From positions 213,839 to 277,838 of the forward strand of contig NPFB01000017.1 in assembly GCA_014084085.1 (NCBI GenBank): a DNA stretch of 64,000 bases. The letters run 5' to 3'. The stretch is from Hondaea fermentalgiana (Eukaryota > Sar > Bigyra > Thraustochytrida > Thraustochytriidae). This document shows positions 1 to 64,000 of this stretch, piece by piece (the stretch's first letter is position 1; every line of letters begins with the position of its first letter). Made by a program: the position numbers and the translations under genes. Under the pieces are notes generated by a model. That model was not told where the DNA came from and made no database searches. It saw only the letters and a program-made list of their open reading frames with translations.

Positions 1-1593
1 GGAGGTGCAAATGATCGTAGCGTTGACGAGAGGGATATCTTCGGCGCACCTATTGCTGCCAGGAAACGAAAAGCTAGCGAAAATATTCTGGACTCTGACT
101 CTCGTCGCCGAGTCAAGCCCCGACGTTCCCCAAACGCAGTGACAAGTAGCATCCATCAAAGCGGAAACATTATTGATATCGGCCATCGCACGTTTGATGA
201 GGAGGCACGCAAGGCAGAGGAAGAAACTTACGAGAAGATCGAAGGTGACAAACACGGACTTGATGAACTGGATGAATGTAAGCCGAAACCTTGGCGCATG
301 TGCTCTGCGTGCAAGCGTCGACTTTCCTTCGAAAACAGAGACACCAAACGTGAGAAACCGCTTTCTTTTGCTCATGAACTGAACAAGAGAAAAGACGCGC
401 TGGTTTTAGCATCGCACATAAGAAGTTCTACAAGGGGCCAAATCAGATATCGAGCACTGCCTTCAAGTGCAAATTGGCACTCACAGCCAGACCAACGCAG
501 CGCTAAAAGAAACGGCCGACAATGCCACGCAAGCAAGCGGAGTTTGTCGCGGAGCTCTCGATCGCTTGAATTTCGTCCCTTTGACGCAAAGCACAAAACG
601 CAGCTAATGTGCACTTTGTGTAGTCAACCAACGATTACGGAAGAAAGATTTCTCTATTACGTCAAAGACATTGAGAAATCGCAGTGTAGTTCAAGTCGCC
701 ATCATTTGGAGGTCGGCAAAAATTGCAGCGACTGCCAACAGCCGTTGTTGTGGTGGTATTTCCGGGAAAATCTCTGGCCCGTGGATGGCTGCCCTTCTGG
801 GTACGTTCCAACGCCTTCCTGGGATTCCCTTGGAACGAGGCAATCCAGAGACGAGCCGAACAGATTTCTTCGGATCGGAAATGGTGACTCAGGCCTGTAC
901 ATCTTCAGCACTTTTCGTTTCGCCAGCCATGTTTCCATACGCTGCGCTGGCTGCCAGCTGAAGAAAGACGCCAGTCCAGGGGTGACAAGGATTCAAGAGA
1001 GCGCAAGCTGCGAGTCGACTGACATGAACCTCTACGTTTCGACATGGGGCCACAAGGGCGACGTGACGACTCTTGCGCGTGAGGCAGCCCGGCAAGAGCA
1101 GCGGAAAACCTTGTGCCGCGCTCCCGCGTGCGAAGCTCAGCTGGGGCAAGTCTCGAATTTGAGATTTTGCGAGGACCACTGCAAGACTTTTTTCTGGTGC
1201 GTGATCTGCCAGAGCTCTCTGCAGAATGAAGCCATGAGACTATTATCGTACAGACAAAACGAACAGACATCGAGCGACCCATTGAAAGTGTGCAAAGAAT
1301 GTGCTCTGTCTCCTGACCTTTCAGAGAAGGAGCGCTTGCTTATTGCCACCCTAGGATGCAAATTATCAAGCTCTGGCGACGATGATATCAATTCAAGCCT
1401 GAAAGCAGCAGTGCTGGAGGAGTATAGACAGAGACCGCAGGAAGGAGGAGTTGGTTTGATTGACAGGCTCTGCAACAGGTTGGCTAAGTTTTTTCCTTCT
1501 GAAAGAGTCGAAACCGCTCGAGACATTGTGAGGAAAAGTTATGAAATATTTACTCGGCGGTTGCAAGGCTTGGGAACCTCTTTCAAAAACTAG
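1..1593 (+). CDS. CxxC-rich putative zinc-binding protein, 5'-truncated by window edge
   Basis: The reading frame is open from base 1 with no stop before 1593, and no ATG precedes position 139 (which is a GTG). The gene therefore starts outside the window and at least 530 residues are visible. A basic stretch ARKRKAS near residue 20 looks like a nuclear localisation signal. The body carries repeated Cys pairs: CSAC, CTLC, NCSDC, CAGC, CRAPAC, CVIC and CKEC. Their spacing, with a nearby aromatic and basic residue, resembles a string of small zinc knuckles rather than a single known finger. The C-terminal 80 residues are Cys-poor and helical. Codon use is more AT-rich than in most neighbours. 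I recognise no family, and a nuclear zinc-binding role is inference only. Confidence 0.65.
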   Translation, partial: GGANDRSVDERDIFGAPIAARKRKASENILDSDSRRRVKPRRSPNAVTSSIHQSGNIIDIGHRTFDEEARKAEEETYEKIEGDKHGLDELDECKPKPWRMCSACKRRLSFENRDTKREKPLSFAHELNKRKDALVLASHIRSSTRGQIRYRALPSSANWHSQPDQRSAKRNGRQCHASKRSLSRSSRSLEFRPFDAKHKTQLMCTLCSQPTITEERFLYYVKDIEKSQCSSSRHHLEVGKNCSDCQQPLLWWYFRENLWPVDGCPSGYVPTPSWDSLGTRQSRDEPNRFLRIGNGDSGLYIFSTFRFASHVSIRCAGCQLKKDASPGVTRIQESASCESTDMNLYVSTWGHKGDVTTLAREAARQEQRKTLCRAPACEAQLGQVSNLRFCEDHCKTFFWCVICQSSLQNEAMRLLSYRQNEQTSSDPLKVCKECALSPDLSEKERLLIATLGCKLSSSGDDDINSSLKAAVLEEYRQRPQEGGVGLIDRLCNRLAKFFPSERVETARDIVRKSYEIFTRRLQGLGTSFKN

Positions 1594-2419
1594 AAAACCT
1601 GAGTGAAGAAAGGATAAGCTTTTTTTCCTCTTTTCTTCGTTACGGGTAGTTCGTTATGGGATTCTCCTTTCTCTTTTGAACGTTGCCCCGTCGAGTGCAG
1701 ATTCTCATTCCTTCACAAATACGTCCCAAATTTCTCAAATGTACTGATGTCTTGTAGTTGGTTTCTTTGAAATGCCGTAAAGCAAGTCTGTATGGCTATG
1801 ATGTTATAATCAGCCTCGGCTCCTCGAGAATAGTTTGATATGTGACGCTTGAGTTGCTTTCATACGTTCTTTTTCTACCACAAGCAACTTACTGGTCACT
1901 CTCAGGCTGACGTTGGAAAGAAACTCATCGATTCAAAAAGGAAGGAGAGAAAACAGCGGGTTTCTTTGTGGTGCTGAAGACTTCGCAACCTAAAATTGTT
2001 TCTGGCACGGAAGACGAAGTGAGAAAAAGGGAAAAAGAGAAGAAAATTCTGCACGAGGGAGGAGACCGAAGCAAAGGTATTCTCGCGGCCTTCAGCAGGA
2101 GTATTTCCGATAATGTCAAGATCTTTTCCGTCATGTCTAGCCGCCAAAGACAGTCTCCATTTTGGCTCTAGCATCTCGCTTCGACCGCCGCGTGCAACTA
2201 GAGAAAGGTTCGCAACAGACGTGGAGGATGTCTTCACTTCATACTTTGCTAAACTCCACACCTCATGCCAGGGGAATTCTCAGAGGAGAAGAGGCAATGC
2301 CGAGCCTTCGCTCTCGACAATTCTATATAGAGATGAGTATTTGCAAAGGTTGGGCGGCCATAGTGAAAGAATAAAATAATGCTGAGCACTGGCTCGGCCT
2401 GTAGAGAGAAAATAAAGGC
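1594..2419. other. Intergenic, convergent; possible decayed coding remnants
   Basis: This 826-bp region separates two convergent genes. The 3' flank of the first gene is T-rich. Between about 1968 and 2379 three overlapping short plus-strand frames read protein-like in turn. One ends at 2171 with a charged EDEVRKREKEKK segment. Another begins with an ATG at 2113 and runs 88 codons to 2379. No splice sites clearly join them. I see no RNA gene. Confidence 0.35.
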
Positions 2420-4597
2420 CTATCTGGAGAGAAGTGAGGCACCTTCATCGTCGAGAAAGGGACCTTGGCAAGGTACTCTTGATGGGCAGTAGATGTCGCC
2501 ATCTTCCTTGACATTGCCGCCGTAGGCAGCTGGGGTCTGGTCCGGCCCGTGAATCGAGCGGATCTGTTTCTGGCAGGCTCTGACGTTGGAGCCTCCAATC
2601 CAGATTTTATTGAGCACGCGCTCAGGAAAGAAAGGTTGGAAAAGGGTCCAGAGCGAATTAAAGAGCCAGGGCGCGTTCACCACAGTGACATGCGCGAGAA
2701 CTTCGGGGTAGCCGTCGAGAAGTTTGCCGACGTAACGACGCGCAAGAGAGAGCGCAGTATTCACGGGCAGCTGTTTGCTCATCGAAAAGCCTTCGAGATC
2801 CATGACAATCGAGATTTGCGCGGGAATTGTACGTCCAGAAGATTCAAAGTGCGCCTCAAGATCCTTGAGAATCATCTCGAACAGCCAGACCCCCGCGCGA
2901 AAGAGCATCTCACCGTCGTTGTTGAGTTTCTTGAACATGAGGCGGTGATTGAGCCGGCCAACCCGCAAGAAAACGGCAAGACGGCCATCCTCGTCATGAA
3001 AGTACCAGGGCAACCGATCGCTTCTGTCGAGAATGCGATCGATGATGTCAGGACTTCCAAAGTACTCTAGCATCCAACGAGGCAAGTCGAACTCTTCGTG
3101 AATTTCTGCAGCCCGATATTCGATGCGCCAGGCGAGAGAAGTGCGCAAAAGTTTTTCCGCCTTGCGTAAATTGAGGTTGCGGGCGCGTAAAAATCGAACG
3201 AGGCGAAAGTTCTCGTCAATGTAGCGCTTGTAGATTTCCAACGCATACGGGTCTCGAGTGATTCTGGGGTTTGTCAGGTCCGACACGCGCTCGCGAAGCT
3301 CCTTGATGAGAGTCTTTTCCACAAGCGTGAACTCGATGCCATCGCCGACATCCTCCGCCGATACTTTGTCAAAGCCCTCGTCCTCGTCGTCGTCGTCGTC
3401 ATCGTCCTCGTCGCTGGCGTCGCCTCGAGCGATACTCTTGCCCCGATGCACGCTTTTGCGAGATTTTCCACCGTGCTTGGAATCCTGGCCATGATTACGC
3501 TGTGCCAAAAGGTCGATTGCCAACGCCTCTTGCATGGGAATGACGGCAACGTGTTCTAAAATTGTGGCATGACGCGTCTCGCGAAGAGCAATGAGGAGCA
3601 CGGCAATGTGCAAAACGCTCGAGACGAGAATACCAGGTGCGATCCCCATGAAAACCATGAGTGCCAGAGAAAGCGCGAGAGAAACCGCTGCAAGGAAGCC
3701 AACAGCGATGGCATCGAGCTCGTTGCGCAGGGGATAAAAAGGATCGCGGCGCAAGACGACGAGGACGCCATCTTGCATCATGTCTGGATCGAGGAGGGCA
3801 ATGCGAAATGCGCCGTCTGAGTTTTGCGAATAGGATGAGATTGGTCTGGATGTAAGCGTGCCAACGGGACGCCCGATGCGTGTCATCTCAATTTGCACCC
3901 GCGCGGAAGGCGGAATATTACCAAGACCAATACGTGTGCCGTAAAGTCGTTTTGTTTCAAAGAGCGGTTTGCGCGTAGATTTGCGCGAGCGCGTGATGCG
4001 CAGCCTCTGAACGCCAAGACCAGGGTCTCGCAGCGAGTCGCCGGCCTCGCTCTCGAGAACCCTCGCGTCTTTCCAGCCATCGGAAATGGAAAGTCCCGTG
4101 ATTGATGATCCCTCGCCGTCAAAGGCTTGCTGTGCCTGGCCGTCAAAGGGGCCTGCGTACATGCCTTGAACCCAGCGCTGCGCGGTATCGGCATCATTGG
4201 CGCGCAGAATGATTTCATTCTTCACGATGGCACTATAGGCTCGCGCAACCCAAGTCGGAGAGCGGACGATGGTCTCGGCATCTTCGGACCGCTTGCGATC
4301 GCCCATGTTGATGATGATGTCGCGGCCGTTCACCTCGACTTCATTGACAGACCACAAATTGATGGAGCTCTGTACGAGCTCTTGAAATTCGGCCTGCGAA
4401 CGGGGCTTTCGCTTCATGCTCGAGAGGTACCTGTCGTGCAGGATGAACCATTTCTTGGTCCACGACCTCGCGGACTTTTGCAAAAGGTATCCCTGGACAG
4501 CCGTTCTTGGGTCAAAGGTCGCGGCGAACTCGAGTTTCTTTCGCGTTGACTTGCTCACGCGCCGTTTATTTGTGGTGGTGCGCGCCACCGCAGACAT
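2420..4597 (-). CDS. PH domain / membrane hairpin / CRAL-TRIO (Sec14-like) lipid-transfer protein
   Basis: This is a 725-residue protein that starts at an ATG at 4597. An N-terminal PH domain (about 33-150) shows the usual opening GYLLQKSARSWTKKWFIL and a closing helix with WVQGM. Residues about 295-345 form two closely spaced hydrophobic segments that could be a membrane hairpin. An acidic run (DEDDDDDDDEDE, about 393-405) follows. Residues about 450-495 match the CRAL-TRIO N-terminal helical bundle (RFLRARNLNLRKAEKLL). Residues about 510-685 match the lipid-binding CRAL-TRIO fold (IVMDLEGFSM, NAPWLFNSLWTLFQPF). By family knowledge Sec14-like proteins carry phosphoinositides or other hydrophobic ligands between membranes. 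The PH domain and hairpin suggest a membrane-anchored exchanger, which is inferred. The ligand is unknown. Confidence 0.9.
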   Translation of the reverse strand: MSAVARTTTNKRRVSKSTRKKLEFAATFDPRTAVQGYLLQKSARSWTKKWFILHDRYLSSMKRKPRSQAEFQELVQSSINLWSVNEVEVNGRDIIINMGDRKRSEDAETIVRSPTWVARAYSAIVKNEIILRANDADTAQRWVQGMYAGPFDGQAQQAFDGEGSSITGLSISDGWKDARVLESEAGDSLRDPGLGVQRLRITRSRKSTRKPLFETKRLYGTRIGLGNIPPSARVQIEMTRIGRPVGTLTSRPISSYSQNSDGAFRIALLDPDMMQDGVLVVLRRDPFYPLRNELDAIAVGFLAAVSLALSLALMVFMGIAPGILVSSVLHIAVLLIALRETRHATILEHVAVIPMQEALAIDLLAQRNHGQDSKHGGKSRKSVHRGKSIARGDASDEDDDDDDDEDEGFDKVSAEDVGDGIEFTLVEKTLIKELRERVSDLTNPRITRDPYALEIYKRYIDENFRLVRFLRARNLNLRKAEKLLRTSLAWRIEYRAAEIHEEFDLPRWMLEYFGSPDIIDRILDRSDRLPWYFHDEDGRLAVFLRVGRLNHRLMFKKLNNDGEMLFRAGVWLFEMILKDLEAHFESSGRTIPAQISIVMDLEGFSMSKQLPVNTALSLARRYVGKLLDGYPEVLAHVTVVNAPWLFNSLWTLFQPFFPERVLNKIWIGGSNVRACQKQIRSIHGPDQTPAAYGGNVKEDGDIYCPSRVPCQGPFLDDEGASLLSR

Positions 4598-5281
4598 GTT
4601 GTACTGTTACGTTGCGAGGCGCAGGCGAGTGCGGTCGGTATGCGACGCGTCGAGACACTGCAGACGTCCAAGAGTGCTGCAGCGATGCAGCTTTGCAGTC
4701 GACGGCACGCTTCCTTGCACAGTGTAGACTGCGCGATGGGTAAACGATAGATCGAACCCTAGCAAGCAAGCCAGCCAGCCAGTACGAGGAGCCCTTTTGG
4801 TTGGCGCAATGCGACGTTCGATGGGATGGATGTGTTTTGCACTGCACGTGCTGCCGTCCGTCTGTGTACTTCTCCGTCTTGCCGACGCAACGACTGACTA
4901 AGAGGGGGACACAGGGCAGGAGCGGCTCACGCAGCTGGACAGGGCTTGGCCTTGACTCCGTGAGGCTCGCGCCCTTGGCGCACTGCAAAAGCAGCGCCTG
5001 CAAAAATGCGCGCGTGTCCAGCTGCAGCATGTGTCCAGCGCGAGACACTGGCACTGGAAGTAAAAGGGACAAAAAATATTTTTAGGGCGACAGGAACATC
5101 AAGGTAGGTCTCGGAAAGTAGGACCTTGTGCAAGAACACGACCTACACACCAGGAATAGCAAAAAAGAAACACCTTAAGACAAAGAAATGAGTTGGTCGA
5201 CAAATTCATAAATGTCTGGTGAGACGGAGACTGGGATAGTCACAGCGTACGGCCGGAACTTGGGGACTGGGCACCAAATTT
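4598..5281. other. Intergenic between two minus-strand genes
   Basis: This 684-bp stretch holds the 3' flank of the VOC-domain gene and the upstream region of the CRAL-TRIO gene. A short GCAA/GCCA tetranucleotide tract lies near 4761-4780. I see no convincing coding frame or RNA gene. Confidence 0.5.
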
Positions 5282-7069
5282 TCAAGCTTGCTTGGCCTTC
5301 TTCGCAGAGCGTTCTGCTGCGATGTCGAGAATGACACAGCCAGTATCTTGGACAATGTCAAGCTCAAGAACACCGCAAATGCGGAGAATGAGCTTGTCCG
5401 ACGCACGTTCGACAATTGCGACGTCCTCGCGTACAGAAGCCAGAGTTGCCACTTGGTCGAGCTTGTTGCCAACAAAGACAACCAGTTTCGTCACCTGGTC
5501 CTCGGTTGTCCCTTTGCCGCGAGTCACAATCAGCGCCGCATGGCCGATGCGCATGTGTGCACGAGTTGTGCCCGCGGTGTCTTTCCAGATTGCAAATGGG
5601 ACGGCGCCAAGAATGTCTTCGAGAGGGTCGAAAAGACTCTCTAGTCCACTCGCGAGCTCAATCCGCGCCGTGACGCCATAGGCGAAGCCACGCGCGCGAA
5701 AGTGCGCATACAAAGGTTCATTGCCTTGGTGGTTCGTCTCGGGGACGCAATCGTCGACACCATTGCGTTGCTCGAGGTCCCACAAGTTCCCAGCGGGATC
5801 CTTGAAGCGAGCAGCTAGAGCGCCCTGAGCCTGGTGCACCTCAGAGACGACCTCAGCTCCTGCGGCAGTAGCCTTGTCCAGCAACCAGCGTGCGTCCGGA
5901 GTAAAGACGCAAAGATGGGTCTTTTCTGCTGCATCCGCACGCTTTCTCAGAGACACGGCGCCGTCGGCATGCTGAAGCCAGATAGGGCTGTCCGGAAACG
6001 AAGGGCGTTGGACAAGGTCCGCGCCGAGAGCCTCGGTCAGAAAGCCGGTCGCAAAAGACTCTGGTTCGTCGCAAAAGAGGCAAGGGACGAGAGTCTGGCC
6101 AGCCGGGACGCGCGAGCAACCTTGCTCTCCAGATCCGCCATTCTTGGCAGGAAGCCAGCCCGTGCGAGGTGCAGGGTGTGTGGCGAAGCGGAAGTAGGAC
6201 ATGTCACCTTGTTTGGCCTTCACATCACCCTTAAAGTTGCCTGTAAATTGCGCCACATACCAATCTACGCCAAAGGCATCTTTAAAGCCAAAAGAAGTCT
6301 CGCCGTAGTCGTGGTCCATTGATGGATAGATCATTTTGCAATCCTGCATTTCCTTGACCTTGGCCTCGACAGCCTTAACATCCGGGACGTAAATGTGAAC
6401 GGCGCCAAGCACCGCCTCGGCCCTTTCAGCGACTTCAAGCACAGAGTCCTCGCTGAGACGCAAGAGGCCGTAAAAGTTCTTGCCATCGTTCCACTCCATG
6501 CTAATTTCTTTTGTGGCGCCAAAGATATTTTGAATTTGGTCGAAAAGCTTGCTCGCTCCAGTGACGCAGAGAAAAGGGGTCACGGTGCTCATCTCTTTAG
6601 GCACGTACGGTCTGCCAGGCGTGGGAAGGCTGTGTTGCTCCTTGGGAATTGCTTGGTCATTGTATTTGCCGGTAAAAGTTGAGACAAAGAAGAGGTTGCC
6701 AAACTCGTCCTTGAACCTGCAGCCGCGCTCTCCAAACGGGTAGTCTTGCACGGGCTCGACTTCCGCTGCACCTCGCGCCAAGGCACGCTTCATGGTCTCG
6801 TCCACGTCTGGAACGTAGACATGGACGCAGGTCGTGTTCGCGCTGTCGGCAGGAACCTGCCCAATGGCGACGACGTCCCCGTTGATGTCGATGAGCGCGT
6901 GTTTAAAGTTGTCCTTGTCTTCACCATCAAGTTCCGAATACTTGAATTTCGCGCCAAAGGTCGATTGCAGAAACTCGAAGAGCTTCCACCCGGATGCGGC
7001 GCACATGTACGCCGTCGCGCTTCGCAGGCCGCTCGGGGCTGCACGCGTCGCGGGTGCCCTCATGGCCAT
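5282..7069 (-). CDS. Four-module VOC (glyoxalase/PhnB-like) superfamily protein
   Basis: A 595-residue protein starting MAMRAP at 7069. It contains four successive vicinal-oxygen-chelate-like modules at roughly residues 20-150, 165-300, 325-450 and 455-590. The first three end with the typical strand motif for this family: GCRFKDEFGNLFFVSTF, SFGFKDAFGVDWYVAQF and AARFKDPAGNLWDLEQR. Each is preceded by a V(Y)VPDV or FTPDA segment. The fourth module is degenerate and lacks the FKD(P)xGN signature. VOC proteins pair modules to form one metal site, so two paired active sites are possible, the second probably impaired. The N-terminus (AMRAPATRAAPSGLRSA) is Arg/Ala-rich and could be a mitochondrial presequence. 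Substrate is unknown; glyoxalase or dioxygenase activity cannot be claimed from sequence alone. Confidence 0.85.
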   Translation of the reverse strand: MAMRAPATRAAPSGLRSATAYMCAASGWKLFEFLQSTFGAKFKYSELDGEDKDNFKHALIDINGDVVAIGQVPADSANTTCVHVYVPDVDETMKRALARGAAEVEPVQDYPFGERGCRFKDEFGNLFFVSTFTGKYNDQAIPKEQHSLPTPGRPYVPKEMSTVTPFLCVTGASKLFDQIQNIFGATKEISMEWNDGKNFYGLLRLSEDSVLEVAERAEAVLGAVHIYVPDVKAVEAKVKEMQDCKMIYPSMDHDYGETSFGFKDAFGVDWYVAQFTGNFKGDVKAKQGDMSYFRFATHPAPRTGWLPAKNGGSGEQGCSRVPAGQTLVPCLFCDEPESFATGFLTEALGADLVQRPSFPDSPIWLQHADGAVSLRKRADAAEKTHLCVFTPDARWLLDKATAAGAEVVSEVHQAQGALAARFKDPAGNLWDLEQRNGVDDCVPETNHQGNEPLYAHFRARGFAYGVTARIELASGLESLFDPLEDILGAVPFAIWKDTAGTTRAHMRIGHAALIVTRGKGTTEDQVTKLVVFVGNKLDQVATLASVREDVAIVERASDKLILRICGVLELDIVQDTGCVILDIAAERSAKKAKQA

Positions 7070-7310
7070 GTTGCCCTGCTGAATCTCGACGAGTCTCGAT
7101 CTTCTGTGCCTTTACGCGTCTGCTGCAGCTGCTGCCACGCAGCGCGGTTCGTTGCAGTGCATTGCTTTGCTTTGCAGCCTTTGGTCAAGGCAGCGACGAT
7201 GCATGTTCCTTGTTCGAATCCCGCGCCGTCGTCCGTGTTCGTTGTTCGACGGGAGGATGATCGAGGCGAAAGACGGGGCCGGAGGGGTGTTTTGAATGAA
7301 ATTAGGGAGA

Positions 7311-7331
7311 GGGGGGGGGGGGGGGGGGGGG
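7311..7331 (+). repeat. G21 homopolymer tract
   Basis: An uninterrupted run of 21 G on the plus strand, preceded by GAGA, about 240 bp upstream of the VOC-protein start. Such a run can form intermolecular or slipped G-quadruplex structure. It is also a likely sequencing or assembly length-error site. Confidence 0.95.
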
Positions 7332-7623
7332 CTAGTTTGCTTCGAAGTTTTTGAGACTTTTTATTGCTGCTTGCTGATTGCCTAACCACCGCGTCCAGCT
7401 GACCGCGGTGTGCGAAACCCAATCTGACGAACTATGACTGTCTGTCTTACATAGGGTAAACTCTAGGCGATAGTTAGGTGTCTACAGCCAGCAGCAAGTA
7501 AAGTGTTGAGGGCCCTCGGCCGTCACGGTATAGACCTGTTCGCGTTATGCGCGTCCTCTCGCGCCGGCCTCTGGCCTGGCCTCGCGCCGCCGCCACCACT
7601 TCTTCGCCACCGCCCCCTCATCA

Positions 7624-7624
<1 letters not shown>

Positions 7625-7666
<42 letters not shown>
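7625..7666 (+). repeat. (GGCA)n tetranucleotide microsatellite
   Basis: About ten perfect copies of GGCA in the intergenic region between two divergent genes. It belongs to a family of related tetranucleotide tracts (GGCA, GGCT, GCAA, GCCA, TTTG) found in many 5' flanks of this window. Confidence 0.95.
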
Positions 7667-8386
7667 TGATCTCGCAAACGCGAACCGGAGCGGGGACCTG
7701 GCGGGCGTGCACGTGCACGGACGGACTTCTACTTCGGCCCTGCAAATTTACCACACACTGTGTGTGTCGGCCAAACCTGCGATTCGCAGCCAGTGGCCGG
7801 TGCGGTTTGCAGGCGCGCGCTCCCCCGGCCAGCGCTGTGATATGTTTCCAGGTCGCGTGACCATGATGCCTGGCAAAGGAAAAGGGCACGACGGTGAGCA
7901 TCTCGTCTGGCTGCCCGCGGTCGGCGGTGGCGGACGCGACGGCGTTCATGATCAGCAGCAGCTGCAGCTAGAGGAAAGAACGTAGTAAAGATCAAGCCCG
8001 AGGCCCCGTGACGGGACGAGGACCGCCCAATTCATAAAAAAAAATTGGTGGTTAAGGAGGGAAAAAAGATCCGGAGACACCCTGTTTGAGGTGGTTGGTA
8101 GTATTGGCATTTTCACTTTGCTCGTTTTTTTTTGGAGAGAGTTGGGACGTTCGTACGGCTGCCATGGCTGGTGGCTTGCGGAGGCTGCTGCTGCAATCGC
8201 GCGGCCGCCAACCAGGGCGTTCTCCGCAACCCTTTTCGAGCTCACGTGGTTTGCGGGCTCGCTTCGATGTCCGCACGGGCATCGCCTCGGCCGCGCGGCA
8301 GAGCTCCAATTCCTGAGCGCGAGCGCGAGCGCGAGAAAGGGAAGAAGGGAAGAAGAGAGGACGAGCCCATCGAACCGACACCCGCG

Positions 8387-8815
8387 ATGGTCGATCCGGC
8401 GGCGCGGCATCGTGGCATCCTGCAGAAGCGGCGCGAGGAGGACGAGCAGGAAAAGCAGAAGGCCAGCGCGGAAAAGGCCAAGAGACGTGGCCGCGTGACG
8501 GAATTTTTCGCCCGCCGCAACAGGCAAAGGGCGGAGAGGCAGCGCGAGGAGGCGGAACAAGCAGCCGCTTCGGCCGAGCGACGCCGCCAGCCGGGCTGGG
8601 GCGGGAGGGATTCGAGAGGCGTCTGGTATCGCCGGAGGAGCGGACCCCCTCCGCTCTGGCAGCGGCTCTCGATACGTTTCAGCGTCAATCGAAGCCGCCG
8701 CGGAGAGCCCATCGCCATGCCTCGACTCACAGGCGTGCATGACCAGCTCGCCTCCTTTCAAGCGCCGGAAAACCTCGAGCGATTTACGCACATGAACAAG
8801 CACTTGCAGCGTTAA
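8387..8815 (+). CDS. Small basic Arg/Glu-rich hypothetical protein
   Basis: A 142-residue frame from an ATG in good initiation context (GCGATGG). Codons are strongly GC-ending in this frame, which supports real coding over the overlapping minus-strand frame. The N-terminal 70 residues are a charged helix (LQKRREEDEQEKQKASAEK, then RRGRVTEFFARRNRQRAE) that may form a coiled coil. The middle is Arg/Trp-rich, and the C-terminus is a compact helix (LASFQAPENLERFTHMNKHL). The frame stays open upstream to an in-frame ATG at 8267, adding an EREREREK repeat. That ATG has T at -3, so the shorter form is preferred. I recognise no family. Confidence 0.55.
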   Translation: MVDPAARHRGILQKRREEDEQEKQKASAEKAKRRGRVTEFFARRNRQRAERQREEAEQAAASAERRRQPGWGGRDSRGVWYRRRSGPPPLWQRLSIRFSVNRSRRGEPIAMPRLTGVHDQLASFQAPENLERFTHMNKHLQR

Positions 8816-9147
8816 ACTCCGATTGAAGAATGCAGACCGAATAGCATTCCCTTCTCGCAAAAAAAATGAGAAGAATAAAATATATATGTCATCGTGCGCA
8901 CGACGGTCTCTTCTTGCATGAGAATGCCATGCCCAAATAAATGAAATCAATCACCATAATGTCTAAATTCATATCACCTTCCTCTTCCATGGGCTCACCT
9001 GTTGAAGACCAGAAAAGCAAACGCAGGCTCGGATGATCGCAATACCGAGACAGGCTAGTAATCAAGACAAGAAAAGATTCCGAGACATCCTCCCCTCCTC
9101 GTCATCTCGTCATCATCATCATCATCATCATCAAATTTTACGAATCA
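8816..9147. other. Short convergent 3' intergenic region
   Basis: These 332 bp hold the 3' ends of the small basic-protein gene (+) and the RRM gene (-). A CAT/ATC trinucleotide run lies at about 9109-9134. Nothing else is seen. Confidence 0.6.
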
Positions 9148-10254
9148 TTATCTTCGCCCTCCTCGCGAGCGCGGTCGGCCCTGTGGCATGCGCCGCCCGC
9201 GACCAGGAGACCTCGAGCGACGCGGGGACCTCGAACGGGCCTCGCTTCGACTCGAAGGCATCTCGCTGTAGCCCGAGGGAGACCGCGAGCGTTCGTCATT
9301 CCGCACAGAGGATCGACTCATAGAAGCGTCACGGTCTCGTGGAGGCGGCGGACCCCGGGAAGGTGCCGCCGTCGGGCTTCGACCAGGCGGAGCAGGAGCG
9401 CGCCCTCGCGCTACAGCCTCAAAATATTCTGCGTAAATATCGCCATATGTTCGATCCTTGTATTTTTTACGTTGTGGCCTCGAATCAGAATTCGTTGGGC
9501 TCTTGTTTCCGCTCGTGTTGCTTGGATTTACGTTTGGGGCAGGCGCGTTTGACTTTTTGTGACGCTTAATTTCCACGCGTTTGCCAAGGAGGTTTTGCAT
9601 TGTCTGCTCGCTTGCCTTCTCAACGCCCTCGAGGGTCTCAAAAGTAACAAAGGCAAATCCACGGCTGCGCCGGGACTCGTCATACTTGATGACGGCCTCT
9701 TTGACATCACCGTACTGGGAAAAATGGTTCACCAGGTCCTCCTCTTTGGTTTCTGGCAAAAGTCCGCCGACAAAAATCTTTTTCTCAGGATCGTTGAACT
9801 GGGCACCAGCGCGATCCTCGGGTCGATCCTTCGCGGCACCTGTGCCGCTGGCGGAGGCGGAGGCGCCGCCAGCAGCAGCTGCTGTACCCGTGCCGCCTTC
9901 GCTTGGGCCCAGAGGTCTCTCCTTGCGAAAAGCAACCTTGACCTCGACCTCTTTGCCATCGATCTGGTGCATGTGCTGTTTGCACGCCACATCGAGGCCG
10001 TCCTCGGTGGCAAACGAGACGAATCCAAAGCAACGCGATTGGCCGGTGAAGCGATCACGCATCACCTCGGCGGCAACAATCTCGCCAAACTGTCCAAAGT
10101 AAAGCTCGAGACCTTCGTCTGTGGTTTCCCAACTTAGCCCGCCCACGAAAGCCTTAAAGTCCCCGGGCGCCGCCGCCGCCACGGGCTCGTCGCCTTCGCC
10201 ACGTTCACGACCATCGTTTTCCGCCGCAGCTGTCGTTGGCTCTCCTGCCGCCAT
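9148..10254 (-). CDS. Two-RRM RNA-binding protein with C-terminal RS domain (hnRNP/Musashi-like)
   Basis: A 368-residue protein starting MAAGEP at 10254 in the context AGGATGG. The frame extends 15 codons further, but only to a GTG. RRM1 (about 34-106) has RNP2 AFVGGL and RNP1 RCFGFVSF. RRM2 (about 157-232) has RNP2 IFVGGL and RNP1 RGFAFVTF. The linker is Gly/Ala-rich and low in complexity. The C-terminal 70 residues are Arg/Ser dipeptide-rich (RSRSPRRSRSPGRGRR), like a splicing-factor RS domain. Two closely similar RRMs recall hnRNP A/B, DAZAP1 and Musashi, while an RS tail is more typical of SR proteins. A nuclear role in pre-mRNA processing is likely. The exact orthologue cannot be named. 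Confidence 0.9.
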   Translation of the reverse strand: MAAGEPTTAAAENDGRERGEGDEPVAAAAPGDFKAFVGGLSWETTDEGLELYFGQFGEIVAAEVMRDRFTGQSRCFGFVSFATEDGLDVACKQHMHQIDGKEVEVKVAFRKERPLGPSEGGTGTAAAAGGASASASGTGAAKDRPEDRAGAQFNDPEKKIFVGGLLPETKEEDLVNHFSQYGDVKEAVIKYDESRRSRGFAFVTFETLEGVEKASEQTMQNLLGKRVEIKRHKKSNAPAPNVNPSNTSGNKSPTNSDSRPQRKKYKDRTYGDIYAEYFEAVARGRAPAPPGRSPTAAPSRGPPPPRDRDASMSRSSVRNDERSRSPSGYSEMPSSRSEARSRSPRRSRSPGRGRRMPQGRPRSRGGRR

Positions 10255-10662
10255 CCTAGATTTGCGTCGGGTCGTCAGCAGTGCTCGAGGCCGCCGCACA
10301 GCGAGCGGTTCTGGGCCCGCGACGCTCGCCGCTGCCGCCGCCGCCGCCGCCGCCGCCTGGCCACTCTCCTCCCCGTCTCACCGGCTGTCGCACAACGCGA
10401 TACTCTTTTGCTGTGAGACAGCGTGAGACAGGTCGATCGATTAGCTCCTTATGCACAGAGCGGCAGAGAGTTCGCTAGGATCGATCGAAGAGGATCGATG
10501 CGAAGAGGAGCAAGGGTCGGAGGACTTGGCTTGCGAATCAAGGCGATCCTTCTTGCAAGGTGAAAACGTAGTGGTATATATAATATATGCTTGCTGGCGT
10601 GTGTCGTCAAAAGTACGATTCTTTCCTTCTTCTCTTCTTAAGGGCTGCTGCTTCAACCAGAT
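10255..10662. other. Intergenic; 5' flank of RRM gene with CCG run and TATA-like element
   Basis: This 408-bp region holds a (CCG)n run at about 10334-10357, close to the RRM start. An AT-rich TATATATAATATAT element lies near 10574-10588, about 320 bp upstream of the RRM ATG. The latter could be a TATA-like promoter element, but its distance makes that uncertain. Confidence 0.4.
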
Positions 10663-11895
10663 TTAGATCCACTCGAAGTCCTCGACATGATCCACATCCT
10701 CCGTGCCGAGACTCGGAACTGTGAGCGTCTTTCGACTGCGCGGACTCGGGGACACGGTAGCCCATTCATGCAGGTCCGCATCGTCCACGGAGGCCACGGA
10801 AAAGCCATCTGTTTCAGCACCGTCCGAGGTATCGCCCGCGGCGACATTGGGTTCGACGTCACAGTCCTTGAGCTTGTCCTCGGGAGCAGGGAAGAGATTC
10901 GAGTCCGCACTTGCCTCAAAGCGACCTCGCTTGGCGTCACTCTTCTTGCTCGAGGCCAGAGATGCGGTGGGTGCAGTAGCCGAAGACGCAGTGCCCGTCG
11001 TGGGCGGTTTCGTTGCATCGTTTGCTGGCGTGGTGGCAGAAGCAGAAGAAGCTCGTTCGTCCATGGCCTCGATGAATTGCTCGGCAAACTGAAAGGTGCG
11101 TCGCGCGCCGTTGAACAAAAGCCTCGAAACAATAGCAATGTCGCCTGCGATGTCACTATTGTTATCCATGCTGTCCTCGCGTTCCCGCTTCATGCCCTTG
11201 CTCAGGTCCTCTGGCGTGACGACTTCTTCCTTGGCCTCGGAGCGCGAGCCTCGCGCAGGGGCAAGGCGAGACGAAGGGCGGGTCAATGTGGAGTACGCAG
11301 ATTCGTCGCTCGGGTCAGCGTCGTACTCTTCACCTTTCGAAGCCCCGACACAATGCTTTTCCCAGATGAGCGTAAAGTAGACCTCCCAGAAGCGGTTGTC
11401 CGGCATGTACGAGGGCGCTAGCGTGAAGCGAAGCTTGTCGAATTCCGGAATGGCCTGAATGATGCTGCGCGCGTGCTGGTTCTGCTCCTTGGTCATCGAA
11501 AACTTGGCTGTCGTGGGTCTCCGCGCGAGAATCTTGTCGTAAGAGAAAAAGAGTTTCTTGGCGCTCGCTGGGTCTTGCATCAGTGTTTGGATGAAGCCAT
11601 ACGTTTCGTGCGATACGCTGGGGTCCAGCATGCCGCTCGATGCCATTCTCGCACGACTTTGCGCTTTCATCTTTTCTCCAGTGCCAGTGCGTCCCGGTTC
11701 TTGGTCCGTACGGAACGTTCGCGTCGACGGACCAGCGGCGGCGCGGGAGGCCCCGGACAATCGCTGCGACGAATGGCGCGACGCGGGGCCCTCGCCGGGA
11801 CCCCTCGCCTCCGCTCCTTCATCGACGATGGTTTGCAGCAGCTCCTCCACTGACCCTCGAGCACTCTCCATCATCGAGCTTATCCTGCCCAGCAT
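10663..11895 (-). CDS. BSD-domain protein
   Basis: A 410-residue protein from the ATG at 11895. Residues about 130-185 contain a BSD domain, with its conserved FW..YF pair visible as NRFWEVYFTLIWEKH, preceded by ARSIIQAIPEFDKLRFTLAPSY. BSD domains occur in TFIIH subunit p62/TFB1, synapse-associated proteins and BSD-type regulators. Here the domain is single and no N-terminal PH domain is present, so this is not TFB1. The rest is disordered. Residues 1-90 are Ser/Arg-rich, and the C-terminal 180 residues are Ala/Ser/Thr/Asp-rich with a possible NLS (KKSDAKRGRFE). Function beyond a chromatin, transcription or trafficking adaptor is not inferable. Confidence 0.8.
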   Translation of the reverse strand: MLGRISSMMESARGSVEELLQTIVDEGAEARGPGEGPASRHSSQRLSGASRAAAGPSTRTFRTDQEPGRTGTGEKMKAQSRARMASSGMLDPSVSHETYGFIQTLMQDPASAKKLFFSYDKILARRPTTAKFSMTKEQNQHARSIIQAIPEFDKLRFTLAPSYMPDNRFWEVYFTLIWEKHCVGASKGEEYDADPSDESAYSTLTRPSSRLAPARGSRSEAKEEVVTPEDLSKGMKREREDSMDNNSDIAGDIAIVSRLLFNGARRTFQFAEQFIEAMDERASSASATTPANDATKPPTTGTASSATAPTASLASSKKSDAKRGRFEASADSNLFPAPEDKLKDCDVEPNVAAGDTSDGAETDGFSVASVDDADLHEWATVSPSPRSRKTLTVPSLGTEDVDHVEDFEWI

Positions 11896-13781
11896 CTTTC
11901 TTGGCTGGCGGCGTCTCTGGGCCCGCGCTCACAATCGACAATACCCGGCCGACCAACCAACACCCCGCCTCGCGGTCGCGCAGCAGCAGCAGACGCCGTG
12001 GACGATCTTCTCCTTCGCGCCGCTGTGCCTCCGCGCTATCCTATCCCAATGGGTCTGGATGGATGAATGAATGAATGAATGGATGAATAAAAGTCTGCGC
12101 GAGCCAAGAACGCCAAAACCCGGCCCGGGCGACTTCGAGGCTTTCTTCTCCCGCCCCCTTTTCTCGCCCAGTGGGACGTACACGGACCAAGCAAGCAGGC
12201 GAGAAAGCAGGCAAGAAGGCAGGCAGGAGCGGACCCGCGTCTGCGTCGCGCTCGCGGCGGGCACGTCTACGTGCCTCTGCCCGACCGACCGACCGATGGG
12301 CCGCGCGCGCGCGCGCCTCGCCTCGTCTTGCTGATCCGGGTCCGGGCGGGGCGACCGGGGCGACCGGGGCGGGCGGGCGAAGGCGCGAGCGAGCCTGCGT
12401 TTGGTTTTGATTTGGTTTGATTGATTTTGAATTCGAATTTGATTGTCATCGATTTGAATGGCGATTCTTTATAGTTGCATTGGATTTGACTGTGAATGGA
12501 ATTTGAACTCGAGCCGCCTTTTTCTTTCTTTTGCTCCTTTCTTTCTTTTCTTCTTCCTTTCTTTCCCGCGGCCGTCTCTGGGCGCGCCGCCCTCCGGCTG
12601 CCTCTGGCGCGCCGCCCTCTGCGCCGCGCTTGCGTCGCGGCGCCCCGCGCGGCCCCCGCTCCCCCTCCGCCCTCTGCGGCGCCGCCGCGGTCGGGGTTCC
12701 GCACTCTGCGCGGGGGCGTGCGCGGGTTCGCCGCGCGGCCGCCACCGCAACAGTCACAGCCCCTCTGCCCCCGGGCCGCGCAGAGGGCCGCAGAGGGCGG
12801 CGGGGGGCGGGAGATTTCTTCTTGCGCGGGGGGGAGGGCACCTACTATACATACCACCGTGCGAGCGCGATCTTCGCGAGGCGCGAGACGCTGCAGCTCT
12901 CGCAGGCGCCATGGAAATGGTCGCAGGCCGCACCGGTCGGAGAAACAGACGCGCAATCAATCAGCGCTGGCGCTCGCGCTCCCGGAGACCGTCCGCGGCG
13001 GCGGCGGCACGCGACCCGAGCGCGCGTAGCGGCGAGTCTCTCTCTGGAGGAGGCGAGCGAGCTGGAAAGGCGTTCGTTCTCGCGCAGCTTCACGCTCGAG
13101 CTCGAGCTCGAGCTTGGGCTACAAAAAGGGAAGGCCTTAGCGGCACCGGCAGCAGGAGAGCCGTGCCTTGCAAGTTGTCTCGTCTTGTCTTGTCTTGTCT
13201 CGTCGATTTGGTCTTGCAAAGGCGACAAAGATGATGTCCACATCCACCAGCCTGACAGTGAGTGTTCATCGAGGGGGCGGGCGTCGAGGGGCGAGCGAAG
13301 GTCGGTTGGCGGCCAGGCGCGCGAGCGTGGCGTGGCATTGACGTATAGCATTGTAGCATGGCATGGCGCGCCGTGGCAGTTTCGCCTCTGGGACTTGGGA
13401 TCAAAACCTTGCGGGTCGAAGATGGACGCTCCCTCCGCGCGCAACGGACGAGACCTGACGTGTGGGGGACCCGTGCGGTTGACGGAATGGATGGCTGGAT
13501 GGATCGATGAATGATTACGTTGTTGGACGTTGCTCTTATTGGAAAATGGCATGTTGGGGAGAGAAAGAGAAGGAGAAGTAGAAGGTGTAATGGCGACCGA
13601 CGTTCTGGCTGACGTTGTTGGCAACTTGAAAACCAAGACCAAAAAAATGAGAAACGAAAACAAGACCAGATTTGAGAAAAAAAAAAGCTGCTCATTACAT
13701 ATCATATACCGCGCCAGCCAGACATTGAGCCAAATTTTCCAAAAAGAAAGAAAGAAAGGAAGGAAGAAAAGAAAAAAGGGA
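11896..13781. other. Long GC-rich low-complexity intergenic region
   Basis: About 1.9 kb between two minus-strand genes. It holds ATGA/ATGG tetranucleotide tracts at 12058-12090 and 13488-13513, and a GC alternation at about 12302-12316 that could adopt Z-DNA. Purine/pyrimidine-asymmetric blocks and TTGTC repeats near 13180-13200 are also present. Several 200-300 codon frames overlap on both strands with no recognisable motif or consistent codon bias. I treat them as artefacts of GC richness. A small spliced gene cannot be excluded. Confidence 0.45.
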
Positions 13782-15722
13782 TCACTTGGACGCACTAGGC
13801 GCGATGCCCTTGTGCTCGACGCGGGTAAAGGTCTTGCCTTGATTGTTCTTGCCAGCCTGCTTGGCCGCAAAAAAGGTCCCGCCTCCATATGGATCCGGGT
13901 CCCGAGCCTTGCGGTGCTTGCGCCCATGGCGACGCTTGGTGCGCGACTTGAGTGCGGTAGGATCCGACTTGGTCGTCTCGTCGTAAATGAGCTGATCGTC
14001 AGCATCAGTGCCTGCAAGCTCGAGCATCTCCAGCTGCGCCTCGAGACTCTCGTCAAGAATCGTGGCATCCACACCGCTACCAACGGCAAAATCCGCGCCA
14101 TCGTTGTCGTCGTCGTCGTCGACCTCAAGATCCTCGCGATTCGCGCCAGTATCAGACCCAACGGGCGGCACAGGAGCCCGACCCGCTAGCGTCGCCGATG
14201 CTGGCACGTCGAGCGAAGGGGGTGGGCAGCAATAGCAAAGCTTGCCGCGCACGAAATCCTTGAGCATGATACGAGCACCGTACGCCTCATTGTATCGGTC
14301 GTGACCGCTTCCCATGTAGCCTCGCTTTTTGCAGAATTCCTCAATCAGCATCTCAGCAGGAACGCGCGTAATCGTCGGTGCGAGCGGAAACTCCATCGCA
14401 TACGTGCGCTCAAAGGTCTCGCGGTTCAGGCACGAACTCACCACCTGCACGGCGGGAACGAAATCGCGACCGCGAATCTCGTCAATCGGCAAGATACCAT
14501 TGCAAAGCAAATCCGCCTTGGTCTTCATAAAGGTGGGGAACACCAAACCGGGACAATCACAGAGAATGGTCTTGTCAGAAAGATGGAGCGTCTGAAAGTG
14601 CTTCGTGTGGCCTGGCGTCGCCGCGACCGACACTCGCGTCGTCGAGTGGTCCGTCGCCGTCACGCCAACGATGACGTTAATCACAGAGCTCTTGCCTACG
14701 TTCGGGTAACCAATCATACCCAGTGTCGCCTTGCCCTCGGCGTCCGCTGGGCGCATCTCGGCCGCAAGTGTCTCCAGCAAATGCAAGAGCTCCATGCGGT
14801 GAAGCATGCGAGGCGTACTATGCGTAACAGCCCCACCATTGCTGCTGCCCTCGCTCTTGTCCGTCGCTTCCGCATTGGGCGCGCTTTGCTCCTCTTCTCG
14901 GCGATCCGATCCCGCCGACTTGGCCTTATCCAAGACTGCCTGCTCTTGCTTCGCCGAGAAAAACACAAATCGAATGCCCTTTGCCTTGAAGTATGTACAC
15001 CAAGCGTCGCGCAGCTCATCTGAGAGAAAATCAGCCTTGTTGACCAGAAGAAGATTGCTCTTGTGCACGCTCAAATCGCGCGCAAAGCTTTCCACGTCCG
15101 CGCAACGGAACAGCAATGGGTTTCGCGCATCGACAACTTGGACGACGAGATCGCTGCGCTCCACCACGCGCCAAAGTTGGCGCCAGTAGTCAAGGTTCTT
15201 TTCGAACGGAGTCACTTGGAGCCGCTCGTTCGAGGCCTCCAGGGCTGCGATCGAACGTCGCCACACGAGAAAGGACTCGCGTTCCTTCTCAGCCAGCTCC
15301 TTGGCCGTCATCTCTCGCGTCCACTTTGGTCGTCTCGGAATCGGGAGACTGCGAAAGTCAAACGTGCCAAGTTCAGAAGCGCCACCAGCACCTGATCTGT
15401 TGCCGCCGGCGCCGCCTGCGCCATCCTCCTCGGCCTCCTCGTCCATGTCAATGATACGTGAGGCCCGCTGGGCCTCAAAAGTTCTCCCGGAGAGGATGGC
15501 ATCAGCAAGAAAAGCTTCGAGCTGTCCAGTTTCCGTGACGGACTTGGTCGTCTTGGCCACGCTCTCAAAGCCGAGCGCGGCGATCGTCTCCGCCTCGGCG
15601 TCGTCGTCGCCGGCCAGTCGTGCCGCGCGTTTCTGCTGTCTGGATCGCTTCTTCCCGTTCACGAGGGCCGCGCCCAGAGCGGCGCCGCCGCGCCTCGCCC
15701 CGCGGCTCTTGCCCTTGCCCAT
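13782..15722 (-). CDS. LSG1: LSG1-type circularly permuted GTPase (60S ribosome biogenesis)
   Basis: A 646-residue protein starting MGKGKSRGARRGG at 15722, with the basic N-terminus typical of the family. The G motifs are permuted, as in YlqF/LSG1 GTPases. G4 NKAD is at about 229, well before G1 GYPNVGKSS (about 336-344), and G3 DCPGLVFP is at about 387. The VVDARNPLLFRCADVE segment at about 195-210 is characteristic. By family knowledge LSG1 is cytoplasmic and releases the export adaptor NMD3 from pre-60S subunits. Residues about 265-300 and 520-570 are low-complexity insertions. The C-terminus (RRHGRKHRKARDPDPYGGG) is basic. It is followed by a GC-rich 1.9-kb spacer. Confidence 0.95.
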   Translation of the reverse strand: MGKGKSRGARRGGAALGAALVNGKKRSRQQKRAARLAGDDDAEAETIAALGFESVAKTTKSVTETGQLEAFLADAILSGRTFEAQRASRIIDMDEEAEEDGAGGAGGNRSGAGGASELGTFDFRSLPIPRRPKWTREMTAKELAEKERESFLVWRRSIAALEASNERLQVTPFEKNLDYWRQLWRVVERSDLVVQVVDARNPLLFRCADVESFARDLSVHKSNLLLVNKADFLSDELRDAWCTYFKAKGIRFVFFSAKQEQAVLDKAKSAGSDRREEEQSAPNAEATDKSEGSSNGGAVTHSTPRMLHRMELLHLLETLAAEMRPADAEGKATLGMIGYPNVGKSSVINVIVGVTATDHSTTRVSVAATPGHTKHFQTLHLSDKTILCDCPGLVFPTFMKTKADLLCNGILPIDEIRGRDFVPAVQVVSSCLNRETFERTYAMEFPLAPTITRVPAEMLIEEFCKKRGYMGSGHDRYNEAYGARIMLKDFVRGKLCYCCPPPSLDVPASATLAGRAPVPPVGSDTGANREDLEVDDDDDNDGADFAVGSGVDATILDESLEAQLEMLELAGTDADDQLIYDETTKSDPTALKSRTKRRHGRKHRKARDPDPYGGGTFFAAKQAGKNNQGKTFTRVEHKGIAPSASK

Positions 15723-16003
15723 TTTCCTGCCTTCGCGACCTCCGTAGTCTCTGCGCGCGCGCGTGCGCTCGCGCCTTTCCGAGAGAGAGAGAGAGTTCTG
15801 CCGCCTCGCTCGAGTTTTTACGCGCGCTCTCGGTCGGTGGCCACCTCGGAGCCAATGCTCTTTGGGGCACTTATCCTCTTCCTTTAGGTCTCTTTCATTT
15901 TCTTTATTTTTTTATTTTTTTTATTATCTTTGGCCAAAACAAGCATGGAACCATTCAGTCTGGGATGCGATGAATCATTTGTTGCCTTCTGACTCTCGAG
16001 TAG

Positions 16004-16004
<1 letters not shown>

Positions 16005-16046
<42 letters not shown>
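16005..16046 (+). repeat. (CAG)14 trinucleotide repeat, non-coding
   Basis: Fourteen perfect CAG units about 280 bp upstream of the LSG1 start, flanked by CTGCAG. It is outside any supported CDS, unlike the CAG tract that encodes glutamines in the CoA-transferase gene. Confidence 0.95.
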
Positions 16047-16047
<1 letters not shown>

Positions 16048-16818
16048 TGCAGGTGATCTGCTGGTTGCTGTGGCTGGTGTGAAGTAGCAATGTAAAAGTG
16101 CGAGCGAAAGAAAGAGTCTCTGCTTTCTCAAGCGAACACAGTCTGGCGCTCGAATGTGACGTGAGTGAAGACACGAGTGTGGGCTCGTTGACGAGCGCAA
16201 ATTGGAAATGCACATCAACTCTATCCCCTCCTCAAAAGGGAATGGAGAACCAAAGCTCGCGGCAAATCAGGGCTGTGAGTCTTGGTGGAAGGTCGATCTC
16301 GATTCAATCCAGGTGAGCTGCAAGACGCACGCTGCTGCTGCGGTTCGCAGCTGCTTTCTCTTAGACAACTGGGAACAAAGAGAGGTCGGAGATGACTCTG
16401 CTTGCATTGTTGATGATGCGTGATCCGGCAGCGGATGTACCCCAGTCGCCGCTAGTGAATCTTCGGAACGCCGAGCAGCTGCTGCAGCTGCTGCAAGAAA
16501 GCTAGCTCCTCAAAGCGCAATCCTCCAGTCTTCGTCACCGCCAGCGCTACGTCCGAGGATTCTGGGCTCTTTGCACAGTAGGCAGGTCACATCTGTAGGA
16601 CTCCTCGCAAGACCCAACTCCACAAACATGAAAGAGCTGCAGCAGCTTCGCCACGCACACGGCACAGGGACAGTTTGATGGTGTCTTCCGAGGGCGAAGT
16701 TCCGCCCTGCGGCGAGCTGGCCCAGGGACCAGCGGCGGCAGCGGCGCGCGCGCGCGTGGGAGAAGCAGCTAGCTGCTGGCTGCTGGCGGCAGGCGGAACT
16801 TGGCATGGGCGGAGCATT

Positions 16819-16819
<1 letters not shown>

Positions 16820-16853
<34 letters not shown>
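16820..16853 (+). repeat. (GGCT)n tetranucleotide microsatellite
   Basis: About eight GGCT copies, roughly 400 bp upstream of the phosphoglucomutase start. It is the reverse complement class (AGCC) of other tracts in this window. Confidence 0.95.
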
Positions 16854-16856
<3 letters not shown>

Positions 16857-17249
16857 TCTGCAGTCTGGCTGGGCTGGCAGAGGAGTGAGTTCCTTGCGGG
16901 GAGGGGAGGGAGAGGGCGGCGGTCCGCTGCAGCTTGGACGAAGCAGGATGGAAGTCCAGCCAGACATACCTATAGCTATACAAAGAGTGGCACTTGTCAA
17001 CTTTCTTCAACCATGGCAAGACACTATAGTTCACTTGTAGCAGCCAGCAGGTCAAAGCAGCGTTCAAGTGCTGGTGGTCGTTCGTTCTCGTGATTCAAAT
17101 TCAAATTCAAACTCAAATTGCAAAAATCCAAAAGCAAATTTGAAATCGAGGAGGACAAGAAGAACAAGAAGGAAGAAGGAGAAGCGCAGGGCGAGACGCG
17201 GCGACGTGGAGCGCGACGAAGCGAGGACACGGAGAAGAAAAGAAGCACG

Positions 17250-19076
17250 ATGGTGCAGAGTGCAGAGGATGCTCGCGCGGCAGCCGTGCAGTGGGTGAGC
17301 TGGGACCCGAACGAGGAAACCCGCGCGGCCGTGGAGAGGCTCATTGCGGAAAACGACGAGGCCGGCCTCATGGAGGCGTTCGGGTCCCGCGTCGCCTTCG
17401 GCACCGCTGGCCTCCGCGGCGAAATGGGTCCCGGCACGGCGCGCGTCAATGACCTCGTGGCACTCCAGACCGTCCAGGGCCTCATCAAGTACCTTGAAAA
17501 GACGCTCGGCGAAGACAAGGTCAAGGAACGCGGAATCGTCATTGGATTTGATCACCGCCGCCGCGGCACCCTCACTTCCAAGGGCTTCGCCGCCATCATG
17601 GCTGCTGCTTGCCAGCTCCGCGGCATCAAGGTATACTTTCTGCGCGAAATCGTCGCGACACCTTTTGTACCCTTTGCCGTCGCCAAGTATGGCGCGGCCG
17701 CAGGTATCATGGAAACCTGCAGCCACAACCCGCGCCCGGACGGAGGCATCAAGATTTACTGGGAAAACGCTGTCCAGCTTCTCTCCCCTCACGACGTCGG
17801 CATCGCCGAATCCATTGCGGACAACCTTGAGCCCTGGAGCCCCGAAGTGGGCAAGGCGACCATGGAGTCCATCCTGGAAAAGGGGGCCCACGACGTCCTC
17901 GACGAAGTCGCAGACGCCTACTACGAGAGCCTCGCTGCCAAGCTCTGCCGCTACAAGGAAGACAACGCAGCTTCCGACCTCAAGGTGGCCTATTCTGCCA
18001 TGCATGGTGTAGGTCACGAGTGGGCCAAGCGCAGTTTCAAAACCTTTGGTCACCCGGCCTTTACTCCAGTCGACTCCCAGGTCGAACCGGACCCGGAGTT
18101 CCCGACCGTACCTTTCCCCAACCCGGAGGAGAAGGGCGCTCTCGACCCGGCCATTGAGGCTGCTGACAGCGCGGGATGCACGCTCATTCTCGCCAACGAC
18201 CCGGACGCAGACCGCCTCGCCGTGGCCGAAAAGCTCGCTGACGGCTCTGGCTGGAAGGTGTTCACGGGCAATGAAATCGGAGCCCTGCTCGGGTTCTGGG
18301 AGTGGACCAACTACCAACGCCACAAGCAGCCCAAGGAGAACGACGACGCAAAACGCCAGCGGCCCAGCAAGGGCGCTGCCATGGTCGCTTCGACAGTTTC
18401 GTCCAAGATGCTCAAGGCGGTTGGCGACGCCGAGGGATTCCGCTTTGATGAATGCCTCACGGGCTTCAAGTGGATCGGTAACCGGTCCCTCGAGCTTCGC
18501 GACGAGGGCTACGATGTCATTTTCGGCTTTGAGGAAGCCATTGGCTTTTGCATCGGAGACATGGTCCCCGACAAGGACGGCATTAGCGCCATGTCTGTCT
18601 TTACTGAGATGGCCGCTCAGCTCAAGAAGGAGGGCAAGACCTGCGCAGAGCACCTTGTCTCCCTCCAGGAAAAGTACGGCTACTTTTTGACCAACAACGG
18701 TTACGTGCTCAGCCGCGACGTCAAGGCCAACAAGCGCGTTTTTGCGGCTCTTGGTGGCAATGGCAAGTATGTTGAGACCTGCGGAAAGTACAAGGTCAAA
18801 GACGTCCGCGATCTTCTCGCCCCAGGTTTTGATTCGTCGCAGCCCAACAAAATGCCCATCCTTCCGGTGTCATCGTCCAGCAGCATGCTCACTTTCACAT
18901 TCGAGAACGGCTGCGTCGTCACCCTTCGCATGAGCGGTACTGAACCCAAGCTCAAGTACTATTGCGAAATGGGTGGCGAGGATCCGGAAAAGGTCCGCGC
19001 GGAACTCGACGATCTCGTCGAAAATGGAATTCGTGGTGACTGGCTCAAGGATCTCATCGCCAGCGATGAGCCTTAA
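17250..19076 (+). CDS. PGM2: Phosphoglucomutase/phosphopentomutase, PGM2 type
   Basis: A 608-residue enzyme from ATG 17250 (ACGATGG context). The open frame upstream has only a TTG. All alpha-D-phosphohexomutase landmarks are present: an early substrate loop TAGLRGEMGPG (about 52-62), the phosphoserine loop ETCSHNPRPDGG (about 153-164), metal-binding DPDADRLA (about 316-323), sugar-binding GFEEAIGF (about 425-432) and phosphate-binding RMSGTEPKLKYY (about 560-571). Length and motif spacing fit the PGM2/PGM2L1 clade, which interconverts hexose-1-P/6-P or ribose-1-P/5-P. The usual TASHNP reads TCSHNP, with Cys next to the phosphorylated Ser. Cytosolic: no targeting peptide is seen. Codon use is strongly GC3-biased, consistent with high expression. 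Confidence 0.95.
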   Translation: MVQSAEDARAAAVQWVSWDPNEETRAAVERLIAENDEAGLMEAFGSRVAFGTAGLRGEMGPGTARVNDLVALQTVQGLIKYLEKTLGEDKVKERGIVIGFDHRRRGTLTSKGFAAIMAAACQLRGIKVYFLREIVATPFVPFAVAKYGAAAGIMETCSHNPRPDGGIKIYWENAVQLLSPHDVGIAESIADNLEPWSPEVGKATMESILEKGAHDVLDEVADAYYESLAAKLCRYKEDNAASDLKVAYSAMHGVGHEWAKRSFKTFGHPAFTPVDSQVEPDPEFPTVPFPNPEEKGALDPAIEAADSAGCTLILANDPDADRLAVAEKLADGSGWKVFTGNEIGALLGFWEWTNYQRHKQPKENDDAKRQRPSKGAAMVASTVSSKMLKAVGDAEGFRFDECLTGFKWIGNRSLELRDEGYDVIFGFEEAIGFCIGDMVPDKDGISAMSVFTEMAAQLKKEGKTCAEHLVSLQEKYGYFLTNNGYVLSRDVKANKRVFAALGGNGKYVETCGKYKVKDVRDLLAPGFDSSQPNKMPILPVSSSSSMLTFTFENGCVVTLRMSGTEPKLKYYCEMGGEDPEKVRAELDDLVENGIRGDWLKDLIASDEP

Positions 19077-19711
19077 GTTGAGCCGGGACTTTCCGCAAGC
19101 CCTTCAATGATGCGCCAACTTCGCCACACCGGCAGAATTCTGCGAAAAAAGAAAAAGAAAAGAAAAGACGTTGGCTCATGATTATGAAACAAACAAGCGA
19201 ACAAACAAGCAAACAAAATTCTTTCCTCCTTTGTCTCCACATCAATTTCTTACCACCCTCGCCATCAATGTCATGAAAGTGAGCTTCCTTGTCTCGCTGC
19301 GTCTTGAGATGGCTGAGCTCTGGAACGATCAGGCCAAAGAGGCCACGCCGATCGACCTTCTGCGCAACTACTATGCCTTTTACATCAAAGACCGCCCCCT
19401 TGCTTTCGGCCATTAGCGACCTTCTCGAATAGTTTCAGGCCAACGAAATCAAAAAGGAGCGTATGAAGTTGACAGAGCAGCTTTTGCGTCTCGATGTCCA
19501 CGGCCGCTTCCTCTGAAACGACAACTTCTAGCGGTACAAGGACAATCACTCGTTTTAAGTGTGTCGTCGTCGTCGACGACGACGACGACGACGATGATGA
19601 TGGTGACGACGATGATGACGATAATGCAAGCCAGACAATCAGCGGCTTGAAGATTAATAATAATAAAAAATGAGCTAGCTAGCCTCAGCTAGCCAGGACA
19701 TCAGCTGATCA
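19077..19711. pseudogene. Intergenic region with a possible decayed coding remnant
   Basis: From the ATG at 19273 a plus-strand frame encodes 47 residues with a protein-like composition (MAELWNDQAKEATPIDLLRN, then YYAFYIKDRPLAFGH) and stops at 19416. In the next frame, 19418-19558 reads FQANEIKKERMKLTEQLLRL and DVHGRF..NDNF.RYKDNHSF, broken by three in-frame stops. The switch of frame plus internal stops is what a degraded gene would show. The reverse strand is also partly open, so strand is not certain. I recognise no family. Downstream is a (GTC)4(GAC)4 palindrome and ATG/GAC trinucleotide repeats. Confidence 0.3.
19563..19586. repeat. (GTC)4(GAC)4 perfect 24-bp palindrome
   Basis: Two trinucleotide runs that are exact reverse complements abut at a central GTCGAC, forming a perfect 24-bp palindrome able to extrude a hairpin. 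It is followed by further GAC/GAT repeats to about 19624 and lies about 125 bp past the end of the SPOC-domain gene. Confidence 0.9.
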
Positions 19712-22700
19712 TCATCGCCAATGACCGTGATGCTGATGCTGATGCTGGTGCTGCTGCTGGTGCTGCTGATGCGAAAATGACGGCGGCGGTCTGTTTTGCG
19801 AAGCGTAATACTGCAGATCCTGCAAAAAGAGCCCATGGTCCGGGTGATCATGACGAGCAAACGGATACTCTGCAAGCCGATGTGCAAGCAAATTATAAGC
19901 GCTTGGTCCGTCATAGGCATGATTTTGAGCACAATACGAGGCAGTTTGACCAATAAAATCCCTCTCGGCTTGCGTTGGATCAGACCTTTGCTCAAACCCA
20001 TAATGTCCATGTGCATGCGGGTCCAAGCGCTGCTCGATAGAACCAATCCCGGAACCAGGTCCTCTTGGTTCGTTCCCTGCAGCTGCTGCCGCGGCTGACT
20101 TCTTGGCTTCGCTCGACCGACGAATCGAACTCAGCAAGCCCTGCAATCCGCCTCCACCACCTCCGGTCCCGCTGGCGCTTGTCGGCCGCGATCCACTCAA
20201 GGCACTCGTTTCGCCTGCAGGGACACTGGAGCCGCCTCGCAATATCGCTTGAACGGTACCAGATATGGGTCTGCTGCTACCTAGCGCAGCGGCACTTGAG
20301 TTTGACTGCTGCAAATCTTCCTGCGTATGTGCTGCCGGAGTGGTAATTGGCGCTGCAGCGTACTCGCTCGTTGGCGCCTCGTTTTCCAAGGGTTTACACT
20401 GAAGCAGAGCTCGGAGATTGGGCAATGCGGTCGGTTTCGCCACGAGAATTGCAGCACCTAGCTTTGTACTGCGTACGTGCGAGCGAGCCTGCGGGAATCG
20501 CATCACTGTTCGCGGTGGTACCAAGTACAGTTGCAGTCCACTACCAAATTCCACAATGCCCACACGATCAATCTTGACTAAATCCTTCCACGCAGCTGTA
20601 GCATCATCGCGCGACGCGCCAAGTTGCACCTCGGCGACTACAAATTGCCGAGAAGATTGAGCGTGCGTTGCCACAGTCTGCAAATATGACAATGCCTTAT
20701 CAGGGTTCATGTGTCCATTCAGCCGCAAAGTCTGACCCTGCCGCCCCACAAGCCCCAATTGCACGCTAGGGAGAATCCGCTTCTTGACAGCAATGCCCGG
20801 ACCGTAAACAATTGATGCGGGACGCAACGTCAAAATTACCTTTTCGTGCCGATACTTTCCCTGCCAGGTCCGTCGTTGAAGCTTATCGCCAGCCTCTTGG
20901 GATTCTTTTCCTTTTTCTTCCCTTTCGTCGTTTCTGTCGCCGCCGCCGCGGTCACCCTCGATGTCTTCGTTTGCGTCACGAAGCACGTCTCGCAGCGACG
21001 GCAACAGCGCCGCTTCTTGCTCCGAGCTCGCCGATGGCGCTCGCGACATGGAGCCACGCGGGCTTTTCTCCTCGCTACCCTTGAGACCCAGGACCTTTTG
21101 CGCCTTGGCCTGACTTTCGGCGATCTTTGCATCGATTGGATGGATCGCCGTAGTTTTGCTGGAGCCCGCGCCGTTGCCTCCTTGCGCATCATTCGAGGTC
21201 TTGGAACCCTTGACGCTATTGTCATTGCCACCTTCGTCAGACAAATGATCCGGTCCCTTCGATAGGCTGTCACCCTTTTGCTGCCCAACTTGACTCGCGG
21301 CCACATCTGTAGGTATAAGCACGGTGGACTCGCGAACCTCCCGAAGTTCACGTTCAATCTTTTGCTTCACCGAATCTCCTGCTAAATCAGCAGTCTCCAT
21401 ATGTGCGAGTTTATGAGGAGATACCTCACGATCAATCACATCCTGCAAGAGCTTTTTGTTTTCCTTGAGGTTCGTGCAAATGGTGCGAACGGATTGCCCG
21501 TACTCAATCTTCGCTCCTTCGCGACGTCGCCATCGCGAGGCGCCTTCGTCCCAGTAAAAGAATCTGCACTTGGCAAAGATCGCTTTTTCTAGGTCTCGTG
21601 CCAAAAGACTCACCAAAACCTCAACTCCGGCCACCTGTGGGCCCGTCGTGCCACTCTCAAAAATTTTCCGAATCACCTTGCGCGCAAGCTTTCGCCTTTT
21701 CACAAGTACGTCATCTTGCGCGGCGGGGTCTCCAGCTCGAGGCACGAGAGCGAGCCAGTCTGCGGCAGTCTCCACCTTTCCGCCCTTGCTGCCACCACCA
21801 GAAGGTTTCCGCTTGATAATGTGACGGCCCCCGCTCTTAGTTTTGGGCTTCTTGTCCCCGCTCTTGTCCTTTTTGTGCTTGTGTTTTCTTTTCGATTTGC
21901 GCTTATCCTTCTTGTCCTTTTTGGCTTTTTTGGCCTTCTTCTTGGCCTTCTTACGCGCTCGCTTCTGGCTCGCTGTTTCTGATGCAGACTCTCGGCGCTT
22001 TCGCTTGCCAGACGCTGGATCCTCGTAATCCGCATCGGCCTTTGTCCGCGCGTCCTCCAGACCCGGCTCGTCGCTGTCGTCGTCGTCGTCGTCGTCGTCG
22101 CTGTGGTCTTCATCGCTGTCGTACGCAGAGCTCGCATCGTCGAGTGCCGGAATGGGATCGTTCTCGTCAATGGGAAACGCTTCTGCTGTGTTGATCCAGG
22201 AAAAGGTCTCGGATCCGTCCTTCGAACGCGCCGAGCCATCCTCGTTCAGCTGCATGTACTCTGAATTTCCGTCCTTGTACAACACGCAGTGTAGCCCATG
22301 CGAGGCCTCAAACTTGCGCACGTTGCCCAGCCAATACTCGCCTGCGCCCCACTCCACCTTGATGAAGTCACCTACAATGAGGGTTTGAAAAGACTTGCCG
22401 TCGGCGTCGGCTCTGTCGCCATCGTCCCGGTCTTCGTCTTCTTCAGCGTTCTGGCGACGGACGTCGGACCCGGCGTCGCTTTCGCGATCAAACTCGAGAT
22501 CGCGCTGTCCCTCAGCCTGCTTTTGTCCACGCTTGCGATACTTTGCGCGCGCACGGTCGAGCTCCCGCGTCATGTTACGAATCCGCTTCTGAAATTCCTT
22601 CTCCAGCGTTGCCGAAACATTGAACACGCGGTCTGCAGGGGCCTCTCGCCAAGCAATGCGGTCTTCGCCATCCATAGAGAGCGCCTCCCCATCCCACTTG

Positions 22701-24850
22701 AAGAGAACAGCCTCCACCTCGCCGGTATCATACGTGATAAAGTGCAGTTTGTCCAAGTTTTTGTAAGCCGCGACACGGGCAAGATACCAGTCGCCTGCCT
22801 CCCATTCTACCTCCACGACGCGCCCTACCAAGGTCCGACGCCAACGTTCTACTTCTGAAGCAAGCTTGGTATCCACCCTATTCCACAGCGCCTTTGCTTC
22901 ATGATACTCCTTCACTATGCACTCTGCGCATGATCGTGCGGCAGCAAGAGCGTCCTCATCGTGCTCAAAGTTGCCCCGCGCTTCCTTGCTCGAAGTTCCT
23001 GCGCTAGAGTTTGCATCGTCAATGCCTGCCTCCCGACCCTCCCGCAGCACCGTATCCAGCTGCTCGAGCGCCTCGCCGACCTCGCGCCGCGGGGTGCTCT
23101 GACGCGCACTTTCTTGCAAGCACTCGTGCAACACGGGTTGAATCGCCTCGAGCACGGTGTGGGATGCCTTGTGCCATTTGCAAAAACCCAAGAGCGCCTG
23201 CGCTTGGCCCACTTCAGGAATCCAAACGTCATTGGCATCATCGGTTCTCTCGTGAGGCGGGCCGCCTGGCTGTTGTTCCTGAGACGGCGTCTCGCTCTGC
23301 GACGTTAACAAGGATTCCAGCGAGCTAATAACCGTCTCCGCAGTTTGGTCCATCGGTTCTTTAGACACCGTGGGTTGGGATGCAAAACTAGTGGTTGCGC
23401 GAGCAAAAACGTTCTTGAAACGCGCCCGTGCTGCATCAGCATTTTGCAGAAGCAAACGTATGCGCGCGGCCAACAAACGCTCCTCCTTACACTCACTTTT
23501 GGTCGCAGAGGCAGTTTTTGAATCGTCACTTTGCGGCTCTGAAGCGATCTCAAGACCCGGAACGCCGCACTCCATTCCAGAGTTGCGGAGCTCCTGCAAA
23601 TCTTCATACGTCAAGTCCGATGGATCAGTCCACGCGAGTTTTGCAATGACAGCATCTTCGTCAGCCCCTTCGTCTAGCGAGGAGATGGGCACTCTGGAAT
23701 TTGCGTGCAGCAACAGTCGGCGCGCTTGCTGGCGCCAAAGCCGCATATCACGCAGGTGGAACAAGTCCATGGCACCCGGCAGCAGAACCGGAATATCGTC
23801 AATAGCAATACATTTTTCTTCCACCTCCTGATAATGTTGTTCCAATACGCGTGAACTTGGTCTGGACGGACCAGCTCCTCCAGAGCGCTCGACGACGTCG
23901 AGCAGCGCCTCGGGCAGCCCCTTGGTGAGGAGCTCCAGAGAACGGAGGTTTTGCAAGTGGTCGCTTTCAAGCAGCGGAAAATCTGATTTCGGCGCTTCGC
24001 GCATGGTTTGAAAGGACTTCCACGCCATGCGCTTTGATGCTGGCAGACGCATTGTGGACTTGCTGCGGCGTCCGCTGCGGCCTGAGCGCATGAAAGGCAG
24101 AAAGTATGCATATTTGTGAATCCAATCTTGATACGCAGACACTTGGGTACGCAGCCGATCCATTTCGGGGACGAAGGAAAGAGGAAACTTGTTGGCTCGC
24201 TCATCTTGCAAAAACATTTGGACGAGTGACGCAGCATCCTGCGCCGGTACCCCGCCTTTCGCCATTGCGTTTTCCGTGAGCCCGGCTCCCCGCAAACGCC
24301 ATCGCAGGACGCCATCAGCGTACGCTTCAGTCTCCGCGAGCGTGGCCTTGTCTTCCTCGGAACCTGCTTCTTGCAGCTGCTTGATGCTCTCTTCGAGAAA
24401 GGCCGATGCCTTGTTGAGCGTGTCCAGCTTGCTTACAGAGTCTTCGGCAGAGACATCAGCCTTGCGCAAGGCTTCGCGGCCTGAATCTGGAATTCTTGAT
24501 GTAGTGTTGACGCGCGCGTCGTCGACGCCGACATCAATGGCCGTGACGGGCTCAAGCTCGGCATCCTTGGCGTTGTAATCTCTGTTTTGCAATGCGCTGT
24601 CTGAAGCAATCGGCTCGCTTTCGTCTGCATGCTTGCTTTCCTCTCCATCGACATCACTCAAGACGCCTGAAAATCCCAGAGGCTGCGCGTTGTCAAATGC
24701 GGAATGATGAAGACGGTTGGGGTCAGAATGGTCCAGATTGACATCGTCGAAAGTCAGACGAAAGACGTCATCGTCAGCCTCCACGGCCTCCAACAGCTGG
24801 AGCTCCTCCTCGTCAATCGGCTGAAAGTCCATCTCCTCCTCGTCGGCCAT
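19712..24850 (-). CDS. Large Tudor-like / TFIIS-central / SPOC domain nuclear protein (PHF3-DIDO-Bye1-like)
   Basis: A 1712-residue protein starting MADEEEMDFQPIDEEE at 24850. Two Tudor/agenet-like beta barrels lie at about 673-740 (VVEVEWEAGDWYLARV) and 822-890 (FIKVEWGAGEYWLGNV). An acidic stretch (about 915-925) and a Lys-rich NLS (about 960-1000, KKAKKKAKKAKKDKKDKRK) follow. Residues about 1050-1160 match the TFIIS central domain: LARKVIRKIFESG, VRTICTNLKENKK and REVSPHKLAHMETADLAG. Residues about 1327-1450 match a SPOC domain (WQGKYRHEKVILTLRPASIVYG, split by weaker sequence). TFIIS-M plus SPOC is the core of PHF3/DIDO and yeast Bye1, which bind RNA polymerase II and its phosphorylated CTD. 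No PHD finger is visible; the Tudor-like pair may replace it as chromatin reader (inference). The tail is His/Gln-rich. Confidence 0.85.
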   Translation of the reverse strand: MADEEEMDFQPIDEEELQLLEAVEADDDVFRLTFDDVNLDHSDPNRLHHSAFDNAQPLGFSGVLSDVDGEESKHADESEPIASDSALQNRDYNAKDAELEPVTAIDVGVDDARVNTTSRIPDSGREALRKADVSAEDSVSKLDTLNKASAFLEESIKQLQEAGSEEDKATLAETEAYADGVLRWRLRGAGLTENAMAKGGVPAQDAASLVQMFLQDERANKFPLSFVPEMDRLRTQVSAYQDWIHKYAYFLPFMRSGRSGRRSKSTMRLPASKRMAWKSFQTMREAPKSDFPLLESDHLQNLRSLELLTKGLPEALLDVVERSGGAGPSRPSSRVLEQHYQEVEEKCIAIDDIPVLLPGAMDLFHLRDMRLWRQQARRLLLHANSRVPISSLDEGADEDAVIAKLAWTDPSDLTYEDLQELRNSGMECGVPGLEIASEPQSDDSKTASATKSECKEERLLAARIRLLLQNADAARARFKNVFARATTSFASQPTVSKEPMDQTAETVISSLESLLTSQSETPSQEQQPGGPPHERTDDANDVWIPEVGQAQALLGFCKWHKASHTVLEAIQPVLHECLQESARQSTPRREVGEALEQLDTVLREGREAGIDDANSSAGTSSKEARGNFEHDEDALAAARSCAECIVKEYHEAKALWNRVDTKLASEVERWRRTLVGRVVEVEWEAGDWYLARVAAYKNLDKLHFITYDTGEVEAVLFKWDGEALSMDGEDRIAWREAPADRVFNVSATLEKEFQKRIRNMTRELDRARAKYRKRGQKQAEGQRDLEFDRESDAGSDVRRQNAEEDEDRDDGDRADADGKSFQTLIVGDFIKVEWGAGEYWLGNVRKFEASHGLHCVLYKDGNSEYMQLNEDGSARSKDGSETFSWINTAEAFPIDENDPIPALDDASSAYDSDEDHSDDDDDDDDSDEPGLEDARTKADADYEDPASGKRKRRESASETASQKRARKKAKKKAKKAKKDKKDKRKSKRKHKHKKDKSGDKKPKTKSGGRHIIKRKPSGGGSKGGKVETAADWLALVPRAGDPAAQDDVLVKRRKLARKVIRKIFESGTTGPQVAGVEVLVSLLARDLEKAIFAKCRFFYWDEGASRWRRREGAKIEYGQSVRTICTNLKENKKLLQDVIDREVSPHKLAHMETADLAGDSVKQKIERELREVRESTVLIPTDVAASQVGQQKGDSLSKGPDHLSDEGGNDNSVKGSKTSNDAQGGNGAGSSKTTAIHPIDAKIAESQAKAQKVLGLKGSEEKSPRGSMSRAPSASSEQEAALLPSLRDVLRDANEDIEGDRGGGDRNDEREEKGKESQEAGDKLQRRTWQGKYRHEKVILTLRPASIVYGPGIAVKKRILPSVQLGLVGRQGQTLRLNGHMNPDKALSYLQTVATHAQSSRQFVVAEVQLGASRDDATAAWKDLVKIDRVGIVEFGSGLQLYLVPPRTVMRFPQARSHVRSTKLGAAILVAKPTALPNLRALLQCKPLENEAPTSEYAAAPITTPAAHTQEDLQQSNSSAAALGSSRPISGTVQAILRGGSSVPAGETSALSGSRPTSASGTGGGGGGLQGLLSSIRRSSEAKKSAAAAAAGNEPRGPGSGIGSIEQRLDPHAHGHYGFEQRSDPTQAERDFIGQTASYCAQNHAYDGPSAYNLLAHRLAEYPFARHDHPDHGLFLQDLQYYASQNRPPPSFSHQQHQQQHQHQHQHHGHWR

Positions 24851-25773
24851 CCTGGCTCACCCTACGTCCGCGTTCCCGCGCGCACGTGCTGCGGCTGCTT
24901 TTGCTGTCGTTGTTGCTTGGAATCGGTCGTCGTCCTTTTGCGTGTCTCCGCCTCCCGACACCTTCGCGACTGGCCCTTGTTTCCCAGACTCGCGCCGAGC
25001 TCCCGCCGCCGCCGCTGCCGCCGCCGCCGCCCGCGTGCGTGCGCGCGCGAGGGGGAGCCACTTGCCGCCGCTCCCTGACTCGGGCCGGCTGGTGGTTGGG
25101 GCCCTGCTTTCCTCGACGAGTGATGGACAGCTGTGAATGAATGAATGAATGACTGAACGAAAGAATGAATGTCATGTCACACCTGAACCAAGCAAGGCGA
25201 AAGGCACAGCAAGAACGGAGACCCGTCTCCAAGATCTTGCGACCAGCCTGCCGACCAGCAATCAACATTCACCTCCAGCTCAGCTGTCCACACCAGCCGC
25301 TTCGCGACGGACGGCGGACATGCACAAGATAATACGCGGCTCTCGACCCGCCGGCGCCTCGCTCCTCGACCTTGACGAGGTAGAGATGAGATGTGGCCCG
25401 CTTGTTTGTTTGTTTGCTTGGTTGCTTGTTTGTTTGTTTGTTGCTTGTTTGTTTGTTTGTTTGCTTGGTTACTACTTGTTTGTTTGTTTGCTTGTTTGTT
25501 TGTTTGCTTGTTTTCTTGAAAGAGGCTTGGTCGAGCCTGGTAGTAAAAATCCGGGCAGGCAGACCTCGAACTCGACGGAAAGAATCTGATCAAGCTTGGT
25601 ACGTGCAGCGGCGCGGGGCGAAGACCGGCGCGGCGGAGCGGTGGAGGCGGCGACGACGTCAACGGACAGTGGAACTAACGCGCGCACGCGAGGCAGCAAG
25701 AATTCGCCGACAGCAGCATTCGCTCGGGTCGCGCAGAAGCAGACAGGAAAAGGCAAAAGATAAGATACGGCAG
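24851..25773. other. Divergent upstream region between SPOC gene and secreted Cys-rich gene
   Basis: This 923-bp region holds a GAAT tract at about 25136-25172 and TTTG-family repeats at 25398-25515. A single CCACTTGC (25058-25065) lies 208 bp upstream of the SPOC-gene start, reading GCAAGTGG on its sense strand. A long plus-strand frame crosses the TTTG repeat but has no ATG and no motif before 25774. Confidence 0.5.
25398..25515 (+). repeat. (TTTG)n-family imperfect microsatellite
   Basis: About 118 bp built from TTTG with interspersed TTGC units, in the 5' flank of the secreted Cys-rich protein gene. Tetranucleotide register is kept through most of it. Confidence 0.9.
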
Positions 25774-26499
25774 ATGAAGCTCTCTGTGGCACTGCTCGTG
25801 GTGGCAGGCCTGGCGGCCGGTTCCGAGGCGTCCGAGACATTTGTCTGGGTCCCCACGGAGGCGTGCGACTCGCCGGTCAAGCTGTGCTACGAGGGCCCCG
25901 AAGATGAGGTGCGCAGAGTTGCCCAGGTGGACCCGATGAACCCGTGCCGTAAATCGTCCGAGGTTTTTCGCGGAAATTGCCTCGACCAGGGTTATGAGCG
26001 CCACCTCGGCAACGACCCGATCTTCGACAAGCTTGACCTCTACATCAAGTTTGGCAATGAGCTTGCTTTCAACGAGGTCGAAGCGCGGTCCACCGTGGTG
26101 GGTCACGCCCTCGACAGTCTCGAGTCCCTTGGCAGCTACAAGGGTGTTTGCTGGCGCACCCTCCACGAGCGCGTCAAGGGAATGCATGCTGCCCCCTGCG
26201 ATGCGACTACTGAGGACGACCAGCTCGGCATTTGCTACCCCAAGTGCGCAACTGGCGGCGAGGGTGTTGGACCCATTTGCCTCGGCGGATGCGGTGGCTC
26301 CCACCCGATCGCTGTTGGTGCGATCTGCTGCGACACGCAAGACTCCTGCAACAGAATGATCCAGGATCTCGGCGTCAAGCTCGCCTACGACATTGGCAAG
26401 GTGGCCATGGATCACGCGAGTACCGCTGCTCTTCTGGAGGATCTCCGCAAACTGGCCATTGACGCCCGGGGACTCGTCCTTCCCGAGTGCAAAATGTAG
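25774..26499 (+). CDS. Secreted cysteine-rich protein
   Basis: A 241-residue protein from ATG 25774. The longer open frame upstream crosses the TTTG repeat and is not credible. Residues 1-20 (MKLSVALLVVAGLAAGSEAS) are a textbook signal peptide with cleavage likely after AGSEA. The mature part carries about fifteen Cys. They include an ICYPKCATGG.GVGPICLGGCGGS region and ICCDTQDSC, suggesting disulphide-bonded extracellular structure. No transmembrane segment, GPI signal or catalytic motif is visible. The overall style (CxxxC and Gly-rich loops between Cys pairs) resembles small secreted proteins of oomycetes and other stramenopiles, but I cannot name a family. The strong GC3 bias of the frame supports expression. 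Confidence 0.8.
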   Translation: MKLSVALLVVAGLAAGSEASETFVWVPTEACDSPVKLCYEGPEDEVRRVAQVDPMNPCRKSSEVFRGNCLDQGYERHLGNDPIFDKLDLYIKFGNELAFNEVEARSTVVGHALDSLESLGSYKGVCWRTLHERVKGMHAAPCDATTEDDQLGICYPKCATGGEGVGPICLGGCGGSHPIAVGAICCDTQDSCNRMIQDLGVKLAYDIGKVAMDHASTAALLEDLRKLAIDARGLVLPECKM

Positions 26500-26711
26500 A
26501 TTCATGCAATGCACAAATCAATCCACATGTGCCTCCCAATCCTCTCCACTCAGCCTTATATCAATTCATTAGAACTTTCAAGAGGTGAACCGCATGATCA
26601 CGTAGAATAAGCTAACGAACAATGGTCTTTTTATTCTTTCCTTACTTTACAACCAGCTCTAGGCCTATGCCGTAGGTCGAGGCGTTAAGCCTCGGCCTCG
26701 GCTGGAGTCTG

Positions 26712-29700
26712 TTATTGAACTTTACTGGCTTCTTCGGCGCCGGTCTCACTTCTCTCCGAGACCTCGTGCTCGCTGCTTTCTTTTTCGTTGCGGCGCATTC
26801 GCCTCCGCTGCTGTTTTTGATGCGCGTGCAAGCGTTGCTGCGCGCGTTCAATGTTGCGTTGGTCCGCAAGCTCCTGGCGATATTGCTCTTCAATTTCGGC
26901 CGTGAGCCGCTTCGAAACGGCCAAGGCGTCGGAAAATGTGCACGTCCCGTCAAAAGTTTGATCTTCAGCAGGCTGCTGCACGTATGCTCCGAGAAATTTG
27001 TGCATAAAGTTGAAGCTACGCTGCAGCTGAATCGCTGCCTGCGCGGCATCCCTTTCAATGCTCACCGCGCCCACAACACCTGCTGAAAGACTATCTGCAA
27101 GCTCGAAAGCTGTCCCCTTTGCACATCGCAAATCGTAGCTAATCCCGTGACGACGACATGCGTTGAAAAAGTGCGAATAGGTCATACTGGAGAGATTGGG
27201 GTGGTGCAGGGGCGAGACGGCTGCAAACGCCCGCGTCTGAAGTTCCTTTTGAACGCAACGGGTACTTCCCTCGCGAGGCGTCCCTTGGCTTTCTTGATTG
27301 CTGCCAAGGCCACCGCTCTCGAGCGACGAAGAGGGTAGAGCACCCGACTCAGAAATGACAGATATCTTGTACTCGCCAGAGTTGTCCTCGATGTGGCCAC
27401 CCAAAAGAAAGTCAAAGAACCGAAAGGTACTGAGGGCCTGCGTCATGCGCAGGTCCAAACCCAGTGCCCACAGTCGAAGCGATTGCACATTAGGATCCAT
27501 TAGCGCCGCGAAGTCAACCGAAACGTGACCAATGACCCCCCGTGCGAAAAGGATCTTGGCGACAGCATATGCAGCACTGCGCAGGGCAACGTGCGGGACT
27601 GCCGTTTGCGGAAACACGAAGCCCACCGTCCGAAAAGGCCACTGTCGAGAAGAAATCTTGTCTTGCGTGCACAGCAAACGCGTGAAGCCGTCAGGATCGA
27701 TCGCAAGGCACACAGACACGCTGCTCAAGAGTGAGTCCGGCAATGCCTCCACCACGCCTCCGACATTGGTAAACGCCACAATAAAGTCTGCCCATGTGGG
27801 GTAGACGGAGGGGCACTGCAGATCGATGCGATGGCGAACCTCTTTGCGAAACCCTTCTTCCAACTTTTGACGTGCGCGCTCTTGCACATCGCTGCGACTC
27901 CAATAAGCCTTGCCGAGGTGGCTTTTTGCAGTCTGCCTGGCGCGGTCCACGCGTGCCATTTGTACAAAACGGAACTTGGACATGTCAAGTACTGCAATGC
28001 CGCGACCTGCGAATTCGTCGTCGATTTTGAGAACCCATCGATCGACGTCGAGATTGGCTGCTACCAATTTGGCTAGCATACGATACAGCTCGTCCTCCTC
28101 GAAGATGTCATAAGCTCCAATGGGAACATTGACCTCGGCCTCGGCGAAAATCTCCTTGGCACCGGACTTGGTACTATACAACGAAACAATGTCCGGTTCC
28201 GGGGCGAACAAGGGCACCCGCAGAGCCAAAGCAAGCATGCGGTCCTCTTCACCGACCTGGTTTGGCATAATGAATGCGGCTTTCCCGCACACCAGGCCAC
28301 GGATTCTCTCGAGAGCCTTTGGCGAGTAAGAGAGAGTCGTCGCCAGAGATGCGTGCTCCGGAAATCGATGTGCATTCTCCGGGACAACAATGTGAAGACG
28401 CCCTGCAGCGTTGACGATTCCTCGAAGCTGCAATAGCTTTTCGTAGTAAGTTCGTACCTCGTGGACGAGAGCCATGGGTGCAACATAAACGACCTCAACG
28501 TCGCGGTGCGCCAAGTCGCACAGACGGCTCAGCTGCATATTCTGCAGAATTCCAAACCTGTCAATCGGAAGCCGTAAGTGTTCTCCAAATGAGAGCGAAG
28601 GCACGTGTACGATTACTCGTTTTCCTGCAGAGGTGGATTTCCACTCGTCCTTGAATTTGCGCTGCAGCGCCTGGAAGGCTGCGTTTTCCTCGGCGCGCTT
28701 GCGCACGAGCTGACGAGCAAGTCTTGCCTGTAGAGCACTCACGCGCACTGCATCCGTGATAACTCGAGCAGCACGATGCTCCTGTCGAAGAGCATGATAG
28801 TCTTGGCGTTGACGCCCCCCGCGGAATCGAGCCTGGATAGCCGCAGCCGCAAGATCCTCGGAATCTTCAGTCCCTGTGGTAAATGCGCGTCCCGGAAGCT
28901 GCACTGTGCTTCTCACCTGGTCTTCATTGCATACACATCGAAGAATATCACTTTCCGAGTGCCGCGATAGCTGATCTCGAGCGAGCTCGGCAACCTTTCC
29001 ACCGTCCATGTAAGCCACCTCGACATCATATTTCACCATGACTGTCTCAACCTTGGTGATGAGACGGCTTATTGCGCCCCATTCGGCTTCAAAAGCGCGC
29101 TTGAACGCGATAAAACCTGACGATCGTGTCAGCGTTACTCCCTTGTGGACCATGAAGACGTATAGTCCCTGAGCGCGCATCTTGGTCTCGTATTCATAGA
29201 TGCGCAGGACGCTGTCGCCCAGTGACTCTTCCTTTGATGTTGTTTCGGCCGCCTTTTTGGCCCGCGGACTTGATGAAGAGCTTGCAGCGGCGACAGAATC
29301 CTTGAGTGTTTCTTCCCCAAGATTGACTGCTGCTGCCACGCGCGGGTCGCGACGATTGCGTCCTGAGGACTTCTCTTTGGTTGTCGTCGTTGTTTGCATT
29401 GAAGATGGATTCAAATCAAGCTTGACGTTGGCATGGAGACGCTCTGTCTCGCATGCCATGGATACCTTTGCTTTAGCCTCCATGTGCTGCTGCGACCATG
29501 GATGAAGCTGCACACTGTCATTTTGGATTGCGCCCTGGAATTTACCTGGAGCTACGTCCGCTTGTTTTGCTTTAGTGTTTTCTTCAATGATCTTCTTGCG
29601 TCGCACGAGACTTGATCCGATTGCTTTTTGATGAATTTCTACACTGCCTCTTCCCCCTCGCTGACGGCCGCGCTGTCCTTGGCCAGCGGCAAGTGAGTCC

Positions 29701-30188
29701 CCTGGTGCAGCTAGTTGCTGCTGCTGCTGTTGCTTGCGAAAGTCATTGAGTAATTGGGAGACCTGGTCAGGCTTTGAACTTCTTTGCGGTTTATTGATCC
29801 TCACTTGCCCTGGAGATGGAGTCGCGTCGGTGCTCTGCGCTCTTGGAGATTTTCGAACTCGTCCTTGCCGAAACCCAGATCCCGACACGCTTGAGCCATT
29901 TTGATTTGGTAGAGCTGGAACATGCGCAACTTTCGAATCGAGTGTGCTTGAAAGAAGAAGATCTGCCTTTTGGCGAAGCTCGTGCTCGGCCTTTCGAATG
30001 ATTTCGTCCAGCTCGTCTGACGCATGTTGCCCATCTCCTTGCGCTTGGGCCAAAGATCTGCGCAGGTTGTCTCGAAGACTGCCGAACTCGGCCTCCACGT
30101 CAAGAAGTATACGCCCGACATCATGAACATGACGCACCTGCATCGCCTGGTCGATTTCGTTGCGCGTTGGGCGGCCAGCTGTTGCCAT
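26712..30188 (-). CDS. IQCH: IQCH-like protein (IQ motif and ATP-grasp-like region)
   Basis: A 1158-residue protein starting MATAGRPTRNE at 30188 (AAGATGG context). The frame beyond has only a GTG. An N-terminal coiled coil (about 15-75) is followed by a disordered basic region to about 330. A single IQ motif (AAIQARFRGGRQRQDYH) lies at about 445-460. The C-terminal half (about 525-1050) carries motifs I associate with animal and protist IQCH. These are a HVPSLSFGEHLRLP start, then KSGAKEIFAEAEVNVPIGAY and the ATP-grasp-like WVLKIDDEFAGRGIAVLD at about 718-737. In animals IQCH is linked to sperm flagella and calmodulin binding. Its presence implies a flagellated stage. It lies head to head with a multi-CH-domain gene, 727 bp apart. 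Confidence 0.8.
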   Translation of the reverse strand: MATAGRPTRNEIDQAMQVRHVHDVGRILLDVEAEFGSLRDNLRRSLAQAQGDGQHASDELDEIIRKAEHELRQKADLLLSSTLDSKVAHVPALPNQNGSSVSGSGFRQGRVRKSPRAQSTDATPSPGQVRINKPQRSSKPDQVSQLLNDFRKQQQQQQLAAPGDSLAAGQGQRGRQRGGRGSVEIHQKAIGSSLVRRKKIIEENTKAKQADVAPGKFQGAIQNDSVQLHPWSQQHMEAKAKVSMACETERLHANVKLDLNPSSMQTTTTTKEKSSGRNRRDPRVAAAVNLGEETLKDSVAAASSSSSPRAKKAAETTSKEESLGDSVLRIYEYETKMRAQGLYVFMVHKGVTLTRSSGFIAFKRAFEAEWGAISRLITKVETVMVKYDVEVAYMDGGKVAELARDQLSRHSESDILRCVCNEDQVRSTVQLPGRAFTTGTEDSEDLAAAAIQARFRGGRQRQDYHALRQEHRAARVITDAVRVSALQARLARQLVRKRAEENAAFQALQRKFKDEWKSTSAGKRVIVHVPSLSFGEHLRLPIDRFGILQNMQLSRLCDLAHRDVEVVYVAPMALVHEVRTYYEKLLQLRGIVNAAGRLHIVVPENAHRFPEHASLATTLSYSPKALERIRGLVCGKAAFIMPNQVGEEDRMLALALRVPLFAPEPDIVSLYSTKSGAKEIFAEAEVNVPIGAYDIFEEDELYRMLAKLVAANLDVDRWVLKIDDEFAGRGIAVLDMSKFRFVQMARVDRARQTAKSHLGKAYWSRSDVQERARQKLEEGFRKEVRHRIDLQCPSVYPTWADFIVAFTNVGGVVEALPDSLLSSVSVCLAIDPDGFTRLLCTQDKISSRQWPFRTVGFVFPQTAVPHVALRSAAYAVAKILFARGVIGHVSVDFAALMDPNVQSLRLWALGLDLRMTQALSTFRFFDFLLGGHIEDNSGEYKISVISESGALPSSSLESGGLGSNQESQGTPREGSTRCVQKELQTRAFAAVSPLHHPNLSSMTYSHFFNACRRHGISYDLRCAKGTAFELADSLSAGVVGAVSIERDAAQAAIQLQRSFNFMHKFLGAYVQQPAEDQTFDGTCTFSDALAVSKRLTAEIEEQYRQELADQRNIERAQQRLHAHQKQQRRRMRRNEKESSEHEVSERSETGAEEASKVQ

Positions 30189-30915
30189 CTTCCTTTGGGC
30201 GCGCTGAGAGGCGTCTCTTGTAGCGACCGTCGCGCACTTCAACGCACGACGGCCAGTTACGTGTTCCGCACGCGAGCGAAGCTTTAAGCTTGCAGCAACC
30301 ACGCACTGGGTCCAGCGAGCAGAACAAGCGAGAGAGAGAGAAGAGGAGACGAATCCTGATCAATGCTTGTGCCGAGAAGAACTTTTAGTGCATGTCTCGA
30401 CTCGAACTCCTTCAAGCAGTCGCTCACGATAATAAAAATACGCCAAGTGCCGCTCGTCAGCGTGTTATTGTGTCTCAGAAGCTTGTGCAGCCGCTGGACC
30501 GCGGGAACTCTGTAGCCTGTATCGACACCAACTTCGAAGAAAGGTCGTGACGAAATCAGAGGGCGGAACTAAGACTTCGACTCTATGCGCGAACTTGGTT
30601 CTCATAACATCAGGTTTACAAAAACATACATACACAGGTCGCCTTCGTGTTGTCAACTAAGTCACGGCAGAGGAAGGCTACAATCCTTTTGGACAATACA
30701 GTCGGTCTTCTCCCGCTTATTCATTGGCTGGCACAGTCTTGGCAGCCAGAATTAGACTCGGCTGAGAATGGGAGACGCATCGTCCGTAACGGACATTATT
30801 GGGAATCGAGGGAACGCTTCCGACCGGCAAACCGTCGAGCCCAGAAGACCGAGCAGGCAAACAAACTCGTGCGGACGCGCAGGGGCGCGCGCGCGCAGCG
30901 GGCGGGCAGGCCGCG
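30189..30915. other. Divergent promoter region between IQCH and CH-domain gene
   Basis: A 727-bp shared upstream region with moderate AT content in the middle (30430-30680). It lacks the long microsatellites common elsewhere in this window. The only repeat seen is a GA run at about 30329-30342. Whether transcription is truly bidirectional is unknown. Confidence 0.4.
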
Positions 30916-33900
30916 ATGAAGTTGGCAGGGGAAGCTGATGGGACGCGGCCAGCGTCCGCGGCGGTCTTGGTCCACTGGCTGAACAGCAGTGTTGGGGAGG
31001 CCCTGCCGGAGGCACTTCTCGTGGACCAGGTGGAAGACCTTGACGACGGTGTCTTGCTGTGCAAGCTCGCGTGCCTCGCAAAGCCTGGTATTAGCATTCA
31101 GATCATTCAAGATGTTTTCAACGAACAGGAAGCCATCAAAAATCTTAGCACCGCGATGCGAGTGGCAGCCTCTTTGGACTCAAAGATTGCCCGTGCCTGC
31201 GAAGGCTGCAGAAACCCCGAACGAATCGCACTCACCGCTTTTGGCGGTGACACACGAAAACTGGTGATTGCACTCCTGCGCGTCTTTCGTGATCATCTCC
31301 ACCAGCCCAAAAAGAGGCGGAGCTCGATGGCTCGAGGCTCGAAATCAAAGACTTCCGCGCGGTCCTTTGCGCAGTCAAAGACAGAAGCAAGGCAGAAAAC
31401 GCACGATAGCAGTCGAATGTTTGCTCGTTCTAGACCATCTTCTCTTCCAATGCGCTCGCCTGATAAGAGTGCCAAGCTTTTACGTGAGCGACCACAATGG
31501 AATGGATCTGTGGCCCTATCTCCATCCGCCTCGGCCAAGGATGCCAAGCTTCAACCAAAAGTTCACAACGACAAAAGTACCGAGGTCTCATCAGTTCGTT
31601 TTGTGGCTAATGGAGAGCTAGCGAGTGCTCGTAGTAATAACTCCAAATCGAGCGCGTGCGCAGCTGACGGTCTTAGTCCCGTAAATGCTGGTCTGGTGCT
31701 CTCCGCACTTCGTCGACTGCGTCAGAGTACGTCGGGAGTCACCGCAAGTTACCTCGCATCATTTGATTGGCTGCTGCACGCAGACCACTTGCCACGAATT
31801 CTCCGCCGACTCGAGCAGGTCGACGTGCCTATTTATGCACCAGCGTCGAGCCCGCCCACGGTATCCGCAATTGACTACGTTGCAGCTGTATTGAGTGATG
31901 GAATTCTCCTTTCAGAGCTAGCGCGAATGAGTGAACCGCGTCTCGGGACAACCGCGGTTGGAGGAAAGCGGAAGCAGCCTGTTATTGAGAAACTCTTTGT
32001 GAGACCTGACGGCGCCACGGAGAAACTTCTCTTTTATAGAGGCGTGAGTCTCGATCCCCGAACGACAGCTGCCCGCATGAAAAATGTTACAGTCGCACTT
32101 GAAAGTTTTCGTGACCGTGCGCGGATGAATCATCGACATCTGTATGCGGCAGATGGGATTGTGAAAAAGCAACCGCCGGCTATCGTCTGGGAACTCATTG
32201 AGGATTTGCGTCAGAGTTTACCTCCCGTGGTCGCACGACAGAGCCCGGCAAAACAAAATGTCCATCAACGGAACGCTGCTAAAGTGTCCGTGCCCGACCA
32301 GAATCTGCAGCAGAGTCGCCCTCGGTCCGCGTCCTTGGATATAGGCAGCGTGGACATTGCAGCAGATCACGATCGTCGTGTACGCACCTTTTCATTTCAA
32401 ACCACCGGGCAAGCGAATGGTGATGCTTTGAGCTGCACCGAGCCGCAGGGTTCCTTGCGGAAGCAGCGTCACTCCCACACATCCCAGACAATGAGACAGC
32501 TGCCAGCTTGGTCTCCTCCGCCTCCACCTCAATTGCAAATGCCATCGAGCCCAGTTCATGCAGCGCCACCGGGCACGCTGGGCTCTGAGGAAATTGCAGC
32601 GCTTGCCTCATGGCTTCGCGATCTCGGCCTCCACGTGCCCGACGACACGCACGATTGCCCTTTACTCGAAGACGTGCGCTTCAATGGGAAGCTGCTTTTG
32701 ACCCTATTCTCCACGCTCAGCGAGGATGCAAAGGCTGCCTATTCCCAATCTGGGTCCCTCCGTCGTCTTCAAGGGGCGAAAGTGACTTCTGTTCAGCAGG
32801 CAGTAGACTTGGTTCGAGAAGCGCTTGGCGAGATGCGGACTGCTGTGGCCAAGACGCAACCACGACCAACCTCTTCTCGCGCAGCGCTTATGCAGGCTCT
32901 TAAAGCGGATCCTACGGAAATAGCCCGTGGTCGCGAGCAAGCCTTTTGGCAACTTATCAAGGCAGTGCATAGGGCATTCTCCAAGATCAAGTGCTCTGCC
33001 GATGTTGAACGCAGACGCGCAAAAGTTGCGCTCCTTGAAACGCGGGAACACGGAGAAGAGGACGTACATATGGAAACACGCACAGAACGTCTCGATCGCA
33101 CTTACAAACAAACGCGTGACATTGTCCCCAACATTCCAATGACAAGGAACGGTCCTCCAAATCCAAAGGTATCCCTGCGTGATGAGCCACGCTTGGCGGA
33201 AGGGGGCCTTCTTCCGTATACCTTGGCGCAGCTAGGTCAGCTCGAGGCCTCGTTGCTAGGGTGGCTTCGTCGCCGCGGCATCTTGGAAGAGATTTGTGGG
33301 TCAGATGGGTCTTTCAATTCAATTCTGGGGCCACCACTTTTGCGCAGAGCCTGGGTTGATGGCTCGCTTCTTTTGCGCATCATTGCAACAATTTGCAGCG
33401 ATAAACCTCTACGAGGGCTCGTACTTCCCGCTCACACACCCCAGGTCGAAAAGGCAAATCTAGAAAAGGCGCTCGAGTATCTCCGGCGACACTCGTCAAT
33501 GGGACGAAGATTCCTCTTCTCGAGAGATGCATTGTGGGAGTGCGACCGCATGGTTGTCCTCGGGCTCCTCGAAGACTTGCATCGACTCGACGCGGGACTG
33601 TTGCCGAGACCATCTCGTGTCGTTCCTGGTGAGAGTCCTTTTCTTGGCACCAAGCCGCCGCGCTCGAAAAGAGAACAACCTTCCAAGCAAGGGTCAGAGC
33701 AAGAGCTCGCAAATGTCGCCCCTGAACTGACGGCGACACCAACGACGTCGGGATCTCGAGGCCGACGACATCCAGATGCTGACATCTGGCCTTCTCCCTT
33801 CTCCAGCGATGATGTCCTCCTGTACTCGCGTCGGCGTCTCGGGTCATCTGCAAGCTGCGTGTCCATCGCCCCCGAAGAGGATTGCGCATCACCGTGGAAG

Positions 33901-34404
33901 TCTCTGGTGGCAACGCCGCGCAGCGACATTGTACCGCGACCACGAACTTCGAGTGACTTCAAGAGGAAAAGTGAACATGACGCAAAATCGAGCGCGCCAT
34001 GGGCCTCGAAAGTCATCCCGCAAGAACCTGCGCACGCCTTCTCTGAGCTCTCAGCGAGACAGATTGATTCTCTTATTGACTGGGTGAAGCGCACAAGTCC
34101 TAAACCTGTGCGAGGTCTCGACCAACTTCACCAAGGAGAGGCACGAATTCTTGCTTTGAGTGATGGGACCGTGCTCGCAGGCATGGTTGAGAAACTGGAA
34201 CGCATCCGAGGGGGTCTCGGTGGCATCCAGCACAAGCCAAAAACTGTTGCAGCGATGCTTGGTAATTTGCGACTTGCGCTGGGCAGACTTCAGAAAAACA
34301 AGAGAATGAAGCCTGACCTCTTGTGGTCTGAGAGAGAACTTGCAGCGGGCAACACGCGAACGTGGCTTGCCCTTCTCGCGGACATGCATCGCGCTTATGT
34401 GTGA
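30916..34404 (+). CDS. Protein with five calponin-homology-like modules
   Basis: A 1162-residue protein from ATG 30916. The upstream open frame begins only at a TTG. Five regions share the CH-domain pattern of a hydrophobic WL helix, a DG(V/I)LL helix, and a C-terminal LL.DLHR-type helix. They lie at about 14-131 (VLVHWLNSS, LDDGVLLCKLACLAKPG), 276-433 (FDWLL, LSDGILLSELARM), 556-695 (LASWLRDLGL, FNGKLLLTLFSTL), 770-895 (LGWLRRRGI, WVDGSLLLRIIATI, VLGLLEDLHRLD) and 1044-1162 (LIDWVKRTS, LSDGTVLAGMVEKL, LALLADMHRAYV). Linkers are Ser/Arg/Pro-rich and disordered. CH modules bind actin or microtubules. Divergent solitary CH domains of this kind are common in ciliary proteins, so a cytoskeletal or axonemal role is inferred from family and from its IQCH neighbour. 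The module count needs structure prediction. Confidence 0.7.
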   Translation: MKLAGEADGTRPASAAVLVHWLNSSVGEALPEALLVDQVEDLDDGVLLCKLACLAKPGISIQIIQDVFNEQEAIKNLSTAMRVAASLDSKIARACEGCRNPERIALTAFGGDTRKLVIALLRVFRDHLHQPKKRRSSMARGSKSKTSARSFAQSKTEARQKTHDSSRMFARSRPSSLPMRSPDKSAKLLRERPQWNGSVALSPSASAKDAKLQPKVHNDKSTEVSSVRFVANGELASARSNNSKSSACAADGLSPVNAGLVLSALRRLRQSTSGVTASYLASFDWLLHADHLPRILRRLEQVDVPIYAPASSPPTVSAIDYVAAVLSDGILLSELARMSEPRLGTTAVGGKRKQPVIEKLFVRPDGATEKLLFYRGVSLDPRTTAARMKNVTVALESFRDRARMNHRHLYAADGIVKKQPPAIVWELIEDLRQSLPPVVARQSPAKQNVHQRNAAKVSVPDQNLQQSRPRSASLDIGSVDIAADHDRRVRTFSFQTTGQANGDALSCTEPQGSLRKQRHSHTSQTMRQLPAWSPPPPPQLQMPSSPVHAAPPGTLGSEEIAALASWLRDLGLHVPDDTHDCPLLEDVRFNGKLLLTLFSTLSEDAKAAYSQSGSLRRLQGAKVTSVQQAVDLVREALGEMRTAVAKTQPRPTSSRAALMQALKADPTEIARGREQAFWQLIKAVHRAFSKIKCSADVERRRAKVALLETREHGEEDVHMETRTERLDRTYKQTRDIVPNIPMTRNGPPNPKVSLRDEPRLAEGGLLPYTLAQLGQLEASLLGWLRRRGILEEICGSDGSFNSILGPPLLRRAWVDGSLLLRIIATICSDKPLRGLVLPAHTPQVEKANLEKALEYLRRHSSMGRRFLFSRDALWECDRMVVLGLLEDLHRLDAGLLPRPSRVVPGESPFLGTKPPRSKREQPSKQGSEQELANVAPELTATPTTSGSRGRRHPDADIWPSPFSSDDVLLYSRRRLGSSASCVSIAPEEDCASPWKSLVATPRSDIVPRPRTSSDFKRKSEHDAKSSAPWASKVIPQEPAHAFSELSARQIDSLIDWVKRTSPKPVRGLDQLHQGEARILALSDGTVLAGMVEKLERIRGGLGGIQHKPKTVAAMLGNLRLALGRLQKNKRMKPDLLWSERELAAGNTRTWLALLADMHRAYV

Positions 34405-34422
34405 CGGGGCTTTCTCCGTCAC
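34401..34422. other. 7-bp hairpin overlapping the CH-gene stop codon
   Basis: GTGACGG (34401-34407) and CCGTCAC (34416-34422) are exact reverse complements with an 8-nt loop. The stop codon TGA (34402-34404) lies in the first arm. It may be a 3' end structure or chance; nothing else supports function. Confidence 0.3.
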
Positions 34423-34551
34423 GAATCGATGAAGATCGAATAGGAAAAAAAATAATAATAAGGTAAACCTTTTCGCCAAGTATTGGTCTCTGGAATGGAA
34501 GATTGCCCCGAGTTGGTGCGCTCAGCTGGTAATGCTGGGACTTGCGATTCT

Positions 34552-35990
34552 TCATTCACCGTGAAAGAGCTTGACGAGTCTAGCGGCCTCAGCATCATCC
34601 TTGCCAAGAACATTTCGGAGGATCTCCTCTGTATGTTCGCCGTAGTGGGGCGGAGCTGAAAATGTGCGGCCCGCCGCGTCAAGGCCCTCATTGCCAGCAC
34701 CCTTCCAAACAGCCTGGCGAAGCCCGACGGGCTGGTTGCCCCCAAACTGCTGCAAGTGGTCCTTCTTGGCAAGCTCGTTCTCCGTTGCTGGCCTCGTCAC
34801 AACAACCTCTCGCGCCTCGGGCGCATCAAAGGCGGCTGCCATGTCGTTGACGCCGCCAGAGGGTACCTTGCGATCAAGCAGCGCGTCAAGAAGCTCCCTA
34901 CGATCCCACTTGCTCATCTCTTCGCGCAAAAGCGCATTGAGTTCAACTCGATTCGCGCAGCGTTGAGGGTTCGTTGCAAAGCGCTCATCATCAGCCCACG
35001 CGGCTTGGCCCAGAACCTCGCACAGAGCGCGGAACTGCGAATTGGTACCAACACCAAGCGTGAGCAGCTCCTCCTCGTTTCGCGTTGGGTATAAAGTACC
35101 GTATGGCGCAATAGAAGGATGATCGCTGCCCATGCGTTGCGGAACAACGCCTTCTTTGAGATAGTTCATGGCTTGGTTGGAGAGGCCTGACACTGCCGAT
35201 GACATGAGCGAAACGTTGACAGCACCGCCTTTGCCGGTCCTCTCACGCCGCCAGAGCTGCAAAAGGATGGCCTGTTTGAGCTGATGTGCCGTCATCACAT
35301 CGACCAAGGCCACTGGCATTTTGACGGGCTCACTCTCTGGCGTGCCGTTCATGTATTGGAATCCAGACTCTGCCTGAATGACGGCATCATATCCTGCACG
35401 GGGATTGTCGAGTCCGTAGCCTGTAATTTGAGCGTAGACAAGTCGATCATTCAGAGCGCAGAGCGTCTCGGGATCGACCCCAAGCTTCTCCGCATCGCCT
35501 GGTTTGAAGCTCGCGAGAAAGCAGTCCGCGGATTGCGCGAGCTCACGCAAGACCTTGCGACCGTCTTCGTTGCCAAGGTCGACCACAATACTCTTTTTCC
35601 CAAGATTGCACGTGGAAAAATACGCCGTCACATCCTCTTCGAGAGCTTCTCGTCCAAGTCGCCAGGTGCGTGTCACGTCTCCCTTGGTCCGTGGAGATTC
35701 TACTTTGATGACTTCTGCGCCAAGCTCGGCAAGAAATTGGCCAACGCTAGGGCCTGCAAGTACGTTTGCAACCTGAAAGAGAAGGGGAGGGAGGGGGTGT
35801 GTGTGTGTGTGTTTGGAACCCTCGCATCGTGAGTCTCTGCACCTCATCTTCTACAAAATACATCCCATACATTTCGCAGGTCCTGCAAAAGAGGGGATAG
35901 ATAATGCATGCAAAAGATTGAAACTTACCTCCACTACACGCATGCCCTCCATCATGAGCGGCTCATGCTGCTGCGTGCCAAAGTGCCGGC

Positions 35991-36022
<32 letters not shown>

Positions 36023-36153
36023 AGAGGGCCTTGACGGATAGCCGCGCCAGTGCTAGTGCTCTCGAGGTGGCCCGACATCACGCAAGCTGTCACAGCCTGC
36101 GGCCGCGCCTTGAGTGCGGAACTCCGCGTATAGCGCAGAGCAGTCCCTAACAT
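34552..36153 (-). CDS. CaiB/BaiF family III CoA-transferase, two exons
   Basis: Exon 1 is 36153-35929 (75 codons) and exon 2 is 35772-34552, giving 481 residues. The intron (35928-35773, 156 nt) has donor GAG/GTAAGT and acceptor CTTTCAG/GTT, both phase 0. It contains a (CA)n run next to the acceptor polypyrimidine tract. Joining restores the family's opening strand, MRVVE then VANVLAGP. Other hallmarks are LGAEVIKVE, FKPGDAEKLGVD, GYDAVIQAESG and GGVNDMAAAF. Family III enzymes move CoA between acyl-CoAs and organic acids (formyl-CoA, succinyl-CoA:glutarate). The exact pair is unknown. The N-terminus (MLGTALRYTRSSALKARPQA) looks like a mitochondrial presequence, followed by a Q10 tract encoded by pure CAG before the enzyme domain. 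It shares a 495-bp divergent upstream region with the next plus-strand gene. Confidence 0.93.
35990..36022 (+). repeat. CTG/CAG repeat encoding polyglutamine
   Basis: A CTG run on the plus strand that is read as CAG codons on the minus strand. It encodes ten consecutive glutamines between the putative presequence and the catalytic domain of the CoA-transferase. Confidence 0.85.
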
Positions 36154-36648
36154 CCTCCCCTGCTCTGTGTCCCGAGCGGTCTAGCCCCGAACGACTCGCG
36201 CGTGCGGACGTCGTCGATGGCGATCGCGATCGTGGTCTGCTTTCTGCTTTGATCTGACCCCTCCCTATCTTACCGCGGTCTCAGTGTCTGCGCAACCCAT
36301 TTCAAAGTCCGATCACGTTGATGCGAGTCCGAACCACGATTTAGCACATCGGAGCGACCCCGACTCCAGCGCAGACGAACAAGGAGAAGATCGAGAGCAA
36401 GACCAAGGCGAAGGACATCAAAAGAAAGGCGATGACAGACAGCGAGCAATGCTCGAAAGAGAGTGTTGCTGCGTGCGTGGCCAGTTGGAAAAAGGCACAC
36501 GTGCTTGAGCAGAGCCTCCGTAGGGCGGCGGCGCGGACCCGTTGAACGGATACTACACTTTGGCATTGTGCGCCTGCAAGTGGGAAAAAAAATAAAGCAA
36601 AGGTTCGCATCGCAGGCTGCGGCACGTGCAGACGCAGAACGAAGAAAG
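36154..36648. promoter_or_regulatory. Divergent upstream region with a GCAAGTGG element
   Basis: A 495-bp region between the CoA-transferase (-) and the Tudor/TIR-like gene (+). GCAAGTGG occurs at 36576-36583, 66 bp upstream of the plus-strand ATG, in the same orientation as the tandem copies described upstream of VTC4 and the V-ATPase c gene. Confidence 0.4.
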
Positions 36649-38553
36649 ATGGCGATGCGAGCGCGGAGCTTGCGGTCATGGGCGCAGGACTACAGCATCG
36701 AGGTCCTGCCGAGCCCGCAGGCGCGAGACAAGGAGAGCGCACAAAGGCGCGAGAGTAAATTTAATCTGCGCCGGTCGTCTTCTTCGCGAGGGAGCAGCAT
36801 TAAAGGAGGTGGCGCGGGCGCAAAGCCCGAGTCCAAGGAAGAGAGCTTGGTGACGCGATTTTGCGTGGGTGATGCTGTCGAGACGCGGCAGGGTCTCACG
36901 CGATGGCAGCCTGCCAAAGTTCAGCGCGTGAACGCAGATGGGAAAGTCTACGACATACGTCTTGACTCCGGCGATGTCCAATTTGCCGTCGCAGCAGATA
37001 TGCTACGAAGACCTTGCTCTAGCCAAGACAAGACAGAGACGCTCATCCAGGCGCTCAGCACGTGCGCGAGAAAACACTTTGCAGACTTCACCGATACAGA
37101 ACAGCGCGCAATTCTCGCGCACCTGTCGCACCTCGGTGCGGCCGTATTCAAAGATCGGAAACCAAAGCTCAAGAAACCCCCTCCACCGCCCCCGGGCCCC
37201 CCACCAGCCGGCAATGTCAAGAAGGACCGCCCCCCACCACAAGGGCGACCCAAAGTTCTTGGGAAACCGCCTCCAGCCCGGAAACCGCAAATCGAGCCAA
37301 ACGACAACGAACGAGAGGAGTCCGGTAAGCGCCAGAGCTTTACAGTTCGTAAAAGCGATGTTGACTCGGGTGCATGGCTGCATCTCGAAATATGCCTCTC
37401 ATCCTGTGTAGCTGCTGCAATACCAAATCTCCCGCTACATCTTGTCGATGGAGTAACCAGCAAGTCCTCTGTAAAGATTCTCCGGGACATATCGGTGCCA
37501 GCATCGTGGCAAATTCTTGTCCCCAAGCAAACGTCTTCAAAATCCAATTTATTCCATCTCCGGGCTGGGCACACACGGGGTCCGATTATTGCACGGGGAG
37601 AGACTGATCCAGGCCGTGCTGAATGCGAATTTGACTTGCCAAGCGCTCACATCATATGCGCGGAGATCGACATTGACAAGCTCAGAGTTTTCTCACGAAC
37701 AATGTCGCGAGCAGGGGTGCACGTAACATATTGCAGACTTTTTGACGATTGTTGTCGTCAATCTATGCGACAAGCAGGCGTCGTTGTCATTGTATTATCG
37801 GCTCTCAGCGAATCAGATATGCATCTCTCGCAGCAAGTCGACTTCGCCCTGCGCGAATTTCCAGCAAAAGTCCACGTTTGGGTCGAGGAATCCGCGCCAC
37901 CTTGCGCACTGACGACCAAACTGAAGGCGTCCCTGAGCGATGAGCGCTTTGAAAGCGTTAACGCGCCGGCGGGCCCCTTTGCCCGACCACTCGCATGTGA
38001 CTCACTGCAAAGTCTGGATGACGACTTGCTTTTACTTGTTTTACCAAGTGTAGAAGTGCCAGCATCATTTCAGCATCGCGACATTGGTGCTCTTCTTCGA
38101 CAAGGAGAGATTGCCCGTCGCAAGTGGCAGCAGGACCAGGAGCAGGAAGAAAACAAGGAAAAGCTTCCCTGTACAGTAGCGTTACTACAAAAGAAGGCAC
38201 CCTTTTCGCCCTGCCGAGCAAGCTGGATTCGGCAGGTGAACCCGCGAGCTTTCGTCGAGACCGTGCTACCAGCGCAGAGGCTCTTGCTCGATTTGCTGCA
38301 AAGTATCGCCCGAGAAGACACCGCGCAAAAGTGGAGTCACAAGCGGACTCCACAGCGTTGTAGTTGGCCAGGGAGCCAACACTTGACATGCGAGGAGGCA
38401 GTGCTCGTGGGTCAGGCGTGTCTGCTTGACATTGCAGAGCCAGCGCCCGTGGAAGATGTAGTGCACGAAGGACCACAGCACGTTGCACTTGCGTGGATGA
38501 CCAGCACACTGCAAGCGAGCGCCTCCATTCTCAAGCGCCCAGGTGATCCCTGA
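36649..38553 (+). CDS. Tudor-like / proline-rich / TIR-like hypothetical protein
   Basis: A 634-residue protein from ATG 36649 (AAGATGG). The longer open frame upstream lacks an ATG. Residues about 68-121 form a Tudor/SH3-like barrel (FCVGDAVETRQG.TRWQPAKVQRV, YDIRLDSGDVQFAV), similar to agenet modules. Residues about 175-214 are proline-rich (KKPPPPPPGPPPAG), a possible profilin or SH3 ligand. Residues about 328-431 have an alternating strand-helix pattern with a VVVIVLSALSESD core and DFALREF helix that weakly resembles a TIR-type fold. The catalytic Glu of NADase TIRs cannot be assigned. The last 200 residues are helical with no known motif. The TIR call is speculative; the Tudor-like call is moderate. 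Confidence 0.6.
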   Translation: MAMRARSLRSWAQDYSIEVLPSPQARDKESAQRRESKFNLRRSSSSRGSSIKGGGAGAKPESKEESLVTRFCVGDAVETRQGLTRWQPAKVQRVNADGKVYDIRLDSGDVQFAVAADMLRRPCSSQDKTETLIQALSTCARKHFADFTDTEQRAILAHLSHLGAAVFKDRKPKLKKPPPPPPGPPPAGNVKKDRPPPQGRPKVLGKPPPARKPQIEPNDNEREESGKRQSFTVRKSDVDSGAWLHLEICLSSCVAAAIPNLPLHLVDGVTSKSSVKILRDISVPASWQILVPKQTSSKSNLFHLRAGHTRGPIIARGETDPGRAECEFDLPSAHIICAEIDIDKLRVFSRTMSRAGVHVTYCRLFDDCCRQSMRQAGVVVIVLSALSESDMHLSQQVDFALREFPAKVHVWVEESAPPCALTTKLKASLSDERFESVNAPAGPFARPLACDSLQSLDDDLLLLVLPSVEVPASFQHRDIGALLRQGEIARRKWQQDQEQEENKEKLPCTVALLQKKAPFSPCRASWIRQVNPRAFVETVLPAQRLLLDLLQSIAREDTAQKWSHKRTPQRCSWPGSQHLTCEEAVLVGQACLLDIAEPAPVEDVVHEGPQHVALAWMTSTLQASASILKRPGDP

Positions 38554-38701
38554 AGTGGTGAGACCATCGTAGCAGTATTCCTTCGGCGTAGAGCTCTTTC
38601 TTCAAGAAAAGATTGTGGGCATCGTAGTAGCTGTAGTCTAACCAACATAAATCGTCCCGGATTGAAGAAAAGAAAAGCAGAAGCAATGTGGAGGGAGTAG
38701 G

Positions 38702-39118
38702 TCACCCTTCTGCAGGCTCGTTGTCCTCGTCTTCCACGACAGTGGTCATGGAAGGGGCCGTGACGCAGGGGCCGAGATGAGCCTGGAGTTTCCGGAGCGC
38801 CGCAGACTTGTCGACGAGGATTGCCTCGGCTTCGGCCGCGTCATCGAGGCGCTTTTCGGCCGCTACCGCGTAGAGGGCTGCCGACTCTTCTTGCGGCGGC
38901 TGGGGCACGATACGAAGTCTGCCCAAAAGTCTGCCGATCTCTGCTGCCTTCACGAAGGCCGGCCCAAAGCCGCTGTCGAAGGCCTCCTCGACGGCCTTGG
39001 AAGCGGCCTCGCTGGCGTCCTCCGCCGCGCGAGACTCCGCCGCGATACCCTCCTGGACACCGATCGCGCGAAGTCGCCGCTCCAGCGCGGCGAGGTCGCG
39101 CGTCTCTGCCTCCGCCAT
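38702..39118 (-). CDS. Small Yae1/Lto1-like protein
   Basis: A 138-residue protein from ATG 39118. The longer frame upstream starts at GTG only. The core AFDSGFGPAFVKAAEIGRLLG (split: AFDSGFGPAF and KAAEIGRLLGRL) matches the glycine-spaced helical pattern of the Yae1 N-terminal domain. In that family the Lto1/Yae1 complex helps insert Fe-S clusters into the ribosome recycling factor ABCE1/Rli1. Flanking helices are Ala/Glu-rich, and the C-terminus is acidic (VVEDEDNEPAEG). No Cys cluster is present, as expected for an adaptor. It is divergently paired with CPSF2 across 424 bp containing a phased GCAAGTGG array. Identity rests on a short motif. Confidence 0.55.
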   Translation of the reverse strand: MAEAETRDLAALERRLRAIGVQEGIAAESRAAEDASEAASKAVEEAFDSGFGPAFVKAAEIGRLLGRLRIVPQPPQEESAALYAVAAEKRLDDAAEAEAILVDKSAALRKLQAHLGPCVTAPSMTTVVEDEDNEPAEG

Positions 39119-39232
39119 CCTCTCCCTCGCCGCGCGCGCGCGGATCTTCTGCGCGCCCGCGATGTCGATTTGGCTGGCCGCCCCGCGCCGCTGGCCGCGC
39201 CGCGCTTGCGCCCCCTTCGCGAGGAACTGTTC

Positions 39233-39284
39233 CACTTGCACGCCGGCTATAACCCACTTGCGCGACGGCTATAACCCACTTGCG
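39233..39284. promoter_or_regulatory. Three CCACTTGC copies at exact 22-bp steps
   Basis: CACTTGC begins at 39233, 39255 and 39277, each preceded by C, between the YAE1-like and CPSF2 starts. The last two copies sit in a 19-bp direct repeat (CGGCTATAACCCACTTGCG at 39244 and 39266). On the YAE1-like sense strand the core reads GCAAGTGG, 115-165 bp upstream of its ATG. Even spacing of about two helical turns suggests cooperative factor binding on one DNA face. Confidence 0.55.
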
Positions 39285-39542
39285 GGGCACCGTGAGGCAG
39301 CTAGATGGATGAATGAATCGACGACGGATGATCAGGATCAGGACAGAGCCCGTTGCAGGCGCGGCAGCGCTCGCGGCGGCGCAGCGCGGAGCGGAGAGCA
39401 GAGCGGCCCGGGGAGAGCGCAGGCGGAGAGCAGCGTGCTCGCGCGAGGTCTGCGCAGCTTCGCTCGCCGTGCAGCACGCACGAAGGGAAGGACCGAAAGC
39501 CACCCGCCTCGCTTTGGACTTGGCTTGACCGGGCCGAGGGAG

Positions 39543-42380
39543 ATGGCGAGCGAGACGGCCGAGGCGCGCGGCGCGCTCGCAGGCGCGACGATGGCAGGCG
39601 GGGGAGAGGTGCAGCGGGAGCAAGAGCAGGATCCGAGCTCGATGGACGAGCGCGTGCTGTTCACGCCGTTGTGCGGGGCGCACAACGAGGACCCGCTCGC
39701 ATACCTTTTGCAGATCGATGACACAAGGATCTTGCTGGACTGCGGATGGAACGACAACTTCGATCCAGCCATGCTCGAACCGCTGCGCGCAGTCGTGCCT
39801 ACCGTGAACCTAGTTCTTGTGAGCTTTGCCGACCTCGAACACATGGGCGCTCTGCCCTATGTGCTCAAGGAGTTCAAAATGAATGAGTCGGCAGTGATTT
39901 ACATGACGAGGGCCACCAAGCAGCTTGGAGTGCAGTTCCTATATGACGCTTACATCTCACGCGCGCGCGAGAAGCCCTTTGACCTTTTCGATCTTGATGA
40001 CGTCGACAGGATGGAGTCGCGCATCAAGGATATTGGTTATGAATTTCCCATCACCGTCCGCGGCAAGTCCGTGAGCCCAATCGAGATCGACGCCCTGGCT
40101 GCAGGGCGAATTCTGGGAGGTGCAATGTGGCGCATTCGCCGTGAGCCCGATGTTATACTCTACGCTGTGGACTTTAATCATGCGCGTGACAGCCATCTCG
40201 ACGGCATGTTCTCCAAAATTGATCGACTCAAGCCAACGCTGATGATCACGGACGCATATAACTTTCGGCGGTCTACCCGCGATGTAAACCGACGCCGCGA
40301 TGACCTTTGGCGCAAGGTGCTTGCGGTTCTTCGACGCAACCGTAATGTGCTCATGCCCGTGGACAGCGGCGGTCGTTTGCTTGAGCTTCTCTACGTCTTG
40401 GATTCGTACTTTACCAAGAACAAACTCACGTACCCAATCGTGCTGGTCACTTCGGTGCCCTCCGTGCTTGGTTACGCTCGCACAAATATTGAGTACATGC
40501 ACAAAGATATCGGTGCCGAGTTTGAGAAAACACGGCGCAATCCCTTTGAGCTGAGCCACGTACAGGTTGTGGCGAGCGTGGAGCAGGTCCACAGCATTCG
40601 CGATCCCAAGGTTGTCCTCGCGTCTTCGAGCTCTCTGGAGAGTGGCGCGGCGCGGGAGCTCCTTGCCCGATACGGCTCGACCGAGGGCCATATGGTGCTT
40701 TTGACGGATCGCTCGATGGTGCCCGGGTCCCTGGCGCGTCAATTCGTGGATCACCTTCAGTCTCAGCGCACTGACCATTTGCAGGTCGCGAACCTGCGGT
40801 TCGAATTGAAAACGTCGCGATGGGAATACAAGACGGGCCAGGAGCTCGTGCGCTGGCGCATGGAACAGCGCGAGAGGGTTCAGGCGGAGATGCGGCGCAA
40901 ACATCGCGAGGAGGAGGCCAAGGCTTTGCGCGACGACATGGCCATGGATGGCATGGAGGAGGATTTGGACATTGACCGCATGATTGAGGTCGAAGGCGGA
41001 AGGGCCGGAGGTCCGGCCGATGATGATGCTCCGGTGGGCACGGACTATCCAGGTGCTCGTGGTACAGGTCTGGCCAATGGCGACGGGGCAGGGCCTAACG
41101 CGGGCCCCGGCACCCTTGCGCGACAGCAGTCGCTGCAGATGGCAGGCGATGATGCGGCGAGAACAGGTGGCGGACTTTTTGCTGTCTTTGCCAGCAGTTC
41201 TACGGATGCAAGTCGCAGTATGTTTAGCGCATACGAGCCTGAGAGAACGAAGCGCTGGGACGAATATGGTGAGGTAATTCGCGACGAGGACTACATGATT
41301 GGTGGCGGCGGCACAGGTGGACTCGAGGGCGGGGGCGCTGAAGGCAAGGACGGCGTGGACGGTTCTGGACTAGATGAGGACGACGATGACCTCGAGGATG
41401 ACTTTGAGGATGAGGCCGAGGATGCCGCGGGCGAGACATCAGGCGCCGCGACTGGTGAAGATGGTGGACCGGAAGGCGCTCTCGTGCCCACAGGCGAGGA
41501 TGGCGCAGCAGAGCCTGTTCGGAAGCGGCGTAAACGGCGACGGGAGATGGGTAATACTCTCATGGACGCCATACTTCCGCGGGAACGACGACAAAACTTG
41601 CCGCGCACATGTGTGACTGAAGACGTCCCCTTGTATTTGCGGTGCTCTTTGGCGTACGTTGACATGGAGGGTCGCGCAAGTGGCTTGGATATCATGCATG
41701 TCATTGGCCTTCTGAAACCGACGGGGCTTCGCAAGGTCGTTGTTGTGCATGGTACAGAGGAAGACACCAAGGCGATGGTGCAACGATGCTTGGACAGCGC
41801 CATTCAGACTGCAGTGGGCCCAGTTGTGAGTGAGACTGTCGACGTTTCGTCAGATGTGGGCATGTGGCGCGTTGAGCTGGACCGCGGGCTCTTCGACCCA
41901 ACGTACCCGTTGTTCAGCGCCCCGCGTGCGTTGACCATTGGCGACTCCAAGCGGGCACGTCGAAATCGCGCCGCGACCAGCGCCGGTCCTACACGTATTG
42001 GAATTCGTTATGTCGAGGGCGTCGTGGAGCCTCTGGACGAAACTTCGGGAGTGGACGGCGGAGCTGGGGCCTCTGCGGTAGCTGCGCTCCATGCTGGTCG
42101 GGGCCGGATGCCAGTGATTCGTCCTCTTGCGGAGCCCAAGGCGCGCTACGAGGAGCCGCAGTTCATTTTCACTTCGGTCTCCAAGTATGAGGTCTTCAAA
42201 AAACTACAGCAATTCGAGGACGAACTACAGCCTCGCATGGTTGACAACTATATTGTTTGCAAAGATGCCGTCACGGTGCTGCTGGAGAATGGTGGGCAGC
42301 AGGTGCTCGTGGAAGGCCCCGTGTCCGCCACGTACTTTAGGGTACGCGATGTTGTGTACGGTTCTTACATTCAAGTCTAG
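39543..42380 (+). CDS. CPSF2: CPSF100 / CPSF2 (cleavage and polyadenylation specificity factor)
   Basis: A 945-residue protein starting MASETAEARG at 39543. The upstream frame has no usable ATG. Residues about 35-260 form the metallo-beta-lactamase half (VLFTPLCGAHNEDPLAYLLQ, ILLDCGWN, SFADLEHMGALPYVLKEF). Residues about 260-410 form the beta-CASP half (VLMPVDSGGRLLELLYVLD). The canonical HxHxDH metal ligands are replaced, as expected for the inactive CPSF100 partner of CPSF73. The C-terminal domain after about 680 carries the remaining conserved blocks. Residues about 490-670 are an acidic/Gly-rich insertion, longer than in typical homologues. The protein is nuclear and belongs to the mRNA 3'-end cleavage complex. 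Confidence 0.95.
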   Translation: MASETAEARGALAGATMAGGGEVQREQEQDPSSMDERVLFTPLCGAHNEDPLAYLLQIDDTRILLDCGWNDNFDPAMLEPLRAVVPTVNLVLVSFADLEHMGALPYVLKEFKMNESAVIYMTRATKQLGVQFLYDAYISRAREKPFDLFDLDDVDRMESRIKDIGYEFPITVRGKSVSPIEIDALAAGRILGGAMWRIRREPDVILYAVDFNHARDSHLDGMFSKIDRLKPTLMITDAYNFRRSTRDVNRRRDDLWRKVLAVLRRNRNVLMPVDSGGRLLELLYVLDSYFTKNKLTYPIVLVTSVPSVLGYARTNIEYMHKDIGAEFEKTRRNPFELSHVQVVASVEQVHSIRDPKVVLASSSSLESGAARELLARYGSTEGHMVLLTDRSMVPGSLARQFVDHLQSQRTDHLQVANLRFELKTSRWEYKTGQELVRWRMEQRERVQAEMRRKHREEEAKALRDDMAMDGMEEDLDIDRMIEVEGGRAGGPADDDAPVGTDYPGARGTGLANGDGAGPNAGPGTLARQQSLQMAGDDAARTGGGLFAVFASSSTDASRSMFSAYEPERTKRWDEYGEVIRDEDYMIGGGGTGGLEGGGAEGKDGVDGSGLDEDDDDLEDDFEDEAEDAAGETSGAATGEDGGPEGALVPTGEDGAAEPVRKRRKRRREMGNTLMDAILPRERRQNLPRTCVTEDVPLYLRCSLAYVDMEGRASGLDIMHVIGLLKPTGLRKVVVVHGTEEDTKAMVQRCLDSAIQTAVGPVVSETVDVSSDVGMWRVELDRGLFDPTYPLFSAPRALTIGDSKRARRNRAATSAGPTRIGIRYVEGVVEPLDETSGVDGGAGASAVAALHAGRGRMPVIRPLAEPKARYEEPQFIFTSVSKYEVFKKLQQFEDELQPRMVDNYIVCKDAVTVLLENGGQQVLVEGPVSATYFRVRDVVYGSYIQV

Positions 42381-42583
42381 ACAATCAATGCACGGTCGCC
42401 GGAAGTTTCCGTTGCGTATCGTCCGCGCTTTCCAACAAAACCAACAACAATACCCAGCAAAGAACAATTTTCACAAACTAGGCCTACTTTACATTCCAAA
42501 AAAATATAATCCCTGTTCAAAGGGGAGCGGCACACCCGCTTTTCTTTGTATTACAACTTCCGAAGAGACAGTTCGCCCGCTCG

Positions 42584-43096
42584 CTATTTACCAGTCCAAA
42601 GACGCGGCGCACCAGGTTTGCTCAGCGACACGGAGGCAGCTGTCAAACCAGCCTGCGAGCATTGAAATGCACCGTGATATCTTGTTGCAAGACGCAAATC
42701 GCGCAAGTCAAAGGCAACATCATCGCCAAGAATTCGAAAGGCATGAACTTGCGCGGTAAGGTGACCTGCAGGCTTTGCCTTGCGCCGATGACCAGCAGGA
42801 GCCACGCGCAACTTGCCAGTGCGGCGTCGCCTTCGTTTCCGCGGTCTAACGCCCTCGGCTGCGCTGGTCTCGCGGTCTTGAGCCAGGATGTCTTCGTGTA
42901 TTGCCTGCGAGGCGGCTGCCTGTGCAGAAGCCTCGAACTGCGCCTCGCAGAGCGCGCGTGCTTCGGCAGAGAGGTTCTCTTGCTCCGTCAGCTCTGCGAG
43001 GGCCTGTCTGAGCGCAGCGCCCGCCACATTCCAAGCAAAGGGTCCGGCTTCTTCCGCTGAGACCGAGGTCTCGGGCTGCTGTTGCTGTTGCTGCAT
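42584..43096 (-). CDS. TOA2: TFIIA small (gamma) subunit with basic insertion
   Basis: A 170-residue protein from ATG 43096; the frame beyond starts at TTG. The N-terminal four-helix part is recognisable as GAALRQALAELTEQENLSAE followed by ALCEAQFEASAQAA. The C-terminal beta-barrel part is recognisable as GHLTAQVHAFRILGDDVAFD followed by LRDL. Between them lies an added basic segment (RPRKRRRRRTGKLR) not usual in the roughly 110-120 residue family, and the C-terminus is extended by about 38 residues. By family knowledge TFIIA-gamma joins the alpha/beta subunit to stabilise TBP on promoter DNA. An N-terminal Q6 stretch precedes the domain. It is convergent with CPSF2 (203 bp between stops). 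Confidence 0.8.
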   Translation of the reverse strand: MQQQQQQPETSVSAEEAGPFAWNVAGAALRQALAELTEQENLSAEARALCEAQFEASAQAAASQAIHEDILAQDRETSAAEGVRPRKRRRRRTGKLRVAPAGHRRKAKPAGHLTAQVHAFRILGDDVAFDLRDLRLATRYHGAFQCSQAGLTAASVSLSKPGAPRLWTGK

Positions 43097-43590
43097 CTTT
43101 CGCACGTGACGTAACGTTCTTGCATCCAATCAAAACCACAGCTTTGCAAGCGAGCGATTCGCGGCCGCGGCCGCTGCGCATGTTTCACTCGCCCGCCGTC
43201 TTCGTCCATCCATCATCAAGCTTGACCCTGAGAGAGCCACGCGGCCCTATCTGTAACGGTAACCGACGCTTCAGCGACGTTACGGCTTCGTGCGGTTTCG
43301 CTCAAATCGAATCTAGTTGCACTTCCAAAATGCAGCGCACCACCACGGCAGCGGTGCGGCAGCTGCTGCTGCAGAGGTCGGTCGGTGGCCCGGGCCAGCA
43401 GTCTAGGGTTGACGCAACGCGCGAGCACCACCCGCTTCGCTTCGGCGGCCCCCGCCACGACCGTCTCGCTTTCAGCCAAGGCACTGCAGCCTGGCTCATT
43501 CGGGTCAGGTCCGCGCTGCATTTCGCTCGTGATATTTTTTCCCAAGGCAGTTAGTTGGTCGCTGTCAGTCAGCAACAGCTGGCTGCGGCC

Positions 43591-43842
43591 ATGATTAGAC
43601 CTTCCGTGCAGAGAATCTGGCACAAGGCAGCTGCCTACAAAGCCCCCGCCGTGCACGCAGCTGCAGCAGCTGCAGCTGGCAGCAGACACATTCCTTCTCG
43701 CGCCCAAGCCACAGCCAGCCAGCCAGCCATCCAGCCAGCCATTCTTTCTGCGGATTCGTCTGCAGGCCAGGCGCCTCTTGTCACAATGGAGAGCAGCGCT
43801 GATAATTCTGCTGCCGAAAAGGTGCGCGCGACGGTGGGGTGA
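43591..43842 (+). CDS. Possible small protein or first exon
   Basis: An 83-residue frame beginning MIRPSVQRIWHKAAAYKAPA, Arg/Lys/Ala-rich with few acids, as in mitochondrial presequences, then Ala/Gln/Pro-rich. Initiation context is GCCATGA. Near the 3' end GAAAAG/GTGCGC could act as a splice donor, in which case this would be exon 1 of a gene whose next exon I could not find. Unspliced it ends eight codons later. No homology is recognised. Confidence 0.3.
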   Translation: MIRPSVQRIWHKAAAYKAPAVHAAAAAAAGSRHIPSRAQATASQPAIQPAILSADSSAGQAPLVTMESSADNSAAEKVRATVG

Positions 43843-44292
43843 CGCTGCCGCGCATCTCCGCCCGCACCGCACGGGACCCGCACGCCGCGTCCGCCCGTGC
43901 GTCCGCGCGCCGCCGCGCGTGCGTGCATTCCTCGCCACCAGGCATGCAAGCAGCTGCAGGCCGTGCCGCAGGGCGAGCGGGCGGCCCCTCTCACAGCCCG
44001 CGCCGGGCTCGAGTCTCGACCGGACCAGGGCGACGACACGGACGGCCACGGGCGCGCTCACACCGCAGAAAGCAGCCGCCGCCGCCGCCAAGATGGTCGG
44101 TCCGCGCATTTGCTGCGCTGGCGGGCTCGCTTCGCCTGCCGACGCTGACCGCGGTGGGTCCCGTCTGGGCAGCGCGGGTCGAGCTGCGGCGTGTTTGTTT
44201 GTCGTAGGGCCCACCTTGGCTTGGGCCGTGCGTGCGTGCGTGCGAGCGAGGCGAGGGATGCCGCTGCGTGGGGGGGAGGGGGCGCGCGCCTA

Positions 44293-44321
44293 GCAAGTGG
44301 AGAATGGGGGCGGGCAAGTGG
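44293..44321 (+). promoter_or_regulatory. Two GCAAGTGG copies 21 bp apart upstream of VTC4
   Basis: GCAAGTGG at 44293-44300 and 44314-44321, about 280-310 bp upstream of the VTC4 ATG. This is the same octamer, in the same sense orientation, as the phased copies upstream of the V-ATPase c subunit and YAE1-like genes. Confidence 0.5.
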
Positions 44322-44450
44322 ACAAACAGCCGGCGGAAAGGCAAACAAACAGCCAGCCAGGCAGCCTCCCCGACCATGCCGAATGCCAGGCAGCCGAGGC
44401 AGCCGGGCTGAGCGGGGCGGCAAACCAAGATTGCAGAGCCGCACGCACGC

Positions 44451-44578
44451 GCGCAGAGCGGGGCAGAGCGCGGCAGAGCGCGGCAGAGCGCGGCAGAGGC
44501 GCGCACGCTCCGGGTCGAGAGCGCCGGCGACAAGGGCGCGAGCGCGCGGCGAGGCGAGGCGAGGCGAGGCGAGGCGAG
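44451..44578 (+). repeat. GC-rich decamer and GGCGA pentamer repeats in VTC4 5' flank
   Basis: GCGGCAGAGC-type decamers repeat about five times to 44496. A GGCGA pentamer repeats about five times at 44553-44578, ending just 25 bp before the VTC4 ATG, so it is probably within the 5' UTR. Confidence 0.8.
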
Positions 44579-44602
44579 CTCGCGCGCACGCGGACAGGCA
44601 CG

Positions 44603-46807
44603 ATGAAGTTCGGGCAGTACCTGGAGGCGCAGCGCGTGGAGGGCTGGGAGGCGCACTACCTGGACTACCGCAAGCTCAAGTCAATGATCAAGGCGCTGGC
44701 AGAGGTGGAGTCTACCGGCATGGACGTGGACGTGGGCAAGTCCGGCTACGGCGAACGTGTGACCTCGCTGAGCACCGTCCCCAACCAGCAGGCGCACGGC
44801 AAGTTTGAGGGCAAAGACATCTCTGAAGCCGACTTCTTTACGGAGCTCGAGGCGGAGATGAAAAAAATCGACGACTTCACCCACGGTGAGCTCCAGGGCA
44901 TCAAGAAGAAGACCGACACGCTCGAGTCCCGCGTCGGCGTCGACTCAGACCTCTCGAAACTCAGCGATACTGATCGCAAGGAATGCCTCGAGCTGGCGCG
45001 CACCCTCGGTGACGACTTTTTGCGCATCGAAAAATTTGCTAACCTCAACTTCCTCGGCTTCCACAAGATCTTGAAAAAGCACGACAAGCAGCTGCCCACG
45101 CCGTGCCGGAGGTTCTACCTGACGCGCCTTCACAACCAGCGGTGGGTCAAGCACGATTACAGCAAGGTCTTTGTCTTTCTGAGCCAAATTCACGCGCGTC
45201 TGCGCGGAGACCAGTCCGGCAAGAACGAGGGCACCACGGCGCAGAACTTTGTTCGCAGCACCACAAAGTATTGGGTCCGCACGGAGGACATCTCCAAGGT
45301 TAAGCATATTGTCCTGCAGCACCTTCCCGTCTTCCAGCACAACCTCGACGACCTCCAGGGTGACTCCCAATTCTGCTCGTCCGTCTACTTTGACAACACG
45401 CAACTCGAGCTCTACCACGGCCGTCTCGACAAAACACCCAACGCCATTGCCATTCGCTTCCGCTGGTACGCGACCCCGGAACCCGACCTCGTCTTTGTGG
45501 AGCGCAAGACCCACCGCGACTCGTGGACCGGCGATGTCTCCGTGAAGGAGCGCTTCACCTTGCGCGAGCACGAGGTCATGCCCTTTTTGCGTGGCGAGTT
45601 CACCGTCGACGACAAGATGGCCCAGATGCGCGCCAAGAACTCTTCGGAGGCCGACATGGCGAATGTCCGCCGTCTCTTCACCGAAATCTACCAGCAGATC
45701 GACTCCAAGCAGCTGCGCCCTACCATGCGCACCGTCTACAACCGTGTTGCCTACCAGATTCCCTTTGACGCCACGGTCCGCATCTCGCTCGACACGAACC
45801 TTACCATGATCAGCGAAAACCCCAAGGTGGGCCCTGACTGTGCCACCGAGAAGCGTTGGTACCGCAACCCCAACCTCGTGCTCCCGCCGACTGAGTACAC
45901 TGTCTTCCCGCACTCTGTTCTCGAGGTCAAGCTCTCCCTCAAGGAGGGCGAGGAGGCACCCGCCTGGGTCTCGGACCTCATCGAGTCCGGTCTCTGCACC
46001 CGCGTTGCCAAGTTCTCCAAGTTCGTGCATGGTGTTGCCACCCTTCTTTCCGAGGAGGTCCAAGCTGTGCCTTACTGGGTCGACGATGAGTCGATTCGCC
46101 CCTCCATGCTTCGTTCCCAGCCTGTGCAGAAGCGCCGCAGTCTGCTCGATGAGGGCCATGGTGGCTCCTCCTCGGCCAAGTACCCGTTCGCCTTTGGCCC
46201 GGCCGCGCCCATTCAGCTGATGGAGCGCAAGGCATCAGTCATCGGCAAGTCACAAAAGGGCTATGGAACGCTCAACCCATCAGAACACCATCCTCTCAGC
46301 GGTCGTGGCGAGCCCGACGATGATTTTGTCTTTGTCCCGCACCGCCCGGATGGCTTCATTTCGTGGATCCTTAGCCCTTGCTTCGGCTCTTCGAACTCTG
46401 CGAATACGTCCAAGCCACGCAAGCTTCCCACCAAGGTTGAGCCCAAGGTCTTCTTTGCCAACGAGCGCACCCTCCTCAACTGGCTCTCTATGGCTATTAC
46501 TATGGGCTCGATTAGCGCTGCTCTTCTTGGCTTTGGAGGTGGTTCCACCTCGGCCCCGCCAGGCGCTGACACGAACTCGATTGGTCACGAAGGCTCTCGC
46601 ATCATTGGCATGCTTCTCCTTCCTGTCGCTATCGTCTTCATCGCCTACGCGCTCGCCACCTATTACTGGCGCGGCAAGAACCTGCATGCTCGCCAGGGTG
46701 AGTTTCACGACGAAGTTGGCCCGTTCCTTCTCGGCATTGTGCTCATGATCTCCCTCTCGACCATCTTCTTCCTTTACCTCTTTGAGGGGGCTACGATTCG
46801 CGTCTAA
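44603..46807 (+). CDS. VTC4: SPX-VTC4 polyphosphate polymerase
   Basis: A 734-residue protein starting MKFGQYLEAQRVEGW at 44603, the classic SPX opening. Domain order is SPX (1 to about 185), triphosphate-tunnel VTC catalytic domain (about 200-505) and a C-terminal DUF202 membrane region with three TM segments (about 628-734). Tunnel residues are visible as AIRFRWY, FVERKTHRDSW, RTVYNRVAYQIPF, FPHSVLEVKL and RVAKFSKFVHG. These supply the basic and Glu residues that bind polyphosphate and metal in yeast Vtc4. By family knowledge it makes polyphosphate from ATP and translocates it into acidocalcisomes/vacuoles, with SPX sensing inositol pyrophosphates. Very strong GC3 bias suggests high expression. 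Other VTC subunits are not in the window. Confidence 0.95.
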   Translation: MKFGQYLEAQRVEGWEAHYLDYRKLKSMIKALAEVESTGMDVDVGKSGYGERVTSLSTVPNQQAHGKFEGKDISEADFFTELEAEMKKIDDFTHGELQGIKKKTDTLESRVGVDSDLSKLSDTDRKECLELARTLGDDFLRIEKFANLNFLGFHKILKKHDKQLPTPCRRFYLTRLHNQRWVKHDYSKVFVFLSQIHARLRGDQSGKNEGTTAQNFVRSTTKYWVRTEDISKVKHIVLQHLPVFQHNLDDLQGDSQFCSSVYFDNTQLELYHGRLDKTPNAIAIRFRWYATPEPDLVFVERKTHRDSWTGDVSVKERFTLREHEVMPFLRGEFTVDDKMAQMRAKNSSEADMANVRRLFTEIYQQIDSKQLRPTMRTVYNRVAYQIPFDATVRISLDTNLTMISENPKVGPDCATEKRWYRNPNLVLPPTEYTVFPHSVLEVKLSLKEGEEAPAWVSDLIESGLCTRVAKFSKFVHGVATLLSEEVQAVPYWVDDESIRPSMLRSQPVQKRRSLLDEGHGGSSSAKYPFAFGPAAPIQLMERKASVIGKSQKGYGTLNPSEHHPLSGRGEPDDDFVFVPHRPDGFISWILSPCFGSSNSANTSKPRKLPTKVEPKVFFANERTLLNWLSMAITMGSISAALLGFGGGSTSAPPGADTNSIGHEGSRIIGMLLLPVAIVFIAYALATYYWRGKNLHARQGEFHDEVGPFLLGIVLMISLSTIFFLYLFEGATIRV

Positions 46808-47418
46808 TTCTAGGTTTCTCTTCTCCTTTCTTCTCGGATCCTCTATCTGTCACGCCTGGGACTGACTGACACCGCACGAGACGAGTTTGTGTGAAGCGAA
46901 GGGCCGGGTCAAGCTCATCAAGGGTTGGGAGCGCGTGCATAGGGTGCGCTGCCAACTTCGAAGTCTATTTCCCTTTCGGCTATCCCGCTCGATCGTTCCG
47001 ATGTTGTTAATGGACACACTGCCGACCTTCTCTTCTCACTTTCTCTCTCAAAGTACTCTGAGTTCGAAACATTGAACCACATATCTTGGTTCGTGCTCAC
47101 CATAACTAGTAGCGTTTTCACCATTTTCTCTCCATTGCCTACTTTTTCTTCTTACCTGATGATGAGTGCTGAGGTCCATGGTTGCAATCATTCGATCCAC
47201 AGTGTGTTGTCTTGGTTCGCCTTGCAGAAGGCCTATCTGCGAGCCCAGTCTTGCAAATCAGTTGTCCGTTGGGTAGCGTAAAAAAAAAAATTCCTGTCAC
47301 ACTAACAACTTGAACAGACAGAAGCGGTAGCCCCTTGCCCGGCCTTTGCACGAAGTAGCAGCCCCTTTCCTGCTCAAGCCCAAGCAAATCATCCGGGCGA
47401 CTCGGGGCCCCCGAGGCC
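46808..47418. other. Intergenic between two plus-strand genes
   Basis: This 611-bp region is the 3' flank of VTC4 and 5' flank of the B-box gene. It has a T/C-rich stretch at 47020-47160 and an A11 tract at 47280. No coding or RNA gene is seen. Confidence 0.5.
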
Positions 47419-50400
47419 ATGGCTGACGCCAAGGCAGATTCGTGCAAGGCGCAGCCAGCTGGGTCGGGTCTGTCTCCTCTAGCGACACGAGCCTCGTATC
47501 TGGTGCTTAAAAAGACGCACGTTATTCCCGTCGCTAAATGCGACGGCGGAGCGCCTTCGAACCAGTTCGAGGAGAAAGTCTCGGGCTTCTCAGGCTTGCC
47601 TGTACTTGTAGACCGTGTCCGAACGCCACGCGAAGCGAACGCGAGCTCTCCCCAAAAGAATTGGCAGAAAAGACAGCCCGGTCACGAGCTACAAGGCGCA
47701 ATCCGAAGAGACTTGAGACGACTACGTGTGGCTCGTGCCCAAGCAGGGTTTTTGCGAGACCGTAGATTCCAGCGACAAAAAGATCGCGCGGCCATATGGC
47801 GCGATGCAAGCCGGAAGAAGTGGCCCGCCGTACAATTTCTCCACGAACTTCGCAGCGCACCAGAGCATCGTTTTGCGCCTCCGCTCGATGTCGCTTTCTC
47901 CAAAGCCATGCCGTATTTTCAGGTCAACATGCGGGTTCTACGCAGTGCCTTTGTGGAGAACTTTGCCTTGGACAGAGAGCAACGTCAGCGGGCCGTCGAG
48001 GCCATCGAATTGTGTTTTTCAGCCCTCGACGATGATGGGGACGCCCTTATCGACTGGCGCGAGCTTCTTTGCCACCTTGAAGTCCTCTACATGCCGCGGC
48101 GCCTTCTACGCGAGCGTTTCCGGGCCATGTTTCGCACCCTCACCGACCACCGCCACTTGCTTTCGCTCGACCGACTTTGGTCTCTTCTGTGCACCTTTGC
48201 CTTGCCGCATCAACGCGAGCTCCTCGCTGGCACAAGCTGGCCAGTGATGGCCAGCTTTGTCAGATGCGAGGCGCCTGTTGTGGTCCTTGATGATGCCGAT
48301 GCTTGTCGAATGCTCGATCTTTTGCGCATCCACCATCGCCGAGGCTGGGCACATCGTAAGGAGGATGCCCTCGATGTACGCGTGTACGCTGATGCGCTTG
48401 GGGCTCCCCAGGAAGACAATCAAGGTAATGTTGTTCCACGTACAGCAAAAGATCACGAGTCAGATCTGGCCATTAACACAAATCGGCTCGTGTCAAAGCC
48501 CAACGCTGCGGAAAGAGCTTGGATTGAAACCGCTCTCGACGTTCAAGTTGATGAAGAGGCAGCCCTGCAGGCTGTGTTTGCAACCCCAAGAACCTTGAAG
48601 GCCTTGGGAGGCAGTAGTAGCAGCAGCATCGGTGGCGGCGGCGGCGGCGAGAATGGCGGCCGCACTAGCAGCAACGTTAGCCGCGAACTCAGCGCAGAAT
48701 CCTATACTCTTCGCGCTTTGCTGCAAAAATTGTCCTGGGATCGTCTTGCGCCCGAAACGCGGGTTCGTATTCGTGCTGAGCGTGTCGACGAAACGTATGC
48801 TGCCTTCGAACGCATCAATACAAAGCTTCGCTGGGCGGAGGCACGGGACTTTTGGAAACGTGTTGTCTGCCCTCACTTGCTCCAGACGCGCTTCGAGAGA
48901 TGGAGAGCCGTCGCCGTGCTCTCAATTCATAAAAAGCAAGGAGCGGCCTTTGCCATGTTCCGAAGGAAACGCATGGCGATGCAGCAACTTGGCATTCATG
49001 CCGAGCGCAGGAAATATCACAGATGGCGAAAAGCAGTTGCAGACCGCTTCTCGCGCCGCGTCCACTTGGGCGAGGCCATGCGGCTTTGGAAGGATGCACA
49101 TTCGCGCGAGCTCCGTTTCCAAAAGATTCAGATCGCCAAGGCAAAGCGGCTCTACAGCAGCTGGCAGCTCGAACGCATCTTCCATGTTTGGCATCGTGAG
49201 GCCCACACGCGGCGGCGCTTTCGACGAATCCGAGGAATCTGGCAGCGTCGACTCGTGGCAAGAGTCTTTGGAACCTGGAGTGGCAACGTTCGCACGCTCG
49301 TGGAAAAGAGGCAGTTCGAAGAGGATCGCTCGCGCGTACGGCAGCAAATACTCGAGGATGAGTTTGCTACAGTGGACCAAAAGATCGCTGAGTTGCGTGC
49401 GCAGGAGGCTGCAGAGGAAAAAGAGCGTCAAGAAGAGCTTGAACGCGAGCGTCTTGCTGCGATTGCAGAGGAGCAGCGCTGGGAGCGCGAGCGAGAGCGC
49501 GCCTTTGCCGGCTATGAGCGTAGAACAGTTCTTAAGCGCCAAGAGGATCGACGGGCATCCCACAAGATGTCAATTCTCCGTCGCGAGGAAAGAACCATTG
49601 AAAGAACCTTTGAGGCTGTCATGGAGAAGGCAATGGAGGACGCAAAGCGCGAAGCAGAAACCTTTGCGCGGACGCACGCTGGCAAGGAGCAACTCATGCG
49701 TGATGCAGAGACGATTCAGAACGACGCCGACCGCCTCGCGCGCACAAAAGGCGGCGCTGCGGGAGCTCCCGAGAACGAAGATGGCGCAGAGTGGAAGAAA
49801 ATGTACGATCCAGTCTTTCAATCTTACTTCTTTTACAATCCAGAGACGGGAGAAAAAGTGACAGCCTCAGCTCTTTCCATTGATGAGGCCATGAGCATTG
49901 CACGCACAAACTATGTCTCGACAATGGTCCAGGCCGCCAAGGAAGAGGTCGAGCGTCTCAAGGACGCTGAAATCCACCAAAAGCGTCTCATCTGGGCGGG
50001 CCGCAAGGTGCAGGCTGCTTGGCGAGTCCGAAAGGCGCGCATGGCTGTGCACGATATGATCCGTGCAGTCTACATCAAGCGCGTCGATCCGTACACTGGC
50101 ACCATGTACTACTACAACACGCAGACGCGCAAATCGGCATGGACGAAGCCACTCAATCTTGGGCCTAAAAAAGACTTGCGCCCACCAGAGTGGGTCGTTC
50201 GCTGTGATGGGGACGGCCAATGGAGCTACCAGAACAACGTCACGCCCTGGACGAGCGGCGTTGAAAAGCCGGCAGGTTTTCTACCTTGTCTCACCTGTAG
50301 CCTGCAGCTCGCTACGATACGCTGCAACACATGCGAGCACCACTTTTGTCTCGACTGTTTTGAGGCAGCACATCCGCTGCCCGTATCGCACGTCATTTTC

Positions 50401-50604
50401 CGCAAGCCGTACGCCCAGCTTGTCAAAGACCGTCCTGAGCAGTGCGTTATGTGCAAGAAGGCGGTGGCGAGCAAATTTTGCATCGAGTGCGGACTTCTTG
50501 ACTTTTATTGCAAGCGATGCTACACGATGTCCCACGCCAAGAACCCGAAGCGTCCGCACCAGCTCAGCGCAAAACAAAAGCATGCGCCGGCGTTAGACTT
50601 CTAA
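47419..50604 (+). CDS. EF-hand / SFI1-like repeat / IQ / WW / B-box-type zinc protein
   Basis: A 1061-residue protein from ATG 47419. An EF-hand-like loop DDDGDALIDWRELL lies at about 198-211. Residues about 487-634 carry Trp-containing helical repeats (RFERWRAVAVL, KYHRWRKAVADRF, AMRLWKDAHSREL, IFHVWHREAHTRR) like the centrin-binding repeats of SFI1. A long charged coiled coil (about 634-770) follows. A degenerate WW motif (MYDPVFQSYFFYNPETGEKV, about 795-815), an IQ motif (KVQAAWRVRKARM, about 862-874) and a clear WW domain (DPYTGTMYYYNTQTRKSAW, about 893-912) come next. Two Cys/His clusters end the protein (CLTC..CNTCEHHFCLDC and CVMC..CIECG..YCKRC, about 954-1050), resembling B-box fingers. 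The combination points to a basal-body, centrin or cytoskeleton scaffold (inference). Confidence 0.85.
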   Translation: MADAKADSCKAQPAGSGLSPLATRASYLVLKKTHVIPVAKCDGGAPSNQFEEKVSGFSGLPVLVDRVRTPREANASSPQKNWQKRQPGHELQGAIRRDLRRLRVARAQAGFLRDRRFQRQKDRAAIWRDASRKKWPAVQFLHELRSAPEHRFAPPLDVAFSKAMPYFQVNMRVLRSAFVENFALDREQRQRAVEAIELCFSALDDDGDALIDWRELLCHLEVLYMPRRLLRERFRAMFRTLTDHRHLLSLDRLWSLLCTFALPHQRELLAGTSWPVMASFVRCEAPVVVLDDADACRMLDLLRIHHRRGWAHRKEDALDVRVYADALGAPQEDNQGNVVPRTAKDHESDLAINTNRLVSKPNAAERAWIETALDVQVDEEAALQAVFATPRTLKALGGSSSSSIGGGGGGENGGRTSSNVSRELSAESYTLRALLQKLSWDRLAPETRVRIRAERVDETYAAFERINTKLRWAEARDFWKRVVCPHLLQTRFERWRAVAVLSIHKKQGAAFAMFRRKRMAMQQLGIHAERRKYHRWRKAVADRFSRRVHLGEAMRLWKDAHSRELRFQKIQIAKAKRLYSSWQLERIFHVWHREAHTRRRFRRIRGIWQRRLVARVFGTWSGNVRTLVEKRQFEEDRSRVRQQILEDEFATVDQKIAELRAQEAAEEKERQEELERERLAAIAEEQRWERERERAFAGYERRTVLKRQEDRRASHKMSILRREERTIERTFEAVMEKAMEDAKREAETFARTHAGKEQLMRDAETIQNDADRLARTKGGAAGAPENEDGAEWKKMYDPVFQSYFFYNPETGEKVTASALSIDEAMSIARTNYVSTMVQAAKEEVERLKDAEIHQKRLIWAGRKVQAAWRVRKARMAVHDMIRAVYIKRVDPYTGTMYYYNTQTRKSAWTKPLNLGPKKDLRPPEWVVRCDGDGQWSYQNNVTPWTSGVEKPAGFLPCLTCSLQLATIRCNTCEHHFCLDCFEAAHPLPVSHVIFRKPYAQLVKDRPEQCVMCKKAVASKFCIECGLLDFYCKRCYTMSHAKNPKRPHQLSAKQKHAPALDF

Positions 50605-50719
50605 CCAACTTCTGAGAAAGAAGCAGTTGAATAGAGTATGTAAGACATTGGCAGACCACGCTTCACTCTTGCGACACGAAACCGCACGCTCTCTTTTTCA
50701 GGGCAAGCCAACCAACCCA

Positions 50720-51232
50720 TCATGGCTCGAGCCGAGAACGGACCCAATCTGGAATCTTGGTCTCTTGCTTGTGATGTTTTGTCTCGCAAATTTCATACCA
50801 CACACTCTTTTGCGCTGAAAGCTGTATTAGTGTGCGTTGCGGCGTTTTGACACGTTTTTGCGAAGACCGAGCGCTAATCACATCCGAAAGGCAAAGCTGA
50901 GGTGTCGTAAAGAGCAGATCCTGGTGTTCTTCACGTGGTCGCGCGTCGGGTATTTGAACCTGTCGTGGCAAGTTTTTCTTCTCCTTTTCCACCACCTTTA
51001 TCTTTTTTCCCTCCTCCTCCTCCTCCGCCTCCTCCTTGCCTTCCGTTGCATGCAACTCCCCTTCCTCGTGTTGCTCACGTTTGGCCACCACGACGCTTTG
51101 AGCTTGCTCGCGGATCTCCTCCAGAGCCCATGCTGCCCGCCTGCTCGCCTCGCGTTTTCGAGCCTTGTGTTGTTGTGCGACGAGGTCCAAGAGATGGATG
51201 CCCGTCTCCATTTCGCGCAAGCCACACTCCAT
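50720..51232 (-). CDS. Small charged coiled-coil hypothetical protein
   Basis: A 170-residue frame from ATG 51232 (AGAATGG context). Residues 1-60 form an amphipathic helix (EMETGIHLLDLVAQQHKARK, then REASRRAAWALEEIREQA). Residues 65-80 are Glu-rich (EEAEEEEEGKKIKVVEKEKK). The rest is polar with a C-terminal WYEICETKHHKQETKIPDW segment. It ends convergently 115 bp past the B-box gene stop. Coding status is supported by the ATG context and helical composition, but no family is recognised. Overlapping plus-strand frames are less protein-like. Confidence 0.45.
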   Translation of the reverse strand: MECGLREMETGIHLLDLVAQQHKARKREASRRAAWALEEIREQAQSVVVAKREQHEEGELHATEGKEEAEEEEEGKKIKVVEKEKKNLPRQVQIPDARPREEHQDLLFTTPQLCLSDVISARSSQKRVKTPQRTLIQLSAQKSVWYEICETKHHKQETKIPDWVRSRLEP

Positions 51233-51687
51233 TCTCTCAAACCCTCGAGTTCCTGGCCACGCGCAGCAGCGCCGCCGTCTTTCTCCTGTTTGTTTGCTGG
51301 TTGCTCAAGGTTGCTCTTGTTTGCTTGCCTGCCTATACCTGGCTGAGCCGTTACGTCTTTGAGTGACTTGGGCTTGAGCCAGGCAGGCTATGACCGTCTG
51401 TCTTATCAGATGATCGAAAATCGTGTCAAGCAAGTGCCGTGTGATCTGTTTATTGCGGGCTTGGCCTCAAACTCGCGCTCCACGAGATCTTTTCATCATC
51501 ATAAGCGAGAAATCTCCTCCATCTTTGCTCATCATCTTAAATTTCTCACAGTGTACGCGACGCGAGATGACACCTCATAAATCACAAGGCAAGGCCAGGC
51601 CTACATCGAGGAAATGCGATGATGATGATAACGATGATGATGATGTATGAAACTTTAGAAAAGGAGAAAAAGTTGTTGGACAAGTTG
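51233..51687. other. Short intergenic region
   Basis: These 455 bp lie between two minus-strand genes. They contain GATGAT trinucleotides at about 51619-51646, and a GCAAGTG at 51430 that is in the opposite orientation to the other promoter copies. Nothing else is seen. Confidence 0.5.
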
Positions 51688-52575
51688 TTACAGTTCGGCG
51701 TCGGCATCCTCGTCGTCATCGTCAATGACGAATTGCTGCTTGGGTCGCGTCGACCCCCTGCCGCCGGGAGAAAGACCATTCTGGTAGCTTTGCCCAAGAC
51801 TACCAGCACCGATTGGAGACTGCACCGCTTCGTAGTCCGGGGCCTGGTGCTGGTGTCCACGCGAAGATACGCCTCGCAAGAGATCTTGTTTCCAAAAGAT
51901 GACGAGACCTGTGAGAGCAAGGTGAACGAGGAAAAGCAAGGTTGTGATGACCGAGACAAATCGTTCCGATGCAGAACCGTCAATGATGCAAATGTTTCCA
52001 TAAGACATTTGCAGACCATTCGCAAAGTCGCCCCAGAGCGCTGCCGTTTGCAATAGCAGCACATTCATCATGACGTTGACTCCCCCGAGAAAGTCCGCAT
52101 GTCGAATGTCTTGACGATTCACAAGGTTTAACACGTACAACGTGTAAGCCTCGTGAATCATGGCCGTGAAGACGGCCTGGAACGAGGCGCCTGATCCCCA
52201 CCTCGAGTCCAAAAACAGCGTGCCGATGAAGAACCCAAAGCCCAGCACCGCGTTAAAGAGCAGGATCACCTGAGCGTTTTATCCCGAGATGGCATGGATT
52301 GCGCGCGTGCGTGCGAGCGTGCGAGCGAGGGTGCGATAGCAAGACGATCGCCAATCCACCAATCAGTCAGTCAAGTTCATCAGCTCGTCCGTGCGCCAGC
52401 CAGCCAGCCAGCCTGCCAACCGCCACGGGCGCCTTTGCGTCCCGCCCGCCCGCGAGCTCTCTCATGCTTGTCCACCACGTACCTTGAGTGTCAGCCACTT
52501 GTCGCTCTCCGACACAGACGCCAGCGCGTCGGCTGCCTCGCGCAGCGAAGTGGGCGCCGACGCCATGCTGGCCAT
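51688..52575 (-). CDS. Four-TM membrane protein, two exons
   Basis: Exon 1 is 52575-52483 (31 codons, MASMASAPTSLREAADALAS then VSESDKWLTLK) and exon 2 is 52269-51688, giving 224 residues. The 213-nt intron has donor AAG/GTACGT and acceptor CGCTCAG/GTG in phase 0. The second exon has no ATG of its own at its 5' end, which is what exposed the splice. Four hydrophobic segments lie at about 32-51 (VILLFNAVLGFGFFIGTLFL), 60-82, 90-112 and 132-154. A cytosolic-type polar tail ends in DDDDEDADAEL. No transporter signature is recognised. The minus-strand exon 1 contains an acidic helix before TM1, so the N-terminus may be cytosolic. Confidence 0.8.
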
Positions 52576-53436
52576 CCTCTGCGCTCCCGCTCGCGAGCAA
52601 CTGGTCTCTCGCCGAGTCAACTTGAGCGATCACGATCCAGATTTGCTCCAAGGGGGCCCAACCGAGCCCACCCAACCAGACCAGTGGTCGCGTTACTAGA
52701 ATAGGAGCAGAGGCCGGGCTTTGCGTCTGCCACTGCTGACAATGAATACATCGCGCAACTGCATTTTGGCCTGGCGAAACGAAGCGTCCGAGGGCAGAAT
52801 GCACGCTCGCGGACTGCTGTGCAAGATGAGGCAGAGACGGGTCGTCTGCGGTCGCACGCGACGAGCGTGAAGAAGGTTGCTTCAGTTCACGTTGTCACGG
52901 AAGCCGTTTGGGCGACCGATTTTCACATCCTACCTCTAGTAGCGAGTAGGGTTATAGGTGGTCGCTTCGGAACATTGACTCGGGAGAGAGTCCTAAGAGA
53001 CGCGCAAAATCGTCTTTGCTCGTGTCAGCTAGCCCTCCGTTTGCACGATGATGCATGCTTTACTCATTTTGACTCCTACTCGCGGGTGTCTGGGAGGCTA
53101 TTCAACATTCACCACCCGCGGCTCCGGTGTGCGCCCAACTACATGTCCTCGTTATCCGTGAAAGCCGCTTGTGCTTGTCGCACACTGTGTCCCCACCATG
53201 GTCGTGGCCGAGGGCGGTACTACCGAGCGACGATCATCAATACACCAACGTAAGCGAGACGAACGAGTTGCCGAGGCCCACGCCGCTCAGGTGGGCCGCT
53301 CGCAACCTCCCGCGCTTGCCTCTCGCGGGTCTCCACGCAGAGTGAGCAAGCAGACAAAGCAAAGCAAGCAAGCAAGCAAGCAAGCAGCGGCCCTTCTCAA
53401 CATTTGCGACGTACGTGCGGCACGTGCAGTACAAAC
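52576..53436. other. Divergent upstream region of the NEL gene and the four-TM gene
   Basis: An 861-bp region with a (CAAG)n tract at about 53360-53388, only 50 bp before the NEL-gene ATG and likely in its 5' UTR. A GCCA tract at about 52398-52412 lies inside the neighbouring intron. No convincing frame is seen. Confidence 0.5.
53360..53388 (+). repeat. (AAGC)n microsatellite in NEL-gene 5' flank
   Basis: Seven AAGC-type units, ending about 50 bp upstream of ATG 53437. Confidence 0.85.
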
Positions 53437-56400
53437 ATGAGCAGCAAGGCCAACTCGCGACGGGCAAGTCGACGAGGTCTGTTGCTGTCGCGAAGCAGCA
53501 TTCTCGCGGGACTGGCGCGATTGCTCAACGAGAGCAGGGCAGACGTCGCACGCGAAGACGCAGAGGACGACAACGAAGAGGACACCGACGAGCTTGCCGG
53601 CACCCAGGAGACATCTCTTCGACTCGAGACACTGCAACTCGTTGCCCGCGACGACGGTGGCGTGATCAAGAGCCCGGATGATCTTCTTTCGCAGGTGCTC
53701 CAAGATCGAGAGCTCTGGAATATCCTTCGCCGGAATCGTTCACTTGAAGCATTGCACCTCGCTCGTAGCGTGCTCTCTGCCAACGTGACCGCGCAACTGT
53801 CAAAAACGCTGCGCGCAAGCCGTGGACCCGCCTCTGTTAATCTGGAGGGAGCTCAGCTAACCAGTGTGCGCGCCCTGTCATCGCTACTGCAAGACGCCCA
53901 GCGCGGTGCGGCGTGCCAAAGTCTAAATCTCGCCTCGGTGTACACCTCTGCAGGTGAGGCTCCCTTCAAGGTACTGTCTGGACGCGCTTCAACCGTTTGC
54001 GTTGGACCCGGTCGAACCCGCATCAATTTTCATGGAGCTTTTACGACCGTGGCTCTCAAGGAGATGGCAACCCTGCGGACCGGAAACCGCAGCTTTTATT
54101 ACGAGGTCAACCTTGCTGGTTGGCCCTCCGAAGCCTCTTGGGCTGATATTCGTATTGGTTGGACCGACACCTGGTGGGTAGCAACTACATTCGAGGATGC
54201 CACGCGGTCAAAAGGCGGCGCTGGCGTCGGTGACAACCTCTATAGCTGGGCGTTCGATCCCTTTCGAGCCCGCGCCGTTGTGGACAATACGGAGGCCAGC
54301 TTCGGGGCGCACTGCAAAACTGGAGACGTAATTGGCTGCTATGTCGATCTTAGCGCCAAGGTCATCCGATTCAGTGTCAATGGCGTGTGGGATCTGCCGT
54401 TTGGCACCGCTTTCCAAGACTTCTCGCTCTGGAAAGGCATCGTTCCCGCTCTCACGGTCGCCTCGGCACGTCACTATGCCTCTTCAGTGGAGGTCAACCT
54501 CGGCCCGAACTTTGCTTATCCTCCAGACCGCGCAGCCGCACCAATTGCTGAATGGTTGCAACGCCAAAAAGACAGTCTCCTGCGCAGCGCACTCCAAAAA
54601 ATGGCAGAAAGACGCACAAATAGGAGCCTGCACTCTTTGCTGCTTTCGGGTCTCTCGTTCTTGCAGAATCGTCAGCGTCCGCACAGTGTCCGATATCTCT
54701 GCCAGGCCTTCCAAGGACTTCGGCATCTGGATCTCTCAAATTGCAAGCTTGGCGACGGTGGATGCGCATCGCTCTGCCGAGAGCTTTCAGACGGGCTCCC
54801 TGGTCTCCTCACACTGGATCTTTCGTCCAACGAGTTAACCTACAAAGGAGCGAAGAAACTTTCGAGAGCACTCTTGCACAGCGGTATCAAGTATCTCGAT
54901 TTGTGCAGCAATCAGCTCGCTTTCACCGGAGATCGCGCCCGAGCGCTCGAGCAGGGTCCAGCTGCAGATGCCTCGGAACTGGAGCTCGAGTGGACATCCA
55001 TCGTGGGCCCAGGCACTCAACTTGCTGTAATTGACCTGTCATGGGCCGAAATTGACGCCATCTCAGCCTGTGCTCTCATGTCGAAGCTCGCCACCAACGA
55101 TACAATACTAGGCCTTCGTCTTGATGGAAATCCGCTCACAGGACAGGTTCTTTCGTCCCTGGCCCAGATGCTTCGGGAAAACCGTACCTTGCTTCATCTC
55201 AGTTTGGTTTCCGCCTCGATCTCAGGCGATTGGAACTTGCTTTCCCAGCCACTCTTTGACATCTCAGAACCAACATGCAGCGTTCTGCAGGCTCTCGATC
55301 TTTCGGGCAACCCGATATGCGCCGATGTCTTTGCAGATGTCGACGCTTTTCTCTCGGGCCAAAGTGCTCTCAGACGTCTCAGTGTCGCCAAGGTCGCACG
55401 GGATCATGCTTTGCAACGCCAAAGATCAGCCAAGAAGAAAGCCGAAGCCGCACAGCGCCTGGTGCGAGCTCTGGCAACTTCCTTGCCCACTGTACAGCTT
55501 TCGCTAAGCATTGAATCATTCTCGCAGGCGCAAAGCTTGGGAAGCGCGCTTGGGACCCAAGCGGGGCTCGCTGTTAAACAGCTCGAGCTTGCAGGTACGG
55601 TGCCGTTGCTAGATACCGTGCTTCAATCTATTGCCGAGGACGCGCCTGCGGCTCTTTGCAGGCTAGCTGTCCGCGTGCAAGCGAGCTCCAACGATGATTC
55701 GCTTCCTTGGAAAGGACTCTGCGATGTGCTCGAGGCACTGCAGCTCGACGTTCTCCGCATTGAGGGCAGTGGGGACCACGATAGCCTATCAAGCGTGAAC
55801 GCGTCTCGAGATTCTTTTGTGGAGAGTCTCGCACGAAGTGACACGCTTCACATTTTCAGTATTGCAAAGGCCTCCTCGACTCTGCGCATCATTTGGGAAG
55901 CTTTGCTCGACGCTTTCGCCGCCAGTTCGAGCCTCAAGCATGTGCGAATCGAGAATTGCAGCCTTCGAGCAGGCTCCATGGCTTTGCTCGCGCGTCTTGT
56001 CCGAGGTACGACGCCAATTTCATCAATTAAATTTGCACGAGGAAACGAAGCGTCTCGTGCCGCGGAGAGCCTCATTCGTGACTTGCTGAAGGTCTCGACG
56101 AGAGCGCGCCCTCGCCGCTGCCGCGAGCTCCTCTTACACGGAAGATACCCGGATCTTGATGCTTTTAGGCTTACAGACTTGGGGTTGGGTTTGGTCGCCC
56201 GTGATCTTCCTCTGCTTGGCGCCCTCCTGAGCTGGGTCAGACATGAGGTTCTCGGCCGCAGTCGCGGTCCGCTCGAGATAACAAACACGCTTGTCTTGGA
56301 CGGCTCCAACGCAGGGAGAGTGGAGCAAGATTCTGGTCGCCTCGATCTCGAGCAAAACACGATGGAAGAACCTCTGGTGCTTGGTGAAGATCTCGTCTTC

Positions 56401-58740
56401 CAAGGCCAACTGACTATTTCGAACTGGCGGAGCGACATCAGATTTGCTCCTCCGTTACAGGGTATGCGCCGCTCCTGGCGTGCCATTGGCCTCCATTTTA
56501 TTGACTGTCCTCAGTTGACTAGTCTTCCACGTGGTCTCGAGGTCGCAAGCTTGGTCGTCCGAGGCTGCCCTGCGCTCACCACTCTGCCGGAAGATCTTCG
56601 CGTGTGGACGATGCTCGTTTTGGAGAATGTCCCAAAGCTCGAAAGGCTCCCTCTTCAGATTGACGTGGATCACCTCGAAGTTCGAAACTGCGTAGCTCTA
56701 GAAAGTGTCATTCACGTTCGCGTTCGCGATACTCTAGTCCTTTCCCAGTGCGGCAAGCTGACGAGTTTGCCGGGAGGCATGCATCTGAACAAGCTTGAGA
56801 TTACAGAATGCTGGAATTTGCGCTCGAACGTCGAGACCGCGCATGTCCAAAAGCAACTTTGCTTGCGCTCGCTGCCTGTGCGCTGTCTCTGTGAGGGTCT
56901 TGAGCTGCAAGACTGCTTGTTGGACGATTGTCCTCAGCTGGAGACCCTCCCTCCTGATCTGGAGGTCTACGGATCTTTCAAGTTGATTCGTTGTCCACTC
57001 GTGAAAGCCGTGCCAAGTGGCGTGCGCGCAGAAATTATTTCGCTCGAGTCTCTTACTGCGCTTACGGGAGTGCGTACCGGTGTCTCGGCACAGCATAAAC
57101 TTCTTGTCGCAGACTGCCCTGCGTTGGGGCCGCTGCCTGAAACCATTTTGAGCGCAGGGCGGCAGCACGTGGAAATTCGAAGTTCGGGTCTCCAAGCCTT
57201 TCCCTATGCGCCCGAGCTCTTGTCCTGTCACATAATGCAATGCGCCGAGTTGCTCGAGTTGCCGTCATCGTTACGAGTCAAATTTGAGCTTCGCCTCGAG
57301 CAGTGCGGTATTCTGCAATTGCCTGAGTCTCTTCAAGTTGGCAGTCTGCGCGTCTTTCAGTGCCTTAACTTGATGGAAATCCCTCCTCGTGCCTATTGCC
57401 GAGGTAACATGATCATCGACTCGTGTCCGAGTGTGGAAGAGCTGCCGGACGTCCTCAATTTGCGCGGCTCATTGGGCCTTCGCAAGCTGCCTTCGTTGCG
57501 AAGTCTGCCCGACAATGTGCGCGCTCACGCCAGAATCGATATTCGGGATTGCACGCACCTGGAAAAGCTTTCGGAGCGCATGCGTGCTGCTAGCCTCGTG
57601 CTTGAAGATAATCCCGAGCTATGGCTCATTCCGGAATCCACGCGGATTGCGTCAAGCATTCAAACTCGAAACTGCAGCTCACTTCACAGCATCCCAGACA
57701 GTGTGCTGAGGAACGTTCAGCGCGTTGTCGTGGACGAGGCATCCCCGATCGGCCGCGATGCAGACTTGGAGTTCCTCGAGGCCCGATGCGCCGCATTGCA
57801 GACGAGGTTGTACATTAATGTGACTGACGATGAGGACGAGGATCGAGACACGGAACATGAGCGATTGGATGAGGCTGTGGCGTATTGGGAGACGCACGCT
57901 GGCGTGACACCCGAGCTCGAGCTGGAAAGCGAGCTGGACAGCTTTTACCACTCGTCCGTTCTTGGTTTTCTGAACCTGCTGCGTCGAAGCGCAGAGTTTC
58001 GACGGCCTGATCTTCGTGAGGGCCTAGCTCAGCGGGTCGTGGAGCTTTTGCGCATTCTCAATGAGAACCCTGATGGTGTCCGTGAAGACTTGCTGTCACG
58101 CATTTCGGATGCCATCGATTCATGTTCGGACAAGCCTATCTGGGCTCTTAACGACATGTATTTGATGACACTTATTATCAGGGCCCGAGGTAACCGGGAC
58201 GCTCTTCGCTCGCTTGGGAAGCGCGTTATGCGACTGCAAATCGTACGCGATCAGGCAGCACAGCATCCTGGCGCCGATCAAGACGACGTGTGTGTATACC
58301 TTCGTTTTGAGATTTCGCTGCGCGAGTCGCTCGACTTGCCCGTGTCCTCGGTCGCTATGCTCTATCGTACCTTTGTGACGGTGACCCCTGAGGAGATTGA
58401 GAAGGCTCGCCAGGCAGCGCTTGGGGTAAGCCAAGCCGAATTCGAGACGTGGCTTGGTGCTTGGCCGGAGTGGGAGCGGCAATTGCGAGCAGAGGCAGCA
58501 GCGACAATTCGATATGAGACCCTGGATGCGGAAGTCCTCTCCCGGCGCTCGAGTCTCCGAGCCTTTAGCGGCGAACCGATGGATCATCCCGTTATGGTGG
58601 CGCGACGCGGGCCTTGGGAATTATCCGAGTTGCTCGATCGCTGGGTCGTGACAGGACTGGACTTTGCCAATGTGGCCCTGGAACCTTCTGAGTTTATCCG
58701 CAGCCTGCACCGTGCCTTGCCGTACGAAACCCGAAAATGA
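53437..58740 (+). CDS. SPRY / LRR / LRR / NEL-type E3 ubiquitin ligase-like protein
   Basis: A 1767-residue protein from ATG 53437; the frame before it starts at a TTG. Order: an N-terminal region with weak LRR helices (1-180), a SPRY/B30.2-like domain (about 190-350, NRSFYYEVNLAGW, DVIGCYVDLSAKVIRFSVNG), and ribonuclease-inhibitor-type LRRs (about 415-650, LRHLDLSNCKLGDGG, LLTLDLSSNELTYKG). After a linker come short LRRs of about 20 residues (about 1018-1440, LTSLPRG, LTTLPEDL, LERLPLQ). The C-terminal 290 residues match the NEL ligase class: SSVLGFLNLLRRSAEFR, SCSDKPIWALNDM, LGKRVMRLQIVRDQA, VCVYLRFEISLRESLDLPVS and FETWLGAWPEWERQL. The catalytic CxD is Cys1563-Ser-Asp1565. NEL enzymes transfer ubiquitin through that Cys, with the LRRs choosing targets. 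No signal peptide or TM is seen, so it is predicted cytosolic. Confidence 0.85.
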   Translation: MSSKANSRRASRRGLLLSRSSILAGLARLLNESRADVAREDAEDDNEEDTDELAGTQETSLRLETLQLVARDDGGVIKSPDDLLSQVLQDRELWNILRRNRSLEALHLARSVLSANVTAQLSKTLRASRGPASVNLEGAQLTSVRALSSLLQDAQRGAACQSLNLASVYTSAGEAPFKVLSGRASTVCVGPGRTRINFHGAFTTVALKEMATLRTGNRSFYYEVNLAGWPSEASWADIRIGWTDTWWVATTFEDATRSKGGAGVGDNLYSWAFDPFRARAVVDNTEASFGAHCKTGDVIGCYVDLSAKVIRFSVNGVWDLPFGTAFQDFSLWKGIVPALTVASARHYASSVEVNLGPNFAYPPDRAAAPIAEWLQRQKDSLLRSALQKMAERRTNRSLHSLLLSGLSFLQNRQRPHSVRYLCQAFQGLRHLDLSNCKLGDGGCASLCRELSDGLPGLLTLDLSSNELTYKGAKKLSRALLHSGIKYLDLCSNQLAFTGDRARALEQGPAADASELELEWTSIVGPGTQLAVIDLSWAEIDAISACALMSKLATNDTILGLRLDGNPLTGQVLSSLAQMLRENRTLLHLSLVSASISGDWNLLSQPLFDISEPTCSVLQALDLSGNPICADVFADVDAFLSGQSALRRLSVAKVARDHALQRQRSAKKKAEAAQRLVRALATSLPTVQLSLSIESFSQAQSLGSALGTQAGLAVKQLELAGTVPLLDTVLQSIAEDAPAALCRLAVRVQASSNDDSLPWKGLCDVLEALQLDVLRIEGSGDHDSLSSVNASRDSFVESLARSDTLHIFSIAKASSTLRIIWEALLDAFAASSSLKHVRIENCSLRAGSMALLARLVRGTTPISSIKFARGNEASRAAESLIRDLLKVSTRARPRRCRELLLHGRYPDLDAFRLTDLGLGLVARDLPLLGALLSWVRHEVLGRSRGPLEITNTLVLDGSNAGRVEQDSGRLDLEQNTMEEPLVLGEDLVFQGQLTISNWRSDIRFAPPLQGMRRSWRAIGLHFIDCPQLTSLPRGLEVASLVVRGCPALTTLPEDLRVWTMLVLENVPKLERLPLQIDVDHLEVRNCVALESVIHVRVRDTLVLSQCGKLTSLPGGMHLNKLEITECWNLRSNVETAHVQKQLCLRSLPVRCLCEGLELQDCLLDDCPQLETLPPDLEVYGSFKLIRCPLVKAVPSGVRAEIISLESLTALTGVRTGVSAQHKLLVADCPALGPLPETILSAGRQHVEIRSSGLQAFPYAPELLSCHIMQCAELLELPSSLRVKFELRLEQCGILQLPESLQVGSLRVFQCLNLMEIPPRAYCRGNMIIDSCPSVEELPDVLNLRGSLGLRKLPSLRSLPDNVRAHARIDIRDCTHLEKLSERMRAASLVLEDNPELWLIPESTRIASSIQTRNCSSLHSIPDSVLRNVQRVVVDEASPIGRDADLEFLEARCAALQTRLYINVTDDEDEDRDTEHERLDEAVAYWETHAGVTPELELESELDSFYHSSVLGFLNLLRRSAEFRRPDLREGLAQRVVELLRILNENPDGVREDLLSRISDAIDSCSDKPIWALNDMYLMTLIIRARGNRDALRSLGKRVMRLQIVRDQAAQHPGADQDDVCVYLRFEISLRESLDLPVSSVAMLYRTFVTVTPEEIEKARQAALGVSQAEFETWLGAWPEWERQLRAEAAATIRYETLDAEVLSRRSSLRAFSGEPMDHPVMVARRGPWELSELLDRWVVTGLDFANVALEPSEFIRSLHRALPYETRK

Positions 58741-59248
58741 ATCTTATTGCCAAAAGAAGAAGAAGAAGAAGACAATAAAAACGTAAAGAAAGAAACGAAT
58801 CTCATGTTCTTTTTAGATGGCGATAAGTGACATGGTGCGCGCGCATACAACAAGATGAGTACTCGTGACTTGGCTGGTTGACGTAGACCCCAACTGTGTG
58901 TTGCATTGATAGCCAAAAGACGTTGCGTCGAAAGAGAAAGATCTTTATTACTGAGGTTATTGCCGTCTTTTGGCTTCAGCAAAATCAATCAAAGGCCCTT
59001 TGCATCATGGTACGGAGGAAAATCCGTTATATTTACGCCAACCATCGCAGCGAATCGTCCGCCAGGAAGAACAAGATCCCTTTTAGGGTGCCGCAATCTT
59101 GGTATCGCAAAGGGGTGATGGTCTAAGTGCCCACTCTGGGAGCATTCTTGTGGCGATGAAAGATCAGATGCTCTCATGAGACCAATGGGACGCAAAATTC
59201 CCAAACCAGCTTGCCCTTGGCCTAATGCAAACCCACGCGCGATCGTTT
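58741..59248. other. Convergent 3' intergenic region
   Basis: These 508 bp lie between the NEL-gene and PQ-loop-gene stops. They start with an AAG/AGA trinucleotide run at 58755-58775 and an AATAAA at 58776, which would suit polyadenylation of the NEL gene. Short frames on both strands have no family match. Confidence 0.5.
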
Positions 59249-60760
59249 TCAAGAGTTGATATCGCGCAAGGATGTCCCCGAGAACGAACTCGAAACAGGA
59301 CGGCTTCCCGCGGTGGAAGCCTGCTGCGAATCCCCATCAGAGGGGAGAACGCCAAGGGAGTTCGAGTCGTATAGACTGAGCGGTGGGGGCATGGAGGAGT
59401 GGCGGCTATGGCCAGGTTTCGCTCCAGAAGGCTTGAAAAACGGAGAGGTGTTCCATGCCTTGATGCCATAGAGGCCTCGCGCCGGGCTTTTTTGCAGGGC
59501 ATCGAGAGCATGACGACGATGACCCCGGGCGCTCGCAGCCATGGCGCGCGCAGATGGGTCATGGCGGTCGGCAGCGTCCGTCGCGGCAACGAACATGGCG
59601 TCCGCCTCTTCGAGCTCGGCCATGGCCTCATCCTCGTCAGTAGGATGGTCGCTGTAGCACCAGAATTGGATGAGAATGAAAAAGTCGAGCGCAAGCGTGC
59701 CGAGGCTTCCGACGAGCCAAGGCAAGGCCTTGTGGATCGATTTCCATGACGAGTCGCGCAGCAGAACACCCATGCCATAAGTGGTGTTGCCCATTACGGC
59801 ACAAAAGAACATGAGAAAGGAGAGTCCTTCAACGGACTTGCGGCGCCAGTTCTTGATAATTTGCGGCAGACGGCTGTTCAGATAGACGACCGCAGAGATC
59901 CAGCCAATGAGAGTGCCGACCTCGTTGGCAAATTTGCTAACCTCGCTAGCGGGTGCGCCGCAATCTGGTAAGACGCCATGCGAACCAAAGATGTCCGAAA
60001 CTGCCGGGTCAGATGCCATAAAGACTGGGTTACTGGACATGCCGGTGGTAAGTCCAAGTTTGCTCGTGGTCTGCATCTGAGTCTGAACGAGAGCAGCACT
60101 GTAAAGGGGGATTGCAAGAGCTGCGAGGCTGAGCACGCGGCTTGAGGTGCTGCTTGCATGGTTCCCCTCGCTTTCGAAGGCGCCTCCGTCTTCGCTGCTC
60201 TCCTCGAGTTCTTCACCCTCTTGAAGCACCGGGTAACGCGCTCCGCTTGACGACGCCCCCGCTCCATTACTCGTTCCATAGGACTGGGAGTTCTGCAAAA
60301 GTGCGGTCCGGAGACTGTTATTTCCGTCCTCACTGCCTGCTGCATCGTCATCAGGGTCAGACGAACCCTGATCGTCACCCTCTTGGACACCGTAAATGGA
60401 GTAATAAGTGAGCTGGCTGATCATGATGCAATCGTTGCAGATGAAAAGAAAGGCTGTAGCGAGCTGCGTGGGCAGCTGTTTGGTGAGCAGCGCACCGGTG
60501 AGATTGAGTGCGTCGCCCAAGAACCATTCGAGCAGAAACCACTTGGAGAGCGCGCTTGCGCTACGTTTTCTAATATTTTTGATGATCTGCGGCATCTGGC
60601 AGGCGATCCAGAACCCGATGGAGGAGAAGCCGACAATCACGGACGAGATTTCTGCGCCGCTATAAACGCATTCGCCGAGGTGATAGGCAATCCATTCGTT
60701 GAAATGTGCTCCATCTTTCACGGCTGGGTAGCACGTGCATGTTGGGCCGTTGGCTGCCAT
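59249..60760 (-). CDS. PQ-loop repeat transporter (Ypq/PQLC2-like)
   Basis: A 503-residue protein starting MAANGPTCTCYPAVKDG at 60760. Two PQ-loop repeats are clear: IACQMPQIIKNIRKRSASAL (about 54-73) and NSRLPQIIKNWRRKSVEGLS (about 301-320). Each is followed by the usual membrane helices (FLLEWFLGDALNLTGALL, FLMFFCAVMGNTTYGMGVLL), giving about seven TM segments. A 100-residue acidic loop with the LRTALLQN dileucine-type signal lies between them. Family members in yeast vacuoles and animal lysosomes export cationic amino acids. Vacuolar or lysosomal location is inferred from the family and the dileucine motif. The C-terminal 130 residues are Ser/Pro/Ala-rich and cytosolic. The next minus-strand gene upstream is the V-ATPase c subunit that could energise the same compartment. 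Confidence 0.9.
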   Translation of the reverse strand: MAANGPTCTCYPAVKDGAHFNEWIAYHLGECVYSGAEISSVIVGFSSIGFWIACQMPQIIKNIRKRSASALSKWFLLEWFLGDALNLTGALLTKQLPTQLATAFLFICNDCIMISQLTYYSIYGVQEGDDQGSSDPDDDAAGSEDGNNSLRTALLQNSQSYGTSNGAGASSSGARYPVLQEGEELEESSEDGGAFESEGNHASSTSSRVLSLAALAIPLYSAALVQTQMQTTSKLGLTTGMSSNPVFMASDPAVSDIFGSHGVLPDCGAPASEVSKFANEVGTLIGWISAVVYLNSRLPQIIKNWRRKSVEGLSFLMFFCAVMGNTTYGMGVLLRDSSWKSIHKALPWLVGSLGTLALDFFILIQFWCYSDHPTDEDEAMAELEEADAMFVAATDAADRHDPSARAMAASARGHRRHALDALQKSPARGLYGIKAWNTSPFFKPSGAKPGHSRHSSMPPPLSLYDSNSLGVLPSDGDSQQASTAGSRPVSSSFSGTSLRDINS

Positions 60761-61869
60761 CCTGAGCTGCTACCGCAGGCACGGGCACGACTTCCAGGCG
60801 TGCGCGGTGCGTCTGCTCGCGGGGCGAGCGAGCGTGCCAGCGAGCGTACTTGCCTGCTTGCGTGCTTGCTTGTTTGCTCGCCAAGAAAGCTGCTGCGCCG
60901 CTGCAGAGACCCTTTTGTATCGATGCGCGTTTACGAGCCCGCCAATGCCTACCTATCTGGCAAGGCTTGGAGCTTCAAGTTGTCACCGCCAGCGAAGTGA
61001 TGCCGGCGAGCTTGGCAAGCGACGTCCACGACGCCACCTCCCGAATGGGTAATTGCTCGCTGCTCTGCGGCCGCGAGCTAGCGTGGGGATGATCGCTCCG
61101 GCCTCACTGTCAAAGCTTCGGCCGAAAGAAAAACTCTTTTTGATTTTTCGCAGGGTGGAGTGCAATGCGAGAGTGCACACTCATTCTAGATCGATCGACG
61201 CCTAGTATCTTTGGAAAGGAGTGCTCGGAGCGTTGTGTACGGCAGTCAGAGACCTCTTGTCTTTGATTGAGAAGCTCTGGAAATCGTTCTCGCATCGCAT
61301 CAAACTTGACGAAAAGTAGATAATTGCCAACAGAGAAAAGAGAGAGCATAAGCAAAAAGGGAATGGCAAGAGCTCTTGCGCGTCGCGACGCTTTTTTTTT
61401 TCTTCGAAGCAGAGACAGCAACGACTTGAATTGAACTGAACTAAATTGAGGAGTTCTATTGAAGGATGCTTTGGTACTCTCAGATGATGGATTGGAGGCG
61501 GAGACGGCTTTGTCAGTTTCTCAAAACAAGTTGAACAGCCTTAACAATCGCAACGTTATGAGGAATGAGCATAGCTTTGACCCGTAAAGTATCAAGCATG
61601 AATGATTCAGTCGATCAATCAATCAATCAATTATGGATAGACTACTTTGATAAAGCTAGGCTTGCCTCTACTTTTCGAGCCTCGCAGTTGGTCAAGGAAA
61701 TTAAGAACGGCACAAGGGCCTTTTTGGCGTCAATCGATTATAGCATTGATCGTTAAAAAGTAGCCTAAAGTGGCAGGAAAAGGAAAAGGAGATATAAAAT
61801 GGAGGGGGAAGAAGTAAGGAGAGATTGATGAAAAGGACGATTGTGATGAAGCACAGTGCCTCCTAGTAC
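60761..61869. other. Intergenic region with a possible broken gene
   Basis: This 1.1-kb region lies between the PQ-loop gene start and the V-ATPase c stop (both minus). CTTG/GCGT-type tetranucleotide repeats lie near 60848-60885. A possible frameshifted coding segment at 61110-61572 is listed separately. TCAATCAA repeats lie at about 61613-61632. Confidence 0.4.
61110..61572 (-). pseudogene. Possible single-pass membrane protein gene with a frameshift
   Basis: On the minus strand 61520-61110 is open for 136 codons but has no ATG near its start. It reads Ser/Thr-rich polar sequence, a basic patch (LLRRKKKASRRARAL), one hydrophobic helix (IPFLLMLSLFSVGNYLLF) and a polar tail, like a type II membrane protein. 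In the neighbouring frame an ATG at 61572 gives MLIPHNVAIVKAVQLVL, which meets a stop at the junction. A 1-nt shift would join the two. An A10 homopolymer inside the frame (about 61391-61400) is another likely indel site. This may be a pseudogene, an unrecognised intron or a sequence error. Confidence 0.35.
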
Positions 61870-62364
61870 TCAAGTGGAGAGAATGAGAGCGACAATGAGA
61901 CCGTAGAGCGCAACAGCCTCTGCGAAAATGAGAATCAGAATGAGGCCAACAAAGAGTCGCGACTCGAGGCCGACCATCTTGACGCCGAGATCACCGACCT
62001 CGCCAATGGCGTAACCCGCGCCAAGCCCGCTGACGCCGACCGCGAGGCCAGCGGCAAAGTTCTTGAAGCCAAGATCCCAGCCGTAGACATTGATTGCCAC
62101 GCCGTCCTGCTCCACGGGCTGATCGATACCCGACGCCAGCAGGACGGACACGATGAGGCCGTAGATGCCAATGACACCGGCCATGACCACGGGGATAATG
62201 TTCTTCATGACCGCCTCGGGGCTCATGACACCCATGGCGGCCACACCGACACCGGCCTTGGCGGTACCGTACGCGGCGCCCACGTTCGCCAGCACGAGCG
62301 CCATGCTCGCGCCGCCCATACCGAAGAAGACCGGCATGGCCGTGCCCACGTCGAGCTCGGACAT
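61870..62364 (-). CDS. VMA3: V-type ATPase subunit c (16-kDa proteolipid)
   Basis: A 164-residue protein starting [15 protein letters not shown] at 62364. The frame stays open far upstream, but only as GC-rich 5' UTR. Four TM helices are evident: [20 protein letters not shown], the [20 protein letters not shown] helix, the [17 protein letters not shown] helix and the C-terminal one. The essential proton-binding Glu lies in helix 4 ([18 protein letters not shown]). Length and motifs are those of the classic c subunit that forms the V0 rotor ring and pumps protons into vacuoles, lysosomes and acidocalcisomes. Upstream lies a triple phased CCACTTGC element shared with VTC4, which depends on the same proton gradient. 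Confidence 0.97.
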
Positions 62365-62734
62365 CTTCGCGCGCCCGCTTTCCGCTCGCTCGCTCGCCCG
62401 CCCGCTCGCCTGCTCGCCTGCTCTCTGCTCTCTGCCCGCTGGCCTCGCCGCGCCGCGCGCCTCTCTCCGCACGCTCTCCGCGCCGCCCGCTCGCTCGCTG
62501 CCGCCGCTGCGCTGCTCTGCTGCCTCCTCGCGAGGCGGCTCAAGCTGCCACTGCGCTGCCCTGCGCGACGCTGCCTCCACTCGGAGTGAAGCTGCTACTA
62601 CTACTGTCAAGCAAGTTAGAACTTGGCGACTCGCCTCGCGCCTCTTCTGCGGCTGCTTCTTCTCCTCCGCCCTGCCTCTGCCTGCCGGCCGGCCGGCCTC
62701 CCTCTCCCTCTGCGCCCTCTGCGGCCGCGCAGCC

Positions 62735-62802
62735 GCACTTGCAGCCCACGGAGGCCACTTGCAGCCGCGGATACGCCACTTGCAGCCGCGACGCCGCAAG
62801 TG
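62735..62802. promoter_or_regulatory. Phased CACTTGCAGCC array upstream of V-ATPase c
   Basis: CACTTGCAGCC starts at 62736, 62756 and 62777 (steps of 20 and 21 bp), followed by an inverted GCAAGTG at 62796. On the V-ATPase c sense strand the direct copies read GGCTGCAAGTG(G), 370-425 bp upstream of the ATG. Confidence 0.6.
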
Positions 62803-63552
62803 CAGCAAAGATGTCCCGGCCCGGGTCCCTCGAGGCCTCTGCTTCCCGGAAGGCGCAGTGGAGAGAGGGGGGAGAGGGAAGTGCAAAAGGTAATGTAGGA
62901 GGGGAGGTAGGGTAGAGGGAATGCGACTGGGGGTGTGGTTGTGAGACGGGTTTAGTAAAATGTGCAGTGGAGGCTGATGAAGAGCGTTTGTGTAGTGTGT
63001 GAGTATGCTTTACAAGCTCGGTCGAAAAATACACTTGTGCGTAGGATAGGCCTACACTACTACAGTAGTACTACTACGTAAACGCTGGGATGTCTTCTCT
63101 CGTCTTCTGACTCTGAGAATGTTCAAGTTGTCGCGGCAATGTGAGCAGCAGCAGCAGCAAAACTGGTCGCAGGAAAATGATTATACAGGCAGGTTGTCCT
63201 CGTTCGTTCACGAACCGCTGTTCTCCTTTGCAAAGGAACCGCAGGCAATAATTAGCTTCCTGACTTCACGCTTCGGCGGAAGTGACGGAGCGAGTCCCAT
63301 CTTCATCAACTCTGTTCGATTCGCCATGGTCGCAAGACCTCATGCTTCGCGATTTGCAAGACCGTAACAAACGCGCTCTGGCTGGTCGGTTCTTGCCAGT
63401 CCCCAATGCGCAGGGAAGCGGAAGCCCTCTGTGACGAACGAACGGTGGCGGCACTTGTGCACCGAGGCCCAACAGAAGTATCCGCCGCGCGCAAGTGAAG
63501 AATGGCGGCCGCACAGTGGCCAACGTTCGCCCTGCCTGCGTCGGCGTATGGT

Positions 63553-63802
63553 TAGATAGATAGATAGATACGAAGGATCGATCGCTCGATCACTCGATCG
63601 ATCGACCGATCCTCCAGAGAACAGAAGCACCCGCGCGCGAGGCGGGCAGGCAGACAGACACCGAGACAGCCAGACCCGCGCGCGAGAGCCGCGAGCCCCG
63701 CGCAGATCGGAGCAGCGCAGCGCAGCGCAGCGCAGCGCAGCGCAGAGCGGCGCCGGGCTCCCTCCCAGCCTGGCTGCCTGGCTGCCTGGCTGCCTGCCTG
63801 CC
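63553..63802 (+). repeat. Cluster of adjacent microsatellites near window end
   Basis: GATA, GATC, AGAC, GCAGC and GCCTG short tandem repeats follow within 250 bp. By analogy with other loci in the window this is probably the 5' flank of a gene lying beyond the right edge. Confidence 0.8.
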
Positions 63803-64000
63803 TGGGCGGCACGCACCGCCGGCTCCACGTGGACAGGCAGCGAGCGGCAAGAAGGCAGAGAGGCAAGGCGAGGCGAGGCCAGGCCGGCGGTTGAGCGAGC
63901 AGCGCGGCGGCGGCAGCGGCCTCGGGGCGCGGGGAGGAGGCGAGGCCGCGCGCGAGAGAGCGGCGAGCGGCCCGCGCCGACCGAGCGCGCGGCGTAGATC

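Follow-up and report, generated by a model that had tools for sequence, protein, structure and literature searches.

A NEL catalytic core followed by a predicted U-box-like module in a SPRY-LRR protein of the thraustochytrid Hondaea fermentalgiana

The window, a 64,000-nucleotide stretch of the genome of Hondaea fermentalgiana, contains a gene whose translation from its ATG gives a stop-free frame of 1767 residues. A schematic order of the encoded parts and their coordinates are given in Table 1. H. fermentalgiana is a thraustochytrid (Stramenopiles, Labyrinthulomycetes), and the gene sits on a contig of 277,838 bases. Adjoining open reading frames (ORFs) encode eukaryotic domains, SPX/VTC, PQ-loop, CH, IQCH ATP-grasp and TFIIS_M among them. 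The GC content of the gene is 0.563 and its GC3 0.589, and the corresponding values for the 8 other ORFs of the window range from 0.546 to 0.606 and from 0.532 to 0.773, respectively. Judged by base composition there is therefore no sign of a recent transfer.

Table 1. Features of the SPRY-LRR-NEL gene (positions in the window; aa, residues of the encoded protein)
Feature	Residues (aa)	Position	Strand	Basis or remark
Whole ORF	1767 in total	53437-58740	+	Order SPRY - LRR - short LRR - NEL - U-box-like tail
SPRY domain	220-355	54094-54501	+	Pfam PF00622, E 2.1e-12
First LRR set, ribonuclease-inhibitor-like	~397-595	54625-55221	+	Pfam LRR_6, E 3.1e-9
Second LRR set, 20-21-residue repeats	~1010-1460	56464-57816	+	Period test
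NEL catalytic domain	1507-1689	57955-58503	+	Pfam PF14496
C-x-D motif	Cys1563 and Asp1565	58123-58131	+	Kept in 41/41 protist-type and 40/40 bacterial rows
U-box-like C-terminal module (predicted)	1704-1767	58546-58737	+	AlphaFold2 models, structure matches, profile comparison

A first-pass annotation, made from the sequence alone, had described a SPRY domain, a eukaryotic-type LRR set and short LRRs directly ahead of a NEL domain, and all these parts were recovered. Among solved structures, the SPRY domain is closest to the SPRY regions of ryanodine receptors (phmmer against the PDB, E 9.8e-14, residues 232-343). PDB matches of the first LRR set include ribonuclease inhibitor 1dfj (E 5.2e-6). 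The identity of this set is based on these matches and on Pfam LRR_6 and not on the repeat period, since a crude period test gave no significant period for it (749 of 2000 shuffles reach it). The LRRs that precede the NEL domain have a period of 20 residues, which was reached in 7 of 2000 shuffles. This repeat length recalls the LPX repeats of bacteria, but a sequence search gives no link: the top PDB match of the second LRR set has an E-value of 0.012 and YopM one of 8.3, so that homology to the LPX repeats receives no support from sequence.

The presence of a NEL domain was clear from several lines of evidence. The Pfam NEL profile matched the window protein with an E-value of 2.3e-26, its score of 93 bits exceeding the cut-off of 24, and all 12 PDB matches obtained with the C-terminal piece (phmmer) are NEL effectors, the top one being IpaH9.8 (E 3.9e-10). 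Cys1563 (nt 58123-58125) aligns with the cysteine of the C-x-D motif of these effectors. Both Cys1563 and Asp1565, which had been pointed out as the motif before, are invariant in our alignment of protist-type and bacterial NELs (Table 1), and the protist-type NELs share about 40% identity. The predicted structure contains the NEL fold of the catalytic subdomain, and model residues 8-225 share their fold with bacterial NEL effectors. The NCBIfam IpaH model (NF046045) gave 34.9 bits against a curated cut-off of 550, which places the window protein among the relatives of NEL but outside the IpaH effectors. By its core the protein is a NEL; the bacterial subtype with a helical thumb does not apply, given the C-terminal fold predicted by the models described below. 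NEL was absent from 14 control genomes, a result of little weight because the U-box was absent from them too and they apparently include no eukaryote.

The first-pass annotation had assigned the last 290 residues entirely to NEL. This holds for the core (residues 1507-1689), but the last ~65 residues are U-box-like by predicted fold. In AlphaFold2 models (pLDDT 92-93) they form a beta hairpin and a helix where bacterial NELs have the helical E2-ubiquitin thumb (residues 623-697 of SspH1), and the position of the tail in the model is that of this thumb. Structure matches and profile comparison both agree moderately with a U-box-like tail. The predicted fold is U-box-like and has no zinc ligands, and the tail is in register with U-boxes over a G-x-x-(hydrophobic)-x-D-P-V stretch. 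A search of Pfam with ten tails returned no family up to an E-value of 10 for any of them, U-box PF04564 included, and we therefore use the term U-box-like rather than U-box. A PDB sequence search with the tail gave nothing or weak IpaH matches. A profile built on the tail matched all but one of 41 distinct family members. The same profile had no match at E <= 10 when applied to ORFs from 61 bacterial loci, of which 56 showed a NEL match. On these grounds and because the model contains beta structure, the reading of the tail as a diverged bacterial thumb was rejected. The models thus predict a U-box-like module at the place where bacterial NELs carry the thumb. Two positions of the tail deserve mention. 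In 40 of 41 rows a hydrophobic residue precedes the invariant Gly, at a position that we take to be equivalent to the E2-contact Ile of U-boxes. At the loop-2 position, presumably the site of the functional proline of U-boxes, Phe, Leu or Tyr is found in 40 of 41 rows. The latter replacement suggests, as far as the aligned residues go, that the tail would serve docking for a hand-over to the NEL cysteine and not direct transfer of the RING type.

The window gene has relatives in its own genome, with which it makes up a family of 13 or more members; this family, like the U-box-like module in place of the bacterial thumb, had escaped the earlier annotation. A NEL model search of the 36.0-Mb genome identified 13 NEL loci on 12 contigs, all with the CxD motif, and a protein search of the same genome recovered the same 13. 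Each NEL lies within one open frame of 661-3546 residues. Two further Hondaea NEL proteins (P0009 and P0021) are encoded on contigs outside this list, and the species thus has at least 15 NELs. The fronts of the proteins vary: SPRY plus LRR (window gene and C173), ARM repeat (C96) and other LRRs, and that of C221 has a sub-threshold SAM match. A 20-21-residue LRR period was detected for 5 of the 13 loci, namely the window gene, C184, C1, C88 and C95 (for the latter four reached in 0, 1, 0 and 12 of 500 shuffles, respectively); the other 8 showed no such period in the 420 residues tested. An ARM/importin-like front replaces the LRRs in the NELs of L016 (C96), P0012, P0014, P0019 and P0023. Contig C172 contains two NEL genes at 621582-626866, which are head to head and about 4 kb apart. 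Three protein searches, with 16, 7 and 24 matches listed, yielded 36 distinct proteins, all with precomputed PF14496, originating from Hondaea, records named Durusdinium trenchii, metagenome or assembly contigs and one MMETSP transcript. This transcript shows that the NEL gene of a relative is transcribed. These searches were word-limited and one of them scored 8000 candidates, so that the absence of bacteria among the matches listed has little weight.

An unrooted tree of the NEL core was calculated for 41 protist-type and 40 bacterial NELs, after leaving out 8 proteins that duplicate genes already taken from the Hondaea genome and 16 bacterial duplicates or fragments. The two groups fall on either side of a single branch (support 100/99), the split being present in 100% of 200 bootstrap trees, and with midpoint rooting this branch is about 2 changes per column long. 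Such a branch indicates that there was no recent transfer, and that the two groups, as judged from these alignments, are old and apart. For the bacterial family, 398 genomes from a single phylum were searched, and NELs are patchy in them (9 genomes, the chosen centre G001 included); other phyla were covered by motif scans, one of which retained the best 80 of 152 loci. When the NEL of a paralogue was compared with plasmids by tblastn, Serratia symbiotica gave an E-value of 6e-9, and rhizobia, Shigella and others gave weaker matches. The NEL of L034, a record titled Mycobacterium sp. KBS0706, groups with rhizobial ones and the record is perhaps mislabelled. A scan of viral_contigs for the protist-type motifs returned 3 stretches without a relative among them, and a viral source of the NEL was discarded. 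The idea that the gene reflects an ancient horizontal acquisition is not supported in the form in which it had been put forward, as the unrooted tree allows either direction, of which acquisition by the protist would be one. Conversely, NEL might be an old class of protist E3 ligases from which bacteria took the catalytic unit, added the helical thumb and now use it as an effector, with thraustochytrids retaining a native NEL family that has a U-box-like E2 module; we regard this as possible but tentative. If true, it would answer where the "novel" IpaH-type ligases came from.

The window gene and the other NEL genes of this thraustochytrid form a family, and its product is probably an endogenous E3 ubiquitin ligase that works by a cysteine relay. 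That it is an endogenous ligase had been proposed before and is likely, given a NEL core with C-x-D at the end of a eukaryotic SPRY-LRR protein. What the computations show is the NEL core, in which C-x-D is invariant, together with the LRR/SPRY front, the existence of the family and the predicted U-box-like module; ubiquitin ligase activity and any immune role are inferred. The LRR and SPRY parts may bind a target or ligand, and the U-box-like module may dock E2~ubiquitin. Cys1563, assisted by Asp1565, would accept the ubiquitin as a thioester, and the ubiquitin would then pass to a lysine on the target. In RBR and HECT ligases an E2-docking part passes ubiquitin to a catalytic Cys, and the proposed scheme would place a NEL catalytic core in this logic. 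The likeness is one of logic only: the available part of a comparison of NEL with RBR and HECT describes the NEL core as unrelated in fold (PMC12506513).

Other explanations have to be weighed against a cysteine relay of this kind. The NEL core might itself bind E2~ubiquitin in an active ligase, the tail being a degenerate U-box that binds a protein or ubiquitin. The loss of the loop-2 proline in nearly all rows and the weak U-box profile match of the tail fit this, but the hydrophobic residue at the putative E2-contact position, whose role is our assumption, and the location of the tail at the site of the bacterial thumb do not, and we consider this rather unlikely. A precedent is the ubiquitin-binding U-box-like domain of IFT172, as given in the accessible portion of PMC13290226. 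Less probable still is a pseudoligase or scaffold with a NEL fold that transfers no ubiquitin; this would suit a large, expanded family with diverse fronts for which ligase activity is deduced, yet the Cys and Asp of C-x-D are kept in all 41 protist-type rows at about 40% identity. Finally, NEL is otherwise bacterial according to the part of PMC9320238 available, which might point to a recently transferred effector gene or to bacterial contamination of the assembly. This is highly improbable: the gene is flanked by ORFs with eukaryotic domains on a long contig, the 13 loci are spread over 12 contigs, GC and GC3 are within the range of the other window ORFs, protist-type and bacterial NELs part on one well-supported branch, and a scan of genome_contigs for the protist-type motifs matched 79 stretches, none of which was a relative.

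The window protein resembles the bacterial NEL effectors (IpaH/SspH/SlrP/NopM) in its NEL core with C-x-D, in the LRRs ahead of it and in the fold of the model. Unlike them, it is not bacterial, contains additional SPRY and LRR parts, belongs to a separate branch of the tree, and has a C-terminal module that is predicted to be U-box-like where theirs consists of two long helices. The predicted tail fold and the G-x-x-(hydrophobic)-x-D-P-V register are shared with U-box E3s (Prp19, E4B/Ufd2, LubX) and AvrPtoB; in contrast to these, the tail is fused behind a cysteine-type catalytic domain, has no loop-2 proline and is below Pfam detection. The available parts of PMC9320238 and PMC12506513 present the NEL ligases as effectors of bacteria that have no counterpart in eukaryotes. 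Green-algal NLR genes have earlier been reported to contain NEL-like sequence; in the accessible text (PMC7145615) the basis for this is a domain of the LRR superfamily that is termed NEL-homologous, and a catalytic core is not described there. A Giardia inventory merely had PF14496 among the models searched (PMC7029713). Databases already label Hondaea proteins as NEL (P0017 has the UniRef name "NEL domain-containing prote..."), and among the open-licence PMC papers listed, no title or abstract opening dealt with NELs as a family in protists or with a NEL/U-box pairing. With a native protist NEL family, eukaryotes would gain a further class of cysteine-type E3s, and such a family would show the NEL core working with a different E2-docking module. 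It would also turn the origin of the bacterial effectors into a question testable by phylogeny and biochemistry.

Some public records of family members require comment. P0019, P0023, P0010 and P0029 are protist-type NELs on contigs of ~10-11 kb; two are named Durusdinium trenchii and two have the cut-off names "SspH1" and "ipaH7.8". They are either dinoflagellate genes or thraustochytrid contamination. In addition, public gene models look mis-joined when L014 and L012 are compared with P0013 and P0026: in P0013 the NEL continues into tubulin, and P0026 departs from the NEL gene within the tail and continues as LSm1.
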